From Mariprofundus aestuarium (GTDB lineage: Bacteria > Pseudomonadota > Zetaproteobacteria > Mariprofundales > Mariprofundaceae): a stretch of DNA of 64,000 nt. Positions within the stretch are counted from its first letter, which is position 1; every line of letters begins with the position of its first letter. The position numbers were made by a program, and so were the translations under genes. The stretch spans positions 2,349,001-2,413,000 of the forward strand of contig NZ_CP018799.1 of assembly GCF_002795805.1 (NCBI RefSeq), written 5' to 3'. Below, piece after piece: positions 1-64,000 of the stretch. The notes under the pieces were generated by a model. It did not search any database. It had not been told where the DNA came from and saw only the letters and a program-made list of their open reading frames with translations.

Positions 1-2
1 AT

Positions 3-791
3 ATTGCGATTGTCAGCCAACGATCTACCCCTTTGATTATAGGTATGGTTGGGAGTCCTGATGCAGGAAAAACATCCTACCTTGGTATGCTTTATACCCT
101 TCTTTTTAATGGCATCAAATTAGAGCGTTGGTCATTCGCTGGTAGCTGTACACTTGCTGCATGGGAAACGCTGGCCCAATGCTTGCAAATAAAACCTGGT
201 GGCCTTGTTAAGTTTGCTCCTCCAACACCATCTAACCCTGACTATTACAGTCTATTCCATCTATCTCTAAAAAAAGGAAAGCTGTTCAGAGATGTGCTTT
301 TTGCAGACTCTTCAGGAGAAGTGTTCAATCTCTGGTCTGAGAACACCCAAGATTCGAATGCAGGGAATGCTCGCTGGATCTATGAAAAATCTAGTGCTTT
401 TGTTTTTATGGTCGATTGCGTGGCTTTAATAGAGAAAAGGGGGGCTGCAAAGAGTGAAATCATTCAAATGGCTGAACAACTAGCAGCTAACTTGAAGGGA
501 CGCCCAGTAGCTGTGGTTTGGTCCAAAGCTGATAGAATCTATGAAGTCCGAGAGAATATTAAAAGTGCTCTAGATGAAGATTTAACTCTGATCTTTGGTA
601 ACTCAAAAGTTTTCGAAGTTAGTAATTTCTCTAAGTCTGATCCCGACACCCTATGCCACAAAAACAACCTTGAAGTTACTGAATACTTGTTGGAGGAATT
701 AAACAAGCCAAGGGCCATTAATTTGATACCGCAAATTGAAAGTTCAGGTGATTTGTTTTTTAACTATAGAGGTTCTTATGTCAGTGAATGA
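3..791 (+). CDS. P-loop GTPase, first component of a GTPase-EAD conflict operon (5' partial)
   Basis: A TRAFAC-like GTPase. Counting from the TTG at 33, the Walker A loop GSPDAGKTS is at residues 7-15, a G3-like ADSSGE at 91-96 and a G4-like WSKAD at 163-167. The frame stays open to the left edge of the window (…IAIVSQRSTPLIIGMVG), so the real start lies upstream and the N-terminus is missing. The gene overlaps the next GTPase by 14 nt, and together with the GAP1-like gene they match the paired-GTPase ('double-GTPase') arrangement known from NTP-dependent biological-conflict systems. Nucleotide binding is well supported by the motifs; the role as switch or sensor is inferred from context. No membrane segment is visible. 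Confidence 0.75.
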   Translation: MAIVSQRSTPLIIGMVGSPDAGKTSYLGMLYTLLFNGIKLERWSFAGSCTLAAWETLAQCLQIKPGGLVKFAPPTPSNPDYYSLFHLSLKKGKLFRDVLFADSSGEVFNLWSENTQDSNAGNARWIYEKSSAFVFMVDCVALIEKRGAAKSEIIQMAEQLAANLKGRPVAVVWSKADRIYEVRENIKSALDEDLTLIFGNSKVFEVSNFSKSDPDTLCHKNNLEVTEYLLEELNKPRAINLIPQIESSGDLFFNYRGSYVSE

Positions 792-1608
792 TTCAATACT
801 AATCATTGGTCACCCAAGTTCTGGAAAAACCACTTTTATTGCTCAGTTTCTCACTAGGGTTAAGAAAAGGAAAAGCAGCATAAGCCTTATCAAAGCCCCT
901 GAGAACATAAAAGCTGTTGCAGATGCGGTAAAAAAACTTTCTAACGGAGAAGCGCCAACAGCAACCCCAGCAGGTGAAAATGAAGAACTAGTTTTATCCA
1001 TCCAGGTCGGTGAGAAAAGCATCGACTTAGTTTGCCCTGATTATGGGGGTGAACAGGTCAGTGACATGACTGAATTGATGACCATTGATGATCATTGGAA
1101 AAAACTACTGAATAACAGTGACCGATGGGTATTATTCATTCGTGCTCATACCATTATGCCTAGGTATGACTTAAGTAGAAATAGTTATGAAAAAATAGAT
1201 AACGAAAAACATACATCCTTAAGAAGCCCCGGATTATCTGAACAAAGCAAGTTTATTGAATTGCTTCAATCAATGCTGCATATTAAAAATATAGGTCTGA
1301 AGCATCCAATTTCCATGCCTACAATATCAATTGTTCTTACATGTTGGGATGAGTTAGAAACAAATGAAACCCCTGCCCAGGTTTTGCAAGACAAACTACC
1401 CATGCTGCTCCATTTTGTTGAAACTGTATGGGAAAAGGATTCTTTTGAGATATTTGGGCTATCAGCACAAGAGTTTCCATTGAATACAATTGAAGCAAAA
1501 GACAAATATCTGGATGATCTACCTGAAAGCTTTGGTTACGTGGTAGATCAGAATGGAGCAAAGGATAAAGATATCACCAAACTTGTTGCGGCCACCCTTA
1601 ACCTCTAA
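778..1608 (+). CDS. P-loop GTPase, second component of the conflict operon
   Basis: A second, divergent GTPase-like protein of 276 aa. The Walker A GHPSSGKTT is near residues 11-19, the G3-like DYGGEQ near 88-93, and TCWDELE near 188-194 stands in for the NKxD specificity motif. The chosen ATG at 778 has an AGAGG Shine-Dalgarno 5 nt upstream; a longer frame starts at 736 but lies inside the upstream gene and lacks such a site. The stop codon shares one base (TAATG) with the start of the 837-aa partner, so translation is probably coupled. Two unlike GTPases side by side followed by a GAP1-like protein is a recognised layout in the conflict systems described by Aravind and co-workers. The function itself is inferred. 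Confidence 0.75.
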   Translation: MSVNDSILIIGHPSSGKTTFIAQFLTRVKKRKSSISLIKAPENIKAVADAVKKLSNGEAPTATPAGENEELVLSIQVGEKSIDLVCPDYGGEQVSDMTELMTIDDHWKKLLNNSDRWVLFIRAHTIMPRYDLSRNSYEKIDNEKHTSLRSPGLSEQSKFIELLQSMLHIKNIGLKHPISMPTISIVLTCWDELETNETPAQVLQDKLPMLLHFVETVWEKDSFEIFGLSAQEFPLNTIEAKDKYLDDLPESFGYVVDQNGAKDKDITKLVAATLNL

Positions 1609-4121
1609 TGATCATTCATCAGGCAATCTATGGGGATAAGTCAGGAGCTTATGCCCTACTTAAAACAAGCTTAACGGATACCGCCGCTGCAAAGCGAATA
1701 TGCAATGTTACCGATTTGTTAGATCGACCTTCAAATGGGCATTTAGCTCAACCTGTGTTTCGAGGGTTCAGTTTTGATAACCTTTATATTTTTGTTAAAT
1801 CATTTCCAGATAACGACCCCACTGTTAGGAACGGTCGAGTATTATCACATACATTAATTGTTAGCCAAGATGATCTACACCGACTAAATGATTTAGAAAA
1901 ACTGTTTTCTCATTTCATGCCCGAATTAGATAAAGCCTTTGAACCAATGCCCATAGAAATTGATGATGCCCCCCCCAATAGGATTAAAACTATTGATCAT
2001 ATATCCCGAGAAGCAGCAGGAATAAATGGACTGCTTCATGATTTGAAACAGAACAACACATTATTATGGATAGGTGAAGAGGAGTATGTTTCTTTTATTT
2101 CCCAAATTTGGAGCCGATTGGATGGCAGCTTAAGGGCTACGGTCAGATTAGGTGTAGGTTTTAATCCTCAAAAGGTTACATCTGAACATATAAGTGTCTT
2201 ATATGTTCCAGAGTCGTATGCAAATAAATGGCAAGCCACAGATTATTGCGTCATTGGTAAAAACGAGAGCGGGACCTTGGAAGGAATGGCATCATTTCAT
2301 TTAGCGGGGCATGAAACTAAAGCTAAGCCTCTTTGTGATTTGATTAGGACATTCAGACTAGAGGTCACTAAAATTGAAGACTTTGTTTTTTTAACAGCTG
2401 CAGCAAAGACCTATAAAGGTTTAGCTATATCTACTGATCTTATCCTACTAATAGCCCTTTGTGATCTAATCTCAAAATACAGTCCTAATCCAAATATTGC
2501 AAAAAAAGGAAAGAAAGAACTGTTATGCGTATTATTGTCTCGAGTTGAATCAGCATCTGCAAAACAGATCATGATGATCAATCATGCAAATTGGCTAGGG
2601 TTCTCCAATGCAGGGCAACTAATCGGTGAGAAGTTGACTGCCTGGAGTGCAGGTTCTTTGACCAGCCCTCAATCAGATGACTTAATTCCAGAGCTTATCT
2701 CTACAGCATTTGATCAGGACAATAAAAACCATTGGTGGAAAAAATCTATTTCTAAGGCTTTAAACAATGTACTGGGAAACTGGAAAACAACTTACGCGGA
2801 AACCCTATGGAATTGGTTCTCAAAGGATGTCGATTTAGTAAAAACATTGGGGGAGCTAATACCCGACTCAGTTCAAGCAGAAGAAGACTTTGTAAGCCAT
2901 ATGCGGCAACTAGAGCCTCAGCTTGCTCAAAATCTCCAGATGTTTGCAAAAAATAGGAAATGGCTAACCCTTCATGGCTTATCCACTTTGCAAATCTCCA
3001 GCCCCAAAGAAAGTATAAAAAGACAGCTGAAAATAGACATCGACCCTTCTAATTCTGCAGCCCTGAAAAGAATGGCTGATCAAATCCTTGATAAAGAGTT
3101 CCTGCAGCTGACATTGGAAATTGGAGAATCCCGATTAGTAAGAATTGCTGCCTCCAAACTGGTAAGAACCCCCTCATTAACAAGCTCTATAAACGTTAAA
3201 GATGAAGTTTGGCAGAAAATATGGCGTGAAAGCATTGACCAAGGTCTACATCCTTGGATGGGCATCAAGGAGCCAATGAAAGTGCTTTATTCTCTCTTTG
3301 ACGAGGTAATAAAGGGAAATGAAATAGAGCCTAGTCTTCTATTGAGGCTGAGCGCATCTGAATACAATGATTTGTCATGCTTTAAGAAAAGAGCTGAAGT
3401 TTGGAAAAACCTAAATGGAGGAGCTAAATTAGGCTTCCTAAATGCAAGTTCGCTGGGGTGTGTACGGCGACTAAACAACAATAGCATTACCATAGAGAGC
3501 ATTGAGAAAGAGGTTCAGCATCAGTTAAGTTGCTCAGCAACAATAGCGCATGTAATTGCAGATAATAATATTAAAACATCAACAAAAATGATGTTATTTG
3601 AGAAGCTTCCAGCGCTTCAGGAAAAGGAAATTATCATACTGTTGAATACAGTTCGATTCTCTTCAGAAGAGTCAAAACGCTTAGGGAGTTTAGTATCTAG
3701 GAATTACTGGAAAAGTGCGGCCAAGGCTATAGCTAATAAGACGCCTTCAAGAGCTGATTTGAAACCAGCTTTAATAGAATGTCGATTATTATTGAGCTTT
3801 TTTGAAAAATTGAATTTATCTCATCTTTGGGGATTTTCTGAATCCTTTTCTAAAGAGGAATGGTGGAAGGCACTTGAAGAGCAATGTTACTCCAAATACT
3901 CAAGTGGCCCCAAGCAGTCGGGGTTGTGGGAAAGAGCTGGAGGAGAAAATTATGACTTGCAAAGTACAGGATCAGGCCGTGAAATATGGTTAGATGCTAT
4001 AAAGAAAATTAGAAGTGGCAGTACACATGTAAATGGCGCGAATCTGATTCATGAGATGTTAAACGATTATCATTCTAGCCCCGAACTGAAACAATTAAAA
4101 CAAACTGTAGGTGAATTATGA
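1608..4121 (+). CDS. GTPase-associated protein (GAP1-like) with C-terminal effector-associated-like domain
   Basis: An 837-aa soluble protein starting MIIHQAIYGDKSGAYALL, which resembles the GAP1-N domain of GTPase-associated proteins. The long middle part is mostly helical and has no recognisable enzyme motif. The last ~65 residues (about 773-837) begin LWERAGGENYD, continue with a W.DAIKK block and an LIHEML..DY block, and align with the tail of the next gene product. I read this as an EAD1-like effector-associated domain used for homotypic recruitment. It overlaps the upstream GTPase by 1 nt and the downstream nucleosidase by 4 nt (ATGA). The proposed role is an adaptor linking GTPase state to the effector. 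Family assignment is moderate and comes from pattern, not a search. Confidence 0.7.
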   Translation: MIIHQAIYGDKSGAYALLKTSLTDTAAAKRICNVTDLLDRPSNGHLAQPVFRGFSFDNLYIFVKSFPDNDPTVRNGRVLSHTLIVSQDDLHRLNDLEKLFSHFMPELDKAFEPMPIEIDDAPPNRIKTIDHISREAAGINGLLHDLKQNNTLLWIGEEEYVSFISQIWSRLDGSLRATVRLGVGFNPQKVTSEHISVLYVPESYANKWQATDYCVIGKNESGTLEGMASFHLAGHETKAKPLCDLIRTFRLEVTKIEDFVFLTAAAKTYKGLAISTDLILLIALCDLISKYSPNPNIAKKGKKELLCVLLSRVESASAKQIMMINHANWLGFSNAGQLIGEKLTAWSAGSLTSPQSDDLIPELISTAFDQDNKNHWWKKSISKALNNVLGNWKTTYAETLWNWFSKDVDLVKTLGELIPDSVQAEEDFVSHMRQLEPQLAQNLQMFAKNRKWLTLHGLSTLQISSPKESIKRQLKIDIDPSNSAALKRMADQILDKEFLQLTLEIGESRLVRIAASKLVRTPSLTSSINVKDEVWQKIWRESIDQGLHPWMGIKEPMKVLYSLFDEVIKGNEIEPSLLLRLSASEYNDLSCFKKRAEVWKNLNGGAKLGFLNASSLGCVRRLNNNSITIESIEKEVQHQLSCSATIAHVIADNNIKTSTKMMLFEKLPALQEKEIIILLNTVRFSSEESKRLGSLVSRNYWKSAAKAIANKTPSRADLKPALIECRLLLSFFEKLNLSHLWGFSESFSKEEWWKALEEQCYSKYSSGPKQSGLWERAGGENYDLQSTGSGREIWLDAIKKIRSGSTHVNGANLIHEMLNDYHSSPELKQLKQTVGEL

Positions 4122-5155
4122 ACAACAATAACTGTATTCTTGTACTTACAGCACTACCAGTAGAAAGGGACGCTGTGATTAAGCACTTAACCGATGCCAA
4201 AGTCGAAAGGCACCCTGATACTGGAACTGATTATCACCGTGGTTTTGCTTCAAGCACATCAGGAAAAATCCCTGTAATTGTAGGACGTACTGATCAAACA
4301 AATATTAATGCAGCAGTGGAAACAGAAAGAGCCCTTGAATATTACAAGCCATCCCACGCATTTTATGTGGGTGTTGCTGGCGGCTTAAAGGATGTGAAGG
4401 TTGGGGACATAGTCGTTGGGAATGATGTGCTTGGCTATGAACGTGGAAAAGCAGAAGATGAATCATTCAAGCCAAGGCCACAATTCGGAGCCTCATCTTA
4501 TGATCTTGAGCGTGCTGCCAACGCTTATTCGATTAGTGCCGATTGGAAAGCAATTTCGTCTTCATTAGTAGATGTTGAGTTTGCACCAGAAATTACGGTT
4601 TTGTCTGGTACAATTGCTTCGGGTGAGAAGGTTGATGCTTCTTATAAATCGGCCCTACATAAGCATATAAAATTAAATGCCAGCCATGCACTGGCCATTG
4701 AAATGGAAGGGCTTGGTTTTCTCACCGTCTGTAGGAGTCGGCCAGCAGTTAAAAGTTTATTGGTTAGAGGTATCTCTGACTTGGTGAATGACAAGGGAGC
4801 TATGGATGATAAAGGCTCCCAGCCTTATGCCTCTCAAAATGTAGCTGCATTTTTATTTGGTTTTATCTCAACTCTGGATTTATCTAATGTACGGATTGAA
4901 ACATCAAAAACTAATCAAACACTTGAAATCGTATGTAAGCTGTACCCAAGAGGGGTAGAAGATAGAAAAATATGGGAACGAGCAGGAGGAGACCTCTCTT
5001 TTCTTACTCTCAGCACTCAGGGAAAAGGCCAATGGTTTGATGCCATTAAACTGCTTGAACAAGGTGGAGGAGGCTCTGATATTGATCTAAATAGCCTCAT
5101 TCAAGCAATGCAGGAGGACTTCCCAAAGAATACAGATTTAATTGGAGCCCTTTAA
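4118..5155 (+). CDS. Nucleosidase (PNP/MTAN superfamily) effector with C-terminal EAD-like domain
   Basis: 345 aa. Residues 1 to ~255 form a purine-nucleoside-phosphorylase/MTA-SAH-nucleosidase fold: an N-terminal LVLTALPVERDAV strand-helix, the glycine-rich YVGVAGGLKDVKVGDIVVG at 83-101, the substrate-binding AIEMEG at 193-198, and the catalytic-aspartate region VRGISDL at 216-222. Residues ~284-345 (IWERAGGDLSF...WFDAIKLLEQGGGG...LIQAM) repeat the tail of the upstream GAP1-like protein. The likely action is cleavage of a nucleoside or nucleotide N-glycosidic bond, which could deplete a cellular pool when the GTPases sense invasion. The ATG overlaps the preceding stop by 4 nt. The nucleosidase fold is well supported; substrate and toxicity are inferred. 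Confidence 0.8.
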   Translation: MNNNNCILVLTALPVERDAVIKHLTDAKVERHPDTGTDYHRGFASSTSGKIPVIVGRTDQTNINAAVETERALEYYKPSHAFYVGVAGGLKDVKVGDIVVGNDVLGYERGKAEDESFKPRPQFGASSYDLERAANAYSISADWKAISSSLVDVEFAPEITVLSGTIASGEKVDASYKSALHKHIKLNASHALAIEMEGLGFLTVCRSRPAVKSLLVRGISDLVNDKGAMDDKGSQPYASQNVAAFLFGFISTLDLSNVRIETSKTNQTLEIVCKLYPRGVEDRKIWERAGGDLSFLTLSTQGKGQWFDAIKLLEQGGGGSDIDLNSLIQAMQEDFPKNTDLIGAL

Positions 5156-5195
5156 GCTTCAGAGCTTGTAATGATTAGAAGAAGGACAAAACAGT

Positions 5196-5717
5196 ATGGA
5201 TGAACTATCCAGAATCCTAAAGGTGGCGACTGCAGGTATTGAATGGCCATATTTCCATCTAAACATCGATGGCGGAGACCCAGTCTTTCGCGAACGCGTC
5301 TACTGTTATGAGCTTTATCATCAGATGCGGAATAACTGGCCAAATGAAAGTGAATTTATTCTCAATGGCGAGATTGATAAAAGTGCCCACCCAGTTCTGA
5401 GGGCGCTAGGTGCTGACCATGTAAAACCTGATCTGTTAGTCCACACGCCAGGCAACATGGCTGGAAACTATGCAATCATAGAGGTTAAGCACTCCACGGA
5501 AAATGCAGGTATCCGAAAAGATCTAAATACGTTGGATTTATTCGTGCGCAGGGTGGGTTACCGGAGGGCAATCTATCTTATTTATGGCCAAGGGGCCGAT
5601 GCCAATGGGGTTGAAAAAATTATGACTGTTGCAAGAGAGTTCCACGAACTAGTGCCTATTGAACTTTGGTTGCACCATGACGTTGGCCAACCGGCCTCGT
5701 GTAAGATTTCGCTCTAG
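5196..5717 (+). CDS. Small PD-(D/E)XK-like nuclease candidate
   Basis: 173 aa, no signal peptide or membrane segment. The core has KPDLLVH (Asp79) followed 17 residues later by IIEVKHS (Glu96, Lys98), the D...ExK spacing expected of the restriction-endonuclease fold. An upstream conserved-looking helix, RERVYCYELYHQMR, could supply the additional acidic residue (Glu33). It starts 40 nt after the nucleosidase on the same strand with a GAAGGA ribosome-binding site, so it is probably in the operon. It could be a second effector, an immunity-like partner or an independent gene. The fold call rests on the motif alone. Confidence 0.55.
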   Translation: MDELSRILKVATAGIEWPYFHLNIDGGDPVFRERVYCYELYHQMRNNWPNESEFILNGEIDKSAHPVLRALGADHVKPDLLVHTPGNMAGNYAIIEVKHSTENAGIRKDLNTLDLFVRRVGYRRAIYLIYGQGADANGVEKIMTVAREFHELVPIELWLHHDVGQPASCKISL

Positions 5718-5737
5718 CGTAACTGTCTGGAGAAACC

Positions 5738-6619
5738 ATGGATTTTAAAGTAATACATCAAGATGCTGCAGGACTTATAACCACCACCCTCGGTTCAATA
5801 GGATACTTAGCCTTTTGCAAGCATCTAACCTTTGCAGGGGTTGGGCCGATAATGGCCCCATATTTAGCCTCAAGGCTCTTAGGTGATATATGCGGGTTTA
5901 ACCAGTATTGGGGTAACAACCCAGTAAGCTTTGAACTCCCTAACCCTTTCAACAATGACCCAACTGAAACAGCGTATGTTTCGAATAGAGTTGGCAGAGC
6001 CTTTGCTGATTACCTTTCAAAAAATATTTATGGGGCTATTTATACTCATTGCTATGAGGATGCCATGGTGGCGAATGGAAATCCGGTTGCTGGTTCTCGC
6101 CCTGACTTTTATTGCGATGACCCATTAAATCTTACCCGATTTGCGGTAGAGTCCAAGGGGTATGCATGTGCGACTTATTCAGAAAATGAAATGAATCGAA
6201 TTCTCCCGACTAGAGGCCCAAAGCTACAATCAACTACAGGCCCTCTTCGTAAGGATTTTAGCGTAGCAAGTGTGGCATATAATCTATATGCAGAACCTAC
6301 TATTAAGTTTTATGATCCTATCAGCACAAGTACTATATACGATAAAAACTTAAGTCAGAGATTAAGATCAGGATATTATGAGAGTATTTTGGGGTCAATT
6401 AACAGCCTAGGTTTAGAGCGAGATACAAATATTCATGATCAAAATTTTGTAGCTTACAAGATACCTATCGTTTCATGTTCAATATCAAAGATATTGCTAC
6501 ATCAAGCTATTGTAAAAAGAGAATGGAATAACAATGAATGGCTCAAGGAAATAGGGAAAAACAGGAAGGATGAAAAGTATTATATTGATAATGATGGAAT
6601 AGGTTTCGCAAGTTATTAA
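5738..6619 (+). CDS. PD-(D/E)XK-like protein of unknown function
   Basis: 293 aa, lying 20 nt after the previous gene with a GGAG site before the ATG. It contains SRPDFYC (Asp123) and, after a short strand, FAVESKGY (Glu138-x-Lys140), again the D...ExK arrangement of restriction-endonuclease-fold proteins. The N-terminal ~50 residues are rather hydrophobic but do not form a clear signal peptide. The C-terminal third is rich in Asn, Lys and Tyr, in keeping with the AT-rich island. No closer family was recognised. It may act with the upstream small nuclease candidate, which has a different sequence but the same catalytic layout. Confidence 0.5.
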   Translation: MDFKVIHQDAAGLITTTLGSIGYLAFCKHLTFAGVGPIMAPYLASRLLGDICGFNQYWGNNPVSFELPNPFNNDPTETAYVSNRVGRAFADYLSKNIYGAIYTHCYEDAMVANGNPVAGSRPDFYCDDPLNLTRFAVESKGYACATYSENEMNRILPTRGPKLQSTTGPLRKDFSVASVAYNLYAEPTIKFYDPISTSTIYDKNLSQRLRSGYYESILGSINSLGLERDTNIHDQNFVAYKIPIVSCSISKILLHQAIVKREWNNNEWLKEIGKNRKDEKYYIDNDGIGFASY

Positions 6620-6686
6620 ATCAATGTAAATTGTCATTTCGTTCGCATTATTTTGCTCTCATCTTTGCAGCAACTATAGGCTGGTT

Positions 6687-6764
6687 GCAGACTGAACCCA
6701 AAAGTGACACCCCACTGTGATTTAAAGTGACAGGTTAGTGTGACTCAAAGTGACACCCTGCTGT
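6687..6764 (-). repeat. Transposon-end-like array, left: three contiguous 23-bp repeats
   Basis: Read on the minus strand, three abutting 23-bp units begin TGTCACTTTGAGTCACAC (6733-6755), TGTCACTTTAAATCACAG (6710-6732) and TGTCACTTTTGGGTTCAG (6687-6709). The 34 bp at 6731-6764 recur exactly in inverted orientation at 19524-19557. Tandem transposase-binding units of this size are typical of Tn7-like and IS21-like ends. No transposase gene is adjacent. Confidence 0.65.
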
Positions 6765-6772
6765 GGCTTATC

Positions 6773-6804
6773 GAATGACTGCTTTCGGCCAAAAGCGGAC
6801 ATTC
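6773..6804. repeat. Imperfect palindrome, copy 1 of a dispersed family
   Basis: A 32-nt near-palindrome, GAATGACTGCTTTCGGCC at the left and AAAAGCGGACATTC at the right. It belongs to the 'GGCCAA' centre type. It lies between the nuclease-candidate operon and the small membrane genes. Confidence 0.7.
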
Positions 6805-6814
6805 AAAAGCATCA

Positions 6815-6828
6815 ATATTCATATAGTT
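6815..6828 (+). repeat. 14-bp direct repeat, candidate attachment site (left)
   Basis: ATATTCATATAGTT, identical in sequence and orientation to 16198-16211, which lies about 105 bp upstream of the serine recombinase start. The pair could mark the ends of a 9.4-kb integrative element. It is AT-rich and short, so chance is possible. Confidence 0.35.
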
Positions 6829-6838
6829 TGATGATCTG

Positions 6839-7042
6839 TTAATAGTCTTTGAAGCCAAAGATATATTTGAAATAAGGTCGAATAAATAAATAGAAAATTA
6901 ATAGCCATAGTAAAATGGTTATTGTTAAGCCCCAGGCTCCGCCCAATGAGTATTCATCCAGATAGGGCTTTAGCAGAAAACAACCTATAAACCCTACAGC
7001 CCCTAAAATAGCCTTAAATTTCACAACCTTTTCTCTATTCAT
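6839..7042 (-). CDS. Small two-helix membrane protein
   Basis: 67 aa with two hydrophobic stretches (about residues 10-25 and 36-55) joined by a short polar loop, and charged ends (MNREKVVKFK at the N-terminus, a basic-aromatic C-terminus). No family recognised. It follows a second tiny membrane gene (7051-7209) by 8 nt on the same strand, which suggests a two-gene unit. The pair is bounded by palindromic repeats on both sides. Confidence 0.5.
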   Translation of the reverse strand: MNREKVVKFKAILGAVGFIGCFLLKPYLDEYSLGGAWGLTITILLWLLIFYLFIRPYFKYIFGFKDY

Positions 7043-7050
7043 TATAGGTA

Positions 7051-7209
7051 TTAATCATCCTTATTTACTGTTGTTCGAAACCAGCCCAGAAAATATATCC
7101 CCATAAATAAAGATCCAAATTTTACTAAATTATTCCATGGGCCATGCAGATCAAGAATGACAAGTAATATAGCTATAGAAAAAAACAGTACGCCTAGAAA
7201 AATCTTCAA
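7051..7209 (-). CDS. Tiny membrane protein with TTG start
   Basis: 52 aa beginning M(TTG)KIFLGVLFFSIAILLV and ending TTVNKDD, with two predicted membrane helices. An AAAGGA ribosome-binding site lies 8 nt before the TTG. It is easily missed because it uses a non-ATG start. It ends 8 nt before the next small membrane gene. Function unknown; toxin-like or phage-defence small membrane proteins often look like this, but nothing specific supports that here. Confidence 0.4.
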   Translation of the reverse strand: MKIFLGVLFFSIAILLVILDLHGPWNNLVKFGSLFMGIYFLGWFRTTVNKDD

Positions 7210-7233
7210 CTAGTCATCCTTTGGCTAGAAATC

Positions 7234-7265
7234 AAATGTCCGCTTTGGGTCGGAAGCAGTCATTC
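7234..7265. repeat. Imperfect palindrome, copy 2
   Basis: AAATGTCCGCTTTGGGTC followed by GGAAGCAGTCATTC. It is the 'GGGTCGG' centre type, also seen at 8119 and (inverted) 16267. It separates the tiny membrane genes from the lipoprotein gene. Confidence 0.65.
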
Positions 7266-7301
7266 CATTTCTCGTTTAACAGAGTCAACATTGACGTATT
7301 C

Positions 7302-8093
7302 TTAGTTGCCAAACCAGTAACCAAAACTGGTTACCCATGCAACTTTTCCATTATGGATTCCTACCGCATACTTATTATGGGAGGTTGTATATATACGGAA
7401 AATATAGTCACTCTTTCTGTTGATCATCCCTGTATAATCATCTCCCAGTAGCTCATCGATCTTCTGTTTTGAATCTTGCAGCTGAATTTTAGTTATATTT
7501 TGACTGAACTTACTTTCATTCGATGATCCTAATGCATAACTTGCGGCGCCAACTGGAAGCAATGGAGATGCTATTGCAACCAACAACAGCATCGAAGCAG
7601 CCTCACCTACATTTGAATGGGATGATTGAGCTTCGCTTGTCTTTATCTCCTTGCTAATCCTCACATTAACAAACTCATCTGAATGAATGGAATTGCGCCT
7701 TTTAAGTACCTCATCATATAAGCTTCCAAAGCCATTCTCGAAAGGAAACACCCCATCAGCCTTGTCCTTGGCTAGTGCATTCTTCCATGCAGCAAATAAC
7801 ACACTTTGTTTCATAATAGCTACAAGCCGAAAGTCCTTAAATGCAAAGACATAAGGCTTATTAAAGTGGTAATAAGTTACCAAGACCCATGCGCTGCCTT
7901 GATGAGTCCCTTTCAGGGCTGCACTACCATCATGCCCTGCCAGTTTGTTTATGGTTTCATCGTAAGTCATTCCGTAAGAAAATGGGCCAACCTGAGTAGG
8001 CTTGTCTTTTTGCTTAGCAATTGAACCACAAGAGACGACTAGTAAGCCTAAAACAAGTATACACAACAATCTGGTTAAAGATCTAATACTCAT
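7302..8093 (-). CDS. Predicted lipoprotein of unknown function
   Basis: 263 aa. A lipoprotein signal peptide is clear: basic MSIRSLTR, a hydrophobic core, then the lipobox VVSC with the acylated Cys at residue 22. The mature part starts GSIAKQKDKPTQVGPFSYGMTYDE. A second hydrophobic stretch (about residues 165-190, MLLLVAIASPLLPVGAASYAL) might insert in a membrane. The repeated FSYGMTYDE and YKQKIDELLG-type blocks recall SmpA/OmlA-like small lipoproteins, but the match is weak. It is a single gene between two palindromic repeats, so it may be a stand-alone cargo unit. Confidence 0.6.
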   Translation of the reverse strand: MSIRSLTRLLCILVLGLLVVSCGSIAKQKDKPTQVGPFSYGMTYDETINKLAGHDGSAALKGTHQGSAWVLVTYYHFNKPYVFAFKDFRLVAIMKQSVLFAAWKNALAKDKADGVFPFENGFGSLYDEVLKRRNSIHSDEFVNVRISKEIKTSEAQSSHSNVGEAASMLLLVAIASPLLPVGAASYALGSSNESKFSQNITKIQLQDSKQKIDELLGDDYTGMINRKSDYIFRIYTTSHNKYAVGIHNGKVAWVTSFGYWFGN

Positions 8094-8118
8094 TTAATCC
8101 CCACAAATAGAATATTCT

Positions 8119-8135
8119 GAATGTCCGCTTTGGGT
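8119..8135. repeat. Half palindrome, copy 3
   Basis: GAATGTCCGCTTTGGGT, identical to the left arm of copy 2; the right arm is missing. It lies just upstream of the lipoprotein gene. The rest of the 8136-8297 gap is AT-rich with nothing I can name. Confidence 0.55.
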
Positions 8136-8297
8136 GCTATATGGCTACATTAGTCAATTGTTTTTGATTAAAAGGCTATTAATAATTGTTATCTAGGATC
8201 TTTCAAATCATTTTGTGCGTCTTCAAATGAAAGTGGATCATGGGGGGAATTGAAAAGCAGATAGCAAACCTAGAGCCTATTCCAGCTTCACTATCAA

Positions 8298-9782
8298 TTA
8301 AATACAACTTACTCGATTCCTGCCATTTTTCTTTGAGAGGTACATCGCTTGGTCTACTCGATTCAGAATGGACCGTTCGGTATCATCAGAAATTTTTTGT
8401 GTTACTCCAATACTAACTGTTACATTCATACCTTCTAATTCAACTAGGGTTACTTTTTCTTCAATGTTTGTTCGAATTCGCTCTGCTATTACTTCCGAAT
8501 CATCATCTTTTGTCTCTGGAAGGAGAATGATGAATTCTTCACCACCAAGTCTGCCTATGAAGTCAATTTCCCTAAGTTCTTCAGTACATATATTACAAAC
8601 ACTTTGTAGGACGCTATCACCAGTAGAATGGCCAAACCGGTCATTAATATCTTTAAAATGATCTAAATCCAGCATCAACAATGAAAATGGAGATCCATGA
8701 CGATTTGAACGTTTCAACTCAAACCCAAGCTGATTTATGATTGAACGTCGATTATGAATTCCTGTTAATGGGTCTGTGGAAGCCAATATTGCAAGCTCTT
8801 CTGTGCGTTTCCGAACTTTAGATTCTAATGTAGTATTCGATTCTCGTAGTTCATTCTGAATAGACTCTTTTTCATATAATATTGAATGGACTATTAATGA
8901 TGCGATCGACAGAATTGAAAGAAAGACTTGTAGTTCAATCAGTCCGTAGTTCAAGTCACCGTGTGAAAAACGTCCCACTCCCATTCTAGTTGCTATAATA
9001 GAAATGATTCCTATCAACAGGATAGAGCTGTGTGTGGCATGAGGGCTGAAACGGAAAATTGACCACATTAAGGGCAGTATTAGAACGGATAGAGGAAGCA
9101 TAAAACCATCTACGACCTCTACTAACCCAAGACTGTATATGCCAATAATTAGCAAGATGGAAGCATAGCTGAGTATCTCTAAACCATAGTGAAACTTTCG
9201 TTCTTTCATGAGCCAATAGAGTAGAAATGGAGTAATAAGAATTATCCCTACTGCATCTCCAACCCACCATGTTATCAACATATCAAAACATTGACCCCAG
9301 GGGGCAATGTTCACCGTGCATAGCGAAATAACTCCAAATATGGCACTGATTCCACTTCCGAGAAATGCCCCAAAAAGAACAAAGAGTGCAACACCTTTAG
9401 ATCGCTCAAAAGGGAAAGAGGTCGCAGTAAAACGTTGAATCAGGTATGCCCCGACTAAAAAGCATAAAACGTCACCGACTCCATTGCTGGTTCCAGCGAT
9501 AAGTGTCGCCATGAGCTCGGCTGTAGTTTGACCTGAAAAATAAGCCCATGTGTTGCCGCAAAAAGCCCCTATAAATATACCCGGCCAGATTCGGTATCCA
9601 CGCCACAAAACTGCTGCAAGCATAATGCCGGATGGAATCCAAACCGGTGTCACATTGCCTGGATTTATCGCAAAACTTTGGCTGACTTTGGCTGTTAAGA
9701 AGTAAATAATTGCCAGAAGAACTATTTCCACTAACCGAACAGTTAATGAATTCTCAGCCTTAATTGCTGCACCATCCCTCAA
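8298..9782 (-). CDS. MASE1-GGDEF diguanylate cyclase
   Basis: 494 aa. Residues ~15-305 are a MASE1 membrane sensor (multiple helices, NVTPVWIPSGIMLAAVLW). A short coiled linker precedes a GGDEF domain (~335-494). The active-site loop is intact (RLGGEEF, residues 411-417), and the upstream REID (404-407) fits the RxxD inhibitory site, so it probably makes c-di-GMP from two GTP and is product-inhibited. No EAL domain follows. The start overlaps the stop of the histidine kinase by 4 nt, so the two are co-translated and probably act on one signal. Location: inner membrane. Confidence 0.88.
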   Translation of the reverse strand: MRDGAAIKAENSLTVRLVEIVLLAIIYFLTAKVSQSFAINPGNVTPVWIPSGIMLAAVLWRGYRIWPGIFIGAFCGNTWAYFSGQTTAELMATLIAGTSNGVGDVLCFLVGAYLIQRFTATSFPFERSKGVALFVLFGAFLGSGISAIFGVISLCTVNIAPWGQCFDMLITWWVGDAVGIILITPFLLYWLMKERKFHYGLEILSYASILLIIGIYSLGLVEVVDGFMLPLSVLILPLMWSIFRFSPHATHSSILLIGIISIIATRMGVGRFSHGDLNYGLIELQVFLSILSIASLIVHSILYEKESIQNELRESNTTLESKVRKRTEELAILASTDPLTGIHNRRSIINQLGFELKRSNRHGSPFSLLMLDLDHFKDINDRFGHSTGDSVLQSVCNICTEELREIDFIGRLGGEEFIILLPETKDDDSEVIAERIRTNIEEKVTLVELEGMNVTVSIGVTQKISDDTERSILNRVDQAMYLSKKNGRNRVSCI

Positions 9783-12106
9783 TTGTCCCCCTCTTTATCA
9801 AGTAAATATCTGGCAAGTGTATTGGCAAGCTGATCAATACTATATGGCTTACTTAAAACTATAGAGGTGCCATTTTCAGCCATCTCTCCTTTATCGTAAC
9901 CGCTAGAAAAAATGATGTTAGCCTCGGGGGAAATTGCTTTGATTTGCTTTGATGCTTCAGTCCCTCCCATTTCCGGCATAACAACATCCATGATTGTAAG
10001 GGCGATTTCAGAAGAATTAGATGTAAAAATATCTATAGCCTCCACTCCATTCGATGCAGTCAGCACCTTGTAGCCAAGGCTTTTGATCAAATCTTTGCTT
10101 GTGTTTAAAAGCACCTCATTATCATCAACGAGAAGTATTAGCTCTCCATTGCCTAATGGGGGCCCCAATGAGTCTGTAGAAGAAGTGTCTATTTCCTCTC
10201 CTTCAATTAAAGGTAAATAGATATGGAAGGTTGTACCATCGCCATCAACGCTATCCAATTCTATAACTCCACCATGGCTTTGAATTGAGCCATGGCACAT
10301 AGCAAGCCCTAATCCAGTCCCCTTACCGGCCTCTTTAGTGGTATAAAAAGGGTCGAAAATGTGTGGTTTGTCTTTTTCGCTGATTCCCATGCCATTATCA
10401 CTAACAATCAAGTGGGCGAGCAAAGTACAATCAAGGTTTGAATATTTACTCAGAAAATCTTCATCTGCCTCGAACCTCTCAAGACTTAGTTTGATTTCAG
10501 GGGCATCTATATTGCCCAGAGCGTCCTTCGCATTATTTATTAGGTTCATAACAACCTGCTGTAATTGAGTAGCACTCCCCTTCACCGTAAGGTCATCGCT
10601 ACAAGAATGAATCGAAAGTTTGATGCTCTCAGATATGAGTGGTTCACAAACCTTAGCAATCTCTTTAATGAAAGGAGTGAGACTAAATGGAATCATCTCA
10701 ACAGAACCTTTACGAGCAAACAAAAGCATCTGCTGTATCATTTCAGACGCTTGAAAACTCAACTTCTCAACAAGCTTTATCCTATTCACAACGTCTGGAA
10801 TGCTTTCTGCCTTTTTCCTCGCCAGATAGAGATTGCCAGTCATTCCTGCCAACATATTGTTGAAATCATGGGAAATCCCACCGACCAGTGTACCCAGAGC
10901 CTCCATTTTTTGAGCCTGCCTGAATTTCTCATCACTGATACGTAAGGCAGCCTCAGCATTTTTGCGCTCTGTAAGGTCTGTAAATGTTGCCAATATATGG
11001 TCACCTACAGTAACACCTGAGATTTCCATTATTCGAACATCACCATTCTTGCATGTCACTTTATATTCTCTGGATTTAATGTCTTGTCCTAGCTCGGCCG
11101 CAATTTGGATATCACTATTCCAGACATTAATAGCCCATTGACGATATTCCTCATCGGGATAGGCAAGCTGATACCACTTTTCAACCGTTGAAATCTCTTC
11201 ATGAGTGTAACCGAAAGTCTTCTTGAATCGGTCATTAATATCCTCGATGACCCCACTTTTAGACACATAGCCGAGCGACAACGGCATCTCTTTGACTAAT
11301 TTGCGAAAACGGTTTTCACTCTCAACCAAATCTTTAAAGGGCTCCTGCATGTTCAAACGAATAATCGAATATAAAATCAGCCAGAAAGAAAAGAGTTTGA
11401 AAATATGGCCGATGAGGTTTGCTGGTCCATAAGCGCTGATATAACTAGTGAAGGCTAATTCAGCAAAAATTGTCAGAACAATGGCTGTCGATAAAAATGG
11501 AAATAGATTGGGTTTTAAATGCTGTCTGGTTTTATAGAGATTAACTAATGCCAGAAACAGAATAAAACAGATGATATATTCACTGGTGATTTTGAATTCA
11601 GTAAGTCCTACGCCTTCAATATAGGAAACCGGGAAATATCCCCCCATGATGGCAATGCAGGTGATGGAAGCTATTGCACCATATGCAAGAAACGCTCCTG
11701 TACTATGTATTTTCCTAGTTAGAAATAAAGGCGCTGTAATAAGAAGCAGTGATTCTATGTATCTATTTGCAATCCAAAACTGGATAAAATGGTCTGCCAC
11801 ATCACTGACAACAATACCCATCCCTTTATAGAGAAAGGCATGAACCATATCCAGCACTGCAATCCAAAAATAGCCTATCCCCAAGTACATTAGAAAGCTT
11901 TCTCGAGATAGGGAATGGGTATAAACAGCAACCACAAACATGAGAACACCGACAATAATTGTAAAAAGTTCAGCAAGTGTATGGAACAGAAGGTAATTAT
12001 AAAAACTTACGACAATCAAGGCTGTAGAAAGCACTATGGGAACAATCCAAACTTCCCAGTTTAAGAGAATGGCGAAGCCTTCAAATATTTTCTTTCTTTC
12101 CGCCAA
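9779..12106 (-). CDS. Hybrid sensor histidine kinase (MASE3-PAS-HisKA-HATPase-REC)
   Basis: 775 aa. Residues ~15-250 are a MASE3-type membrane sensor with seven or eight helices, followed by a PAS domain (~262-385). The HisKA segment ISHDFNNML carries the phospho-acceptor His413. The ATPase has NLINNAKDAL, DNGMGIS and GTGLGLA. A C-terminal receiver (~655-770) carries Asp707 in IMDVVMPEMGG. The His-Asp-Phe-Asn-Asn pattern is typical of hybrid kinases. It overlaps the diguanylate cyclase downstream by 4 nt. The signal is unknown. It sits on mobile DNA, so this is transferable signalling cargo rather than a core pathway. Confidence 0.88.
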   Translation of the reverse strand: MAERKKIFEGFAILLNWEVWIVPIVLSTALIVVSFYNYLLFHTLAELFTIIVGVLMFVVAVYTHSLSRESFLMYLGIGYFWIAVLDMVHAFLYKGMGIVVSDVADHFIQFWIANRYIESLLLITAPLFLTRKIHSTGAFLAYGAIASITCIAIMGGYFPVSYIEGVGLTEFKITSEYIICFILFLALVNLYKTRQHLKPNLFPFLSTAIVLTIFAELAFTSYISAYGPANLIGHIFKLFSFWLILYSIIRLNMQEPFKDLVESENRFRKLVKEMPLSLGYVSKSGVIEDINDRFKKTFGYTHEEISTVEKWYQLAYPDEEYRQWAINVWNSDIQIAAELGQDIKSREYKVTCKNGDVRIMEISGVTVGDHILATFTDLTERKNAEAALRISDEKFRQAQKMEALGTLVGGISHDFNNMLAGMTGNLYLARKKAESIPDVVNRIKLVEKLSFQASEMIQQMLLFARKGSVEMIPFSLTPFIKEIAKVCEPLISESIKLSIHSCSDDLTVKGSATQLQQVVMNLINNAKDALGNIDAPEIKLSLERFEADEDFLSKYSNLDCTLLAHLIVSDNGMGISEKDKPHIFDPFYTTKEAGKGTGLGLAMCHGSIQSHGGVIELDSVDGDGTTFHIYLPLIEGEEIDTSSTDSLGPPLGNGELILLVDDNEVLLNTSKDLIKSLGYKVLTASNGVEAIDIFTSNSSEIALTIMDVVMPEMGGTEASKQIKAISPEANIIFSSGYDKGEMAENGTSIVLSKPYSIDQLANTLARYLLDKEGDN

Positions 12107-12194
12107 ATTCAGTATCCCATATCAAAGTAATCAAGTATTGTAGTTCAAAAGCACAGTAGCGTTTCTCTATATATAGATGGTTAAGGAAAACCAA

Positions 12195-12569
12195 TCAAGT
12201 TTTGCTAGTAGCCCAGTGCCTAGCATCCTCAAGAGTATGGAAAACATCACATTCGAAAACTTGCTCTCTCATTAGAGAGCAATAGTTATTTGCTAAATCA
12301 AGCAACGGCCCTTGGGGTACAACTAGAGCTATTTTAAGTTGATGTTTTGTGCGAGAGATCATTTCATCAGTAGATGCATATATTTCCGTATGCCCGACCT
12401 CTACAGAGTGACTAGAAACGCCTAAAAAGTCATTAATCACATACTCGATATCTTTAAAGCGAACATCTGAATGGTGCTCAACATTAGATTCAAAAATCTC
12501 GCAGCCACTAACTTCTCCAGTGAATAACCTATGCAAGCCAGTTTTCTCCCATATATTTGTATATGCCAT
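12195..12569 (-). CDS. SpoIIAA-like/STAS-like small protein
   Basis: 124 aa from the ATG at 12569, which has an AAGGAG site about 10 nt upstream; an in-frame extension to 12623 lacks one. The sequence has alternating strands and helices (an HSVEVGHTEIYAS strand, LKIALVVPQG, then a C-terminal VFHTLEDARHWA helix) as in SpoIIAA-like proteins. That last motif is typical of the family. It lies 88 nt upstream of the histidine kinase on the same strand, so it may be the first gene of that operon. Function unknown. Confidence 0.5.
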   Translation of the reverse strand: MAYTNIWEKTGLHRLFTGEVSGCEIFESNVEHHSDVRFKDIEYVINDFLGVSSHSVEVGHTEIYASTDEMISRTKHQLKIALVVPQGPLLDLANNYCSLMREQVFECDVFHTLEDARHWATSKT

Positions 12570-12940
12570 AATAATGTAAACACTCCTTATCAAGAGACCA
12601 AATAAGATATATCGACAAGGCATATGAAAACATTAATAGATAGCTATAAACAGTAAGGGTCAACGAAACCTTTTGCAGTTAAGAAAAACTTCTTGCTTTT
12701 TTAGGGTGTTTGGATGAAGACTTGTACAAGAAAAGAAGGTCGAAATCGACTGAATATTTCACTATCCTCTTCAGATGCATATATACCCTAACAAAATAGA
12801 TCTGTTAAAACCATAAACTTCATTGCAATGGAGTTGATAACTCATTCATTTATATTCAGCTCATAATTCAAGTGATCAAAAACACTCCCGATAAGTATTC
12901 CTGCATGTATTTTTAGTTTTACTGTGCCCTCTGCGTAAGA

Positions 12941-12993
12941 GCGCGCTTAGGCGTTTCTCTTCGAGAAACGGCGCGTTAAGGGCTAGCCCTTAA
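12941..12993 (+). other. Candidate origin of transfer (oriT) of a MOBQ-type element
   Basis: In the ~500-bp gap before the relaxase gene there is a hairpin with arms CGTTTCTC (12952-12959) and GAGAAACG (12963-12970), flanked by GCGCGC and GCGCG, followed by a perfect 18-bp palindrome at 12976-12993 (TTAAGGGCTAGCCCTTAA). The GTTTCTC/GAGAAAC hairpin next to a GCGC tract closely resembles, from memory, the RSF1010/R1162 oriT hairpin. Its position directly before a MobA/L gene supports the call. The remaining gap (12624-12940) is AT-rich without visible features. Confidence 0.6.
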
Positions 12994-13074
12994 AACCCCA
13001 TGCATATTTAGTTTGTTTTAGTTCCACTTTTTTACGTTACCTATTTCAATTTTATGAGGAATAGGTGCGTCTTG

Positions 13075-14469
13075 ATGGCAGCATATCATCTAACTCTGAA
13101 AGTGGGCTCCAAAGGAAAGGCTACCCCACATTTTAACTATATCTGTGCATCAGGGAAGTATGATGCCAAGCGCGGAGTGGTCCATGCCGAACACGGCAAC
13201 ATGCCACTATGGGCTGCTTCAGATCCCGCCTTGTTCTGGAAAGCATCGGATGAATTCGAGCGTGCTAACGGCACGGCATATAGAGAACTCGAAGTTGCAT
13301 TGCCGAGAGAGTTGCCACTGCCACAGCAGATTGAATTAGCTAAAGAGTTAGCCGAAGAGGCATGCGGGAACCATCATGCTTATAGCTTCGCAATCCATCA
13401 TACAAAGGCGGGTGATGGTGGCATGAATCCTCACGTGCACCTTCAATTCTCGGAACGCATTGATGATGGGTTCGAGCGGGAGCCACAGCACTACTTCAAA
13501 CGCGCGAACAAGAAAGAGCCAGAGAAAGGTGGATGTGTAAAGGATAGGTCTTGGCAGGCAACGAAACGCGGAAATCAGAAAGTCGCTGAATCCAGTGGTC
13601 GATTACTAGATATTCGGTTGCAATGGGAGGTTATGTGCAATCAGGCTCTCGATGACTTTGGAGTAGACGCCTCAGTTGATTGTCGCAGTTATGCAGACCA
13701 AGGCATAGAGCTGACCCCACAACCTAAAGTTGGCGCAAGTTCCTGGCATAGATTTCAACGTACTGGTGAAAAGAACGAACGCTTCCAGAGATATGATGAA
13801 GTAGTTCAGGCCAACCATCCGATAGTTTGTGATTTAGACAAATTAAGGTTCCAGTCCCTAGAGCGTCGTCAGAATGAGTTGATTGAAGAACGGAGTACCA
13901 TTACGCGAGAACTCAATCAGTTAAGACAGAAGAGGCCTGATGTTCGCAGTAGAGATGAAGTTATCATAGACCTATTGCCAAGAATCAAGGCTGGAAAGAG
14001 CTGTTTGAGCAAACTTAAGCTGGCCAAGCAGAGCTATACCAAGGCGCATAACAGGTATCAAGGGTACCGCCAGATCATGGAGCCTACCCTGACTTGGGGA
14101 AACATTGGTAAGAAAATAAAATGCTGGCTTGATCATAGTTCAAAAGCAGGTGAACAGATGCTTCTAAAGCAAGCGCGAGATTCACATCTGCTCGCAAAGC
14201 GGGAAGCGAGAGCTTTACTCAGGAAGGCCAAGAGCAGCCCTATCATGCATGACAAGGCAGAGGTGGTTATAGATGGCGAGCGTAAAGAGCATTTGCATTG
14301 GGATCAGAACATCAAGGCATTGAGGGGCAGGATGTCAGCTATTAATGAGACCCTTGAGAGCACTAGAGAATCAATTGCTCTATTGCAAAGAAAGCACCCT
14401 GATATTGATGCGCCTGAGCAGGTGCAGCCTCAAGAAGATATTGGACTGCACCTGTCATTAAGAATGTGA
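13075..14469 (+). CDS. MobA/MobL family relaxase (MOBQ)
   Basis: 464 aa from the ATG at 13075, preceded by AGGTG; an earlier in-frame ATG at 13054 has no ribosome-binding site. The N-terminus MAAYHLTLKVGSKGK is typical of the family. The metal-binding motif lies in HHTKAGDGGMNPHVHLQF (His120, His122) and candidate catalytic tyrosines are Tyr22/Tyr29. From ~residue 265 the protein is charged and coiled-coil-rich. It nicks oriT and pilots the single strand during mobilization. No helicase or primase domain is fused and no type IV secretion genes are present, so transfer would depend on a helper. It converges on the recombinase gene with only 3 bp between stops. Confidence 0.88.
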   Translation: MAAYHLTLKVGSKGKATPHFNYICASGKYDAKRGVVHAEHGNMPLWAASDPALFWKASDEFERANGTAYRELEVALPRELPLPQQIELAKELAEEACGNHHAYSFAIHHTKAGDGGMNPHVHLQFSERIDDGFEREPQHYFKRANKKEPEKGGCVKDRSWQATKRGNQKVAESSGRLLDIRLQWEVMCNQALDDFGVDASVDCRSYADQGIELTPQPKVGASSWHRFQRTGEKNERFQRYDEVVQANHPIVCDLDKLRFQSLERRQNELIEERSTITRELNQLRQKRPDVRSRDEVIIDLLPRIKAGKSCLSKLKLAKQSYTKAHNRYQGYRQIMEPTLTWGNIGKKIKCWLDHSSKAGEQMLLKQARDSHLLAKREARALLRKAKSSPIMHDKAEVVIDGERKEHLHWDQNIKALRGRMSAINETLESTRESIALLQRKHPDIDAPEQVQPQEDIGLHLSLRM

Positions 14470-14472
14470 GAA

Positions 14473-16092
14473 TCAGGCCGCTTTTTTCAGATCGGCGATA
14501 TCTTCATTAATCGCTTCAAGGGTGCGTTGCTGTATCTCTAACTCAGCCCCCATAGATAGTAACTCTTCATGTTCTGAATACAGAATTACGCCTTTCTGTT
14601 GGGTTGAGCGAACATAGAAGTATACGCCACTTTCATTGAAATAAAGACGAAGACCAGCATCTTTGAATGTGGCGTTTATCTGCGCGCGCAGTTCATAAAG
14701 CTTCTGTTCATCGCTTTCATCACCTAGGTTGTAAATAGCCCTGTTTAAAGCATCGACATGTTGCTGAGTAGGAGTGAAGGTAAGAAGCTCTGATTCCTTC
14801 TGTTCAATTTCACTCTTAATCTCATCAGCAGCCTGCATGGCTTTCAGGTATCGAGAGCGAGCGTCACTAAACATGGCATCACCTGCAGTACTGAAAAGCT
14901 GAGCAAAGCGATCTACCTGCTTCTGAGTATCAGAAAGCTTCGTATTTAATGATGCAATTTCAGACTCTAACTTCTGTTTAGAATTGGCATGACCCCCTAG
15001 TGCTGAAAACCAGTCAATTTGTTCACTTAAAACAATGAGGGAGGCGTTCTCTACATCTCTATATCTCCAACGCATGGAGCACTCACAGCCAGCAGCCATA
15101 TAATTCGAATCACACAGCAATAGAGAAGCGTTGCCCCTGTTCATGAACCGATATGTACTTTCACATTCAAGACATTTACACATACCTGTGAACAAGTTTG
15201 AGAACTTAGGGCCTTTTCTGCCTGCTGACTTGTTTTTCCGGCGATTCTGCTGAGATGACTGGGCATGGTAAAACTGCTGCTCAGAGATAATAGACGGATA
15301 GTAATCTTTGATTGCTGAACCAACTGGTTCACCATTTTGGCAAGGTTGATACTCCCCCATTGTTGAGCGACTACTTAGCACCCTCGCGATATATGATGTA
15401 TGCCACATTTTCGCTCGACCAAAGGGTGTTACACCTTCCTCATTCAATGAGGAAGCTATTTTACGACGGCCAACACCTGCAATGCTCTGAGAGAAGATAG
15501 AGCGCACGATTTCTGCATGCTCTTCTATGACTTCAAATCTCTGTTTGTCATCTGACAGGCGTAGCCAGTGTGGAGCCTTACCTGTTATTGGTCGCTTAGT
15601 TTCTACAGCCAGTCTGCGTCTGTTCTCCCAGCTTGCTGCAGAACGTTTTGATTTGATTGCTGACTCTTCATGACTTCTGCTCATTGATATTAAGCTATAC
15701 ATCAATTGGCCTATATCATTGACGCTTTCGGCAGTGTAATGCTGGTTGTCGGCTAGGGTCACAATTTCAACTCCAGCTTCAATAATAGATGAGAACAGAG
15801 AAAGGGCTGTAAAGATTTGCTGCCGAGACAACCGATCCAAGCTTTCGAGAATCAATATTGATCCTTTTTCAACTCGCCCAGCTTCTACTAGCTCAATGAA
15901 CTTCTTTAAGGCACCTTCAGTGCTGTTCTTTCCACGAAAGGCGGATACACCGATATCTCGCAATGACTCATCGAGTAATAATCCATTCTCTTCAGCGTAT
16001 GCACGGGATGCTTCTAGCTGACGGCGAAGGCTATCGCCTTTTAGTTGATCAGGGGTAGAGAATCGAATGTATGAATATGCTTTCTTTGTCAT
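14473..16092 (-). CDS. Large serine recombinase (integrase)
   Basis: 539 aa. The N-terminal resolvase domain (~1-150) starts AYSYIRFSTPDQ with catalytic Ser12 and contains the ESLDRLSRQ arginine motif. A Recombinase domain (~165-275) is followed by a cysteine-rich zinc ribbon (CKCLECESTYRF...) and a coiled coil near 370-445. These are the standard parts of a large serine integrase that carries out attP x attB recombination. Paired with the relaxase and oriT it makes an integrative mobilizable element. The 226-bp gap upstream (16093-16318) holds a candidate attachment repeat at 16198 and palindrome copy 4. Confidence 0.9.
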   Translation of the reverse strand: MTKKAYSYIRFSTPDQLKGDSLRRQLEASRAYAEENGLLLDESLRDIGVSAFRGKNSTEGALKKFIELVEAGRVEKGSILILESLDRLSRQQIFTALSLFSSIIEAGVEIVTLADNQHYTAESVNDIGQLMYSLISMSRSHEESAIKSKRSAASWENRRRLAVETKRPITGKAPHWLRLSDDKQRFEVIEEHAEIVRSIFSQSIAGVGRRKIASSLNEEGVTPFGRAKMWHTSYIARVLSSRSTMGEYQPCQNGEPVGSAIKDYYPSIISEQQFYHAQSSQQNRRKNKSAGRKGPKFSNLFTGMCKCLECESTYRFMNRGNASLLLCDSNYMAAGCECSMRWRYRDVENASLIVLSEQIDWFSALGGHANSKQKLESEIASLNTKLSDTQKQVDRFAQLFSTAGDAMFSDARSRYLKAMQAADEIKSEIEQKESELLTFTPTQQHVDALNRAIYNLGDESDEQKLYELRAQINATFKDAGLRLYFNESGVYFYVRSTQQKGVILYSEHEELLSMGAELEIQQRTLEAINEDIADLKKAA

Positions 16093-16197
16093 AATGAAGG
16101 CTCCTTAAAATCAGGCCTACTTGTTTATCGGTAGGTTTTCTGACTAATGTAGCCGAACAGTGTCGTATGCAGCCGTTCATTTTCGATATATTAGACC

Positions 16198-16211
16198 ATA
16201 TTCATATAGTT
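16198..16211 (+). repeat. 14-bp direct repeat, candidate attachment site (right)
   Basis: ATATTCATATAGTT, the exact partner of 6815-6828 in the same orientation, about 105 bp from the integrase start codon, where an attachment site would be expected. Confidence 0.35.
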
Positions 16212-16266
16212 GCATGCTCCCCATAAGGACAGGTTGTTAATCTCATGTGATATGCTTCAATTGGGT

Positions 16267-16297
16267 AATGACCGGAACCGACCCAAAGCGGTCATTC
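16267..16297. repeat. Imperfect palindrome, copy 4
   Basis: AATGACCGGAACCGACCCAA then AGCGGTCATTC. This is the 'GGGTCGG' centre type in the opposite orientation to copies 2 and 3. It sits between the integrase and the UspB-like pair. Confidence 0.65.
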
Positions 16298-16318
16298 GCT
16301 AGATAAGCCGGAGGGGAA

Positions 16319-16639
16319 GTGGAAGAACTATTTTCAACAATGTTCACAGTATTATTTTGTTCAGTATTTGTGTGGTTTTTTCTGTGTTTCAAATTATTTA
16401 AAATTCTTGAAACTAGGCACCCTGAAACATATAAAACCATGGGAAGTCCGACACTGATAATGAATAATTCTTTATCAAACAATATCTCATTCATGAGGTT
16501 TCTTTTTAAGAGAGAATGGCGTGATCTAAATGATGATGGTTTATCATCTTTGGGGAAGGGGATGTTAACATTCTTCGTTATATATTCGATTTGTTTTATT
16601 TTCATTTTCTTCGCAGTAGCTCTTGGATATGCCTCATGA
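16319..16639 (+). CDS. UspB-like small membrane protein, first of a pair
   Basis: 106 aa with an N-terminal helix (about 8-28) and a C-terminal helix (about 83-103) around a cytoplasmic-type middle. That middle holds ETRHPETYKTMGSPTL and REWRDLNDDGL, resembling the HP-x-x-Y-x-x-x-G block of UspB-like proteins. The start is a GTG at 16319 after GGAGGGG; an ATG at 16340 is an alternative. Its neighbour at 16685 is a paralogue. Function not established; UspB proteins are linked to stationary-phase stress in enterics, but the similarity here is by pattern only. Confidence 0.5.
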   Translation: MEELFSTMFTVLFCSVFVWFFLCFKLFKILETRHPETYKTMGSPTLIMNNSLSNNISFMRFLFKREWRDLNDDGLSSLGKGMLTFFVIYSICFIFIFFAVALGYAS

Positions 16640-16684
16640 CTGTAGGGAAAATGTTATCTTGAAAAGAATCGGGACATCACGTGA

Positions 16685-17032
16685 ATGGTAGTAATTGAAT
16701 TTATTGAGGCTGTAATTCTGTTATTAGGAATGGTTGGCATCCCTGGAGCGATTATATCCATACTTATGTCAAACTATTATGCGAAGAAGACTATGGATAG
16801 GTTAAGGGAAGTTAGTCCTGAAGCATATGCTGAACTTGGCAAGCCATCTCTTTTCCTTAACAACACCATAAGAAATATGAGCAAGTTCTTTAAATGGCTC
16901 CACGCTAGAAAATATAAAGAACTAAATGATGAGTCTCTCACCTTAATGGCATCAAACGCACTGAAATCTAGGCTGGCAGCAGCTATCTGTATGGGTGCTT
17001 TTTCACTGGCAATGGTAATTCTTTCTTTGTAA
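16685..17032 (+). CDS. UspB-like small membrane protein, second of a pair
   Basis: 115 aa with the same plan as its neighbour: an N-terminal helix (about 6-28), then SPEAYAELGKPSLFLNN and RKYKELNDESL, then a C-terminal helix (about 96-114). The shared ...P(E)xY..(L/M)G.P(S/T)L...NN and (K/R)ELND/RDLND blocks show the two are diverged duplicates. The pair is bracketed by palindromic repeats (16267 and 17059), as if moved as one unit. Confidence 0.5.
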   Translation: MVVIEFIEAVILLLGMVGIPGAIISILMSNYYAKKTMDRLREVSPEAYAELGKPSLFLNNTIRNMSKFFKWLHARKYKELNDESLTLMASNALKSRLAAAICMGAFSLAMVILSL

Positions 17033-17058
17033 GAGAAGCCTTAGAATACAAAATCTTT

Positions 17059-17096
17059 GAATGTCCGCTTTTGGCCGTTCTAAGACGGTCAGAATG
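17059..17096. repeat. Imperfect palindrome, copy 5
   Basis: The left arm GAATGTCCGCTTTTGGCCG is well preserved; the right arm (GACGGTCAGAATG) is degenerate with extra bases. It lies after the UspB-like pair. Confidence 0.55.
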
Positions 17097-17180
17097 CAAG
17101 AGCGACAGTGTCAATCCAGTGGTGCCCAGATTTGTCCGGACTGGGGATGCAGTAGGGACTCGAAAAATATGTACGAGTGG

Positions 17181-17206
17181 CGGTTTCCGGCCAATAGTGG
17201 ACGTTG
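17181..17206. repeat. Degenerate palindrome, copy 6
   Basis: CGGTTTCCGGCCAATAGTGG followed by ACGTT, related to the right half of copies 1 and 7. It abuts the 3' end of the AlkC-like gene. Confidence 0.45.
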
Positions 17207-17225
17207 GCAAATTGATGAAAGGTTG

Positions 17226-18332
17226 TTATTTCAAAAATATGGTATGGCTATATACCTCCTCTCCATTCACTAAAATCCGCATCTTATGCTCTCCAGGATA
17301 GTGCTTACGAGTGCTTATAAAATTGAACGAGTGCGACTTCCGAATCACTAACCTCTCCCCCATGTACATCTGGCAGACCCTCAACTTGAAAACCTTCTTA
17401 GAGACGGAGCCGTTGGCTTTTTGATAGTCAATCGCGTAATCGAGCACGAAATGCTGATCCTCTTGATGTGAGAGCAACTCCAGTTCGAACTCAAGATCGT
17501 CGCCGATAACAACCTCCTGTTCGCTGACTCGGAATGCCTCGATCGTAACGACCGGATTAGGGGTAAACCCGAGTAGAGGGAATACATCCGAATGTCCTTG
17601 CTTCACCAAAGTGCGCATGCCATGGCGAATGATCCAGTCGCGGTCATCCGACAATTTCTTCTGCCACCGTAGACAGGTCGCGATGGCCAGTTCCGGATGA
17701 TCCTTGCTGATGTCGTTGATGTTATTGGCAACCGACCTGCGAACTGTCGGATTTGGGTCGTCCACCAGTCTATCTAGCAAATTGATAACCGCCTCCGGAT
17801 CACGAATCAGGGATGCTACTTTTGTCGCCCATGGCAAACGCGAACGGGTGCCCTCCGATACCAGGCGGCGCAGGTGCCATCTCTCGCTATCGCACCATGC
17901 ATGTAGATGGCAGAACGTCAGGTTGTAGTGGTGCTCAAGAAATGGCCGAATGGCGAATTCGGCCGTGAACATTTCGGTTAGTTCTTTCAACGCATCAAGT
18001 GACAATTCGGGCTCGTCCAGCCCGTAGCACCCGATGTAATCGATCACCGGCCATGCCGCGAATCCACTATAGGGATCGTCGGGATCGCCATAGTTCCAAA
18101 CCTCTTTAATGTTTTTTAAGATTGTGATTGTTTCTAAATAGTTATCCGGAAGATGCTGGTGCAGCACCCGGATTATTTGATGAACCCTCTCTTTGAGCTC
18201 AAGTGCGTCCAATCTGGCAATTGCATCATTCTCGAAACCTTCCGAATCTATCAATGGATTTACCTGTTGTAATGCAGTCGTGATGCGGCGAACCGCATCA
18301 CGACCCAATTCATGTTTCAGCTGTTTAGCCAC
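17226..18332 (-). CDS. AlkC-like DNA alkylation repair protein (HEAT-repeat glycosylase)
   Basis: 368 aa. Residues ~1-250 are helical repeats with the AlkC/AlkD-type features FAAWPVIDYIGCYGLDE, FLEHHYN, WLRRLVSEGTRSRLPW-like and NPTVRRSVANNINDISKDHP. Residues ~260-368 are beta-rich (VVIGDDLEFELELLSHQ...YSHTIFLK), matching the Ig-like C-terminal domain of some AlkC proteins. It probably excises N3-alkylated purines. Its start overlaps the end of the small upstream gene by 8 nt, so the two form an operon divergent from a WYL regulator. Base composition looks closer to the core genome than that of the flanking cargo. Confidence 0.8.
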   Translation of the reverse strand: MAKQLKHELGRDAVRRITTALQQVNPLIDSEGFENDAIARLDALELKERVHQIIRVLHQHLPDNYLETITILKNIKEVWNYGDPDDPYSGFAAWPVIDYIGCYGLDEPELSLDALKELTEMFTAEFAIRPFLEHHYNLTFCHLHAWCDSERWHLRRLVSEGTRSRLPWATKVASLIRDPEAVINLLDRLVDDPNPTVRRSVANNINDISKDHPELAIATCLRWQKKLSDDRDWIIRHGMRTLVKQGHSDVFPLLGFTPNPVVTIEAFRVSEQEVVIGDDLEFELELLSHQEDQHFVLDYAIDYQKANGSVSKKVFKLRVCQMYMGERLVIRKSHSFNFISTRKHYPGEHKMRILVNGEEVYSHTIFLK

Positions 18333-18648
18333 GATTGTAGGTGGCTAGGGAGGCCAGTGGCCGGATACAGGATTCATCCATCTGCTCCATATCCATCAGC
18401 GCAAAGAATGCCCCAGCCTCTGGGCACCCCTTCTCTTTCTCAACAACATCTTCTAAATCCTCATTGCTGCGAAATTGTATGATATCGAGATATTCCGATT
18501 CAGATTTGCGAACCATTTCACGCCGTAGAATTCCGGGGTGAGAATCTACAAACGCTTTCTGAAACAGCTCCGAAGCCTGCATTAATTCTGATTCTGTTTT
18601 TCCTTCGGCCAGAAGGATCGGTGCAATGACCGTTACGGGTTTATTCAT
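18325..18648 (-). CDS. Small dimeric alpha/beta-barrel-like protein
   Basis: 107 aa from the ATG at 18648 (AAGGAG upstream); the longer frame to 18732 crosses the operator and is unlikely. MNKPVTVIAPILLAEGKTESEL...FQKAFVDSHPGILRREMVR...YLDIIQFRS resembles antibiotic-biosynthesis-monooxygenase/EthD-type ferredoxin-like folds. Function unknown. It is the first gene of the alkC unit, so it may be stress-related. Confidence 0.6.
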   Translation of the reverse strand: MNKPVTVIAPILLAEGKTESELMQASELFQKAFVDSHPGILRREMVRKSESEYLDIIQFRSNEDLEDVVEKEKGCPEAGAFFALMDMEQMDESCIRPLASLATYNRG

Positions 18649-18693
18649 TTTTTTCTCCTTATTGGATCGTGTCCATGGACAAATGCTATGGAT

Positions 18694-18718
18694 AAATATG
18701 CCATTATATGGCATATTT
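18694..18718. promoter_or_regulatory. 25-bp palindromic operator in the divergent promoter
   Basis: Perfect 11-bp arms, AAATATGCCAT and ATGGCATATTT, with a TAT centre. It lies between the two divergent starts, 5 bp before the WYL regulator's ATG and about 45 bp from the alkC-operon start. The likely ligand is the WYL regulator itself. Confidence 0.65.
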
Positions 18719-18723
18719 GATGA

Positions 18724-19455
18724 ATGGAGCATTCAACCGTATCTGTCCGCCTGCAACGCCTCGACCTGCTGGAAGCGAGACTTAAATCGGGAGAGGCGAT
18801 GACCGCTGGCGGATTGGCAAAGGAGCTTGGCGTCAGCCTCCGCACTATCAACCGCGATATCGCACTCTTAAGGGATCGTGGGCTACCGGTCGAATCGGAC
18901 ATCGGCCGTGGCGGCGGTATCCGACTGCACCGTCACTGGGCTATCGGTCGGATCAATCTCAGTTACTCCGAGGCAGTTGACCTGATGGTCAGTTTAGCCA
19001 TTGCTGAGCAGATGGACTCACCCATTTTTCTCGCCCATCTGAAAAGTGTTCGTTCGAAACTGAGAGCCTCATTCTCCCCAGCCATGAGCCACAAAATCGA
19101 TAGCCTGAAATCACGGATACAGATTGGAAAGAGTGTTTCGGCAGCGGTACTATCAGGCTTTTCGAAACCTGATCCTGCCGTCACCGAACGGCTGAATCAG
19201 GCCTTTCTGATGATGAATCCGGTGCGCATCACTTACCGGGACATGAAGGAGTCGGTTACCGAGCGCGAAATCGAACCACACTACCTGCTACTCAACTATC
19301 CTGTATGGTACGTTCTCGCCTGGGACAGGCTAAGAGAAGATGTCAGAACTTTTCGGTGCGATCGCATTCTGCAACTTGAAAGCATTGATGAGAGTTTCCA
19401 ACTGATTCCAATCCGCCAGTTTAAAAAGGCGTTAGAGGGCGTCCAGACGATTTAA
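18724..19455 (+). CDS. YafY-type HTH/WYL transcriptional regulator
   Basis: 243 aa. The N-terminal winged HTH (MTAGGLAKELGVSLRTINRDIALLRDRG at ~26-53) is followed by a wing IGRGGGIRLHRHW. A WYL domain (~150-235) contains NPVRITYRD and EPHYLLLNYPVWYVLAWDRLREDVRTFRCDRI. WYL regulators often respond to DNA damage or nucleic-acid ligands, which fits its divergent position beside an AlkC-like glycosylase. The 25-bp palindrome ending 5 bp before its start suggests autoregulation and control of the repair pair. Confidence 0.82.
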   Translation: MEHSTVSVRLQRLDLLEARLKSGEAMTAGGLAKELGVSLRTINRDIALLRDRGLPVESDIGRGGGIRLHRHWAIGRINLSYSEAVDLMVSLAIAEQMDSPIFLAHLKSVRSKLRASFSPAMSHKIDSLKSRIQIGKSVSAAVLSGFSKPDPAVTERLNQAFLMMNPVRITYRDMKESVTEREIEPHYLLLNYPVWYVLAWDRLREDVRTFRCDRILQLESIDESFQLIPIRQFKKALEGVQTI

Positions 19456-19473
19456 TTGCTTAGCTGCTGTTTT

Positions 19474-19505
19474 GAACGTCTGCTATTGGCCGAAAGCAGA
19501 CATTC
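19474..19505. repeat. Imperfect palindrome, copy 7
   Basis: GAACGTCTGCTATTGGCC then GAAAGCAGACATTC; 'GGCCAA' centre type. It lies just inside the right repeat array, mirroring copy 1 just inside the left array. Confidence 0.7.
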
Positions 19506-19523
19506 AGCAATGCCCCCGATTTA

Positions 19524-19598
19524 ACAGCAGGGTGTCACTTTGAGTCACACTAACCTGCCGCTTTGTCACAATGACCTGTCACATTCATTACAATCTGC
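19524..19598 (+). repeat. Transposon-end-like array, right: three adjoining repeats
   Basis: 19533-19555 reads TGTCACTTTGAGTCACAC..., identical to the first unit of the left array. It is followed by a 21-bp unit (19556-19576, TGCCGCTTTGTCACAATG...) and a 22-bp unit (19577-19598, TGTCACATTCATTACAAT...). 19524-19557 is an exact inverted copy of 6731-6764. The remaining gap up to 19727 shows nothing else. Confidence 0.65.
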
Positions 19599-19727
19599 AG
19601 CTGGTCAACACCCCGACTGTTTTACAATTTATGCCTTCCCCCACACGCTTAAGCTGGACCTCTCCTGTCTATGTGAATGGTGAATTTTCACTGCTGAACA
19701 TCTTCTTTTGGATTTAGTCTGTATTAT

Positions 19728-20579
19728 CTATCTAATTGATTGTAAGTGCTTAATGGTCTCTATGCTAGCCAAGTTGTATAAAGGTTGAAGAAGAACACTG
19801 GGATCTAGGTGGCTTATAGATTTCAATGATAGAGCGTAAGCCGCATCAGCTTCTAAAGTGGCATAAAGATAGTTCCCAATGTGGGCGTTCTTTTTGCAAC
19901 ATCTGTATTGGTAAGGGTCGATTCCAAGCTCGACAAAAACATCATACTTGGTTCTTCCGTAATATATGTGATCACACTCTAATAATGATTTCAAAAGTAC
20001 AACTTTTTGGAATAAATGTAGATTTTCATCACTGAATGGATCATTGAATAAAGAAATTAGCCTTGGTATTTCAGGTTTAATTTTAGTTGAAAATATCGGA
20101 TGTTTTTCAACAGCTTCATTAGTAGAGCAGCGCTGCTTACACAAGCGGCATACTCCCCATGGAATTTTCCAATTTTTAACCCATTCAAGTCCAAATCGTC
20201 CACAGTTTATGCAGTCTTCAATCAGAGGGGTATCGTGAATTAAACAGTGGCTTATCCACTGATGTGTCCAAGCTTCTCTAAAATATGGTATTTCGTCCTC
20301 TTGAAAGCAAAGCGGGCAATATCTTTCAGAAAAGGATGGGTGTATGTCAGAGGCATAGATGCTTATAAAAAGCTCTAAATCTTTGGGAGGAACAAGTTCT
20401 TCGGTATGAGAAATGACATCACAATCAATAAACAACTCATGAAGTGTTTTTCCATTGAAACTATAGGTATCGAAGTCTTCGATGAATGCTGCGTTATGAT
20501 GAGCTAACCTATAAAGCCAGCCCGTGGTGGATTCATCTTTATTTGGGAGAAAGAAAACGGCCAGAAGTGATTCAATCAC
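19728..20579 (-). CDS. tniQ: TniQ family protein
   Basis: 283 aa. The N-terminus LLAVFFLPNKDESTTGWLYRLAHHN is typical of TniQ. A zinc-binding core follows: RYCPLCFQEDEIPYFREAWT, then HCLIHDTPLIEDCINCG and a second CRLCKQRCS cluster. TniQ/TnsD proteins select target sites for Tn7-like and Tn5053-like transposons. It stands alone here: no TnsA, TnsB/TniA or TnsC/TniB gene is visible. It reads leftward from the island edge, about 165 bp from the end of nrdJb. It may be a leftover of a decayed element or serve transposase genes outside the window. Confidence 0.82.
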   Translation of the reverse strand: MIESLLAVFFLPNKDESTTGWLYRLAHHNAAFIEDFDTYSFNGKTLHELFIDCDVISHTEELVPPKDLELFISIYASDIHPSFSERYCPLCFQEDEIPYFREAWTHQWISHCLIHDTPLIEDCINCGRFGLEWVKNWKIPWGVCRLCKQRCSTNEAVEKHPIFSTKIKPEIPRLISLFNDPFSDENLHLFQKVVLLKSLLECDHIYYGRTKYDVFVELGIDPYQYRCCKKNAHIGNYLYATLEADAAYALSLKSISHLDPSVLLQPLYNLASIETIKHLQSIR

Positions 20580-20745
20580 TTCTGGCCAAAGCTAAAGATG
20601 CTCAATAAATCGGCATTTATTGTCATGGCGCTGTAATAAAACCAACGCAACTATAATGAGTTACAAGATATCTCATTATTTATTGATGCTAGTTTTATCA
20701 TTAACTAGTGAAATATCTCATTAATTAGTGGCACAGCACAATGTC
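20580..20745. other. Island/core junction with short repeats
   Basis: 166 bp of AT-rich DNA between tniQ and nrdJb. ATATCTCATTA occurs at 20668-20678 and again at 20713-20723. TAATGAG/CTCATTA (20654-20660, 20672-20678) and CTAGTT/AACTAG (20689-20694, 20703-20708) form short inverted repeats. This looks like a mobile-element end or attachment region; the exact boundary cannot be fixed from one sequence. Confidence 0.4.
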
Positions 20746-21384
20746 CTACCCACATTTACTGTCGCCACACTCCAAGCAGCAGTTGCAGTTATCAAGACGT
20801 ACAACCGCCATCGCGCCGCACTTGTCACACTGGTTACCCTTGGCCATGGCATCCTTGCCCAGCTTCTCTTCAGCTTCATGACGTTTGGCCTGTAGTTCGG
20901 CGTTATTGAGCGTACCTTCCATCATCCCGATGGAGATCAGGTGCTGCTGGATCACTTCACCGATCTCGGCAACGATAGACGGCATATATTTGCCACCGCG
21001 CTTGTAGTAGCCACCGCGCGGATCGAACACCGCTTTAAGCTCCTCTACCAGGAAGGTGATATCACCGCCCTTGCGGAAGATTGCGGAGGTGATGCGGGTC
21101 AGCGCCACAATCCACATGAAGTGCTCCATATTCTTGGAGTTGATGAACACCTCAAACGGACGGCGATGTTCATCCGGCGTTCCATGATTGACGATCACAT
21201 CGTTGATCGTGATATACATGGCGTGATCAGAGTTCGGTGTTTTGATCTTGTAGGTGCTGCCTTCAAGAATATCGTCACGCTCAAGAAGCGGTGCGATATG
21301 GTGAATCGTTGCCTCCTGCTTCTGTGCCTCATCCTCGGGTTTCTTCACTTCATAACCGGTGATTTTACTCTCAATTTTGATCAT
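20746..21384 (-). CDS. nrdJb: B12-dependent ribonucleotide reductase, C-terminal subunit NrdJb
   Basis: 212 aa, corresponding to the C-terminal part of class II reductases, with VFDPRGGYYKRGGKYMPSIVAEIGE and a cysteine-rich tail (CDKCGAMAVVRLDNCNCCLECGDSKCG) that re-reduces the active site. The ATG at 21384 has GGAGG upstream; the GTG just before it is too close to that site. The start shares one base (TGATG) with the stop of a possible 66-aa frame. Together with NrdJa it makes deoxyribonucleotides using adenosylcobalamin. Confidence 0.9.
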   Translation of the reverse strand: MIKIESKITGYEVKKPEDEAQKQEATIHHIAPLLERDDILEGSTYKIKTPNSDHAMYITINDVIVNHGTPDEHRRPFEVFINSKNMEHFMWIVALTRITSAIFRKGGDITFLVEELKAVFDPRGGYYKRGGKYMPSIVAEIGEVIQQHLISIGMMEGTLNNAELQAKRHEAEEKLGKDAMAKGNQCDKCGAMAVVRLDNCNCCLECGDSKCG

Positions 21385-21584
21385 CACTTACCTCCACGCA
21401 TGGCCAGAATCTCTTTGATCCGATCACACCTAAAATGGTGCAGCGTATTTCCATGATTGCTCATGCCCGGACGCTGCAGCCGGTATGTGTGGGGGCTCTC
21501 ACCTTCAAATGAATGAACCTCGGGAGAACTAGCCAGTACCCACAGATTTATTGGCGGGAGCTTCTTCCGGCCAGCTGATCCCAT
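21384..21584 (-). CDS. Possible small protein between the two nrdJ halves
   Basis: A 66-aa open frame (MGSAGRKKLPPINLWVL...CDRIKEILAMRGGK) begins 8 nt after the nrdJa stop and ends in a TGATG overlap with nrdJb. No good ribosome-binding site and no recognised family. The overlap could indicate translational coupling of nrdJb; the frame may simply be spacer. Confidence 0.25.
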   Translation of the reverse strand: MGSAGRKKLPPINLWVLASSPEVHSFEGESPHTYRLQRPGMSNHGNTLHHFRCDRIKEILAMRGGK

Positions 21585-21592
21585 TAGCGGAA

Positions 21593-23764
21593 TCAGAACT
21601 TGCCATAATACCCCTCTTTAAGGGCATCAAAGAGGTTGGCTGCGGAGTGAACCTCTCCGTCGTACTCAATCTCATCGTTACCCTTGGCCTCGATCTCGGT
21701 GCCATCCTCAAGCTTGAACTTGTAGGTAGTGTTGGCGAGATCAGACTCCTTCACCAGCACGCCCTGGAACGCCTCCGGATTAAAGCGGAAGGTAGTGCAG
21801 CCCTTGAGCCCCTGCTCGTAGGCGTAGAGGTAGATGTCCTTGAAATCCTCATACGGGAAGTCGGTCGGCACGTTGGCTGTTTTGGAGATGGATGAATCCA
21901 CCCAGCGCTGTGCTGCGGCCTGGATATCGACATGCTGCTTTGGTGTCACTTCATCAGCGGAGATGAAATAGTCTGGCAGCTTGTTGGCCTCCTCCTCAGT
22001 GTAGGGCATGGCATCGGCATTGATCAGTTCGCGGTAGGCGAGCAACTCGAATGAGAATACATCCACCTTCTCTTTTGACTTCTTACCCTCACGAATAATG
22101 TTGCGTGCATAGTGGTGCGCGAAGCTCGGTTCAATGCCATTGGAGGCATTGTTGGCCAGAGAGAGTGAAATTGTACCGGTCGGTGCTATCGATGAGTGGT
22201 GAGTAAAACGACATCCCTTCTCAATCATCGCTTCGATCATCGCTTTATCCTCTTCGCAACCGGTTGCGAGGAATTTCTGCATGTACTTGGAATATTTCGC
22301 CCAGAGAACCTTGCCAGCCAGCTTGTCGCCGATCTTGATGCCATCGTCCAGCATCTCAGGACGCTTGGCCATCATCTCAGGCGTTACTTCGTACTCCTTC
22401 TCAAGCGCAGGTGCTATTCCCTTCTCATCGACCAGTTCGAGACCTGTCTGGAAACCGGTACGTGCCATCTCATAGGCAATCTTCTCGGTGAACTCCAGTG
22501 ATTCGGAGGTACCGTAAGGAGTCCGCAGCATGGTCAGTGCGGAACCGAGCCCCAGGAAGCCCATGCCGTGACGGCGTTTGGAGAGAATCTCCTCGCGCTG
22601 TCTCTCCAGCGGTAAACCGTTAATATCAACCACGTTGTCGAGCATACGGGTGAAGATCGCCACCACCTCGCGGTAGGATTCCCAATCGAAGTATGCGTTA
22701 TCGGTAAAGGCATTGCGCACAAACTTGGTCAGGTTAACGGAACCAAGCAGGCAGGCACCGTATGGCGGCAGCGGCTGCTCGCCGCACGGGTTGGTGGCAC
22801 GCACGTCCTCGCAGAACCAGTTGTTGTTCAGCTCGTTCACTTCATCGATCAGGATAAAGCCAGGTTCGGCGTAATCGTAGGTCGAGGCCATAATCACATC
22901 CCAGAGGCGCTGCGCCTTCATGGTACGGTAAACCTTGCAGGCCACATAACCGCGGTCATCCTTAACAGAACCCTTTGGTGGGTTGGCAACATGTTTAAAC
23001 ACAATGCGGGTCTCGGCATCGTCGATCTCGCACTGGCTGGCCGGAAAAACAAGATCCCAGTCACTATCATTCTTCACCGCTTCCATGAAATCGCGGGTGA
23101 TCAGGCAGGAGAGGTTAAACTGGCGCAGGCGACCATCTTCGCGCTTAGCGCGGATGAAATCGGTGATGTCGGGATGGGAGATGTCGAAGGTACCCATCTG
23201 CGCACCGCGACGGCCACCAGCAGAGGAGACGGTAAAACACATCTTGTCATAGATATCCATGAATGAGAGAGGCCCTGAGGTGTAAGCGCCGGCACCCGAT
23301 ACGTAAGCGCCTTTCGGACGCAGGGTGGAGAACTCGTAGCCGATACCGCAACCGGCCTTCAGCGTCAGGCCCGCTTCGTGGACCATGGAGAGGATGCCGT
23401 CCATCGAGTCAGGGATAGTGCCTGATACGGTGCAGTTGATTGTCGATGTGGCTGGTTTGTGTGCTTCAGCGCCGGCATTGGACATGATACGGCCAGCAGG
23501 GATCGCACCATTGGCCAGCGCCCATGTGAACTTCTCGAACCATTCATCGCGTTTATCTTCATCCTCAACCGCGGAAAGCGCCCTAGCTACACGCTCATAG
23601 GTCGCTTCGATATTCTCGTCGACGGCATTGTGATTCTTATCCTTCAGACGATATTTCTTGTCCCAGATATCCAGCGATGCAGGCTGAAACCCGATGTCAG
23701 CCGCACTGTTCTGTTGCGCGCCATCAATTGATGCGATCTTCAAAGCGTTCCTGTTTGAGCTCAT
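21593..23764 (-). CDS. nrdJa: B12-dependent ribonucleotide reductase, catalytic subunit NrdJa
   Basis: 723 aa from the ATG at 23764 (GGAGGGG upstream). Signature stretches include NGAIPAGRIMSNAG, INCTVSGTIPDSMDGIL, TLKAGCGIGYEFSTLRPKG, NLSCLITRDFME, NPCGEQPLPPYGACLLGSVNL (finger-loop cysteine and the N-x-C-x-E motif) and PTGTISLSLANNASNGIEPSFA. This is an adenosylcobalamin-dependent ribonucleoside-diphosphate reductase that can work with or without oxygen. The split into NrdJa plus NrdJb is known from Pseudomonas. Candidate NrdR and DnaA boxes lie upstream. Confidence 0.93.
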   Translation of the reverse strand: MSSNRNALKIASIDGAQQNSAADIGFQPASLDIWDKKYRLKDKNHNAVDENIEATYERVARALSAVEDEDKRDEWFEKFTWALANGAIPAGRIMSNAGAEAHKPATSTINCTVSGTIPDSMDGILSMVHEAGLTLKAGCGIGYEFSTLRPKGAYVSGAGAYTSGPLSFMDIYDKMCFTVSSAGGRRGAQMGTFDISHPDITDFIRAKREDGRLRQFNLSCLITRDFMEAVKNDSDWDLVFPASQCEIDDAETRIVFKHVANPPKGSVKDDRGYVACKVYRTMKAQRLWDVIMASTYDYAEPGFILIDEVNELNNNWFCEDVRATNPCGEQPLPPYGACLLGSVNLTKFVRNAFTDNAYFDWESYREVVAIFTRMLDNVVDINGLPLERQREEILSKRRHGMGFLGLGSALTMLRTPYGTSESLEFTEKIAYEMARTGFQTGLELVDEKGIAPALEKEYEVTPEMMAKRPEMLDDGIKIGDKLAGKVLWAKYSKYMQKFLATGCEEDKAMIEAMIEKGCRFTHHSSIAPTGTISLSLANNASNGIEPSFAHHYARNIIREGKKSKEKVDVFSFELLAYRELINADAMPYTEEEANKLPDYFISADEVTPKQHVDIQAAAQRWVDSSISKTANVPTDFPYEDFKDIYLYAYEQGLKGCTTFRFNPEAFQGVLVKESDLANTTYKFKLEDGTEIEAKGNDEIEYDGEVHSAANLFDALKEGYYGKF

Positions 23765-23829
23765 GCACTCCCCTCCGGCAATCATCCGGCGAAGTGGCCG
23801 GAAAACGAAATCTTGGCGGGGAGTGTAGG

Positions 23830-23876
23830 CACAACATCTAGGGTGTCAAGCAATCTCATTGCACTATTTGTTGTGT
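23830..23876. promoter_or_regulatory. Candidate pair of NrdR boxes upstream of nrdJa
   Basis: CACAACATCTAGGGTGT (23830-23846) and GCACTATTTGTTGTGT (23861-23876) resemble the ACACTATATATAGTGT-like NrdR box. Their starts are about 31 bp apart, the usual three-helical-turn spacing of paired NrdR sites. Confidence 0.4.
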
Positions 23877-23891
23877 TTTAATGCACACATA

Positions 23892-23922
23892 TTATCCACC
23901 AGTTATCCACAGCTTATCCAAG
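23892..23922 (+). promoter_or_regulatory. Three DnaA-box-like 9-mers at 11-bp intervals
   Basis: TTATCCACC (23892), TTATCCACA (23903; a perfect DnaA box) and TTATCCAAG (23914), each 11 bp from the next. They lie between divergent nrdJa and ubiE. DnaA controls the nrd operon in E. coli, so DnaA-linked control of nrdJ is plausible. Confidence 0.5.
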
Positions 23923-24007
23923 AAAAACCTAACAAAAGGGCATTCTCCCTATATAAACAGAGGCTTTGTTTGGAGAGTCGGCAAATGCCTGATACGATGC
24001 GCATCCC

Positions 24008-24802
24008 ATGAACGACACAACCCATAACCCTGATACAAGCACAACATCTGGTGCTGCGGAAAACCCGACCCACTTCGGCTTTGAAACCGTAAGCGGCACC
24101 GAGAAGGTGAACCGCGTGATGGGAGTTTTCTCATCCGTTGCCAGCCAGTACGACATCATGAACGACGTCATGAGCGGCGGCATGCATCGACTCTGGAAAC
24201 GGCGCCTGTTTGCAACGGCATCAATCGGTGCGGGAAGCCGTGTCCTCGACGTCGCAGCAGGTTCGGGCGATATTGCCATCGGACTGGCCAAGAAAATGGG
24301 GCCGACCGGACGTGTCGTATTGACCGACCTCAATGGCCCGATGCTGGCTGAAGGGGCTCGCCGGGTTATTGATGAGGGACTGCTTCCGGGTCGCGCCGAC
24401 TGCATACAGTCTGACGGCACTCGCCTCGCGTTTGCCGATAACAGTTTTGATTGCGTGACCATCGCCTTCGGCATCCGCAACTTTCTCGATATCGAGACGG
24501 GGCTGGCCGAGTTCTATCGTGTTCTCAAACCGGGCGGACAGTTTATCTGCCTAGAGTTCTCGCGCCCTGTATTGCCGGGACTTGATGTGATCTATGATGC
24601 CTATTCATTTAATATTATTCCTCTGATGGGTGAAAAGGTGACCGGCGACCGCGACTCCTACCAGTACCTCGTTGAATCGATCCGCCGCTTCCCTGACCAG
24701 AACCGTTTTGCCAAACTGATCAGCAAGGCTGGCTTCGACCTCGTGAAATACGATAACCTGACCGGTGGGGTCGTCGCCCTGCACAGAGGTTACAAGGTTT
24801 GA
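24008..24802 (+). CDS. ubiE: Ubiquinone/menaquinone methyltransferase UbiE
   Basis: 264 aa. SAM-dependent class I methyltransferase. The family stretch VFSSVASQYDIMNDVMSGGMHRLWKR is followed by motif I VLDVAAGSGDIAIGLAKK, then FDCVTIAFGIRN and FYRVLKPGGQFICLEFSRP near the UbiE signature. It C-methylates the benzoquinol ring in ubiquinone synthesis. It is first of a ubiE-ubiJ-ubiB run on the same strand, the same order as in E. coli. The first ~35 residues are an unconserved Thr/Asn-rich extension. Confidence 0.95.
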   Translation: MNDTTHNPDTSTTSGAAENPTHFGFETVSGTEKVNRVMGVFSSVASQYDIMNDVMSGGMHRLWKRRLFATASIGAGSRVLDVAAGSGDIAIGLAKKMGPTGRVVLTDLNGPMLAEGARRVIDEGLLPGRADCIQSDGTRLAFADNSFDCVTIAFGIRNFLDIETGLAEFYRVLKPGGQFICLEFSRPVLPGLDVIYDAYSFNIIPLMGEKVTGDRDSYQYLVESIRRFPDQNRFAKLISKAGFDLVKYDNLTGGVVALHRGYKV

Positions 24803-24851
24803 GACTGGTAATTAGACACCGGCCTGAAAACCGTACCATGGAAGGTGCCCT

Positions 24852-25514
24852 GTGAGCGTAATGTTTTTACCTTTGAGACTAATACCCGTGCCGGTGCAGT
24901 GCGTGGTCATGACCACGGTACTGGAGCTTGTTTTCTCACGGGATGCCAACCTTAAACCCTACCTGGCCGACCTTGAGGGACGCGTCTTCCGCATCCATAT
25001 CAGCGACACCAATGCGATCATGTTCCTCGGTTTTTCGCATGGCAAGGCGTGGGTTCACTCCACCTTCGATGGCGACCCTGATGTGCGGCTTAATGGCACC
25101 ACGGCTGGTTTTGCACGCATGTGTTTTGCCCATGAGGATCCGGATGAACTGGTTTTTCAACAGGTGCTGAAGCTCTCCGGCGATTCCGATGCGATGCTCC
25201 GCTTTAAAAAGCTCTTTGCCGCCGCTGACCTCGACTGGGAACGCGAACTTCGCTCCTCTTTCGGCGACTTCTTCGGCACCCGCGTAGCCCGCGCAGCACA
25301 TGCGCTGGTCGCCACCGAGCAGAAACTGACAGAAGGCACGAAACAGGTGCTGCAGGGAAACCTGCACGCCATGGACATTCCCGATGCGGAACGGCTGCAG
25401 CAGTGGCAGGCAGGCGTTGAGCATTTTTCACACCAGGTCAGCAAGCTCAAAGGGCGAGTCACCCGACTTGAGCACAGACACGAGCATCTTTGTGAAGAGA
25501 AGGCCGAGTCCTGA
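24852..25514 (+). CDS. ubiJ: Ubiquinone biosynthesis accessory factor UbiJ
   Basis: 220 aa. An SCP2-like lipid-binding domain (~15-115: LEGRVFRIHISDTNAIMFLGF...DPDVRLNGTTAGFARM) is followed by a helical tail (…HQVSKLKGRVTRLEHRHEHL) typical of UbiJ. It organises the Ubi complex around the lipid intermediates. The start is GTG at 24852. Its place between ubiE and ubiB confirms the assignment. Confidence 0.88.
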   Translation: MSVMFLPLRLIPVPVQCVVMTTVLELVFSRDANLKPYLADLEGRVFRIHISDTNAIMFLGFSHGKAWVHSTFDGDPDVRLNGTTAGFARMCFAHEDPDELVFQQVLKLSGDSDAMLRFKKLFAAADLDWERELRSSFGDFFGTRVARAAHALVATEQKLTEGTKQVLQGNLHAMDIPDAERLQQWQAGVEHFSHQVSKLKGRVTRLEHRHEHLCEEKAES

Positions 25515-25536
25515 TCGTGACAATGCCCCCTAAATT

Positions 25537-27141
25537 ATGAAACTACCAGCCAACCTGCGTCGCAATCTGCGCCTGATGCGCATCGGCCATATCCTGGCCT
25601 CCCACGGCATGGCCGCTCTTGCTGTACGCATGCGCCTGTTCTACCCCTATGTCTGGCTGGTACAGCTGTTCCGCGGCGATGACCTTCCCAAAGATCTCGG
25701 TACGCAGATTCGACTGGTACTGGAGGAGCTGGGGCCCACATTTATCAAGTTCGGCCAGATGCTCTCCACCCGCGTTGACCTGTTGCCGCTTGAGGTGGCG
25801 CTGGAACTTAAGAAATTACAGGACGATGTGCCGCCGGAACCGTTTGAGAAGGTTCGACAGGTAGTCGAGCAGAGCTTCAAACGACCACTGACCGGAGAAA
25901 ATGGCGTATTTGCCGTTTTCAATGAAACCCCGGTGGCAGCGGCATCCATTGCTCAGGTTCACTTTGCCGAGCTTAAGGATGGGCGCCAGGTTGCAGTGAA
26001 GGTGCGCCGCAATCATATCAGCCGCACCATCGAGTCCGATCTCGCCATTCTGAAGCTGCTGGCCAGCCTCTTCCATCGCTATTTTCCGGAGTACCACCGC
26101 CTGAAAGCACCACAGGTGATCGAGGAGTTTGCCACCACCATTCGCGGTGAACTGAACCTTCGTGCCGAGGCTGCACACGCCAGTCGTTTTGCCGAAAACT
26201 TTTCCGAGGTTGAAGGGGTGCGGGTACCTGAGGTGATGTGGGACTACACCCAGACAGAAGTGCTGACCACCGAGCGCATCTCCGGCACACCGATTGATGA
26301 AAGGGCAAAACTCGAGGCCGCAGGCCATGACTGCCTGAAGCTATGCGAGCGCGCTGCCACCCAGTTCTTCCGCATGGTCTTCACAGACGGTTACTTCCAT
26401 GCCGACATGCATCCGGGCAATATCTTCGTAGGCGATAACGGTGACCTGATCTTTATCGACTTCGGCATCGTCGGCAGGCTTGATATCAAATCACGCCGTT
26501 ACATCGCCGGCATGCTGCTCGCCTTCCTGCAGGAAGATTACCATCGCGCTGCAGAGGTGCATGTCCAGGCCGGCTACGTGCCAGCCGATACCGACATCTC
26601 GGCTTTTGAAGACGCTTTGCGTGAGATCGCCGTACCAATCTTTAACAGGCCGCTGGGTGATATCTCCATTGCTGAACTGCTGCTCTCAATGTTTGCGGTA
26701 ACCGAGCGATTCAAGATGGAGACGCAGCCACAACTGCTGCTGCTGCAGAAGACCATGGTGGTCATCGAAGGGGTTGCCAGGGAGCTGGCTGATCAGGCCA
26801 ACATCTGGATGCTGGCAAGGCCGATGATTTCCGAGTGGATGACCCGCCATATGGGGCCGATTGGTAAAGCCGAAGCTGTTGGCGAAGAGATTCGTGACCA
26901 GTTGCATGACTGGATGAGACTTCCGGCCAAGATTGATGGCGTACTCTCCCGCATCGATGATGGCAGTGTCACCTTCAACAGCGAACCTTCTTCTCTCACT
27001 GCTATAGTGGGTGCCATGCTCTCTGCTGCAGGTGGGGGCTGGCTGGTCTGGAACAGTGCCAATGATGCAGGAACCGGCATGCTGATCCTCTCAGCCGCAG
27101 TGATGGGACTCGGTTTTATTCTGACGCTTAATCGCTCCTGA
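25537..27141 (+). CDS. ubiB: Ubiquinone biosynthesis regulatory protein kinase-like UbiB
   Basis: 534 aa, ABC1/ADCK family. The KxGQ motif (FIKFGQMLSTRVDLLP, ~70-85) and the alanine-rich VAAASIAQVH loop typical of the family are present, along with YFHADMHPGNIF and LIFIDFGIVGRL for ATP and metal binding. Two C-terminal helices (about 490-530) anchor it in the inner membrane. It is an ATPase that supports access to ubiquinone intermediates. It lies 22 nt after ubiJ. Confidence 0.95.
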   Translation: MKLPANLRRNLRLMRIGHILASHGMAALAVRMRLFYPYVWLVQLFRGDDLPKDLGTQIRLVLEELGPTFIKFGQMLSTRVDLLPLEVALELKKLQDDVPPEPFEKVRQVVEQSFKRPLTGENGVFAVFNETPVAAASIAQVHFAELKDGRQVAVKVRRNHISRTIESDLAILKLLASLFHRYFPEYHRLKAPQVIEEFATTIRGELNLRAEAAHASRFAENFSEVEGVRVPEVMWDYTQTEVLTTERISGTPIDERAKLEAAGHDCLKLCERAATQFFRMVFTDGYFHADMHPGNIFVGDNGDLIFIDFGIVGRLDIKSRRYIAGMLLAFLQEDYHRAAEVHVQAGYVPADTDISAFEDALREIAVPIFNRPLGDISIAELLLSMFAVTERFKMETQPQLLLLQKTMVVIEGVARELADQANIWMLARPMISEWMTRHMGPIGKAEAVGEEIRDQLHDWMRLPAKIDGVLSRIDDGSVTFNSEPSSLTAIVGAMLSAAGGGWLVWNSANDAGTGMLILSAAVMGLGFILTLNRS

Positions 27142-27148
27142 TCAAAGT

Positions 27149-27177
27149 TTGGCGAATTTCTCTCTCTCGTCTATACT
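27149..27177 (+). promoter_or_regulatory. Sigma-70 promoter for metK
   Basis: TTGGCG at 27149-27154, a 17-bp spacer, then TATACT at 27172-27177. The leader to the metK ATG is about 45 nt and shows no riboswitch. Confidence 0.6.
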
Positions 27178-27228
27178 CCGCGTCAAATTTTCCATATTTT
27201 ACAATCACAACAACAGGATAGGATATTT

Positions 27229-28398
27229 ATGAGTAACAATTTTGTGTTTACATCTGAGTCCGTCTCTGAAGGACATCCGGATAAGGTCGCTGACCGCATC
27301 TCCGATAGCGTACTGGATGCGATTCTCGAGCAGGACAAATATGCACGTGTAGCATGCGAAACACTGGTAACCACGGGCCTGGCTCTGATTGCCGGTGAGA
27401 TCACCACATCTGCTGTGCTCGATTATCAGGATATCGTACGCAGTGCGATCAAGGATATCGGCTACAACTCATCAGCGATGGGCTTTGACTGGGAGTCCTG
27501 CTCCGTACTGGTCAGCCTCGACAAGCAGTCACCGGATATCGCCATGGGCGTGAACGTCGGCGAAGGCCTCGATCTGGATCAGGGTGCAGGCGATCAGGGA
27601 CTGATGTTCGGTTATGCAAGTAACGAGACTGAAGTGCTGATGCCAACCCCAATCCACCTGTCACACCTGCTGGTAGCCAAGCAGGCCGCAGTACGTAAGA
27701 CAGGCCAGCTCGACTTCCTGCGTCCAGATGCAAAATCACAGGTAACCGTACGTTACGAAAACTACAAACCTGTCGCCATTGATGCTGTCGTACTCTCTAC
27801 TCAGCACGACCCTGATGTCAGCCACAAGGATCTTTCCGAAGCGATCATGGATGAGGTCATCAACCCAATCCTCGGCGACACCGGACTGCTGCATGCTGGC
27901 ACTGAATACCATATCAACCCGACCGGTCGCTTTGTGATCGGCGGTCCAGTGGGTGATTGCGGTGTAACCGGACGTAAGATTATCGTTGATACCTACGGCG
28001 GTTTCGGCCATCACGGTGGCGGTGCATTCTCCGGTAAAGATCCAACGAAGGTAGACCGCTCTGCATGTTACATGATGCGCTATGTGGCCAAGAATATTGT
28101 AGCTGCAGGCCTTGCTGATCGCTGTGAAGTGCAGGTGGCCTATGCCATCGGCGTGGCACGTCCACTCTCCGTCATGGTTAACAGCTTCGGCACTGGCAAG
28201 ATTAATGATGCCAAACTGGCAGAGATCGTTCGCGAGATCTTTGACCTGCGTCCGAAAGGCATTGTTCAGTCACTGGATCTGCTGCGTCCGATCTATGCCC
28301 AGACAGCTGCTTACGGACACTTCGGCCGTGAACTCCCTGACTTCACCTGGGAGAGGACCGACAAGGTGGATGAACTCAAGGCTGCGGCAGGAGTTTAA
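27229..28398 (+). CDS. metK: S-adenosylmethionine synthetase
   Basis: 389 aa, full length. [20 protein letters not shown] at the N-terminus, [12 protein letters not shown], and the P-loop-like [19 protein letters not shown] are the family signatures. It makes SAM from methionine and ATP. It is followed by an SAH riboswitch and ahcY, so SAM synthesis and SAH removal are adjacent but can be separately controlled. AGGATAGGAT precedes the ATG. Confidence 0.97.
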
Positions 28399-28443
28399 TC
28401 TATTTGAAGCCGGGGATGGCTTATGTCTCTCCGGCGAACTCAA

Positions 28444-28466
28444 AATCAGGTGCTTAGCGCCTGATT
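28444..28466 (+). terminator. Hairpin after metK, possible terminator
   Basis: A 10-bp stem (AATCAGGTGC / GCGCCTGATT, one G-U pair) with a TTA loop, followed by only a short T-poor tract, so termination is probably partial. Confidence 0.45.
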
Positions 28467-28473
28467 CTATTTC

Positions 28474-28527
28474 CAGACTGAGGAGCACTGCAGCAGGTTC
28501 GCATGTCGACCTGCCAGGCTCAGTCGC
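28474..28527 (+). promoter_or_regulatory. S-adenosylhomocysteine (SAH) riboswitch
   Basis: The segment GACTGAGGAGCACTGCAGC...TGCCAGGCTCAGTC matches the SAH riboswitch core (GAGGAGC..UGC and CCAGGCUC). P1 pairs 28476-28482 with 28519-28525, and the internal stem pairs GCAGGT (28493-28498) with ACCTGC (28509-28514). It precedes ahcY by about 65 nt and should switch it on when SAH accumulates. Confidence 0.88.
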
Positions 28528-28590
28528 TAATAAACATATTAACTGTGCTCATATTTTTATGCCTGACAAGGCGAGTATAGGAGTATGAGA

Positions 28591-29997
28591 ATGTCTGATT
28601 TTACCGATTACAAAGTAGCCGATATGTCCCCGGAAACCATTGCATGGGGCCGTAAAGAGCTGGCCATTGCCGAAACTGAAATGCCCGGCCTGATGGTGAC
28701 TCGCGAGAAGTATGCTGCTTCCCAGCCACTCAAGGGTGCACGCATTGCAGGTTCCCTGCACATGACCATCCAGACTGGCGTATTGATTGAAACACTGACT
28801 GCACTTGGCGCTGAAGTACGCTGGGCGTCCTGCAACATCTACTCTACACAGGATCACGCTGCTGCAGCTATTGCTGCAGAAGGCATCCCTGTTTTTGCCC
28901 ATAAGGGCGAGACACTGGAAGAGTACTGGGAGTTTTGCCACAACATCATGGAGTGGCACGATGGTGGCACGCCAAACATGATTCTGGATGATGGTGGCGA
29001 TGCTACAACCCTGCTGGTGCTTGGCGCCAAGGCTGAGAAGGATGCTTCCGTCCTGGATAATCCGGGCTCCGAAGAGGAGGAGTATCTCTTCGCATCAATC
29101 AAGAAACGCCTGGCCTCACAGCCGGGTTATTACACCACACGTCGCGATGCAATCCGTGGCGTAACCGAAGAGACCACCACCGGTGTTCATCGCCTCTACC
29201 AGATGTTTGAGCGCGGCGAACTGCCGTTCCCTGCTATCAACGTCAACGATTCTGTAACCAAGTCCAAGTTCGATAACCTCTACGGCTGCCGCGAATCACT
29301 GCTGGATGGCATCAAGCGCGCTACTGATGTTATGATTGCAGGCAAGATCTGCGTTGTTCTCGGTTATGGTGATGTAGGTAAAGGCTGTGCACAGGCGTTC
29401 CGTGGCATGGGTGCCACTACCTGGGTAACTGAAATCGATCCGATCTGCGCACTGCAGGCAGCGATGGAAGGCTACCGTGTTGTGAATATGGATGAAGCAT
29501 GTGCACTGGGCGATATCTTCGTAACCACCACCGGCAACTACCATGTTATCACCCACGATCACATGGCTGCGATGAAGGATCAGTCCATCGTCTGCAACAT
29601 CGGCCATTTCGATAATGAAATCGATGTCGCCAGCCTGAAGAAGTATGAGTGGGACAACATCAAACCACAGGTCGATCAGATCATCTTCCCTGATGGCAAG
29701 CGCATCACCCTGCTGGCCGAAGGCCGTCTGGTGAACCTGGGTTGCGGAACCGGCCATCCGAGCTTCGTGATGTCCAACTCCTTCACCAACCAGACCCTGG
29801 CTCAGATCGAACTGTTCACACAGACTGGCGAGTACAAGAATGAAGTCTACACCCTGCCTAAGAAACTGGACGAGGAAGTAGCGCGTCTGCACCTGGCTAA
29901 GGTTGGTGTTAACCTGACTCCGCTTTCGCAGGAACAGGCTGACTACATTGGCGTGCCATTAGATGGTCCATACAAACCAAATCACTACCGCTACTAA
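28591..29997 (+). CDS. ahcY: Adenosylhomocysteinase (SAH hydrolase)
   Basis: 468 aa. Converts SAH to adenosine and homocysteine, with bound NAD. Seen are [32 protein letters not shown], the NAD-binding [20 protein letters not shown], and the C-terminal [15 protein letters not shown] with Lys/Tyr used in cofactor binding. The second ATG (28591) is better spaced from AGGAG than the one at 28585. Controlled by the upstream SAH riboswitch. Length and motifs are standard. Confidence 0.97.
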
Positions 29998-30022
29998 GAA
30001 ACAGCGAGGTAGGGTAGTAGCC

Positions 30023-30301
30023 ATGAAAAAAATATTTCTATTGGCTACTACCCTTACCTGCCTGGTTGCTTCTTCTGGAAGCAGCTGGGCTGCAGGCGGG
30101 CTCAGTGTTGATGCTCGTTTTGACCTTACCAACGACGGTATTGTTGATGCATCGGACTGGCAGAATATGACCGAAGATGCCAAACACGCTTATGCCAACG
30201 AATCGGTAAAAGCTCTGGGCGAGGATCCCTATGCCATTCTGGAAGGGAATCAGACCCGCGGGGGTCGTTTCTTAAAGGGACTGCGCTCGGTTTACGAGTG
30301 A
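30023..30301 (+). CDS. Small exported EF-hand/dockerin-like protein
   Basis: 92 aa with a clear signal peptide (MKKIFLLATTLTCLVASSGSSWA, cleavage after SWA). The mature part has one calcium-loop-like stretch, DLTNDGIVDASDW, the D-x-x-N-D-G-x-x-D pattern of EF-hand or dockerin loops. It lies 25 nt after ahcY and ends at a strong terminator, so it is co-transcribed. An in-frame extension upstream overlaps ahcY and has no signal peptide. Function unknown. Confidence 0.65.
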   Translation: MKKIFLLATTLTCLVASSGSSWAAGGLSVDARFDLTNDGIVDASDWQNMTEDAKHAYANESVKALGEDPYAILEGNQTRGGRFLKGLRSVYE

Positions 30302-30323
30302 AGAAAATTCAACAGCAGAAGAT

Positions 30324-30351
30324 AAGGCGCCCCTCGGGGCGCCTTTTTTTT
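30324..30351 (+). terminator. Strong rho-independent terminator
   Basis: GGCGCCC/GGGCGCC stem with a short loop, then TTTTTTTT. It closes the metK-ahcY unit and abuts the stop of the convergent protease gene. Confidence 0.9.
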
Positions 30352-31612
30352 ATGCCTGCGATGGGACCTTGGCGAGAAGCGACTCGATATGGTCTATCCT
30401 GACTGGTGCCGGAGGATGTGAATCATACCATGCGCTGTAAACAGGGTCAGGCGTCAGGGTGCTGGCATTGTCTTCATACATCTTCACCAGCGCTGATGCC
30501 AGCGCTTCACCGCTGCTGTTGGCCACCGCATAGGCATCGGCCTCAAACTCATCTTTACGTGAGAAATAGCTCATCACAGGCGTTAATACAAAGGTGAAGG
30601 CAGGCATCACAAGCATGAAGAGCACCAGCGCCGCATGATTGGAGGCCTGACTCACACCCAACCCGGAATAGAACCATGGCTGCTGAATCAGCCATCCGAG
30701 CAGGCCAAAACCCAGAAGTGTACTGCACACCATAATAACCAGGCGTTTTTTAACATGTCCGTGATGAAAATGACCCAGCTCATGCGCCAGTACAGCTTCG
30801 GTCTCCAGCGGCTCCAGCTGTTTGATCAGTGTGTCAAAGAAAACGATGCGCTTGGCACTGCCAAGGCCGGTGAAATAAGCGTTGCCATGGCTGGAGCGTT
30901 TGGAGCCATCCATCACAAACAGACCGTTACTTCTGAAACCACAGCGCTTTAATAGCGCTTCAATAGTCGACTTCATTTCACCATCAGGCAGCGGCTCAAA
31001 TTTATTGAACAGCGGCGCAATAAATGTCGGGTAGGCCCATATCATCAGCAGCATAAACGCTGTCCAGAAGAGCCATGCATAGAGCCACCATAGCTCACCA
31101 GCACTCTCCATCAGGGTCAGGATCACCCAGGCCAGTGGCGCACCAATCGCAATCATCAGCAGAAGCTGTTTGCCCATATCACTGAAGAAGAGTGGCAGTG
31201 TCATCTTATTAAAGCCAAAACGTGCTTCGATGGCAAAGGTACCATAGAGCTCCATCGGCAGATCGACCAGCGAACCGATCAGGAAGAAGAGCAGCATGAA
31301 AACAACACCGGTCCATACCGCTGAGAACCCAAACAGTGCCGAGATATCACCCAGCCAGCCAAGTCCGCCACCAAGTGTCCAGGCGAACAGCAGGATCAAA
31401 CCCCAGATGCTACCAATATGACCCAACCGCAACTTCACTGCGGTATAATCGGCCGCCTTCTGGTGTGCGGTGAGGGAGACCTTTTCAGCAAAACGCGGCG
31501 GTACTGCCTCCCTGTTGGCCTCAACCGAACGTTTCTGTCGTAAGGAGAGGTACAAACCTGTCGCTGTCGCCAGCAGAGCAAAGCCGAATACCGTCCATGT
31601 CCATGCAGTCAT
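30350..31612 (-). CDS. M48 family metalloprotease (Ste24/CAAX-protease-like)
   Basis: About 420 aa with several membrane helices. The zinc motif HELGH (VLAHELGHFHHGH) and a downstream EFEADAYA glutamate are intact. The start at 31612 (GAGGTG 7 nt upstream) puts the first helix, WTWTVFGFALLATATGLYL, at the N-terminus. A frame extending to 31663 has no ribosome-binding site and begins next to a TATAAT, so it is less likely. The role is membrane-protein quality control or peptide processing in the inner membrane; bacterial substrates are not known. Confidence 0.88.
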   Translation of the reverse strand: MTAWTWTVFGFALLATATGLYLSLRQKRSVEANREAVPPRFAEKVSLTAHQKAADYTAVKLRLGHIGSIWGLILLFAWTLGGGLGWLGDISALFGFSAVWTGVVFMLLFFLIGSLVDLPMELYGTFAIEARFGFNKMTLPLFFSDMGKQLLLMIAIGAPLAWVILTLMESAGELWWLYAWLFWTAFMLLMIWAYPTFIAPLFNKFEPLPDGEMKSTIEALLKRCGFRSNGLFVMDGSKRSSHGNAYFTGLGSAKRIVFFDTLIKQLEPLETEAVLAHELGHFHHGHVKKRLVIMVCSTLLGFGLLGWLIQQPWFYSGLGVSQASNHAALVLFMLVMPAFTFVLTPVMSYFSRKDEFEADAYAVANSSGEALASALVKMYEDNASTLTPDPVYSAWYDSHPPAPVRIDHIESLLAKVPSQA

Positions 31613-31684
31613 GAAAAACACCTCAAAAAAATCAGCCTCCACCTCTTGTGGCAGCTGTGTCATAGTGGATTATAAAAAGAAGCC

Positions 31685-32662
31685 TTAATCTTCGATCGTG
31701 GCCAACCCTCGCTGCAGGGAAATTGCCGCTTGCAAAACTGGAATCAGCAGCGCTGCTCCCTTGCCACCACCCAATCCCCGGTGCAGATGCACCATTGGCT
31801 CAAGGCCCAGCTCCTCGAGTGCCGAAGCATGGCCACTCTTATCGGATGCAAAGCTTGCAAGTAGCCAGCCTGCAATACGGATATCCCATGCCGCCGAGCC
31901 AAGAGCCGCTGCTGCCGATGCCATACCGTCGAGCAGAACGGGCACACCTTTGCGAGCAGCCGCCCGATAGAAACCAGCCATAGCTGCCAGCTCAAGTCCT
32001 CCAACCTCTCTCAGGATGTCGTTAGAAGGCGTTCCCTGCGCGCGCTCCAGTACAGTCGCCAGTGCCAGCAGCTCATCCCCATAGGTCCCATCGCTTCCTG
32101 ATGCCAGCGTCTCTTCAGGTACAAGGCCGGCCAGTTCACAGATCACCGCAGCAACCGACACATGATCACCGGATGTAAGGGAGCTTGCGATGAGCAGGTT
32201 AGCACCCTCAGCAACAGCGTGCGCAGCCAGCTCCTCACCGATACCCACTGCCTCCCAGTACTCCTCCTGGCTCATGGCAGGCTCGGTCCTGATATCGGCT
32301 GAGCCCGATTCACGCACCTTCTCAACCTCTACACCGGAGAGGTCACCACGAACACCAAGATCGATAATGCGCAGTGATGCCCCAGCCTCATCGGCAAGTT
32401 TCCTGATAACCGAGGCGTCAGATGTCGCATAGGCAACCCGTTCTGCCGTGGTGGGACGTGATTCAGGATAGGCAAACGAGGAGGCTACACCGTGGTCAGC
32501 AGCGAAGAGTACAATCGCAGGCTTCAGCTGATCAGGAATCGCCTTGCCCTGACGTTTGGCAAACCAGTTGGCAACATCTTCCAGCCGACTCATACAGCCG
32601 GCAGGATGGAGAAGCGTGCTGTAGTGCTCGCTATCCGGATTAATGGCAGGAATTTCCATCAT
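31685..32662 (-). CDS. cobT: Nicotinate-nucleotide-dimethylbenzimidazole phosphoribosyltransferase
   Basis: 325 aa. FAADHGVASSFAYPESRPTTAERV is the CobT substrate motif. SSLTSGDHVSVAAVICELAG and LLDGMASAAAALGSAAWDIRIAGWLLAS follow, as do HLHRGLGGGKGAALLIPVLQAA and a C-terminal helix. It activates dimethylbenzimidazole for the lower ligand of cobalamin. Slightly short at the N-terminus but the active-site region is complete. Its product supports B12-dependent enzymes such as the NrdJ reductase in this window. Confidence 0.92.
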   Translation of the reverse strand: MMEIPAINPDSEHYSTLLHPAGCMSRLEDVANWFAKRQGKAIPDQLKPAIVLFAADHGVASSFAYPESRPTTAERVAYATSDASVIRKLADEAGASLRIIDLGVRGDLSGVEVEKVRESGSADIRTEPAMSQEEYWEAVGIGEELAAHAVAEGANLLIASSLTSGDHVSVAAVICELAGLVPEETLASGSDGTYGDELLALATVLERAQGTPSNDILREVGGLELAAMAGFYRAAARKGVPVLLDGMASAAAALGSAAWDIRIAGWLLASFASDKSGHASALEELGLEPMVHLHRGLGGGKGAALLIPVLQAAISLQRGLATIED

Positions 32663-32749
32663 TCACATCCCCCTGTATCAACGTCACATTCAAGAAGCGT
32701 CTTCAATCAGTATAGCCGGAAATCCGACCATCGCGACCCTGCCGGAAAT

Positions 32750-33862
32750 TCAAACTTTACGATAGGAGTCGATCAGCTGGTTTATCGCATCAGGGCTCAC
32801 ATCTTCAGCCAGGAATGCATCGCCGATACCGCGCAGCAGGATATAGCGGATACGACTGCCGACATTCTTCTTATCATGCCCCATGGCATCGAGCCACTGC
32901 TCGGCTGAAAAGCCCGGTACCTCGACAGGCAGGCCGACATGTTTGTAGCAACCTCGAATCGCATCTTCCGTACCCGCCGGTGCATGCCCCAGCTGTTCGG
33001 AGAGACGCGCTGCCATCAGGGTTCCAATCGCCACCCCTTCACCATGCAGATAGGTACTGTAGTGCGTCATTGATTCAATTGCGTGGCCGAATGTGTGACC
33101 GAGGTTGAGCAGGGCGCGCTGCCCCTGCTCGGTCTCATCTGCCATCACCACCTCAGCCTTGTGGCGGCAGGAGGTGTGAATCATCTGCCCCAGCACATCG
33201 GCATTGAGGTCCAGAGCTGCTTTTGCGCTCTTCTGCATCCACTCGAAAAAGCCTGCATCGCGAATCAGTCCGTATTTGATCGCCTCGGCAATACCCGCCC
33301 TAATTTCGCGCAGCTCAAGGGTATTGAGCACCTTAGGATCAATCCAGACCAGCTTAGGCTGGTAGAAGGCCCCGATCATGTTTTTTCCGTGTGGATGATT
33401 GATGGCTGTTTTGCCGCCAACACTGGAATCAACCTGCGCCAGCACCGTGGTCGGCACCTGAATAAAGGGGATGCCACGCCGGTAACAGGAGGCCGCAAAA
33501 CCGGTCATATCACCCACCACGCCGCCGCCGAGCGCAATTACCGGTTCGTTACGTGAAAGCTTGCTCTGCATCAGTGCATCCATGATCAAACCAAAGCTTT
33601 CCATGGTTTTATAGCGCTCACCATCGGCAAGGATGCACTCGGAAACCTGCCAGCCCGCCTGCTCCAGCGAACTGCGAACAACATCCATATAGAGTGGGGC
33701 AATCGTCACATTACTGATCACCATGCAGCGGGTTGGCGCAGCGAACAGCTTAGCCATCGCCTCACCCAGCCGCCCCAAACAATCGGGCTCAATGTGAATA
33801 TCGTAGGAGCGGACGCCCAGTTCAACCCGATAAATCTTTGTATTATCAACTGTTTCAGACAT
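32750..33862 (-). CDS. aroB: 3-dehydroquinate synthase
   Basis: 370 aa, full length. ALGGGVVGDMTGFAASCYRRGIPF and VPTTVLAQVDSSVGGKTAINHPHGKNMIGAFYQP are the NAD- and substrate-binding motifs. The metal ligands lie around GHTFGHAIE and HGEGVAIG. Second step of the shikimate pathway (DAHP to 3-dehydroquinate, NAD- and metal-dependent). aroK, its usual neighbour, is not here. Confidence 0.96.
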   Translation of the reverse strand: MSETVDNTKIYRVELGVRSYDIHIEPDCLGRLGEAMAKLFAAPTRCMVISNVTIAPLYMDVVRSSLEQAGWQVSECILADGERYKTMESFGLIMDALMQSKLSRNEPVIALGGGVVGDMTGFAASCYRRGIPFIQVPTTVLAQVDSSVGGKTAINHPHGKNMIGAFYQPKLVWIDPKVLNTLELREIRAGIAEAIKYGLIRDAGFFEWMQKSAKAALDLNADVLGQMIHTSCRHKAEVVMADETEQGQRALLNLGHTFGHAIESMTHYSTYLHGEGVAIGTLMAARLSEQLGHAPAGTEDAIRGCYKHVGLPVEVPGFSAEQWLDAMGHDKKNVGSRIRYILLRGIGDAFLAEDVSPDAINQLIDSYRKV

Positions 33863-33906
33863 AAAGCTTACTCTGACATTTTCAGATCATTCAGAGAAGC
33901 TGGAAA

Positions 33907-34398
33907 TTAGCCTGCTGGCACAAACTTGAGTGCCACACCGTTATTACACCAGCGCTGACCAGTCGGCTCCGGGCCGTCGTTAAACACATGCCCCTGATGC
34001 CCACCACAACGGGCGCAGTGGTATTCAGTACGCGGGAGTATCATTTTAAAGTCCCGCTTGGTCTCAACATGCCCCTCAATCGGTGCATAAAAGCTCGGCC
34101 AGCCGGTACCACTGTCAAATTTTGTATCTGCAGAGAAGAGAGGGTAATCACATCCGGCGCAGTGATAGACGCCCTTTCGATACTCTTTGTTCAACTCACT
34201 TGTGAAGGCGCGCTCGGTGCCTTCATTTCGCAATACATCGTACTGCTCAGGCGTTAACAGTGTTCGCCACTCGGCATCCGATTTATGGATCTTTTCAACC
34301 ATGACTTCACTCCTTTCACTACCTGCTGTAAGCAGGCGCGGCGCAGCCAGCAGCAACCCTGCTGCAACAGCTGTCCTCAGAAACCCGCGTCTATTCAT
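33907..34398 (-). CDS. msrB: Peptide-methionine (R)-S-oxide reductase, exported
   Basis: 163 aa from the ATG at 34398. The N-terminus NRRGFLRTAVAAGLLLAAP is a twin-arginine signal. Two CxxC zinc pairs (CAGCDYP, CARCGGH) and the catalytic RWCNNGVALKF are present. It repairs methionine-R-sulfoxide, here in the periplasm. Its start overlaps the end of msrA by 8 nt, so the two are co-translated. Confidence 0.93.
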   Translation of the reverse strand: MNRRGFLRTAVAAGLLLAAPRLLTAGSERSEVMVEKIHKSDAEWRTLLTPEQYDVLRNEGTERAFTSELNKEYRKGVYHCAGCDYPLFSADTKFDSGTGWPSFYAPIEGHVETKRDFKMILPRTEYHCARCGGHQGHVFNDGPEPTGQRWCNNGVALKFVPAG

Positions 34399-34987
34399 GA
34401 TCCGCTCCCCACAGCGTTTCAAGGCGCTGATCGCGACCACAGTTATAACGGTAGAACTTATAGCGAATCGGATTCTTAAGGTAGTAGTTCTGATGATAAC
34501 CCTCAGCAGGCCAGAAGGTCCCAGCTTCTACTATTTCGGTAACGACCGGCGCGGCAAACGACTTACTTCTTTCAAGCTCACGTTTCGATGCCTCGGCCAA
34601 CCGCTTCTGCGCTTCGCTATGAACAAAGATGGCAGGTCGATACTGTGATCCGACATCGCAGAACTGCCGGTTGGCCGTTGTCGGATCGGAGTTGCGCCAG
34701 TAGACCTGCAGCAACTTTTCATAACCGATCACTGCAGGATCAAAGACAACCTGTATCGCCTCAGCATGCCCGGTCGTGCCTGCCGACACCTCTTCGTAGC
34801 GCGGGTGATCCTTCTCCCCGCCGATATAGCCGGAGGTGGTCGAGATCACCCCGGGCAACACATCAAACGGATGCTCCATGCACCAGAAACAACCCGCTGC
34901 AAAGGTTGCCGTCTCTGTCTCTTTTGCTTCTGTGCTATTCACCATTGTCATCATAGCCACCACTGTTAACAAGATCATTCGTTTCAT
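34391..34987 (-). CDS. msrA: Peptide-methionine (S)-S-oxide reductase, exported
   Basis: 198 aa from the ATG at 34987 (AGGAGG just upstream). A short signal peptide (MKRMILLTVVAMMTMVNSTEA) is followed by the catalytic GCFWCMEHPFD and by GYIGGEKDHPRYEEV and AEGYHQNYYLKNP. It reduces methionine-S-sulfoxide, probably in the periplasm alongside MsrB. No thiol-supplying DsbD-like partner is adjacent. Confidence 0.93.
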   Translation of the reverse strand: MKRMILLTVVAMMTMVNSTEAKETETATFAAGCFWCMEHPFDVLPGVISTTSGYIGGEKDHPRYEEVSAGTTGHAEAIQVVFDPAVIGYEKLLQVYWRNSDPTTANRQFCDVGSQYRPAIFVHSEAQKRLAEASKRELERSKSFAAPVVTEIVEAGTFWPAEGYHQNYYLKNPIRYKFYRYNCGRDQRLETLWGADHE

Positions 34988-35090
34988 GAAACCTCCTGAT
35001 TGCCCTGTTAGACGCTCAGAGAACCGGATCATTACAGAAAGTTTCTGAATTTCAGATGAATAATCGAGGTTTGATGTGCACAATCGGGGC

Positions 35091-36278
35091 ATGGGTAAAT
35101 ATGATGTGATCGTAATCGGGGCTGGCGCAGCAGGGTTGATGTGTGCCGGAACCGCAGCCCAGTGCGGGAAATCGGTCCTGTTGCTGGATCACGCTGAAAA
35201 AGTCGGTAAGAAGATCCTGATCTCAGGCGGCGGGCGCAGTAATTTCACTAACCGCTTCACCACTGCTGCCAACTACCTGTCGCAAAATCCCCACTTCTGC
35301 AAATCGGCACTCTCCCGTTTCAGCGCTGCTGATTTCATTACCATGGTTGAAGAGGCAGGCATCGCCTACCACGAGCGCAACCACGGCCAGCTCTTCTGTG
35401 ACGATTCGGCAAAGCAGATTGTCGAGCTGTTGATGCAGCCATGCAGAGAGTTTGGCGTGAAGATCCAACTGAACACGATCATCAGCAACATCCAGAAAAA
35501 TGAAATATTTGAGCTGCAAACCAATAGAGGCGTGTTTCAGGCGGATGCACTGGTAGTGGCCACTGGTGGCCTCTCCATCCCCAAGATGGGGGCCACACCT
35601 TTCGGACTGAAGCTTGCCGAGCAGTTTGGCCTGAAGATCGTGCCGCCGGTGGCCGGTCTTGCCCCGTTCACCTTTACCGGCAAAGAGAAGGAGGAACTGC
35701 AGGAACTGGCCGGCATCTCACTTGGTGTCTCTGTTCGCTGTCGTGGCAAGGTTTTCAGGGAGGCGATGCTGTTCACCCATCGCGGCCTTTCAGGCCCCGC
35801 CATACTGCAGATCTCATCCTACTGGAAACCGGGGGATGAGCTGGAGATCGACCTTCTGCCTGACCAGGAGATCACCTCACTTCTGAAGTTAAAAAGGCTG
35901 TCGCGGCCCCTGGCGCAACTCTCCACTGTACTCGCCGAACTGTTGCCTAAACGGCTGGTCCAGCTGCTTGCCAGTGGTCACATCAACGATGACCGTATGC
36001 AGCAACTTAGCGACAAACAGATTGAACACCTGGCCTATCAACTGCACCACTGGCGACTCAAGCCAAATGGCACTGAGGGTTATCGAACCGCCGAGGTGAC
36101 CGTCGGCGGGGTCGACACCAACGAACTCTCATCGAAAACGATGGAGTGCAGGAAAATTCCCGGCCTCTACTTCATCGGCGAAGTGATGGATGTGACAGGT
36201 CACCTCGGCGGCTTCAATTTCCAGTGGGCCTGGTCCTCCGGTTACACCGCAGGCCTCGCCGTAGCGGGTATGATTTAA
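35091..36278 (+). CDS. HI0933/YhiN-family NAD(P)/FAD-dependent oxidoreductase
   Basis: 395 aa from the ATG at 35091; an upstream GTG at 35076 is an alternative. The FAD-binding YDVIVIGAGAAGLMCAGTAA and the signature KILISGGGRSNFTNR are followed by YFIGEVMDVTGHLGGFNFQWAWSSG at the C-terminus. Widely conserved family; exact reaction unknown in most bacteria. It is transcribed away from msrAB. Confidence 0.9.
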   Translation: MGKYDVIVIGAGAAGLMCAGTAAQCGKSVLLLDHAEKVGKKILISGGGRSNFTNRFTTAANYLSQNPHFCKSALSRFSAADFITMVEEAGIAYHERNHGQLFCDDSAKQIVELLMQPCREFGVKIQLNTIISNIQKNEIFELQTNRGVFQADALVVATGGLSIPKMGATPFGLKLAEQFGLKIVPPVAGLAPFTFTGKEKEELQELAGISLGVSVRCRGKVFREAMLFTHRGLSGPAILQISSYWKPGDELEIDLLPDQEITSLLKLKRLSRPLAQLSTVLAELLPKRLVQLLASGHINDDRMQQLSDKQIEHLAYQLHHWRLKPNGTEGYRTAEVTVGGVDTNELSSKTMECRKIPGLYFIGEVMDVTGHLGGFNFQWAWSSGYTAGLAVAGMI

Positions 36279-36383
36279 TAGGCTCATCGCGGAAGCTTGG
36301 GAAAACAGTCGTAGTAAATAAGAAATGAAGGCGCTTTCTCTCTTGCTATTATGGTGGGGTTATTTGTTCATTTCTTTGCCGCC

Positions 36384-36414
36384 AAAAAAAGAAATGCCCC
36401 AACGAATCAGGGGC
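36384..36414 (-). terminator. Rho-independent terminator for ntrC operon
   Basis: Stem GCCCC/GGGGC (36396-36400, 36410-36414). Read on the minus strand it is followed by ATTTC and a run of seven T. Confidence 0.65.
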
Positions 36415-36443
36415 AACAGAGTTCTAAACAGCCGCAGCAGTTG

Positions 36444-37847
36444 TCATCTAAAATACATTGGATCGATATTGTATTTGCGCAGCAGCTTGCGGATAGTGTT
36501 GCGATTCAGCCCCAGCATTTCGGCTACCTTAAGCTGGTTTCCGTTACATTTTTCCATGGCGAGAAGCAGCAGCGGAGGCTCCACCTGTTCCAGCACATAC
36601 TGGTGCATATTGATCGCTTTAGCGTAACCGAGCTGGTGCAGGTACTGGCGCGTGCAGCGGGTCACCGCTTCGGAAAGCGTCTCTTCCCCCTTCTGCATGC
36701 TATCAACATTGCCCAGTGCCAAAGCCACATCTGAAAGGGTAATACTCGCTCCCGGCGTCAGCACCGCCAGCCTGCGCATCACATTTTTCAGTTCGCGCAC
36801 ATTACCCGGCCAGTCGTGACGGGCCAGCAGATCAGCAGCATCATCCAGCAGGATCGGTGCCTCCATGCCAAGCTCATCTACCGCCTGGTCGAGCAGGAAG
36901 TTAGCCAGCTCCTTGATGTCATCCCTGCGTTCACGCAGAGGCGGGATATGCACCGGAATCACATTCAACCGGTAGTAAAGATCCTCGCGGAATTCACCCT
37001 TCTTGATCTTCTCCGGCAGATGCTGATGGGTGGCCGCCAGCAGCCGCACATTCACCACCTTGGAGAGGCTGCCACCAACACGCTGCACCCGTCCCTCCTC
37101 AAGGACACGCAACAGCTTGGCCTGCAGCGCCGCAGGCATGTCACCGATCTCATCGAGAAAGAGTGTGCCGCCATCAGCCTGCTCGAAACGTCCCTCACGG
37201 GTTTTATCGGCACCTGTAAATGCCCCCTTCTCGTGGCCAAACAGTTCGGATTCCAGTAACTCTGCTGGAATTGCCGCCGTATTGATCGCAACAAAGGCCT
37301 TGTCTGCCCGCAAGCTGCGGTCATGCAGGGTTCTTGCCACCATCTCCTTGCCTGTTCCCGATTCTCCGGTGATCAGTACAGTCAGGTCGGATGCGGCCAC
37401 ACGGCCAAGCGTGCGAAAAAGATTCTGCATCGACTGGCTGCGGCCGATGATCATATTCTGGTGCACATTGATCTCAGCTTTTGCTTTCGCCTTTATAACC
37501 TTTTTAGGGCGCACACGCTGAACCAGCTGCCGTACCTCATCGAGATCAAACGGTTTGGGCAAATACTCCATGGCCCCGATCCGGTAGGCCTCGGCGGCAT
37601 GGCCAAAGGTGGTCTCGGCCGTCAGCATCACCACCGGCATGGTGAAAACTCCGGAGGCAAGCAGGTCCATGCCGTTACCATCAGGAAGGTAGACATCGAG
37701 GAAAGCCATGTCGATTTCCTCTTCAGCCAGCGCCTTCTCTGCCTCACCGATCGTGCCTGCCTGAACAACCTCCAGGCCCTCCTCTTTCAGCACCCGGTCG
37801 AGAACCCAGCGAATTCCCTCATCATCATCAATAACCAATGCCCGCAT
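36444..37847 (-). CDS. ntrC: Nitrogen-regulation response regulator NtrC
   Basis: 467 aa. The receiver domain (1-~120) has Asp in MAFLDVYLPDG. The sigma-54 AAA+ domain has Walker A GESGTGKE, the GAFTGA loop that contacts sigma-54, and GGTLFLDEIGDMP. A Fis-type HTH ends the protein (QLKVAEMLGLNRNTIRKLL). It activates sigma-54 promoters under nitrogen limitation; rpoN is also in this window. Its start touches the ntrB stop. Confidence 0.92.
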   Translation of the reverse strand: MRALVIDDDEGIRWVLDRVLKEEGLEVVQAGTIGEAEKALAEEEIDMAFLDVYLPDGNGMDLLASGVFTMPVVMLTAETTFGHAAEAYRIGAMEYLPKPFDLDEVRQLVQRVRPKKVIKAKAKAEINVHQNMIIGRSQSMQNLFRTLGRVAASDLTVLITGESGTGKEMVARTLHDRSLRADKAFVAINTAAIPAELLESELFGHEKGAFTGADKTREGRFEQADGGTLFLDEIGDMPAALQAKLLRVLEEGRVQRVGGSLSKVVNVRLLAATHQHLPEKIKKGEFREDLYYRLNVIPVHIPPLRERRDDIKELANFLLDQAVDELGMEAPILLDDAADLLARHDWPGNVRELKNVMRRLAVLTPGASITLSDVALALGNVDSMQKGEETLSEAVTRCTRQYLHQLGYAKAINMHQYVLEQVEPPLLLLAMEKCNGNQLKVAEMLGLNRNTIRKLLRKYNIDPMYFR

Positions 37848-38905
37848 TACCCTTCCCCTTCCTGCTTCTCTGTCTGTTTCACCGGCAGGTGCAGTGTCAT
37901 GGTTGTACGCCCGTTCTCACTTTTCACACTCACCCTGCCGCCATGCTCCACCATCACCCTCTCCACCAATGCCAGCCCGAGACCGCTACCGCGCGTCTTA
38001 CCGGTAACATAGGGTTCAAACAGCCGCTCGCGCAGCTCCTTGGGCACCATGCGTCCGTCATTGGTGATGCGCACCTCAACCACCAGCCCACGGTGACCCG
38101 GTAGATGCACCAGTGGTGCCATGCGTGTCTGCCACTCGATGCTGCTATCCGCCGCTTCCACAGCATTCTGCCAGAGATTCTCGAACGCCTGCCTGAGGCG
38201 TGCCGGATGAGCCTCTATATACGGCAGACTGGGATCAAAGACCCGCCGAACATGGATACCGTCGGGATAACTGGTCACATCCTGAATCAGGGTATGAAGG
38301 TTGGTTGCTTCCATTTTCACCCGTGCGCGTGGCCCCACTTGCAGAAATGCATCGATGCGATCGCGAATGCGATCTACGCCTGTGAGCATCTGCGCTACCG
38401 CCTCCCTGTTTGTCTCAGAGATATCCTTCTGCTCGGCAAGCCACTGTGCCGCCCCCCGTAACGCTGCCAGAGGATTCTTCACTTCATGGGCCATCTCCAG
38501 CGCAATGCGCGAGACCGCCTCAGCCATCTCATGGCGTTTACTGTGCTGCTCCACCTCCGTGCGGTTGGCTTCGGGCACAAACAGCGCTGAGAGCCCATCC
38601 TCATGGCAACCCAGATGCAGTGAGACCGGTATATTGGAGCTGCGGATACAAACCTGATGATCAGAGACAGTGCTGTAGGGTGTCAGCCGGAAAAACAGCT
38701 TCTCGATCCCAGCTTTGGGAGAGAATAGCTCGGTAATATGCAGGCCGACAAGCCTGCGTTCCGATGTGCCCAATGCCTCCTGCGCCGGAACGTTACAACG
38801 CAGCACCCGCGCATCCGCATCAAGCAGGATCAGCGGCACAGGCACTGCCGAGAGGGAGATCAGATCAGGCAACAGGCACCACGTCTTCAAACTCTTCATG
38901 GCCAT
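37847..38905 (-). CDS. ntrB: Nitrogen-regulation sensor histidine kinase NtrB
   Basis: About 352 aa, soluble. A PAS domain (~15-115) is followed by the H-box ALEMAHEVKNPLAALRGAAQWL, typical of NtrB/GlnL, and an HATPase (QAFENLWQNAVEAA, GSGLGLALVERV). It phosphorylates NtrC, and PII proteins normally control it. The N-terminus overlaps dusB by ~40 nt and several starts (38908 TTG, 38905, 38899 ATG, or a TTG just inside the dusB stop) are possible. Confidence 0.9.
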   Translation of the reverse strand: MAMKSLKTWCLLPDLISLSAVPVPLILLDADARVLRCNVPAQEALGTSERRLVGLHITELFSPKAGIEKLFFRLTPYSTVSDHQVCIRSSNIPVSLHLGCHEDGLSALFVPEANRTEVEQHSKRHEMAEAVSRIALEMAHEVKNPLAALRGAAQWLAEQKDISETNREAVAQMLTGVDRIRDRIDAFLQVGPRARVKMEATNLHTLIQDVTSYPDGIHVRRVFDPSLPYIEAHPARLRQAFENLWQNAVEAADSSIEWQTRMAPLVHLPGHRGLVVEVRITNDGRMVPKELRERLFEPYVTGKTRGSGLGLALVERVMVEHGGRVSVKSENGRTTMTLHLPVKQTEKQEGEG

Positions 38906-39908
38906 CAAGACTCATGAAGTAAGCTTCAGCGACATCGAGCATCTTCTGCCAGTCAGTCTCAACCTGGAAATGGCCACGGAAATCAGCCGAACCTCTTAAC
39001 CCCTTGCTGTACCAGAGCACATGCTTACGTGCCATCTTGGAGGCGAACTGCACGCCATGATGTTCTGCCAGATTGTTCATATGCTCATAAACGACCTGCC
39101 AACGCTCCAGGGCTGTTGGCGCTGCCGGTTTCGGCTGACCAGTCAGGGCAGCATAAACCTCGCCCAGAACCCACGGATTGCCCTGCACAGCACGCCCGAC
39201 CATGACGCCATCACAACCGGAAATGCGGATCATCTCCTTGGCTGAATCACCATCAACAACATCTCCATTACCGATCACAGGGATCGAGCAGGCCGCCTTA
39301 GCAAGGCCGATATCCTCCCAGTGAGCATGACCATGGAACATCTGGGCACGCGTGCGCCCGTGCACTGTGAGCAGCTGGATACCGCATTCTTCGGCAATGC
39401 GGGCGATATTCTCCACATTCTTCGATGACTCATCCCATCCAGTACGGATCTTCAGCGTCACCGGCACATCCACCGCCTTCACCACCGCCTCCAGCACACG
39501 TGCCACCAGCGGTTCATCCTTGAGCATCGCAGAACCGGCACTCTGTTTGCAGATCTTTTTCACGGGACAACCCATATTGATATCAACGAAATCGGCACCA
39601 TGGCCAACCGCCCAGCGTGCAGCCTCGGCTACAAACACCGGATCAGAACCGGCAACCTGGATCGAAATCGGATGTTCATCCGGCCCCAGTTCCGCCATGC
39701 GTTCGGTGCGTACGCGCCCCATATCCACAGCCCGCGATGCGATCATCTCGGTCACCATAAGCCCTACGCCAAAGCGTTTGCATATCTTGCGAAACGGCAG
39801 GTCGGTGATGCCCGCCATCGGTGCAAGCACCAGAGGCACGTCGATGTTGAAATTACCCAGTTTAAAGCCCGGGAGAAGGTGTGTGTCAGCGTTCAATTGC
39901 AGGTCCAT
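38865..39908 (-). CDS. dusB: tRNA-dihydrouridine synthase B
   Basis: 347 aa. FMN-dependent TIM barrel. VPLVLAPMAGITDLPFRKIC, VDINMGCPVKKICKQSAGSAML (catalytic Cys in NMGCP), IRTGWDESSKN and VIGNGDVVDG are diagnostic of DusB. It reduces uridine in the D-loop of tRNA. The dusB-ntrB-ntrC order recalls the dusB-ntrBC operon of alphaproteobacteria. Confidence 0.94.
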   Translation of the reverse strand: MDLQLNADTHLLPGFKLGNFNIDVPLVLAPMAGITDLPFRKICKRFGVGLMVTEMIASRAVDMGRVRTERMAELGPDEHPISIQVAGSDPVFVAEAARWAVGHGADFVDINMGCPVKKICKQSAGSAMLKDEPLVARVLEAVVKAVDVPVTLKIRTGWDESSKNVENIARIAEECGIQLLTVHGRTRAQMFHGHAHWEDIGLAKAACSIPVIGNGDVVDGDSAKEMIRISGCDGVMVGRAVQGNPWVLGEVYAALTGQPKPAAPTALERWQVVYEHMNNLAEHHGVQFASKMARKHVLWYSKGLRGSADFRGHFQVETDWQKMLDVAEAYFMSLDGHEEFEDVVPVA

Positions 39909-40014
39909 CCAGTCATATTGCCTAATTAATGGGCAAGCCTACCGATTCGTGTTCCTTGCACCAGCGTTATAAACATTAATTGCACTTACTTTAAGCAATC
40001 GTCAGCCTTGGCCC

Positions 40015-40653
40015 ATGAGCAGCAACGATAAACAGGCCATTCACTGGCCCAGCACCCACTTTATTCAATCGGTAGCCGACCCCGAGCAGTTCCCCGATAT
40101 TGAACTGCCGCAGATCGCTGTGGCCGGCCACTCCAATGTAGGCAAGTCATCACTGATGAATTCTCTGTTTGGCCGCAAGGGGCTGGTGAAAACCTCGAAG
40201 AATCCCGGCTGTACACGCCTGCTCAACCTCTTCGATGTAGATGGTCAGCTACTGGTCGTCGACCTGCCCGGTTACGGATATGCCCGCGCTCCCAAGAAGG
40301 AGCAGAAACGCTGGATCAGCATGATCGAAGGTTACATGTCCAACACCGACCTGAAGCTTGTACTGCTGCTGCTCGATATTCGTCACGGTCCGAAAGATTC
40401 AGACATGCAATTGATCGAATGGCTTAATGAAGCCGGCCTGCGCTGGATTCCTGTTGCCACCAAGGCAGACAAGCTTTCCGGTAACGGTCGCACCAAACGC
40501 CTGAAAGAGATGCGTGACGCGATGGGTGGCGCTCTCAGCCCACTTCCAACCTCAAGCCTTAAGGATATGGGTATTGATAAGCTTCGTGAGGCAATTCTGA
40601 AGGAAGCCTTCAGATCACCCTACGCTGATCTCATCATCCCAAGCGAAGATTAA
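40015..40653 (+). CDS. engB: Ribosome biogenesis GTPase EngB (YsxC/YihA)
   Basis: 212 aa. IAVAGHSNVGKSSLMNSLFGRKGLVKTSKNPGCT holds G1 and G2, VVDLPGYGYA is G3 and ATKADKL is G4. It assists large-subunit assembly. It is divergent from dusB across ~105 bp and its stop overlaps the convergent Dabb gene by 4 bp. Confidence 0.94.
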   Translation: MSSNDKQAIHWPSTHFIQSVADPEQFPDIELPQIAVAGHSNVGKSSLMNSLFGRKGLVKTSKNPGCTRLLNLFDVDGQLLVVDLPGYGYARAPKKEQKRWISMIEGYMSNTDLKLVLLLLDIRHGPKDSDMQLIEWLNEAGLRWIPVATKADKLSGNGRTKRLKEMRDAMGGALSPLPTSSLKDMGIDKLREAILKEAFRSPYADLIIPSED

Positions 40654-40931
40654 ACCTCGTAATCAACCACCGTGCGAGCAATCGCCGCACCCTTAACAAG
40701 CGGAATCACAGCCACATGTTCGGGATGCGCCTGATAGACGGCGAGTGCTTCACGACTCTCAAGCTCGGAGTATAGAACCACATCAGCAGACTGCTCCGAC
40801 TCAAGAAAGTCGATCCCGACCTCGATCTTGATCAACCCCGGAATCTTTCCGCCCAAAGCCTCCAGCCGCGCCTTAATCTCCGCAGCATCCGCCTTATCCC
40901 TCAATTTCCACATCACGATATGTTTGACCAT
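40650..40931 (-). CDS. Dabb (stress-responsive A/B barrel) protein
   Basis: 93 aa. MVKHIVMWKLRDKADAAEIKARLEAL...SADVVLYSELESREALAVYQAHPEH is the typical dimeric alpha/beta-barrel pattern. Function unknown; a small stress-linked domain. GGAGAAAAC lies before the ATG. Confidence 0.82.
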   Translation of the reverse strand: MVKHIVMWKLRDKADAAEIKARLEALGGKIPGLIKIEVGIDFLESEQSADVVLYSELESREALAVYQAHPEHVAVIPLVKGAAIARTVVDYEV

Positions 40932-41075
40932 GTTTTCTCCTTTGGCAGAAAGGTTACATACACCTCCTAGGAATTGAATAGCTGTGTTGCTTAAATTGGG
41001 TCTATACTCTGTTCCTAGTTATGAGTGAAGTGATTGATTCTTTGATTCAACTTCCAATGCAGTGAGGTGTAAATC

Positions 41076-41420
41076 GTGAACCAGTTCACACGGTCGCTTA
41101 GCGCTTGGGGCACAACCGATTTCAAGGCGGCAGTTAAGCGGGAGATTGAGCTGTTGTCAGTAACCGGCCTGCCTCTGCAGCAGGGGCTGACTATTGGCAG
41201 TTATGCACTTGATAAGGATATCGAGGCTATGATTTTGAATGTGCGGGAATCGGATGAGTTCATCCACGTTAAAGCAGGCATCTTTTACAAAGCTATCATT
41301 GCCGGATGTAGTTGCTCCGATTATCCGACGCCCATTGATGAGTGCAACGAGCATTGCGAAGTGATGATCGATATCCATAAAGCGTCAGGCGCGGCAATGA
41401 TCACACTGTTGCCCGACTGA
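41076..41420 (+). CDS. Conserved-looking hypothetical protein
   Basis: 114 aa, acidic, soluble. Begins MNQFTRSLSAWGTTDFKAAVKREIE and has the cysteine cluster GCSCSDYPTPIDECNEHCEV, which could bind metal. No family recognised. It converges on bioB with 12 bp between stops. AGTGAGGTG precedes the GTG/ATG region. Confidence 0.55.
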   Translation: MNQFTRSLSAWGTTDFKAAVKREIELLSVTGLPLQQGLTIGSYALDKDIEAMILNVRESDEFIHVKAGIFYKAIIAGCSCSDYPTPIDECNEHCEVMIDIHKASGAAMITLLPD

Positions 41421-41432
41421 CTGGTAGATGAC

Positions 41433-42419
41433 TTAGGCGTTGGCCATGAGACGGCTGGATGGGGTTGGATTCTCCATCGGGCGCAGACCAAGCTTCGCAA
41501 ACAGCTTCTGATCGTTGTCGGCATCCTGATTGCCGGTAGTAAGCAGCTTCTCACCGTAGAAGATTGAGTTGGCACCAGCCAGGAAGCAGAGCGACTGCAT
41601 CTCCTCACTCATCTCTTCACGACCTGCGGAGAGGCGCACATGGCTACCCGGCATGGTTATGCGTGAAACAGCGATGGTGCGAATGAATTCGAAGTTATCC
41701 AATGTTTCTGCGAACTGTGCATCTTCAGCAACAGGAGTGCCTTCAACCTTCACCAGCATATTGATCGGCACGGACTCCGGATGCGGGGACATGCGGGCAA
41801 GCTGGGCTACAAGACCGGCACGATGACGGCGTGATTCGCCCATGCCGACAATACCACCACAGCAGATGCTCATGCCTTCGGCACGCACATTCTTCAGGGT
41901 ATCGAGCCTCTCATCGTAGGTGCGGGTGGAGATCACCTCTTTGTAGTATTCAGGATCAGAATCGAGGTTGTGGTTGTAGTAGTCCAAGCCTGCACCTTTA
42001 AGCTTGTGGGCCTGATCGGGGGTGAGCATGCCGAGTGTGGCACACGCTTCCATATCCAGCTCCTTGATCTCGGTGATCATGTCGCAAACCAGATCGAAGG
42101 CACGGCCTTTAGGCTCACGCCATGCGGCACCAATGCAGAAGCGGGAAGCGCCCTTCTCTTTGGCGGCTTTAGCGGATTCAATCACCTGCGCTTTCTTCAT
42201 CAGCAGTTCGGATTCGACATCGGTGTTGTAGCGCGAGGACTGTGGACAGTATTTGCAATCTTCCGGGCAACCGCCTGTTTTGATGGAGAGCAGGGTGGAG
42301 AGCTGAACCTCGTTGGCATCGAAATTTTCACGGTGCGCCTGCTGGGCACGGAACATCAGATCATTGAACGGCAGTTCAAACAGCTCTGTGATCTCATCAA
42401 CACTCCAGTCATAACGCAT
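41433..42419 (-). CDS. bioB: Biotin synthase
   Basis: 328 aa. Radical SAM enzyme. The cluster motif [16 protein letters not shown] is followed by the conserved [29 protein letters not shown] and by [32 protein letters not shown]. It inserts sulfur into dethiobiotin. A single gene here, with no other bio genes; no BirA box is evident upstream. Confidence 0.96.
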
Positions 42420-42491
42420 ACTTCTCTCCTTCGGTTAACCTTTGGGCGGCGAAGGGTAAACGGAGAGTGGCGTTTGGGCAAAAGAAACAAG

Positions 42492-42522
42492 CCAGACAGA
42501 GCAATGCGATGGCTCTGTCTGG
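42492..42522 (-). terminator. Terminator of the PTS operon
   Basis: 11-bp arms CCAGACAGAGC (42492-42502) and GCTCTGTCTGG (42512-42522). On the minus strand they are followed by CTTGTTTCTTTTG. It lies ~75 bp past the ptsI stop. Confidence 0.65.
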
Positions 42523-42597
42523 TGCGTTAGTATAAACTGGAAAAGTGAACGGGTTGCTATAAATGGTGCGTTAGTAAGGTCTCAGGCAGGGCAGCAA

Positions 42598-44298
42598 TCA
42601 GAGGATCGGTTCGTACTTCTGCCGGCTCAGTTCACGACGGATCTTGAGCACCTTGTTCAGGCTCATCGACAGGCAATCCATATCGAGATTGAGGAATGTT
42701 GCGGTCCACTCAGGATTGGCGGATAGCTCACCGCAAACGGAAACCGGAATGCCGGCTCGTTTGGCCGCTGCGGCGGAAAGTTTGATCAACTGCAGTATAG
42801 CGGCGTGGCCGGACTGGTAGAGATGAGCCACCTCTTCATCGGTTCGATCTGCGGCAAGTGTGTACTGTGTCAAATCATTGGTGCCAATGGAGAAGAAATC
42901 ACTCACCTTGGCTATTTCATCGGCAATAAGGGCGGTACCAGGAACCTCGATCATCGTTCCGATAGAGAGCGGCTTCTTCAGCCCCAACTCGCTATAGCAC
43001 TGCTCGGCAATCTCACGCACCTGCTTCACCTCTTCGCAAGTGGTCACCATCGGAATCAGGATATGAACCGTCCCCTCCTCTCCTGCGCGCAGCATAGCGC
43101 GCAGCTGGCAGCGCAACACATCGGGCCAGCGCAGCAAAAGGCGCACACCTCGCAATCCCATTGAAGGGTTAGCCCCACCATCGATATTGGTGGTTAGATC
43201 ATGGTAGCGCCATGGCTTGTCGCCACCAATATCGAGAAGCCGCATGGTGACCGGTTTATCACCCATATGTCGCACCAGTGAGACGTACTGCTCAAACTGC
43301 TGCTCCTCGCTGGGCATCTCGGAACAATTCAAAAAGAGGAATTCGCTGCGGTAGAGGCCGATGCCATCGATACCGATGTTATCCGCAATTTCCAGTTCCT
43401 CCGGGAATTCAACATTAGCCATCAGTTTGAGTTCATGGCCGTCGCAGCTTCTGGATGCAATGTTGGCAAAAGCTTTTAGCTCCATCTGGGCCTGACTGAG
43501 CGCCTCAATCGAATCGGCGTAAGAAGCCTCCTCTTCAGCCGTAGGGTTAAGAATCCACACCCCCTTTTCGGCATCAAGAATCAGCCTGTCACCATCCTCA
43601 ATATCGACCAGAATATCAACTGCACCGACCAGTGCAGGCATACTGATGCCGCGGGCGACGATGATATTATGGGCATCGATTCCGCCCTGTTCGACCACCA
43701 CGCCGGAGACACCATGGCGCCACAAATTCACCATATCGGAAACGGAGAAATCATCGCCGACATAGATGACGGGACAGCCGGCAGCTCCAATGCCCCTCAG
43801 CCTCTCTTTCACACTGGGCTGGCCACCCTGCTGCAGGTGGCGGAGAATCCTTTTGCCTGCATGCTCGACATCATCTTTACGATTGCGCAGGTACTCATCC
43901 TCGATGCGTTCGAATGTCCTCTTGATCGCATCCATCTCCTGCCTGAGCGCCCACTCGGCATTAATTCGGCCTGCGGTGATGCGTCGACTGGCCCTGTTCA
44001 GCAGTTCGGGATCGGCAATGAGCATGTGATGCACATCCAGCATCGCCACCATATCGTCGGCAGCGCTCTTCTGCAGGTGGGCGCGCTCAACATCAACCTC
44101 TTCCCGCGCCTCATCAATCGCTTCAAGCAGGCGCAACAGCTCAATATTTACCTGTGACTCTTCTATCTCATGTTCTGGAATTGGTTTCTTACCGTAGAGC
44201 AGCTTCTGAACGCATCCAATGAGGATACCGGAGCTTGATGCAGCAGCCTTGCCCTCTCGTCTGGGCCTTTGAGTCTGCTGAGCTTCTGCAGCCGGCAT
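42598..44298 (-). CDS. ptsI: PEP-protein phosphotransferase (Enzyme I)
   Basis: 566 aa. EI N-domain, swivel domain, then a PEP-binding barrel with MRLLDIGGDKPWRYHDL, GLRGVRLLLRWPDVLR, MIEVPGTALIADEIAKVSDFFSIGTNDLTQYTLAADR and the catalytic Cys in SVCGELSANP. The phospho-histidine site reads GGIDAHNIIVARG (His210) rather than the usual GG.TSH.AI. No GAF domain, so this is PtsI-type, not PtsP. It passes phosphate from PEP to HPr. No sugar-specific permease is nearby. Its start shares a base with the ptsH stop. Confidence 0.93.
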   Translation of the reverse strand: MPAAEAQQTQRPRREGKAAASSSGILIGCVQKLLYGKKPIPEHEIEESQVNIELLRLLEAIDEAREEVDVERAHLQKSAADDMVAMLDVHHMLIADPELLNRASRRITAGRINAEWALRQEMDAIKRTFERIEDEYLRNRKDDVEHAGKRILRHLQQGGQPSVKERLRGIGAAGCPVIYVGDDFSVSDMVNLWRHGVSGVVVEQGGIDAHNIIVARGISMPALVGAVDILVDIEDGDRLILDAEKGVWILNPTAEEEASYADSIEALSQAQMELKAFANIASRSCDGHELKLMANVEFPEELEIADNIGIDGIGLYRSEFLFLNCSEMPSEEQQFEQYVSLVRHMGDKPVTMRLLDIGGDKPWRYHDLTTNIDGGANPSMGLRGVRLLLRWPDVLRCQLRAMLRAGEEGTVHILIPMVTTCEEVKQVREIAEQCYSELGLKKPLSIGTMIEVPGTALIADEIAKVSDFFSIGTNDLTQYTLAADRTDEEVAHLYQSGHAAILQLIKLSAAAAKRAGIPVSVCGELSANPEWTATFLNLDMDCLSMSLNKVLKIRRELSRQKYEPIL

Positions 44299-44567
44299 TA
44301 CTGCTCCTCTCCGAAGCGGTTATTCACCAGTGTTTCTATGGCATCCAGTGCTGCATCTGCATCCTTGCCTTCGGCTCGAAGCCCAAGCTCTGTGCCTTTG
44401 CATGCAGCCAGCATCATGATGCCCATAATGCTTTTGGCATTCACCTCGATCTCACCCTTGATGAGCATCACCTCGCAGTCAAAAGAGCCTGCCTTGGTTG
44501 CCAGCTTGGCCGAGGCTCGCGCATGCAGCCCCAGCTTGTTCTGTATTCTGATCAGCCGCTCAGCCAC
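44298..44567 (-). CDS. ptsH: Phosphocarrier protein HPr
   Basis: 89 aa. KLGLHARASAK carries the phospho-His and AKSIMGIMMLAA the regulatory Ser that HPr kinase modifies. Both sites intact. Its 3' end abuts ptsI and its 5' end overlaps the EIIA gene by 8 nt. Confidence 0.93.
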   Translation of the reverse strand: MAERLIRIQNKLGLHARASAKLATKAGSFDCEVMLIKGEIEVNAKSIMGIMMLAACKGTELGLRAEGKDADAALDAIETLVNNRFGEEQ

Positions 44568-44979
44568 GTCCTTTACCGCCAGGCCGTGTTATATGTGGCA
44601 CGACACGCATGTAGTGCCGCCCTGATTCCACCACCTGGGCTGCAAGTTCCGGGAGATCCTTTATCGACTTACGCAACGTTGCCGCCTTGATCAGTAGAGG
44701 CAGGTTGAATCCTGACACCACCTCAACGCGCCCCATCTCAAGTGCGCCCATCGCTACATTGCAGGGGGTGCCACCAAACATATCGGCCAGCAGCAATACG
44801 CCCTTGCCGACATCGCAGGCTCGAATGCGCAACTCCAATATAGCGGAGAGATCTTCCGGGGCGTTGTCGTTCAACACATCCAGTGTTTCAATCAGTGGCT
44901 GCTCACCGACAACATGTTCAAGCGCCTTGCGCATTTCAGAGGCGATGCCGGCATGGCCGACCAACACAATCCCAATCAT
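44560..44979 (-). CDS. Mannose-family PTS EIIA protein
   Basis: 139 aa. IGIVLVGHAGIASEMRKALEHV has the phosphorylatable His9 of EIIA-Man, and LLLADMFGGTPCNVAM is the family motif. No EIIB/C/D partner is present, so it probably acts as a phospho-sensor. It overlaps rapZ by 4 nt. Confidence 0.9.
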   Translation of the reverse strand: MIGIVLVGHAGIASEMRKALEHVVGEQPLIETLDVLNDNAPEDLSAILELRIRACDVGKGVLLLADMFGGTPCNVAMGALEMGRVEVVSGFNLPLLIKAATLRKSIKDLPELAAQVVESGRHYMRVVPHITRPGGKGRG

Positions 44980-45857
44980 GAAACGACTCCTGTCTGATCG
45001 GCATGCCTGCGCTCAACAATAGCCAGCTCCCTGTGTTGTATAACCGGCAGTGCCAGGCCTTCCCGGTTCAGCCAGTCGGCCAGCTGTTCAGCCATATAAA
45101 CCGAGCGGTGGCGACCCCCGCTACAGCCGAAAGCCACAGTAAAATACTGCTTGCGCTCCTTGAGAACCATCGGCCAGGAGTAGGCAAACCATTGCCGGAT
45201 ACGCTCCTGCGCCTCCTTTACCTCACTGCTGCTCTGCAGAAACTCAATTACCTCAGCATCACGACCGGTCTGCTGCGCCAATTCGGGCACATAGTGTGGG
45301 TTGGGGAGAAATCGCATATCGAACACCATATCAGCCACAGCCGGCAGGCCATGCTTGTAACTGAATGACATCACCGTGCAGTTCATCCGGTGGCTTTTAG
45401 ATTCTGGCTTATGCCAGAACAGCTCGGCACTCTCGGCCAGCTCGTAAGGCGTAAGATAGCTACTGTCGAGAACAAGATCAGCGATATTCCGGATCGGCAG
45501 CAGGCTCTCCCGCTCCTTGCGGATCGAATCCATTAAGTCGACACCTGCCGGAAACGGGTGCCTGCGCTTAACAGTGGAGAAACGGCGCTGCAGCACCTTG
45601 TCTTCGGCCTCGACGAACAGCATCTGCCACTCATATTCAGCCAGCGTCTCTTTAACCGTGGCGCAGATGGCATTGGCAGGAAAACCGCTGCGTGCATCGA
45701 GGCAGACTGCGGCCGGCCGTTTACGCGTATGCATAATCATCGACCATTCACGCAGCATCTCCAGCGGCAGGTTGTCGGTACAGAAGAAACCCGCATCCTC
45801 CAGCGCATGCAGTACAGTACTCTTGCCTGCTCCGGAAAGGCCACTAATCAGAAGCAT
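44976..45857 (-). CDS. rapZ: RNase adapter / nucleotide-binding protein RapZ
   Basis: 293 aa. The Walker A loop SGLSGAGKSTVLHALED, the family stretch DAGFFCTDNLPLEM, and the C-terminal FGCSGGRHRSVYMAEQLA are all present. In E. coli RapZ directs GlmZ to RNase E and controls amino-sugar synthesis; the family also binds nucleotides. Here it lies inside the hprK-PTS run. Confidence 0.93.
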   Translation of the reverse strand: MLLISGLSGAGKSTVLHALEDAGFFCTDNLPLEMLREWSMIMHTRKRPAAVCLDARSGFPANAICATVKETLAEYEWQMLFVEAEDKVLQRRFSTVKRRHPFPAGVDLMDSIRKERESLLPIRNIADLVLDSSYLTPYELAESAELFWHKPESKSHRMNCTVMSFSYKHGLPAVADMVFDMRFLPNPHYVPELAQQTGRDAEVIEFLQSSSEVKEAQERIRQWFAYSWPMVLKERKQYFTVAFGCSGGRHRSVYMAEQLADWLNREGLALPVIQHRELAIVERRHADQTGVVS

Positions 45858-45859
45858 TG

Positions 45860-46804
45860 TTAGCCACCTCTCTGAATACGATCCTGCAATGACTGCACAA
45901 ATGCCTCGCCGCTATGAATCCCACGCTGCTTAAGCAGCTGGTTGCGTGCTGCCACCTCAATCAGGATAGCCAACGAACGGCCGGTGCGAATCGGGATCGG
46001 TACACGGGCAATCCGAACCTCAAGAATTTCGGTCTCACTATCTTCGCCCAATACACGATCCTCGGCTGCCACCTGATCCCACGGCACCAGCTCAACGACA
46101 AGGCTGAGGCGCTTGGCATCTGTAATTGCGGCGGCTCCGTAGAGGTCGCGAATATTGAGGATACCCAGACCACGAATCTCCATATGATAGCGAAGCGTAT
46201 CGGGGCTGCGGCCAACGATAGCGGTCGGGCTTTTACGCGAGAATTCAACCATATCATCCGCAATCAGACGGCTACCACGGCTGATCAACTCCAGCCCCAC
46301 CTCACTTTTGCCAATGCCACTGGAGCCGGTAATCAGCACGCCAAGGCCGAAGATATCCATGTAAACACCGTGTTGATACACCACCGGCGCAAGACGATGG
46401 GAAAGATAGAGCATCATGTTGGTCATGAAGGTTGAGCTGGGAAATTCGGAAATAAGCAGCGGCGTATCTGTGCGCCTGGCTGCCTCAAGAATAATATCGG
46501 GCGGATTCTGGTTGCGGGTAATCACCACACCGGCAAGTCGCAGATCAAAAACCTCATTGACGACGCGCTTCTGCTCTTCCGCTGTTCGGGTGGCCAGATA
46601 GTTGAGTTCCGTTTTTCCGATCACCTGCAAACGGTAGTCACTGAGGTTTTCAAGAAACCCTGCAAATGCAAGTGAAGGCTTCTGGATGCGCGGATGGTCA
46701 ATATAACGATCCAGACCAGCCTCTCCGGTAAGCAGCCGTATCTTTGCAGCATCACCCTGTGCGGCCAGCAGTTCACGAATCGTGATGCGGCGGGCCTGCG
46801 CCAT
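45860..46804 (-). CDS. hprK: HPr kinase/phosphorylase
   Basis: 314 aa. The HprK P-loop GVLITGSSGIGKSEVGLELISRGSRLIADDMVEF, then the MEIRGLGILNIRDLYG signature. It phosphorylates Ser of HPr and reverses it. HprK in Gram-negatives is usually part of a regulatory PTS next to rpoN, as here. It is 2 nt from rapZ and touches ptsN. Confidence 0.94.
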   Translation of the reverse strand: MAQARRITIRELLAAQGDAAKIRLLTGEAGLDRYIDHPRIQKPSLAFAGFLENLSDYRLQVIGKTELNYLATRTAEEQKRVVNEVFDLRLAGVVITRNQNPPDIILEAARRTDTPLLISEFPSSTFMTNMMLYLSHRLAPVVYQHGVYMDIFGLGVLITGSSGIGKSEVGLELISRGSRLIADDMVEFSRKSPTAIVGRSPDTLRYHMEIRGLGILNIRDLYGAAAITDAKRLSLVVELVPWDQVAAEDRVLGEDSETEILEVRIARVPIPIRTGRSLAILIEVAARNQLLKQRGIHSGEAFVQSLQDRIQRGG

Positions 46805-47244
46805 TATCCCAGTCTCACCCGATCGGCAAACAGGGCAGCTACCTTCTCCCGGCTATCAGCCTGCATCACCTCTTCCCTGATACTCTCCTGCTGCAGCGTT
46901 CGGGCCAGTTGCGCCAGCAACTCAAGGTGCTGGCGATCATCAGAATCCGGCACCAGCAGCAGCACGGCAATATGCACAGGTTTGCCATCAATCGAATCGA
47001 AATCGACACCCTCTGGGTGTCTTGCCAGAGCCAGGACAGGCAAGGGAAGGTCGGGCATGCGCCCGTGGGGAATGGCCACACCATGGCCAATTCCGGTGCT
47101 GCCGAGTTGTTCGCGGGCCATGACGACCTCCATCACCCGATCCGGATCGATGGAGGTCAACATGTTGGCCAGTTCAGTAATCAGGGCCCGTTTACCACGG
47201 GCCTCTGAATCGAGCAGAACATGCTCGAACGTTAATAGCTCCAC
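46804..47244 (-). CDS. ptsN: PTS IIA-like nitrogen regulatory protein PtsN
   Basis: 146 aa. STGIGHGVAIPHGRMPDLPLPVLALARHPEGVDFDSIDGKPVHIAVLLLVP contains the phospho-His (AIPHGR). It is the output of the PTS-Ntr branch (potassium, nitrogen and sigma-54-related control in other species). It lies between hprK (1-nt overlap) and hpf. Confidence 0.93.
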   Translation of the reverse strand: MELLTFEHVLLDSEARGKRALITELANMLTSIDPDRVMEVVMAREQLGSTGIGHGVAIPHGRMPDLPLPVLALARHPEGVDFDSIDGKPVHIAVLLLVPDSDDRQHLELLAQLARTLQQESIREEVMQADSREKVAALFADRVRLG

Positions 47245-47265
47245 AAGAAGCTTACCTCCTCGCCA

Positions 47266-47829
47266 TTAAGCGGCTTCAGGCTCGATCCAGCTCAGAGCAC
47301 CGTCGGCGCGACGGTAAACCGCATTCAGCTGCTCAGTCTGTCCGTTGGTGAAGAAAATCAGGTCGCGGCTGCCGAGCTCAAGCTGCATCACAGCCTCATC
47401 CACACTCATCGGCTTGGCATCAATCTGCTCATGGCGCAATGTTTCATGCTGATGGTCTTCGGTCAGCTCTTCCTTCTCATGGGAGATATCGAGAACGCGA
47501 TGCGTCACCTTGATCTCACGGCCCTCTCGCTGGCCACCATTCTGATGGCGACGCAGTTTTGCACGATAGCGTTTGAGCTGACGATTCAGTTTATCGACAA
47601 CGCCGTCAATCGATGCATACATATCCTCTGTCTCGTGACTGCCGTGGATATTGATCCCACTGGCCTGCATGCTGACCTCACAACGCTGGCGAAATTTCTC
47701 GACCGACAATACAACATGAACATCCACGACATGGTCGAAAGAGTGTTTCAGGTGTTGCAGCTTATCGTTCACATACGCCTTGAGCGGGTCCGTGAGTTCT
47801 ACATGACGTCCGGTGATGGATACTTGCAT
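47266..47829 (-). CDS. hpf: Ribosome hibernation promoting factor, long form
   Basis: 187 aa. The N-terminal S30AE domain (VSITGRHVELTDPLKAYVNDKL) is followed by the C-terminal dimerisation tail (KPMSVDEAVMQLELGSRDLIFFTNGQTEQLNAVYRR). The long form pairs 70S ribosomes directly into 100S dimers. Good GGAGG site. A sigma-54-like promoter lies 70 bp upstream. Confidence 0.93.
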   Translation of the reverse strand: MQVSITGRHVELTDPLKAYVNDKLQHLKHSFDHVVDVHVVLSVEKFRQRCEVSMQASGINIHGSHETEDMYASIDGVVDKLNRQLKRYRAKLRRHQNGGQREGREIKVTHRVLDISHEKEELTEDHQHETLRHEQIDAKPMSVDEAVMQLELGSRDLIFFTNGQTEQLNAVYRRADGALSWIEPEAA

Positions 47830-47896
47830 AGTTGTTACCTCCGCTTGGATTGAATAGTAGTAGAAACTCTTATCCGGGTCTCCCTACTTTTGGAAA

Positions 47897-47912
47897 AGCA
47901 CTCCTGTTGCCT
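47897..47912 (-). promoter_or_regulatory. Candidate sigma-54 promoter for hpf-ptsN operon
   Basis: On the minus strand AGGCAACAGGAGTGCT has GG and GC 12 bp apart and fits TGGCAC-N5-TTGC loosely. It is ~60-70 bp before the hpf ATG. The upstream gene is rpoN. Confidence 0.35.
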
Positions 47913-47970
47913 TTCCGGTTTCATCGACAGCCAGTAGTTCGGCAATCGACTGCTGATGTTTAGATCAGCT

Positions 47971-49362
47971 TTAGCGTGATCTTCCGGCACGCCGCCGCTG
48001 GCTGCTCGGAGGCAGCCCCAACTGTTCGCGATACTTCGCAACTGTTCTTCGTGCTATCTCGATGCCCTCTGCCTGCAGGCGATCAGCAATCGCCTGATCC
48101 GAGATTGGCCTTCCCGGTGGCTCTGAGTCGATCAGCGCCTTGACCCGCTGCTGCACACGGTAAACCGAAATGGTACCGCCACCGCGTGTCGGTAAACCGG
48201 CCGAGAAGAAGCGCCGAAGCTCGATCATACCGATCGGTGTGTCAGCATACTTGCCGTTGGTAACGCGTGAAATTGTTGACTCGTGCAGCCCCACCTCTTC
48301 AGCAACATCCTGCAACGTCAAAGGCTTCAACCCCAGCACTCCGTACTCGAGAAAGGAGCGCTGGCGCTGAGCCAAGCATATTGCCACCTTCATCAGCGTT
48401 TCGCTACGCTGATCCAGCGCGTGCAGGAGCCATTTGGCCTCTTTCATCGCCTGACTCATAAACTCCTTATCCTTTCCGGTCCACTCATGCCCCTCCCAGC
48501 GCTCATCAAGTTTAATGCCGCGCCAACCCGAAGCGGGGACCTCCACCTCTATCTCGTTGCCGCTGGTACGACGGAAAATAATCTCGGGGCGGATATAGTA
48601 GTTGTTATTGCCACGCATGCCGTGGCCGGGGAATGGGTCAAGACGGCGCATGCGTGCACGGGCCTGAGCAATCATCTCATCAGAGCACTCTGCCTTTTTG
48701 GCAAGCTCCGCATCCGATCCAAAGAGCTCTTGTGAGAAATGGAGCAGCAGACGCTTCACCCAGAGGTCGATCTCTGATTCACCATCAAGCTGCATCAGCA
48801 GGCATTCGGTCAGATCACGGGCGCCCAATCCTGCAGGCTCAAGCTGATGAATCACCTCGATCAAGACCCTCTCGACGGTTTCACCATCGGTATCGATCTG
48901 CCCTTTCAACTCCGCGGCAAACTCAGCCGGGTCGTTGCGGAAGTAGCCATCATCATCGAGGGAATCGATCATGGCATGGGCAAGCTCCCGCTCGCTATCT
49001 TCCATGGGCTGACGATCCACCTGCTCATGCAGTGAGTCGCCAAGGTTTACCTCTCCCTGCCACATCTGTTCGCTATCAGGCATGTCATCACGGGTGGAGG
49101 CGGAATACATCGTCTCCCAACGATTATCACCCTGCTCCTTCCACTGCTCACGCTCATCGGCTTCACGGGCGCGATCCTGAGTCGCCGAATCGGCCGTAGT
49201 AAACGACTCCTGATCCATCTCCAGCAAAGGATTGGATTCGATCGACTCCTCAAGGTAGCTCTCCAGCTCCATACTGCTCATTGCCAGAACCTTGAGGCTC
49301 TGGGTCAATTGTGGAGTCAAAGCCAACCGTTGGCCAAGCTTATGGGAGAGTCTGGTTTCCAT
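47971..49362 (-). CDS. rpoN: RNA polymerase sigma-54 factor RpoN
   Basis: 463 aa. The N-terminal activator-interacting region (LGQRLALTPQLTQSLKVLAMSSMELESYLEE), an acidic linker, the core-binding domain, and the C-terminal RpoN box ARRTVAKYREQLGLP are all present. It is the sigma factor for NtrC-type promoters. The ~185-bp gap upstream to grxD shows no obvious feature. Confidence 0.95.
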   Translation of the reverse strand: METRLSHKLGQRLALTPQLTQSLKVLAMSSMELESYLEESIESNPLLEMDQESFTTADSATQDRAREADEREQWKEQGDNRWETMYSASTRDDMPDSEQMWQGEVNLGDSLHEQVDRQPMEDSERELAHAMIDSLDDDGYFRNDPAEFAAELKGQIDTDGETVERVLIEVIHQLEPAGLGARDLTECLLMQLDGESEIDLWVKRLLLHFSQELFGSDAELAKKAECSDEMIAQARARMRRLDPFPGHGMRGNNNYYIRPEIIFRRTSGNEIEVEVPASGWRGIKLDERWEGHEWTGKDKEFMSQAMKEAKWLLHALDQRSETLMKVAICLAQRQRSFLEYGVLGLKPLTLQDVAEEVGLHESTISRVTNGKYADTPIGMIELRRFFSAGLPTRGGGTISVYRVQQRVKALIDSEPPGRPISDQAIADRLQAEGIEIARRTVAKYREQLGLPPSSQRRRAGRSR

Positions 49363-49548
49363 TAAAAGTCAGTCAGCGCCATTAGAAAGTTATTGTCGTT
49401 CAGATTGTACAGTTGCTGCTGCGGAGAAAGTCCGCTCAAAGAGTCGTTTTTGAAATCCGAATAGAGTACCATCAACATCCTTGTTATAACTCAAATACCA
49501 CAGAATATCAAGCCAAAGATCTCCTGAACTGCAGCTTGCCTGAAGATG

Positions 49549-49875
49549 TTACGCTTCTTTTTTCAGCGGCGCCAGAAGTTCGGCCAACTCACCATTCTCC
49601 TGCATTTCCGTCACAATATCGCATCCGCCAATGAACTCGCCTTTGATATAAAGCTGTGGAATCGTCGGCCAATCCGAGTACTCCTTAATGCCCTGCCTTA
49701 CATTTTCATCAAGCAATATATTCACCGCAGCATACGGAATGTTGTAACTGGAGAGTATCCCGGCAACGCGCTGGGAAAAGCCACACTGTGGGAAATCAGG
49801 GGTTCCCTTCATGAACAGAACGATGTCGTTCCCTTTAACTACCTGATCGATCTGCTGCAACACGGTTTCACTCAT
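49549..49875 (-). CDS. grxD: Monothiol glutaredoxin Grx4 (GrxD)
   Basis: 108 aa from the ATG at 49875 (AAGGAG 5 nt upstream; the GTG at 49881 is too close to it). The active site CGFS is in FPQCGFSQRVAGIL; IPQLYIKGEFIGGCDIVTEM follows. It binds and transfers [2Fe-2S] clusters, typically with BolA-type partners. It starts 2 nt after the BolA-family gene. Confidence 0.93.
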   Translation of the reverse strand: MSETVLQQIDQVVKGNDIVLFMKGTPDFPQCGFSQRVAGILSSYNIPYAAVNILLDENVRQGIKEYSDWPTIPQLYIKGEFIGGCDIVTEMQENGELAELLAPLKKEA

Positions 49876-49877
49876 GC

Positions 49878-50111
49878 TCACTCCTTGGGGATCGAGGTTT
49901 TCAACGCCAATGCGTGAATCGCCTCTTTCATTTTGTCGCCCAGCGTGGCGTACACCATCTGATGCTGGGCAATGCGTGACTTGCCATTGAAGGCAGCGGA
50001 GACAACTTCCATCTCAAAATGGTCATGGCCGGAAAACAGGCGTACATCCACCTCAGCACCGGGAATTCCCTGCCGGACCAGCTCTGCAACTTCTTCAGGT
50101 GTCGGTGTCAT
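49878..50111 (-). CDS. BolA-family protein (IbaG-like)
   Basis: 77 aa. VDVRLFSGHDHFEMEVVSAAFNGKSRIAQHQMVYATLGDKM is the BolA core with the conserved His used to share a cluster with Grx4. It is co-transcribed with grxD, the usual partner. Confidence 0.9.
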   Translation of the reverse strand: MTPTPEEVAELVRQGIPGAEVDVRLFSGHDHFEMEVVSAAFNGKSRIAQHQMVYATLGDKMKEAIHALALKTSIPKE

Positions 50112-50149
50112 AAACGTCCTGTTGTAGGGGTTGAAATTTCAGCAGAAAC

Positions 50150-50226
50150 TGGTGGGCTCACCAGGACTCGAACCTGGAACCAACCGGTTATGAGCCGGTA
50201 GCGCTAACCAATTGCGCCATGAGCCC
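50150..50226 (-). tRNA. tRNA with CAU anticodon (Met or Ile2)
   Basis: 77 nt including encoded CCA, reading GGGCTCATGGCGCAATTGGT at the 5' end. Acceptor stem GGGCTCA/TGAGCCC, D-loop GCGCAATTGGTTAGCGC, a 5-bp anticodon stem ACCGG/CCGGT around loop CTCATAA (anticodon 50190-50192), and the T-arm GGTTCGAGTCC. CAU serves elongator Met or, if lysidinylated, Ile2; sequence alone does not settle it. Confidence 0.92.
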
Positions 50227-50368
50227 GTCGTTTCCGCACGAGGCGGGCAGACTAGGACGTATAATCCCGGACTGCAATCCCAAGAAGAGAATGAAATTGG
50301 CCGCTCCAGAAAGTGGTGCCAGCAACATTTGTGGCAAGGCAACCGATCAGCGCGTACAGTTCCCGCCC

Positions 50369-51697
50369 ATGAAACAGACCCTAGTCATCAAACCGACCCT
50401 ATTTACCGAGCTTAATCTTCCTGAATCGCTACTAAAAGGCATTGAGGAGCTTGGCTTTACGGAGATGACCGACGTTCAGCAGATTGCCTTGCCGATAACG
50501 CTGGCAGGCAAAGATGTTGCGGGCCAGGGACGTACCGGCACAGGCAAAACAGCCACATTTCTGATTACTGCAATCAATCGCCTGCTCACCACTGATCCTA
50601 AACCAGGACGCACCAATCATCATCCACGCGCCCTGATTATCGCACCAACGCGCGAGCTTGCAGTGCAAATCTCCGATGATGCTGCAAAGCTGGCAAAACA
50701 CACCGACCTGAAATTACATACCGTGTATGGCGGTGTTGATTATGAAAAGCAGCGACTGGGTTTTGAAAATGGTGTCGACATCCTGATCGGCACACCGGGC
50801 CGCCTGATTGATTACCTGAAAAAGCGGGTCTATTCACTTACCAAGGCCGACATGCTGATTATCGACGAGGCCGACCGCATGTTCGATCTCGGCTTCATCA
50901 ATGATCTACGCTTTATGCTGCACCGGCTGCCCAAGTACGACCAACGCCAGTCGCTGATGTTCTCGGCTACCCTTTCCCACCGTGTCCTGGAAATGGCCTA
51001 CGAGCACATGAATGAACCCGAGAAGCTGCGCGCCGAAGAGGGTGACCTCACCGCTTCCGGTATCACCGAATCGATGTACCACACCAGCATGGAGGATAAG
51101 TTCCCTCTACTGGTTCATCTGCTGCGTGAAGGCGATGTCAAACGCGGCATGATTTTCATTAACGAGAAGCGCACTGGTGAGCGTGTTGCCCGCAACCTCG
51201 CCCGCTACGGCTTTTCCGTCGGCATTCTCTCCGGTGATGTGCGCCAGCAGAAACGCACCCGAATCCTTGAGGATTTCACCAACGGCAAGCTGCAACTACT
51301 GGTTGCCACCGATGTTGCCAGCCGCGGCCTGCACATTGACGGGGTAACCCACGTATTCAATTACGATCTTCCGGAAGATGCAGAGAACTATGTCCACCGC
51401 ATTGGCCGCACCGCCCGTGCCGGCGCAAAAGGCACAGCCATCTCCTTCTCATGCGAGCGCTTCTGCTTTGGCCTGCCTGATATCGAGACCTACATCAGCC
51501 GCCAGGTTCCGATATGCCATATCGAGCATGAGATGCTGCAGATCGGCAAACCGTCCACTCCCGAGGCTACGGCTGAAGGGTTGAAAAAAGAGGATCAGGC
51601 TGAGAAACATGATCAGCCAAAGTCCGGTGGAAGGCCCGGCGGCAGACCCGGTGGAAACCGCAATGGTCGCGGGGGCCCGTCAAGAGGACGCCGCTAA
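50369..51697 (+). CDS. DEAD-box RNA helicase (RhlB-like)
   Basis: 442 aa from the ATG at 50369; an upstream ATG (50291) would add 26 unrelated residues. Motifs run in order: a Q-motif region ending QQIALPITLAGKDV, GRTGTGKT, PTRELA, IIDEADRMFDLGF, FSATLS, ATDVASRGLHIDGV and HRIGRTARAG. The tail is Gly/Arg-rich (GGRPGGRPGGNRNGRGG), typical of RNA binding. RhlB or a related helicase; RNase E partners not seen here. Confidence 0.92.
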   Translation: MKQTLVIKPTLFTELNLPESLLKGIEELGFTEMTDVQQIALPITLAGKDVAGQGRTGTGKTATFLITAINRLLTTDPKPGRTNHHPRALIIAPTRELAVQISDDAAKLAKHTDLKLHTVYGGVDYEKQRLGFENGVDILIGTPGRLIDYLKKRVYSLTKADMLIIDEADRMFDLGFINDLRFMLHRLPKYDQRQSLMFSATLSHRVLEMAYEHMNEPEKLRAEEGDLTASGITESMYHTSMEDKFPLLVHLLREGDVKRGMIFINEKRTGERVARNLARYGFSVGILSGDVRQQKRTRILEDFTNGKLQLLVATDVASRGLHIDGVTHVFNYDLPEDAENYVHRIGRTARAGAKGTAISFSCERFCFGLPDIETYISRQVPICHIEHEMLQIGKPSTPEATAEGLKKEDQAEKHDQPKSGGRPGGRPGGNRNGRGGPSRGRR

Positions 51698-51740
51698 AAA
51701 GGCGTCACATCAAGGGTAATCTGGTTCAGTCAGAGCATCC

Positions 51741-52085
51741 TCAGCGATTAACCTTGCCACCGCACTTGTCACAGGTCTCTACGGTTGTCAGGATTTTCTT
51801 GTTGGCCAGCATCTTCCTGCACGATTCGCAGAAGTAAAAACCCTTGAGGTTACTATAAACAATAACGAACAGTGCCGGTAGCAGAACCGCATAACCTTTC
51901 GGTGGAAACTCCAGCATATAGGCCAGCACCAGTAAGATGCCCGCCAGTCCGAAGATAATCATGGGCCACAGCTTTTTCTTAAGCTGAATATCGATATTGA
52001 TCGCAAACACGGCAAGCCTAGCCGTTATAAACAGAACCCAGAAGAAAACGCCAAAGAAAATCAGATCGCTTGTACTCACTACCAT
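51741..52085 (-). CDS. Membrane protein with C-terminal zinc ribbon
   Basis: 114 aa. Three hydrophobic helices (about 8-28, 41-60, 65-80) are followed by CESCRKMLANKKILTTVETCDKCGGKV, a two-CxxC zinc ribbon on the cytoplasmic side. No family recognised. Confidence 0.65.
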   Translation of the reverse strand: MVVSTSDLIFFGVFFWVLFITARLAVFAINIDIQLKKKLWPMIIFGLAGILLVLAYMLEFPPKGYAVLLPALFVIVYSNLKGFYFCESCRKMLANKKILTTVETCDKCGGKVNR

Positions 52086-52249
52086 CTACCCCGAAACCCA
52101 TGTATGGGTATCGCGCACACTAGTCCAACTGCCGCAACGACGGAACAAATAGAGTCCTGACCCCATTAGCATTCAGACAGCTTGATTCTGCACGTTATAT
52201 TTACAGGCGGGCCCAGGCCAAAGGTAATCTCTACCGTAGCTCGTTACTG

Positions 52250-52645
52250 TTAAAGCATGTCAGCCAGAGACTGCTCTTCCAGCACCTTCATGAACGCACG
52301 CCGTGCTTTATACAGCACACCCATCAGATGGCAGTTATCAATCAGAGGGCAGGTGTTGGTTTCACGGGAGAAGCACTCCTGTATGTTCATGTGCGGCTCC
52401 GTCAGACGGACCACATCAGCAATAAAAATATCTTCCGGTTTTTTTGCCATGCGCATGCCGCCGGACTTGCCGCGCACTGTCTGGATGAAACCGTGCATCC
52501 CCAGGTTATGCACCACCTTCACCATATGATTGCGCGACACACCATAATGCTCGGTAATCTCGGAAACAGTGACCAGACGATCCTGATTTTTAGCGATATA
52601 AAGCAGGGCCCGGAGTGAGTAATCGGTGTATGAGGTTAGCTGCAT
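52250..52645 (-). CDS. nsrR: Nitric-oxide-sensing Rrf2 repressor NsrR
   Basis: 131 aa from the ATG at 52645. Winged HTH (YTDYSLRALLYIAKNQ...VSEITEHYGVSRNHMVKVVHNLG) and the three cluster cysteines in ECFSRETNTCPLIDNC. It senses NO through an iron-sulfur cluster and represses NO-detoxification genes. It is divergent from hcp with an NsrR-like site between them. An in-frame extension to 52774 crosses that promoter and is unlikely. Confidence 0.9.
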   Translation of the reverse strand: MQLTSYTDYSLRALLYIAKNQDRLVTVSEITEHYGVSRNHMVKVVHNLGMHGFIQTVRGKSGGMRMAKKPEDIFIADVVRLTEPHMNIQECFSRETNTCPLIDNCHLMGVLYKARRAFMKVLEEQSLADML

Positions 52646-52688
52646 GATCGAAACATATATTCTATTGACAACAATTCCAACCATCCTT

Positions 52689-52711
52689 AACTTGCACCAC
52701 CAATGCATCTT
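52689..52711 (-). promoter_or_regulatory. Candidate NsrR operator
   Basis: Minus-strand AAGATGCATTG-G-TGGTGCAAGTT matches the AAGATGCATTT-n-AAATGCATCTT consensus at 10/11 and 6/11 positions. A further half-site, GATGCATTC, lies at 52783 near the hcp start. Confidence 0.55.
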
Positions 52712-52822
52712 TAAGAAAAGCAAAGGGCATTTGTAAAAAGTGGGCCCGGCGTTACAGACTCTAGCTTCTGACAATCACGCGGGATGCATTCACTTAATAT
52801 ATTATAGAGGAGTTAGCTGCTT

Positions 52823-54481
52823 ATGTTTTGTTATCAATGTGAACAAACATCCCGTGCCGATGGCGTTTTGGGATGTGCTTCGGCTGTCGGAAACTGTGGT
52901 AAGGACGCACAGACATCTGATCTGCAGGACCTGTTGATCCATGCCGTCAAAGGAATCGCCCAGTATGCCAAGCGTGCCCGTGACCTCGGCGCCGGTGATA
53001 ATGATGCCGGCAAATTCATTCTCTATTCCATGTTTACCACGCTCACCAATGTGAACTTTAATCCAGCCCGTTTCACCAGCATGCTGACAGAAGCGGCAGA
53101 GATTCGTGCGCGAGTAAAAAAGGCTTATGAAGAGGCTGCAACTGCACAGGGTGTTGTTGTAGAAGAACTCAGCGGTGCTGCCGTCTGGGATATCCCAACA
53201 GAAACCAACGAGTTGCTGGCTCAGGCTGCAATGGCTTCGGTTCGTGCCGGTGAAGCAGAGGTCGGTGAAGACATCGTTGGCCTGCGCGCATTGATTCTTT
53301 ATGGTGCCAAAGGCGTCTGCGCATACGCTTATCACGCACTGATGCTCGATGAGCAGAGTGATGAGGTATATGCAAACTTAGAAAGCACCATGGACTTCCT
53401 GGCCAGCGATCCGACTGATGTGGATGCACTGGTAGCTCAGGCCCTGGCTCTGGGCCATACCAATCTGACAGTGATGGGCATGCTCGATGCAGGAAATACC
53501 GGCAAGTTCGGCACACCTGAGCCATCAGCTGCACGTATCTCTGCTGTTGCAGGCAAAGCGATTCTGGTCAGCGGCCACGACATGGCTGATCTGGCAGCTC
53601 TGCTGGAGCAGACCGAAGGCACGGGCATCAATGTTTACACCCACGGTGAAATGTTACCAGCTCACAGCTATCCTGAACTGAAGAAATATGCACACCTAGC
53701 CGGCAACTACGGCGGCGCATGGCAGGATCAGCAGAGTGAGTTTGCCAACTTCCCCGGCCCGATTCTGATGACCTCCAACTGCATCATCGAACCTGCTGCC
53801 TCTTATCGCCGTCGCATCTTCACTGCCGGCCCTGTTGGCTGGCCGGGTCTGCGTCATATTGAAAATCATGATTTCTCAGTTCTGATTCAGGCTGCCAATG
53901 CCATGCCTGGATTTGCTGCTGATTCCGAAGAGAAAACCATCACTGTTGGTTTCGGTCGAGATGCCGTACTGGGGGTTGCTGATGTAGTTATCGATGCCGT
54001 AAAAGCAGGTGCGATCAAACACTTCTTCCTTGTTGGTGGCTGCGACGGCGCGGCATCAGGCCGCAACTACTACTCCGACCTGGTTGACCAGACACCGGAT
54101 GACACCGTTATTCTTACACTTGGTTGTGCCAAATACCGTTTCAATAAAAAGGATTACGGTGCGATTGGCGGTATCCCACGCGTGCTGGATATGGGTCAGT
54201 GCAATGACAGTTATTCAGCGATTCAGGTTGCAGTGGCATTGTCCAAAGCATTTGAGTGCGAAGTAAACGAACTGCCTCTCTCACTGTTTGTTTCATGGTT
54301 CGAACAGAAGGCTGCGGCAGTACTGCTGACACTTCTAGCGCTGAATATCAAAGGCATCACTCTTGGACCGACATTGCCGGCGTTCATCACGCCACCAGTG
54401 TTGAACACCCTGATAGATAGCTTTGATATCAAGGCTAACACCACACCGGAAGCCGATCTGGCTGCAGCCCTGGCTGCATAA
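52823..54481 (+). CDS. hcp: Hybrid-cluster protein (hydroxylamine/NO reductase) Hcp
   Basis: 552 aa. The N-terminal cluster cysteines are in [27 protein letters not shown]. Hybrid-cluster regions include [42 protein letters not shown] and [11 protein letters not shown]. It reduces NO to N2O at low levels and acts in nitrosative stress. The GAGG site is 15 nt upstream. It is followed by an Hcr-like reductase. Confidence 0.95.
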
Positions 54482-54579
54482 GAGACCGATGGAAGAACTG
54501 AATAACTGTTCTCATACAGTAATTCAGGCGACCCATGGATGGGTCGTACGACTGCACTGAATTTCAGTGTGGCCTAAGA

Positions 54580-54607
54580 AACTGGAGCGGCATATGTCGC
54601 TCCAGTT
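54580..54607 (+). terminator. Hairpin between hcp and the reductase
   Basis: 10-bp arms AACTGGAGCG and CGCTCCAGTT (54580-54589, 54598-54607) around CATATG, followed by CTCTTTT. It is probably a partial terminator or attenuator that lowers expression of the downstream gene. Confidence 0.5.
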
Positions 54608-54639
54608 CTCTTTTCAATTCAGAATATAAGGATGATCCG

Positions 54640-55686
54640 ATGAGCCAAACCTATTCCATTTGCCTCAATACGCAGGATGGTAAAGAGATAAGTTTTGACT
54701 GCGCAGCAGATGAAAACCTGATTGATGCAGCAGCCCAGGCCAATATCACATTGCCTGCTGTTTGCCATGAAGGAAACTGCGGCGCATGTCATGGCCACTG
54801 CAAAAGCGGTGAGTACGAACAAAAATCACATAGTTCCGGCGCCCTCTCTGAACAGGATGAAGAGCATGGCGGTATCCTGATGTGCCGCACCTTCCCGCGT
54901 GGCGACATGATCGTCGAGGTAACATCCGACCTGTCCCATATCACCTCAGGCCCGGTGCCTGAGCCGGTTTGTGAAGTTCTGGCCGTCGACGACATGGGAG
55001 GCAATGTATGTCGCCTGCTGCTGAAGGTCTTGCCGGATGAGCAGGGCGCTATCAATGCGGAATTTGAACCGGGACAGTTCATGGAGCTTGAAATTCCGGG
55101 CACCGATATTCGTCGTGCCTACTCGATCTCCAATGCGCCCAACTGGAGTGGTGAACTGGAGTTTATGATTCGCCTGCAACCGCATGGCAAATTCTCCAGC
55201 TGGCTGCTCAATGATGCCAAGGTCGGTGATCAACTGAACACCAAAGGCCCTGAAGGAAGCTTCCTGCTGCATCAGGCGGGCATTGCCCCCCGTCGCTTTG
55301 TTGCCGGAGGTACAGGTGTCGCACCGATGCTCTCCATGCTGCGGCAGATGGCGGAGTTTCAGGAAACACATGAGTCCCATCTCTATTTTGGCCTCACCTC
55401 AGAAGAGGACCTGTTCGCAATTGATGAAATTGAAGAGCTAAAGGCATCCGTTGCCAACCTCACTGCTGAAGTATGTATCTGGAAACCGACGGCAACCTGG
55501 CAGGGATTCAGAGGCTCTCCTGTTGATGCATTCAAACGCGACCTGGAAGCAGACCTTGCCAAAGGCATTAAACCCGATGTTTATCTCTGTGGCCCTCCGG
55601 GTCTGATTGATGCCGCTGAAAAGGTGGCTGAAGAGCTTGGCCTGCCGCACACCAGCCTGTTCAGCGAACGCTTCCTGCCTGGCTAA
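54640..55686 (+). CDS. NADH oxidoreductase, Hcr-like, with N-terminal ferredoxin domain
   Basis: 348 aa from the ATG at 54640 (AAGGA 7 nt before). A plant-type [2Fe-2S] domain (1-~95: CHEGNCGACHGHCKSGEY...CRTFP) is followed by FAD binding (RRAYSISNAPN) and NAD binding (FVAGGTGVAPMLSMLRQM; YLCGPPGLIDAAE). It probably feeds electrons to Hcp. The domain order (ferredoxin first) is as in MmoC-type reductases, unlike E. coli Hcr, which has it last. Confidence 0.85.
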   Translation: MSQTYSICLNTQDGKEISFDCAADENLIDAAAQANITLPAVCHEGNCGACHGHCKSGEYEQKSHSSGALSEQDEEHGGILMCRTFPRGDMIVEVTSDLSHITSGPVPEPVCEVLAVDDMGGNVCRLLLKVLPDEQGAINAEFEPGQFMELEIPGTDIRRAYSISNAPNWSGELEFMIRLQPHGKFSSWLLNDAKVGDQLNTKGPEGSFLLHQAGIAPRRFVAGGTGVAPMLSMLRQMAEFQETHESHLYFGLTSEEDLFAIDEIEELKASVANLTAEVCIWKPTATWQGFRGSPVDAFKRDLEADLAKGIKPDVYLCGPPGLIDAAEKVAEELGLPHTSLFSERFLPG

Positions 55687-55741
55687 AACTATGAAGTGGC
55701 TCTGATATACAAACTGCGCCCGATCATGAACAATTCGCCTT

Positions 55742-56869
55742 ATGCGATATCTTACTGACTCTCGACAGATTCCAACATCACAGGAGCAGCAATGGCTGCC
55801 CCTGCTACGCCGCAACTTCCAGCTCGGCTGGGTGACTGATGACAAACGCCCCGTCATGCCTGGTGCGGACGATGCCGTAGCCCGCTGGTCCAATGATCAG
55901 GCGGTGATGCTACCAGGGATTATCGATGTTGATGCCTGGCAGAAGGAGATCGCTGAAGCGCACAAGCTGATGAAGGCGACCCTTGATGCCGATGAGGTAG
56001 CCCCGCTATTGGAGCAATCACCTTACAGTGATCGCCTTGGATCACTTTTTCCACTGGTTGCCTCTTCATTCGAGGAGCATGACGAGCAGGGCATTGAAAA
56101 GGTCTACTTCGATGTCGAGCAGGATGGCGATGTTGTTGCTGAAAGCCTCTGGTGCAAGGCCTCCTGGCTCTCCTTTATCGAGGGGGATGCTTCGCTTCGC
56201 TTCCGCTTCTCCTTCGGCATGGAGTGCCTTGAGGATGTTGCAGCCGACCCCGAGCGCCAGCTCTGGGCTGGCCGCCTCTGCGATGCGATATTCCCCGAAT
56301 CGAAGTCCATTACGGAAAACACTCTGATCCTTCCCCTACTTGAGAAGATTGTTGGCGGTGAGCCTGCCTTTGTAGAGCGCATTGTCTATTTTAATGCCCC
56401 AAATGGTGGCGCGCAGATGCACCACGATGTTGAACGTGGCCATGACGGTGTTGTGTTCGCCCAGCTTTCAGGTTCCACCTTCTGGCTGGCGCTCTCCAAG
56501 CCTGAGCTGATTGATACACTGATTGCATTTGCGGAAAACCCTGAAAACAGCAGTGAACTTTCCCGGCTGCTACCGGAAGCAGCTGACCGTGAGCAACTGG
56601 CAGCGCTGTTGAGTGATCGCGCCACCCTATCTACCTATATGGATGAGTTCGATCACGAACTGGTTGAAGCGGTCATGGATCGCTCTCCCCTGTTTACTGA
56701 ATATCTGGTTAATAAAGGCTATGGCTACATCCTCAATGCTGGCGATCTGTTGCTGATGCCGCAGCGGGATCTCGACAGCTGCGTCTGGCATTCAGTGATC
56801 TGCCTTGGTGATGAACCCGGTGAGGCGCTCTCCTTTGCCATGCGAGCCACAAATCAGCAGGAATGCTGA
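55742..56869 (+). CDS. Cupin-like protein, putative iron-dependent oxygenase
   Basis: 375 aa, soluble, acidic. It has HHDVERGHDGVVFAQLSGSTFWLAL and, later, GYILNAGDLLLMPQRDLDSCVWHSVICLGDEPGEALSFAMR. An H-x-D near 223-225 plus a distal His resembles the metal triad of JmjC/cupin oxygenases. No known family assigned. It is the last gene before a strong bidirectional terminator and may share the hcp-hcr transcript. Confidence 0.5.
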   Translation: MRYLTDSRQIPTSQEQQWLPLLRRNFQLGWVTDDKRPVMPGADDAVARWSNDQAVMLPGIIDVDAWQKEIAEAHKLMKATLDADEVAPLLEQSPYSDRLGSLFPLVASSFEEHDEQGIEKVYFDVEQDGDVVAESLWCKASWLSFIEGDASLRFRFSFGMECLEDVAADPERQLWAGRLCDAIFPESKSITENTLILPLLEKIVGGEPAFVERIVYFNAPNGGAQMHHDVERGHDGVVFAQLSGSTFWLALSKPELIDTLIAFAENPENSSELSRLLPEAADREQLAALLSDRATLSTYMDEFDHELVEAVMDRSPLFTEYLVNKGYGYILNAGDLLLMPQRDLDSCVWHSVICLGDEPGEALSFAMRATNQQEC

Positions 56870-56958
56870 TTTGGACGGGCTTTAGACCCCCGAAGGGTAA
56901 GGGCCAGGGACGGCCCGAATCATGCAGTCTCAGTCGGCACTCAAATTTACTAGGCAAT

Positions 56959-56990
56959 AAAAAAGGGACGGTAATTACCGTCCCTTTTTT
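56959..56990. terminator. Bidirectional rho-independent terminator
   Basis: A perfect 32-bp palindrome whose arms contain AAAAAAGGGACGGTAA and its reverse complement, giving a U-run in both directions. It ends the hcp side and the minus-strand mscS gene. Confidence 0.9.
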
Positions 56991-57010
56991 GTCGATTGAG
57001 GAGCCCTACC

Positions 57011-57829
57011 TTATTCCGGTTTATTAATATGCAGGTCCATCTGCGGATAGGGAATCGAGATACCGTTGTCATCAAATGTCAGTTTCACCTTTTCAGTCAC
57101 ATCGAACATCACACCCCAGTAGTCGGCCGACTTGACCCACGGGCGCACATTGAAGTTCACGCTTGAGTCAGCTAGTTCTGCTACGGCGATCAATGGCGCA
57201 GGTTCCTTCAGAACACGATCATCAGCATCAAGAATCGATTGTAAAAGCTCCTTGGCCTTGCGGATATCATCATCGTAGCCGATGCCAAAAACCATATCGA
57301 CGCGGCGCGTTTCACGTGCTGAGTAATTGGTGATTGTGCCGTTATAGATCGCACCGTTAGGGACAATGATTTCGCGGTTATCGCCAGTTTTCATCGTAGT
57401 GGTAAAGATGCCGATCACCTCGACCACACCGGACGTTCCAGCCGCCTCAACAAAGTCACCAACCCTGAAAGGGCGGAACACGATAAGCAGCACGCCAGCG
57501 GCAAAATTCTGCAGAGAACCCTGCAGGGCCAGGCCAACTGCCAAGCCTGCAGCACCGATCAGGGCGATAAAGGAGGTCGTATCGACACCGAGCTGGTCGA
57601 GTGAGGCGATAATAATGACCAGCAGCAGCAGAGCATTAAGGATCGAGTGGACGAAGTTGATCAGTATCGGATCCATATCAGCCTTGTTAAGCATTTTGTC
57701 GACAACATTCAGCAGGATGCGGGCAACCCAGCGCCCGATGACGAAGATCGCCAACGCCATGACTATATTAATAGCCCAGGGAACCACATAGATGCTGATC
57801 AGCTCCTGGATATTTGATGTTTCAAGCAT
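57011..57829 (-). CDS. mscS: Small-conductance mechanosensitive channel MscS
   Basis: 272 aa, three helices in the first ~120 residues. The pore helix [32 protein letters not shown] is well preserved in outline ([19 protein letters not shown]). A beta domain and [21 protein letters not shown] follow. Protects against osmotic downshock. GGAGAAATTT precedes the ATG. Confidence 0.93.
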   Translation of the reverse strand: [272 protein letters not shown]

Positions 57830-57869
57830 AAATTTCTCCCATAATCAGTATAAACAGGTGTTACACCCG

Positions 57870-58538
57870 TTAATATGGCACGACTTTACCATCAAAGGCA
57901 ACAAACTGTCCGGGGGAGAAATTGCGTGCACCTGCAATCACCCTGCTCATGCCTGCCACTGAGGTTTCAACATCAATCAGGCCGACGTTGCCTACCATGT
58001 CGGTAGCTACCCAGCCTGGGTGCAGGGTGATCACATGCACGCCGGATGGCGCAAGATCAACAGCCATCGATTTGGAAACAATAACCAACCCTGCCTTGGC
58101 GGCGCGGTAGGCATAGACACCACCGCTGCTGTTGTCATCTGATGAGCCCATCTTCGAGCTGATATTGGCAATGATTCCCTTTGCTACAATAACCTGACCG
58201 GCAAGTCTCTGCACCACCCGCAACGGGCCGACACAGTCGATATTGAATACATCCAGCATGGTCCGGCCAGTCACCTTGTTCAGCGACTGCCCATCCTTAC
58301 CCGGCCCATAGATGCCGGCATTATTAATAAGCAGATCAATGGCTTCCGGTAATTCACCCTGCGGTAGCTCATCGCTTCCCACATCCCAGCGAACCACATG
58401 CAGCTTCTCAGAAACAATCCCGCTAAGCGCACCCGAATCGCTACGGCAACAGGCCCAAACCTCATCGCCCTGCTCGAGATAGTGGCGAACAAAACCCAGC
58501 CCGATGCCCCTGTTTGCGCCAGTAATGACTACGTTCAT
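57870..58538 (-). CDS. Short-chain dehydrogenase/reductase
   Basis: 222 aa from the ATG at 58538 (GGAGG upstream); a longer frame runs into the divergent gene. NVVITGANRGIGLGFVRHYLEQG is the NAD(P) loop, NNAGIYG follows, and ANISSKMGSSDDNSSGGVYAYRAAKAGL holds the Ser-Tyr-xxx-Lys site. Substrate unknown. It resembles the csgA-like SDR group. Confidence 0.88.
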   Translation of the reverse strand: MNVVITGANRGIGLGFVRHYLEQGDEVWACCRSDSGALSGIVSEKLHVVRWDVGSDELPQGELPEAIDLLINNAGIYGPGKDGQSLNKVTGRTMLDVFNIDCVGPLRVVQRLAGQVIVAKGIIANISSKMGSSDDNSSGGVYAYRAAKAGLVIVSKSMAVDLAPSGVHVITLHPGWVATDMVGNVGLIDVETSVAGMSRVIAGARNFSPGQFVAFDGKVVPY

Positions 58539-58587
58539 ATTGCCTCCGATTAGCGTCGTACCACCTGCTGCTGCTACCATAGGGCGC

Positions 58588-59022
58588 ATGGCCGTTTCAG
58601 TGAACCCCCGAATTCCCCGCCAAGGCATGTCAACACTGCTCAAGGGGAGCGTAACCGACCGAATCCTGCTTCTGGTTTCTCTGCTGGGCATTACCGCTGC
58701 GTGGTTTACTGTTCAGGCGCTGGTTGCCTCCGGCCCCGCCGTTGCCGAGATTTACCACGGCAAAAGGCTACTCGCGACCTATCCGCTACCAAAAGCTGGT
58801 GAGACACCGAAGACTTTCCAGATCGATGGTGAACTGGGCCCATCTGAAATCCTGCTGGATGAAGATGGTGTGCGTATCACCTCTTCGCCGTGCAGTGCTC
58901 AGCGCTGCGTCTATTCAGGTGCCCATCGTCATGCCGGCGACATGATTGCCTGCGTCCCCAATCGTATCCTGATCACCATTCGTGGCAGCGCCAAGCGTCG
59001 CTTCGATGCCATTGTTGAGTAA
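58588..59022 (+). CDS. NusG domain II-containing protein
   Basis: 144 aa from the ATG at 58588 (or 58627). One membrane helix (about 23-45, ILLLVSLLGITAAWFTVQALV), then the NusG-II-like IYHGKRLLATYPL...EILLDEDGVRITSSPCSAQRCVYSG...CVPNRILITI. It usually travels with a Gx-type membrane protein, as here, 3 bp on. Confidence 0.8.
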   Translation: MAVSVNPRIPRQGMSTLLKGSVTDRILLLVSLLGITAAWFTVQALVASGPAVAEIYHGKRLLATYPLPKAGETPKTFQIDGELGPSEILLDEDGVRITSSPCSAQRCVYSGAHRHAGDMIACVPNRILITIRGSAKRRFDAIVE

Positions 59023-59025
59023 GCC

Positions 59026-59556
59026 ATGGGACCTGTGATTCTGCGCCCTCCTCTGGCCGAGCTGCAGCAAAAAGCGAACTGGCTGGCGCTTTTGCTGCTG
59101 GCTATCGGCCTGCATGTTTTCGAGGCAGCACTTCCCAGCCTCGGACCGTGGTTCAAACCCGGGCTTGCCAACCTGGTGACACTTCTCGCCCTGCTATGGC
59201 TTGGGCCAAGGGCTGCAGTACTGCTCTCCATCGGGCGTGTGGTTATCGGCAGCTTCTTTATCGGCACCCTCTTCACCCCGACATTCGTCATCAGCATGGC
59301 CGGTGGCCTTGCTGCAGCAGCGGTGATGATCGCGGCCTGGCGTTTCATTCCGGGTATCAGCCTGATCGGCGTAAGCCTGCTGGGGGCAATTGCCCATATG
59401 GTGGCCCAGTTTGTTACAGTGGAGACCCTTTTTATCCAGCAGAGCGTTCTCTATTTTGCTCTACCCCCTCTTCTGCTGCTCTCCACGACTACCGGCTGGC
59501 TAAATGGGGCGCTGGCGGGGTATATTGCGGCGAGACTCGAGTTCCCTGATGAATAA
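59026..59556 (+). CDS. Gx-family membrane protein (heptaprenyl-diphosphate-synthase component I-like)
   Basis: 176 aa with five or six helices. The FKPGLANLVTLLALLWLGPRAAVLLSIGRVVIGSFFIGTLFTP block is diagnostic. The family is annotated as HepI or substrate-binding (ECF-S-like) components; the true role is unsettled. It overlaps the TonB-like gene by 8 nt. Confidence 0.82.
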   Translation: MGPVILRPPLAELQQKANWLALLLLAIGLHVFEAALPSLGPWFKPGLANLVTLLALLWLGPRAAVLLSIGRVVIGSFFIGTLFTPTFVISMAGGLAAAAVMIAAWRFIPGISLIGVSLLGAIAHMVAQFVTVETLFIQQSVLYFALPPLLLLSTTTGWLNGALAGYIAARLEFPDE

Positions 59557-60454
59557 AATTGACATCAATACCGACCAGCGTCGTATCGGCTTCGCCTTTA
59601 TCGCTTCAATCGCCCTGCATATTCTGCTGGTGGTGCTGATCGATTATGTCGATGGCAACAAACCACTGCCGAAAAAGGATATTCCGCAGATCATGGATGT
59701 GGTGCTGCTTGATGATAAGAAAACCCCATCCAAAAAAGCGCCCAAAGATGCCAAGACCATGTCCAACCGCAGTGCCACCGGCGGCAGCAAGGCCGACGAC
59801 CGCATGACACGCCAGGCCAGAGCCCCGATGTCAGGCAATCAGCAGCACCCACAACCGTCACCTCCGCAGCAGCCGAAAACGCCGCCACCACTTAACCAGC
59901 AGAGCCGGACCCGGTTAATGGCCAAGCGTGGCGACTTCCCTGATAGCAGCCAGCTGAAGAAACAGCCGAAAGCGGATAAAAATAAAACTCAACCGAAGGA
60001 CCCATCCACTGTTCCGCTGTCCAATCTAATGCCATCGGCAATGGCGCTGTCGCAACTTTCACGCGATTTCGAGCGTGAGCGCCGCATGAAGCAGAAACTG
60101 ACCAAAGAGGCCGATGTTTCTATCAATACCCGTCAGGCCAAGTATGCGCCTTATGCACAGGCACTGGTTCGTGCGCTTGAGGAGCAGTGGCGTCCGGGAC
60201 AGGCAAACTATGAACAGTTTGCCGAGGAGGCGCGTCGTTCTATGATCAAGCTGACGATCGACAAGAATGGCGACCTGGCTGGCATTGAGATACTGCGCCC
60301 AAGCCCGATTCCGCAAATCAACAACAGTGCGATCGAGGCGATCAACGCCGCTGCCCCGTTTAAAGTGCTGCCATCCTCCTGGGGGCTGGATCGTGTCAAT
60401 TTCTATCTGACCTTTGAGGTCATAGAGGACAGGTTTGTCTTCCGACCGATGTAG
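59549..60454 (+). CDS. TonB-family energy transducer protein
   Basis: 301 aa from the ATG at 59549. An N-terminal helix (about 10-30), then a long Pro/Lys/Gln-rich periplasmic segment (QQHPQPSPPQQPKTPPPLNQQ), then a TonB-C-like domain (~225-300: YAQALVRALEEQWRPGQ...MIKLTIDKNGDLAGIEILRPSP). No ExbB/ExbD neighbours. It could also be called TolA-like. Confidence 0.75.
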   Translation: MNKIDINTDQRRIGFAFIASIALHILLVVLIDYVDGNKPLPKKDIPQIMDVVLLDDKKTPSKKAPKDAKTMSNRSATGGSKADDRMTRQARAPMSGNQQHPQPSPPQQPKTPPPLNQQSRTRLMAKRGDFPDSSQLKKQPKADKNKTQPKDPSTVPLSNLMPSAMALSQLSRDFERERRMKQKLTKEADVSINTRQAKYAPYAQALVRALEEQWRPGQANYEQFAEEARRSMIKLTIDKNGDLAGIEILRPSPIPQINNSAIEAINAAAPFKVLPSSWGLDRVNFYLTFEVIEDRFVFRPM

Positions 60455-61385
60455 AGCCCTGCTCGGCTGGTACGGGGATAACGCCCGCCAACTACCGTGG
60501 CGGGAAACAACGCTCCCTTATCACATATGGGTTTCTGAGGTCATGCTGCAGCAAACACAGGTGAAAACCGTACTGCCGCGTTACCTTGAGTGGTTTGAGT
60601 TATTTCCAACGGTTGAAGCCCTGGCATCGGTATCTACAGATGATGTTCTCAAGGCATGGGAGGGACTGGGCTACTACCGACGCGCCCGATTCATTCATAA
60701 AGCTGCGCAGATGATCACCTCTGATTTTGCTGGCCGGTTTCCAAATGACTTTGATGATATCATGAAGTTGCCCGGCATTGGCCGCTCCACCGCAGGGGCT
60801 ATCTCATCATTCTGTTTCGGCACGGCAACGCCTGTATTGGATGGCAATGTAAAGCGGGTTCTCAAACGCTGGCACGCCAAGCCTGAAGCGAACGACAAAA
60901 CGCTCTGGCTGCTGGCGCAGAAGGCTATAAACGATTCGGCTGATCCAGCCACATGGAATCAGGCGATGATGGAGTTGGGTGCATCAGCCTGTTCTGCCAA
61001 ATCACCAAAATGTGGTGAATGTCCGACGCATGAAAATTGCCTCTCCGCATTCCGGGTCGAAGTATCAAAAGAGATTCGCAAAAAGGTTGAAGTCCTTGAT
61101 GTTCACTGGCGAGTTCATCTGCATACCTGTCCGAAAAAAGGAATATGGCTCACCCAGCGCCCCGATTCGGGTATCTGGGGAGGCCTCTGGTCACCACCGA
61201 TCAGCGAACTGGCCGATCAACCCGACGAGCAACCGACACATACCCACCAACTGACGCACAGGCGTTTACACCTCTATCCGCTACAATCTGAATCTGAACC
61301 AAATGGCGAAGGCCGCTGGGTCCCCTCCATTGAAGGGTACGCCCTGCCGACAGGTATCCACCGTCTGCTGGAGAAAGTAATCTGA
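60435..61385 (+). CDS. mutY: A/G-specific adenine glycosylase
   Basis: 316 aa, TTG start at 60435 overlapping the previous gene by 20 nt. RQLPWRE, SEVMLQQTQVKTVLPRYLEWF (catalytic Glu), the HhH-Asp site MKLPGIGRSTAGAI...LDGNVKRVL, and the cluster C-x6-C-x2-C-x5-C (CSAKSPKCGECPTHENC). A NUDIX-like C-terminal half is shortened. Removes adenine opposite 8-oxoguanine. Confidence 0.93.
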   Translation: MSSDRCRALLGWYGDNARQLPWRETTLPYHIWVSEVMLQQTQVKTVLPRYLEWFELFPTVEALASVSTDDVLKAWEGLGYYRRARFIHKAAQMITSDFAGRFPNDFDDIMKLPGIGRSTAGAISSFCFGTATPVLDGNVKRVLKRWHAKPEANDKTLWLLAQKAINDSADPATWNQAMMELGASACSAKSPKCGECPTHENCLSAFRVEVSKEIRKKVEVLDVHWRVHLHTCPKKGIWLTQRPDSGIWGGLWSPPISELADQPDEQPTHTHQLTHRRLHLYPLQSESEPNGEGRWVPSIEGYALPTGIHRLLEKVI

Positions 61386-63004
61386 TGATTGTCCGCCTGC
61401 TTCTAATCTCTGCCCTGCTGCTACCGCTAGCCGGACATGCAGCAAACATTGAGTCGGGAATGGTTGTCGCAGCACAACGAAGCGCTGCCCAGGCAGGCAT
61501 TGAGATGTTGAGGCGAGGCGGTAACGCCTTTGATGCAGCCGCGGCTACTGCTCTAGCCTTGGGCGTGGTGGAACCGGGATCATCCGGTATTGGCGGTGGC
61601 GGCTTCTTCCTGCTCTATATCGCCAAAGAGAAGCGTTATGTGATGCTCGATGCACGCGAAACCTCGCCAAGGCTGGCCGGAAAGGGAGAGGTCTATGAGT
61701 CACAATCCTCTGTCGATGGGCCGCAATCGGCAGGGGTGCCGGGATTAGCAGCAGGCGTGGACCACCTTGTCACGCGTTACGGAAAACTGAACCGAAAAGA
61801 GATCACTCAGCCTGCCATCAATCTGGCAAACAATGGTTTTGAAGTCGGGGCACGCCTGAAGTCCATGTTGAATTGGCGCGCCAAGGCGTTCAGCGATTCA
61901 GCTCGCCGTACCTATCTCAACAGCAAGACCATCAAACAGGAAGCGCTCGCCGATACACTGGTTCGTTTTGCGCGTGGCGGAGGCGAGGAGTTCTATCGCG
62001 GTGAAACTGCAGGGCGGCTGGTTGCCGACATGAAACGCGACGGCGGCCTGATCCGCGAATCGGACATGGCAGCCTATCAAGTGATCGAGCGTGAACCGGT
62101 AGTGTTCGACTACCAGAACTACCGTCTGATCTCCGCACCGTTGCCATCATCCGGCGGCATGACACTGGCCCATATCTTCGGGCAGCTGAAAGATGATGAT
62201 CTTAAAAAATTGGATCGGGCTGATCGGGTTCACCTGCTGGTTGAAACGATGAAGCGGGCCTACATGGATCGCAATGGCCACCTGGGCGACAGCGATTTCG
62301 TTGATATCCCCGACCTGCTCAATGCCGAGCGGCTACAAGGGATAAGAAATAGTGTTCGCATGGATCAGGCTACCCCGAGCAGCGAGCTTGGTAGTGCATC
62401 CGAATCCATCGGAGCAGGAACCGACACCACCCACTTCTCAGTGATTGATGATGAGGGCAATATGGTTTCGGCCACCCTCTCGATAAACTACGCCTTCGGT
62501 TCAGGTTATGTTTCTCCGTCCACTGGCATACTTCTCAATGACGAGATGGATGATTTCGCCACCCGCCCCGGCAAGCCCAATGCCTACGGCCTGGTGCAAG
62601 GTTCAGCCAATGCGGTTGCACCGGGAAAACGCATGCTCAGCTCCATGTCGCCAACATTCGTGATTGGCCCCAAACGCACCTTTATCGTCGGCACCCCCGG
62701 CGGCTCGCGCATTATCTCGATGGTACTGCTCGCCTCGCTCGGTTTCATGCTTGATGAGTCAGCTCCCGCCGAGTGGGTAAACGCTCCGCGTTTTCACCAC
62801 CAGTTCCTGCCTGATCTCATCCAGCACGAACAAAATGCCTTCACACCTGAGGTGGCCGCTGAACTTCAGAAACGTGGCCACACATTCAAGTCGATGAATC
62901 GTCAGTACGGCAATATGCATGCGATACTCCTTGATAGAGAGACCGGCAAGCTCATCGGCCTTACAGATGCACGCGGCGAAGGTGTTTCGGCTACCGCCAG
63001 ATAG
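61385..63004 (+). CDS. ggt: Gamma-glutamyltransferase
   Basis: 539 aa with a signal peptide (MIVRLLLISALLLPLAGHA). N-terminal GMVVAAQRSAAQAGIEMLRRGGNAFDAAAATALALGVVEPGSSGIGGGGFFLLY; the autoprocessing Thr is in DTTHFSVIDDEGNMVSATLSIN. It cleaves gamma-glutamyl bonds of glutathione in the periplasm. The start overlaps the mutY stop (TGATG). Confidence 0.94.
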   Translation: MIVRLLLISALLLPLAGHAANIESGMVVAAQRSAAQAGIEMLRRGGNAFDAAAATALALGVVEPGSSGIGGGGFFLLYIAKEKRYVMLDARETSPRLAGKGEVYESQSSVDGPQSAGVPGLAAGVDHLVTRYGKLNRKEITQPAINLANNGFEVGARLKSMLNWRAKAFSDSARRTYLNSKTIKQEALADTLVRFARGGGEEFYRGETAGRLVADMKRDGGLIRESDMAAYQVIEREPVVFDYQNYRLISAPLPSSGGMTLAHIFGQLKDDDLKKLDRADRVHLLVETMKRAYMDRNGHLGDSDFVDIPDLLNAERLQGIRNSVRMDQATPSSELGSASESIGAGTDTTHFSVIDDEGNMVSATLSINYAFGSGYVSPSTGILLNDEMDDFATRPGKPNAYGLVQGSANAVAPGKRMLSSMSPTFVIGPKRTFIVGTPGGSRIISMVLLASLGFMLDESAPAEWVNAPRFHHQFLPDLIQHEQNAFTPEVAAELQKRGHTFKSMNRQYGNMHAILLDRETGKLIGLTDARGEGVSATAR

Positions 63005-63955
63005 TCAGCTGTCGATAAACGCTGAAAGCACAGCACACCATCCTTTAGCAAGGTTAGCGCGATTATAGCCGCCGCCACCAAGTGCGATGATACGGCCTTT
63101 GCTGAACTCATCGGCAATGCGACAGAGTGATGCTGCGGCATGGGCGTGAGCCTGCGGAGTGAATCGCATGTCAGTGATCGGATCGCCATCAATTGAATCG
63201 GCTCCGCACTGGAAAATGATAAACTCCGGTTTGAATAATGTGCGGATAAAGGATTCGGCCTCGGGCCAGGCGCGCAGGAAGTCATCATCATTTGCACCGG
63301 GGCGCATTGGCAGGTTCAGCTTGGTTCCTTTGGCTACACCTTTCCCCGTTTCATCGGTGAAACCCGTGCCGGGATAGAGGTGGGCGCCATCCTCATGAAT
63401 ATCGACAATGCAGAGATCAGGATCGGTCTCGAAGGCATAGAATACGCCATCACAGTGGTGGGCATCGATATCGACATAAGCGATACGTTTGATGCCATAT
63501 CTGCTGCGCAGAGTTTCAATCAGCACACCTGCATCGTTAAACACGCAGAAACCGGCGGCCATATTGCGGCGGGCGTGATGCAGGCCTGCAATGGGGATGA
63601 AACAGCGGCTATGGCTGCCGTTGATGGCCTCTTCCGCTGCTGCCAGTACGGTGCCCACCACCGTGGCTGCCGCCTTATAGATGCCTTTGAAGGCAGGGGT
63701 GTCGCCGTAGTCGAGATAACCACTGCCTGATTCGGAGCGTTCAATGACGCGATCAATATATTCAGGCGTATGAAAACACATGATGGCCTCGCGATCTGCC
63801 ATAACAGGAGCGCCAATTGATACCCTTTTGTCTAACTCCTGCCGCAGCGCCTCCTGCCAGAAGGCATCCATGCGATCCGGGCCGAAGGGGTGCCCTTCGC
63901 CGAATCCGTAACGGGCCAGCCCGGGGCCGAGAAATAACTGAACAGCGTGCTGCAT
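63005..63955 (-). CDS. Histone deacetylase/AcuC family protein
   Basis: 316 aa. PIAGLHHARRNMAAGFCVFNDAGV carries the active-site His pair, YVDIDAHHCDGV the zinc ligands, and GADSIDGDPITDM follows; the tail has IALGGGGYNRANLAKGW. A deacetylase (acetoin-utilisation or acetylpolyamine-type). It converges on ggt with adjacent stop codons. Confidence 0.93.
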   Translation of the reverse strand: MQHAVQLFLGPGLARYGFGEGHPFGPDRMDAFWQEALRQELDKRVSIGAPVMADREAIMCFHTPEYIDRVIERSESGSGYLDYGDTPAFKGIYKAAATVVGTVLAAAEEAINGSHSRCFIPIAGLHHARRNMAAGFCVFNDAGVLIETLRSRYGIKRIAYVDIDAHHCDGVFYAFETDPDLCIVDIHEDGAHLYPGTGFTDETGKGVAKGTKLNLPMRPGANDDDFLRAWPEAESFIRTLFKPEFIIFQCGADSIDGDPITDMRFTPQAHAHAAASLCRIADEFSKGRIIALGGGGYNRANLAKGWCAVLSAFIDS

Positions 63956-64000
63956 AGATCAACTATAGCAGGAAATATGCTGCTTTTTTTCAGGGAGAGG

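Follow-up and report, generated by a model that had tools for sequence, protein, structure and literature searches.

The window analysed here, a stretch of 64,000 nucleotides of the Mariprofundus aestuarium chromosome (genome G000, one contig of 2.54 Mb), includes a putative integrative mobilizable element (IME) of 8.0 kb that extends from about nucleotide 8134 to 16163. An 11-bp terminal arm, GGCTACATTAG, is found on the plus strand at 8143-8153 (att), and its inverted copy is found on the minus strand at 16144-16154, 51 nt from the start of the recombinase gene. A core GT lies 7 nt outside each arm, the spacing being identical at both ends, and it is this combination of paired inverted arms and equidistant GT that bounds the element at 8.03 kb. 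From left to right the minus strand codes for a MASE1-GGDEF protein (8298-9782), a probable diguanylate cyclase, and a hybrid histidine kinase (9779-12106) with MASE3, PAS, HATPase and receiver domains in Pfam and an H-box that reads as an intact SHDFNN; both were considered cargo. These are followed by a 142-amino acid ORF without a Pfam match (12195-12623, minus strand), which is probably cargo as well and not a mobilization gene, since the homologous ORF of this genome is located outside a second element. The right part includes the relaxase gene mobA (13075-14469, plus strand) and, convergent with it, the gene for a large serine recombinase (14473-16092, minus strand). The gene content of the element is limited to those listed.

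The recombinase includes Resolvase and Recombinase domains and a weak Zn-ribbon match in Pfam; the first two domains, together with a predicted attP made of inverted repeats around a 2-bp orientation-setting core, are those expected of the large serine recombinases. mobA and the recombinase gene are convergent in all five elements that have both, and the module oriT-mobA-recombinase is present in the window and in four further elements. As judged from the sequence, the locus has what characterizes a canonical IME: its own relaxase and oriT, its own recombinase, recognisable ends, and no transfer pore. A preliminary description of the locus had called the relaxase gene chromosomal, which is true but incomplete, as the gene lies within an IME that can be delimited. 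The G+C content is low in the left part of the window, which fits acquired DNA and extends beyond the element. The empty target site of this copy was not found in any of 23 genomes of the genus. VirB4 (PF03135) is absent from the host genome and present in only one of the 23 genus genomes, so that no helper is apparent; two coupling-protein-like genes are found in the host genome, one of them inside another recombinase-bearing region. A third recombinase-bearing region of this genome (L087, G000:C1:2300001-2320000, nucleotides 3746-11334) includes a relaxase of the TrwC type (MOBF) and a coupling protein of the TrwB type beside a serine recombinase of 50% identity, indicating that the recombinase family travels with a different mobilization module too.

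The mobA product is a 464-amino acid MOBQ relaxase whose only Pfam match is PF03389; the start codon was assigned by homology within an ORF open from nucleotide 13054. It matches the structure of R1162 MobA (2ns6, E 1.7e-33) and, less strongly, that of the nicking enzyme 4ht4 (E 4e-4), and shows 38% identity to an RSF1010-type MobA over 282 aligned columns and 42% identity to MobA of the Escherichia coli plasmid p2018-05-2CC_3. The alignment covers the Tyr region as well as the NPHxHL motif, which we take to be the site of the catalytic residues. Matches to this protein were found in 3,102 of 72,556 plasmid records, all with less than 60% identity, and a search of genome contigs returned M. 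ferrooxydans PV-1 only. The MobA of the IncQ1 plasmid L045 has in addition the RepB primase domains PF16793 and PF22448; the window MobA has neither, and for this reason the possibility that the locus is an IncQ plasmid remnant was rejected. In L045 mobA lies on the hairpin side of oriT and mobC on the nick side. Near the oriT of the window, no minus-strand ORF longer than 44 amino acids starts between nucleotide 12624 and oriT, although Pfam is described in the available part of PMC6856555 as missing some MobC types.

Upstream of mobA, the hairpin GTTTCTC-TTC-GAGAAAC reported in the preliminary description is present at 12953-12969, its arms extending to 8 bp (12952-12970). On the minus strand this core inverted repeat, named H2, reads GTTTCTC-GAA-GAGAAAC and matches the RSF1010 repeat in 17 of 17 nucleotides. 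The strand is a correction to the preliminary description: it is the minus strand that matches RSF1010, which locates the adjacent palindrome on the mobA side and the predicted nick to the left of the hairpin, between nucleotides 12942 and 12941. The region reads GTTTCTCGAAGAGAAAC-GCCTAAGCGCG-CTCTTACGCAGAG on this strand. After the 17-mer the window continues as TAAGCGCG/CTCT versus TAAGTGCG/CCCT in RSF1010, with a common nic core, TAAG.GCG/C.CT. A table in PMC4814116 gives the RSF1010 nicking substrate as CAGTTTCTCGAAGAGAAACCGGTAAGTGCG/CCCTCCC, and L045 carries the same substrate sequence as that table. Alignment to both predicts the nic site of the window at TAAGCGCG/CTCT (12941-12942, minus strand). 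The adjacent MobA_MobL-type relaxase gene also has the RSF1010 orientation.

Two further structures accompany H2 on the minus strand. The DNA fold pairs GCGCG (12942-12946) with CGCGC (12971-12975) to give an outer stem around H2 (12942-12975); among relatives, GTGCG occurs within 12 nt after the core hairpin in six of eight GCGCAC oriTs, the exceptions being two IncQ1 oriTs, and GCGCG in 12 of 22 GCGCGC oriTs, counts to be read with the ease with which GCGCG stems pair. Directly after the nick, at what is predicted to be the 5' end of the transferred strand, is the hairpin H1, CTCT-TACGC-AGAG (12929-12941). Its pairing is kept in all ten zetaproteobacterial copies (CTCT/AGAG in eight and CCCT/AGGG in two; the G128 copy is a relic), where it consists of 4 bp only, and many plasmids have longer, unrelated stems at that place. 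When the minus strand from 12905 to 13000 was folded as single-stranded DNA, three tandem hairpins were obtained, namely the palindrome (H3), H2 with the outer stem, and H1, with a free energy of -19 kcal/mol (z -3.4) that was equalled by none of 200 shuffles. Hairpins of the size of H2 are not by themselves rare in the window, and its pattern, with up to two mismatches allowed, was found once, without mismatches, against 0.17 copies expected; H2 stands out from chance through its agreement with the RSF1010 nic region and through its conservation beside homologous relaxase genes.

This conservation was seen wherever mobA was found in the genus: the core hairpin, followed by a second inverted repeat, precedes mobA in all seven mobA-bearing places (two each in G000 and G104, which belong to the same genus, and one each in G044, G108 and G203). 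The order hairpin-second repeat-mobA occurs on plasmids too. Six of 398 Pseudomonadota genomes contain the exact oriT core. They are all in the family of the window, and one of them, G184, was newly found in this way; no viral contig gave a match to the exact core. With the 17-mer and nic core matched, mobA oriented as in an IncQ1 plasmid and the hairpin kept upstream of homologous mobA genes, the identification as an RSF1010-like oriT is supported; a lack of hairpin conservation at related relaxase genes, which the preliminary description had named as refuting it, was not observed. The preliminary interpretation taken as a whole is partly supported.

Several relatives include an oriT with mobA missing or incomplete. 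In G044:C26 (L090, nucleotides 4749-7689) an element with an intact recombinase and an oriT lies in a kinase H-box, its oriT core stem being altered on both arms (GTTTCCAC/GTGGAAAC), and no mobA was found within 16 kb; the L059/L090 element is possibly a hitchhiker on the mobA of G044:C55. The G128 copy (L055/L098) has a recombinase remnant beside oriT, and the G184 copy (L100) an oriT with a truncated mobA start; L055 and L100 were considered as mobA-less oriT mimics and rejected, as these features make both look like decayed elements. L062 and the Klebsiella plasmids related to it, about 2058 bp long, are ColpVC plasmids typed as non-mobilizable that include a MOBQ-type oriT and no annotated relaxase gene. 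They may be mobilized in trans.

Taken together, the feature is very probably the origin of transfer of the 8.0-kb IME. In the mechanism that we propose from these sequences, the recombinase would excise the element through its two ends as a circle with the junction CTAATGTAGCC-N7-GT-N7-GGCTACATTAG. MobA would then bind H2 and cut the minus strand between nucleotides 12942 and 12941, remaining attached to the 5' end, for which H1 is a possible fold. The transferred strand would run leftward through the cargo and once round the circle, and close with mobA, then H3, then H2 and last the nic core, at which MobA would rejoin the ends. The transfer pore and the coupling protein would be supplied by another element.

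The palindrome H3, TTAAGGGCTAGCCCTTAA, is perfect over 18 bp and is present, as had been described, at 12976-12993. The 64 kb contain just one other perfect palindrome that reaches 18 bp, a 32-bp sequence at 56959-56990 that ends in runs of A and T and is probably a bidirectional terminator. Copies of H3, exact or with two mismatches, number one in the window, with none expected from 100 shuffles. The preliminary description held that the RSF1010 origin has no such palindrome; this stands for RSF1010 itself, which has different small inverted repeats there, but the palindrome is recurrent in other MOBQ oriTs. Arms of at least 7 bp are found at the same place in eight of ten zetaproteobacterial oriTs, those of L059 being imperfect and the relic L055 having none. 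At least six of seven pairs are found in 10 of 23 plasmid oriTs (L046, L060, L061, L066, L067, L070, L111, L112, L113 and L114), the structure being absent from the other 13. These counts refer to 33 oriTs, of which 32 were parsed from 35 by the oriT pattern and one, L059, was added by exact sequence; the pattern did not parse L110 and L115, which are outside every count. The 23 plasmid oriTs were hand-picked from BLAST lists and include the near-duplicates L060/L070, L111/L114, L045/L109 and L048/L049.

Across the 13 distinct arm pairs, 84.6% of the arm cells were paired, compared to a mean of 65.4% after shuffling, a value reached in 0 of 5,000 shuffles that ignore relatedness; for the five distinct zetaproteobacterial arm pairs alone, the pairing observed among them was reached in 44 of 5,000, with relatedness likewise ignored. 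The GGG/CCC positions are invariant in 13 of 13 distinct arm pairs and, as they never vary, are uninformative on pairing; the covariation sits in the outer four arm positions. The loops are mostly of 4 nt, with others of 3 and 7 nt. We read H3 as an accessory hairpin at the terminating end of oriT, which on the transferred strand would lie 5' of the hairpin that binds the relaxase, at a distance of a few nucleotides. The variable loop length and the compensatory changes favor such a hairpin over a fixed double-stranded operator, and a role as a single-stranded hairpin, to which we give slightly less than an even chance, is the reading that we favor, ahead of an operator and, after it, a structure in leader RNA. 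H3 may aid termination, space the relaxosome, or bind MobA for autoregulation.

The location of H3 between oriT and mobA suits the proposal of the preliminary description that it is a double-stranded operator at which MobA or another regulator would bind and repress the mobA promoter. The invariant GGG/CCC positions are consistent with such a site, and there is a precedent in the MOBQ relaxase TraA of pIP501, which, according to the available part of PMC4981023, autoregulates at promoters that overlap inverted repeats. However, the spacing of the half-sites would have to vary among 3, 4 and 7 nt, the outer positions of the arms show compensatory changes, many MOBQ oriTs have no H3, and the simple scan of nucleotides 12600 to 13120 revealed no sigma-70-like promoter. 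We regard an operator as rather unlikely. The same scan called no terminator, and H3 as an intrinsic terminator was rejected because there is no T-run on either strand.

The lack of a U-tract also speaks against another explanation, in which H3, together with a second structure, H4, would act in the mobA leader RNA or block incoming transcription, keeping the relaxase low while the element is integrated. H4 (13034-13070, plus strand) was proposed from RNA folds and comparison; it would enclose the probable mobA ribosome-binding site, and it varies among relatives with its pairing kept. A terminator-like sequence, CCGCCTCACGGCGGCTTTTT, lies between H3 and mobA in G104b and G184. H4 and this stem suggest that mobA expression is kept low. 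The plus-strand RNA, however, is only weakly more stable than its shuffles (z -2.0, 6 of 200), compared with the z of -3.4 of the minus-strand DNA, and we regard a function of H3 at the RNA level as improbable, more so than the operator. It is highly improbable that we are dealing with the dead remains of an RSF1010-type plasmid, now without function: the genome has no helper VirB4 and the family has its relics (the decayed recombinase of G128, the mobA of G184 truncated at oriT), but here mobA and the recombinase gene are full-length ORFs, both ends are intact, and the module recurs in divergent elements with its pairing kept.

Outside the element, four plus-strand ORFs follow one another to its left (1608-6619), two of which were checked in Pfam with no match; this run may be a conflict or defence cluster. 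To its right is a TniQ-family gene (PF06527, 19728-20579) with no obvious transposon around it and a distant homologue about 20 kb leftward in L034.

The integration sites of related elements followed a pattern. The terminal arm was found in 13 of 17 recombinase loci examined, and is lacking in four more distant recombinases (42-53% identity); ten of the 13 lie inside histidine-kinase genes at the codons of the H-box (HDF|NN). In the sense insertions (n=8) the host reads ...GGIAHDF and then the core AA, and in the antisense insertions (n=2, G000b and G108b) the core is TT, which corresponds to the kinase base pairs of the core AA read on the other strand, as the insertion direction is opposite. 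The N-terminal kinase halves align to the window kinase, whose H-box is H413-D414-F415-N416, up to residues 415-418, and the C-terminal halves from residue 415, 416 or 422. In G104a and G108 the far end of the element provides an ATG in frame with NNxLA. The window copy itself (core AC on the recombinase strand) lies outside kinase genes, and the G184 and G044b copies are also located elsewhere.

We tentatively propose, as a possibility that falls short of being likely, a zetaproteobacterial IME family that integrates at the H-box (HDF|NN), the best-conserved codons of histidine kinases. It would split the kinase into a sensor half with an element-borne stop and a catalytic half with an element-borne ATG (G104a and G108), carry kinases as cargo, and be mobilized from an RSF1010-like oriT with the extra hairpin H3 common to a subset of MOBQ plasmids. 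On that view, signalling would be reversibly switched or rewired by integration, and every kinase gene would offer a landing site. The pattern suggests that the serine recombinase finds its address in codons that specify the active-site motif of a protein; targets of this kind are both numerous and conserved in most bacteria. Among the matches listed from the open-licence PMC literature, no title or beginning of an abstract described a histidine kinase as the target of a serine recombinase or integrase.

MOBQ oriTs, serine recombinases and IMEs are already known kinds. The searchable portion of the open-licence PMC literature yielded no description of their being combined, of an H-box target or of H3 as common to MOBQ oriTs, nor, among the papers listed, of gene transfer in Zetaproteobacteria. 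What had been noted as a lone RSF1010-like hairpin now becomes part of a putative mobile element with defined limits, open to testing, in an iron-oxidising bacterium. H3 is a further structural component of MOBQ oriTs and is also present on plasmids of Enterobacteriaceae and Acinetobacter, some of them with resistance genes.

Among the closest known systems, RSF1010/R1162 (IncQ1) shares with the window the 17-nt core repeat on the nicked strand, the TAAG-GCG/C-CT nic core, the orientation of mobA and a homologous relaxase domain. RSF1010/R1162, however, is a plasmid and the window locus an integrated element, which has a 464-amino acid MobA without RepB primase domains, no mobC that could be found, the extra hairpin H3, and, ahead of the nic core, CCTAA where RSF1010 reads GGTAA. 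The MOBQ plasmids p2018-05-2CC_3 of E. coli (L046), that of Neisseria musculi (L113) and a 4712-bp plasmid of Salmonella (L112) have the order H1-nic-H2-H3-mobA with an H3 of the GGGG-N4-CCCC type seen in the window, and plasmids like these differ in having replication genes and, in most cases, a divergent TraD/MobC-like gene. The TraA/oriT region of pIP501 (MOBQ), as presented in the available part of PMC4981023, is similar in its inverted repeats by the relaxase gene and in its autoregulation model, but belongs to a Gram-positive conjugative plasmid whose promoter boxes overlap the repeats, whereas the simple scan of nucleotides 12600 to 13120 found no sigma-70-like promoter here. The 2017 IME review PMC5704250, in its available part, lists no canonical relaxase-bearing IME in Proteobacteria. 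The serine-recombinase IMEs of Firmicutes described there resemble the element in their own relaxase, lack of a pore, single serine recombinase, intragenic insertion and very short direct repeats, and the element of the window differs from them in its proteobacterial host, its MOBQ/RSF1010-type oriT and the H-box target of most of its relatives.
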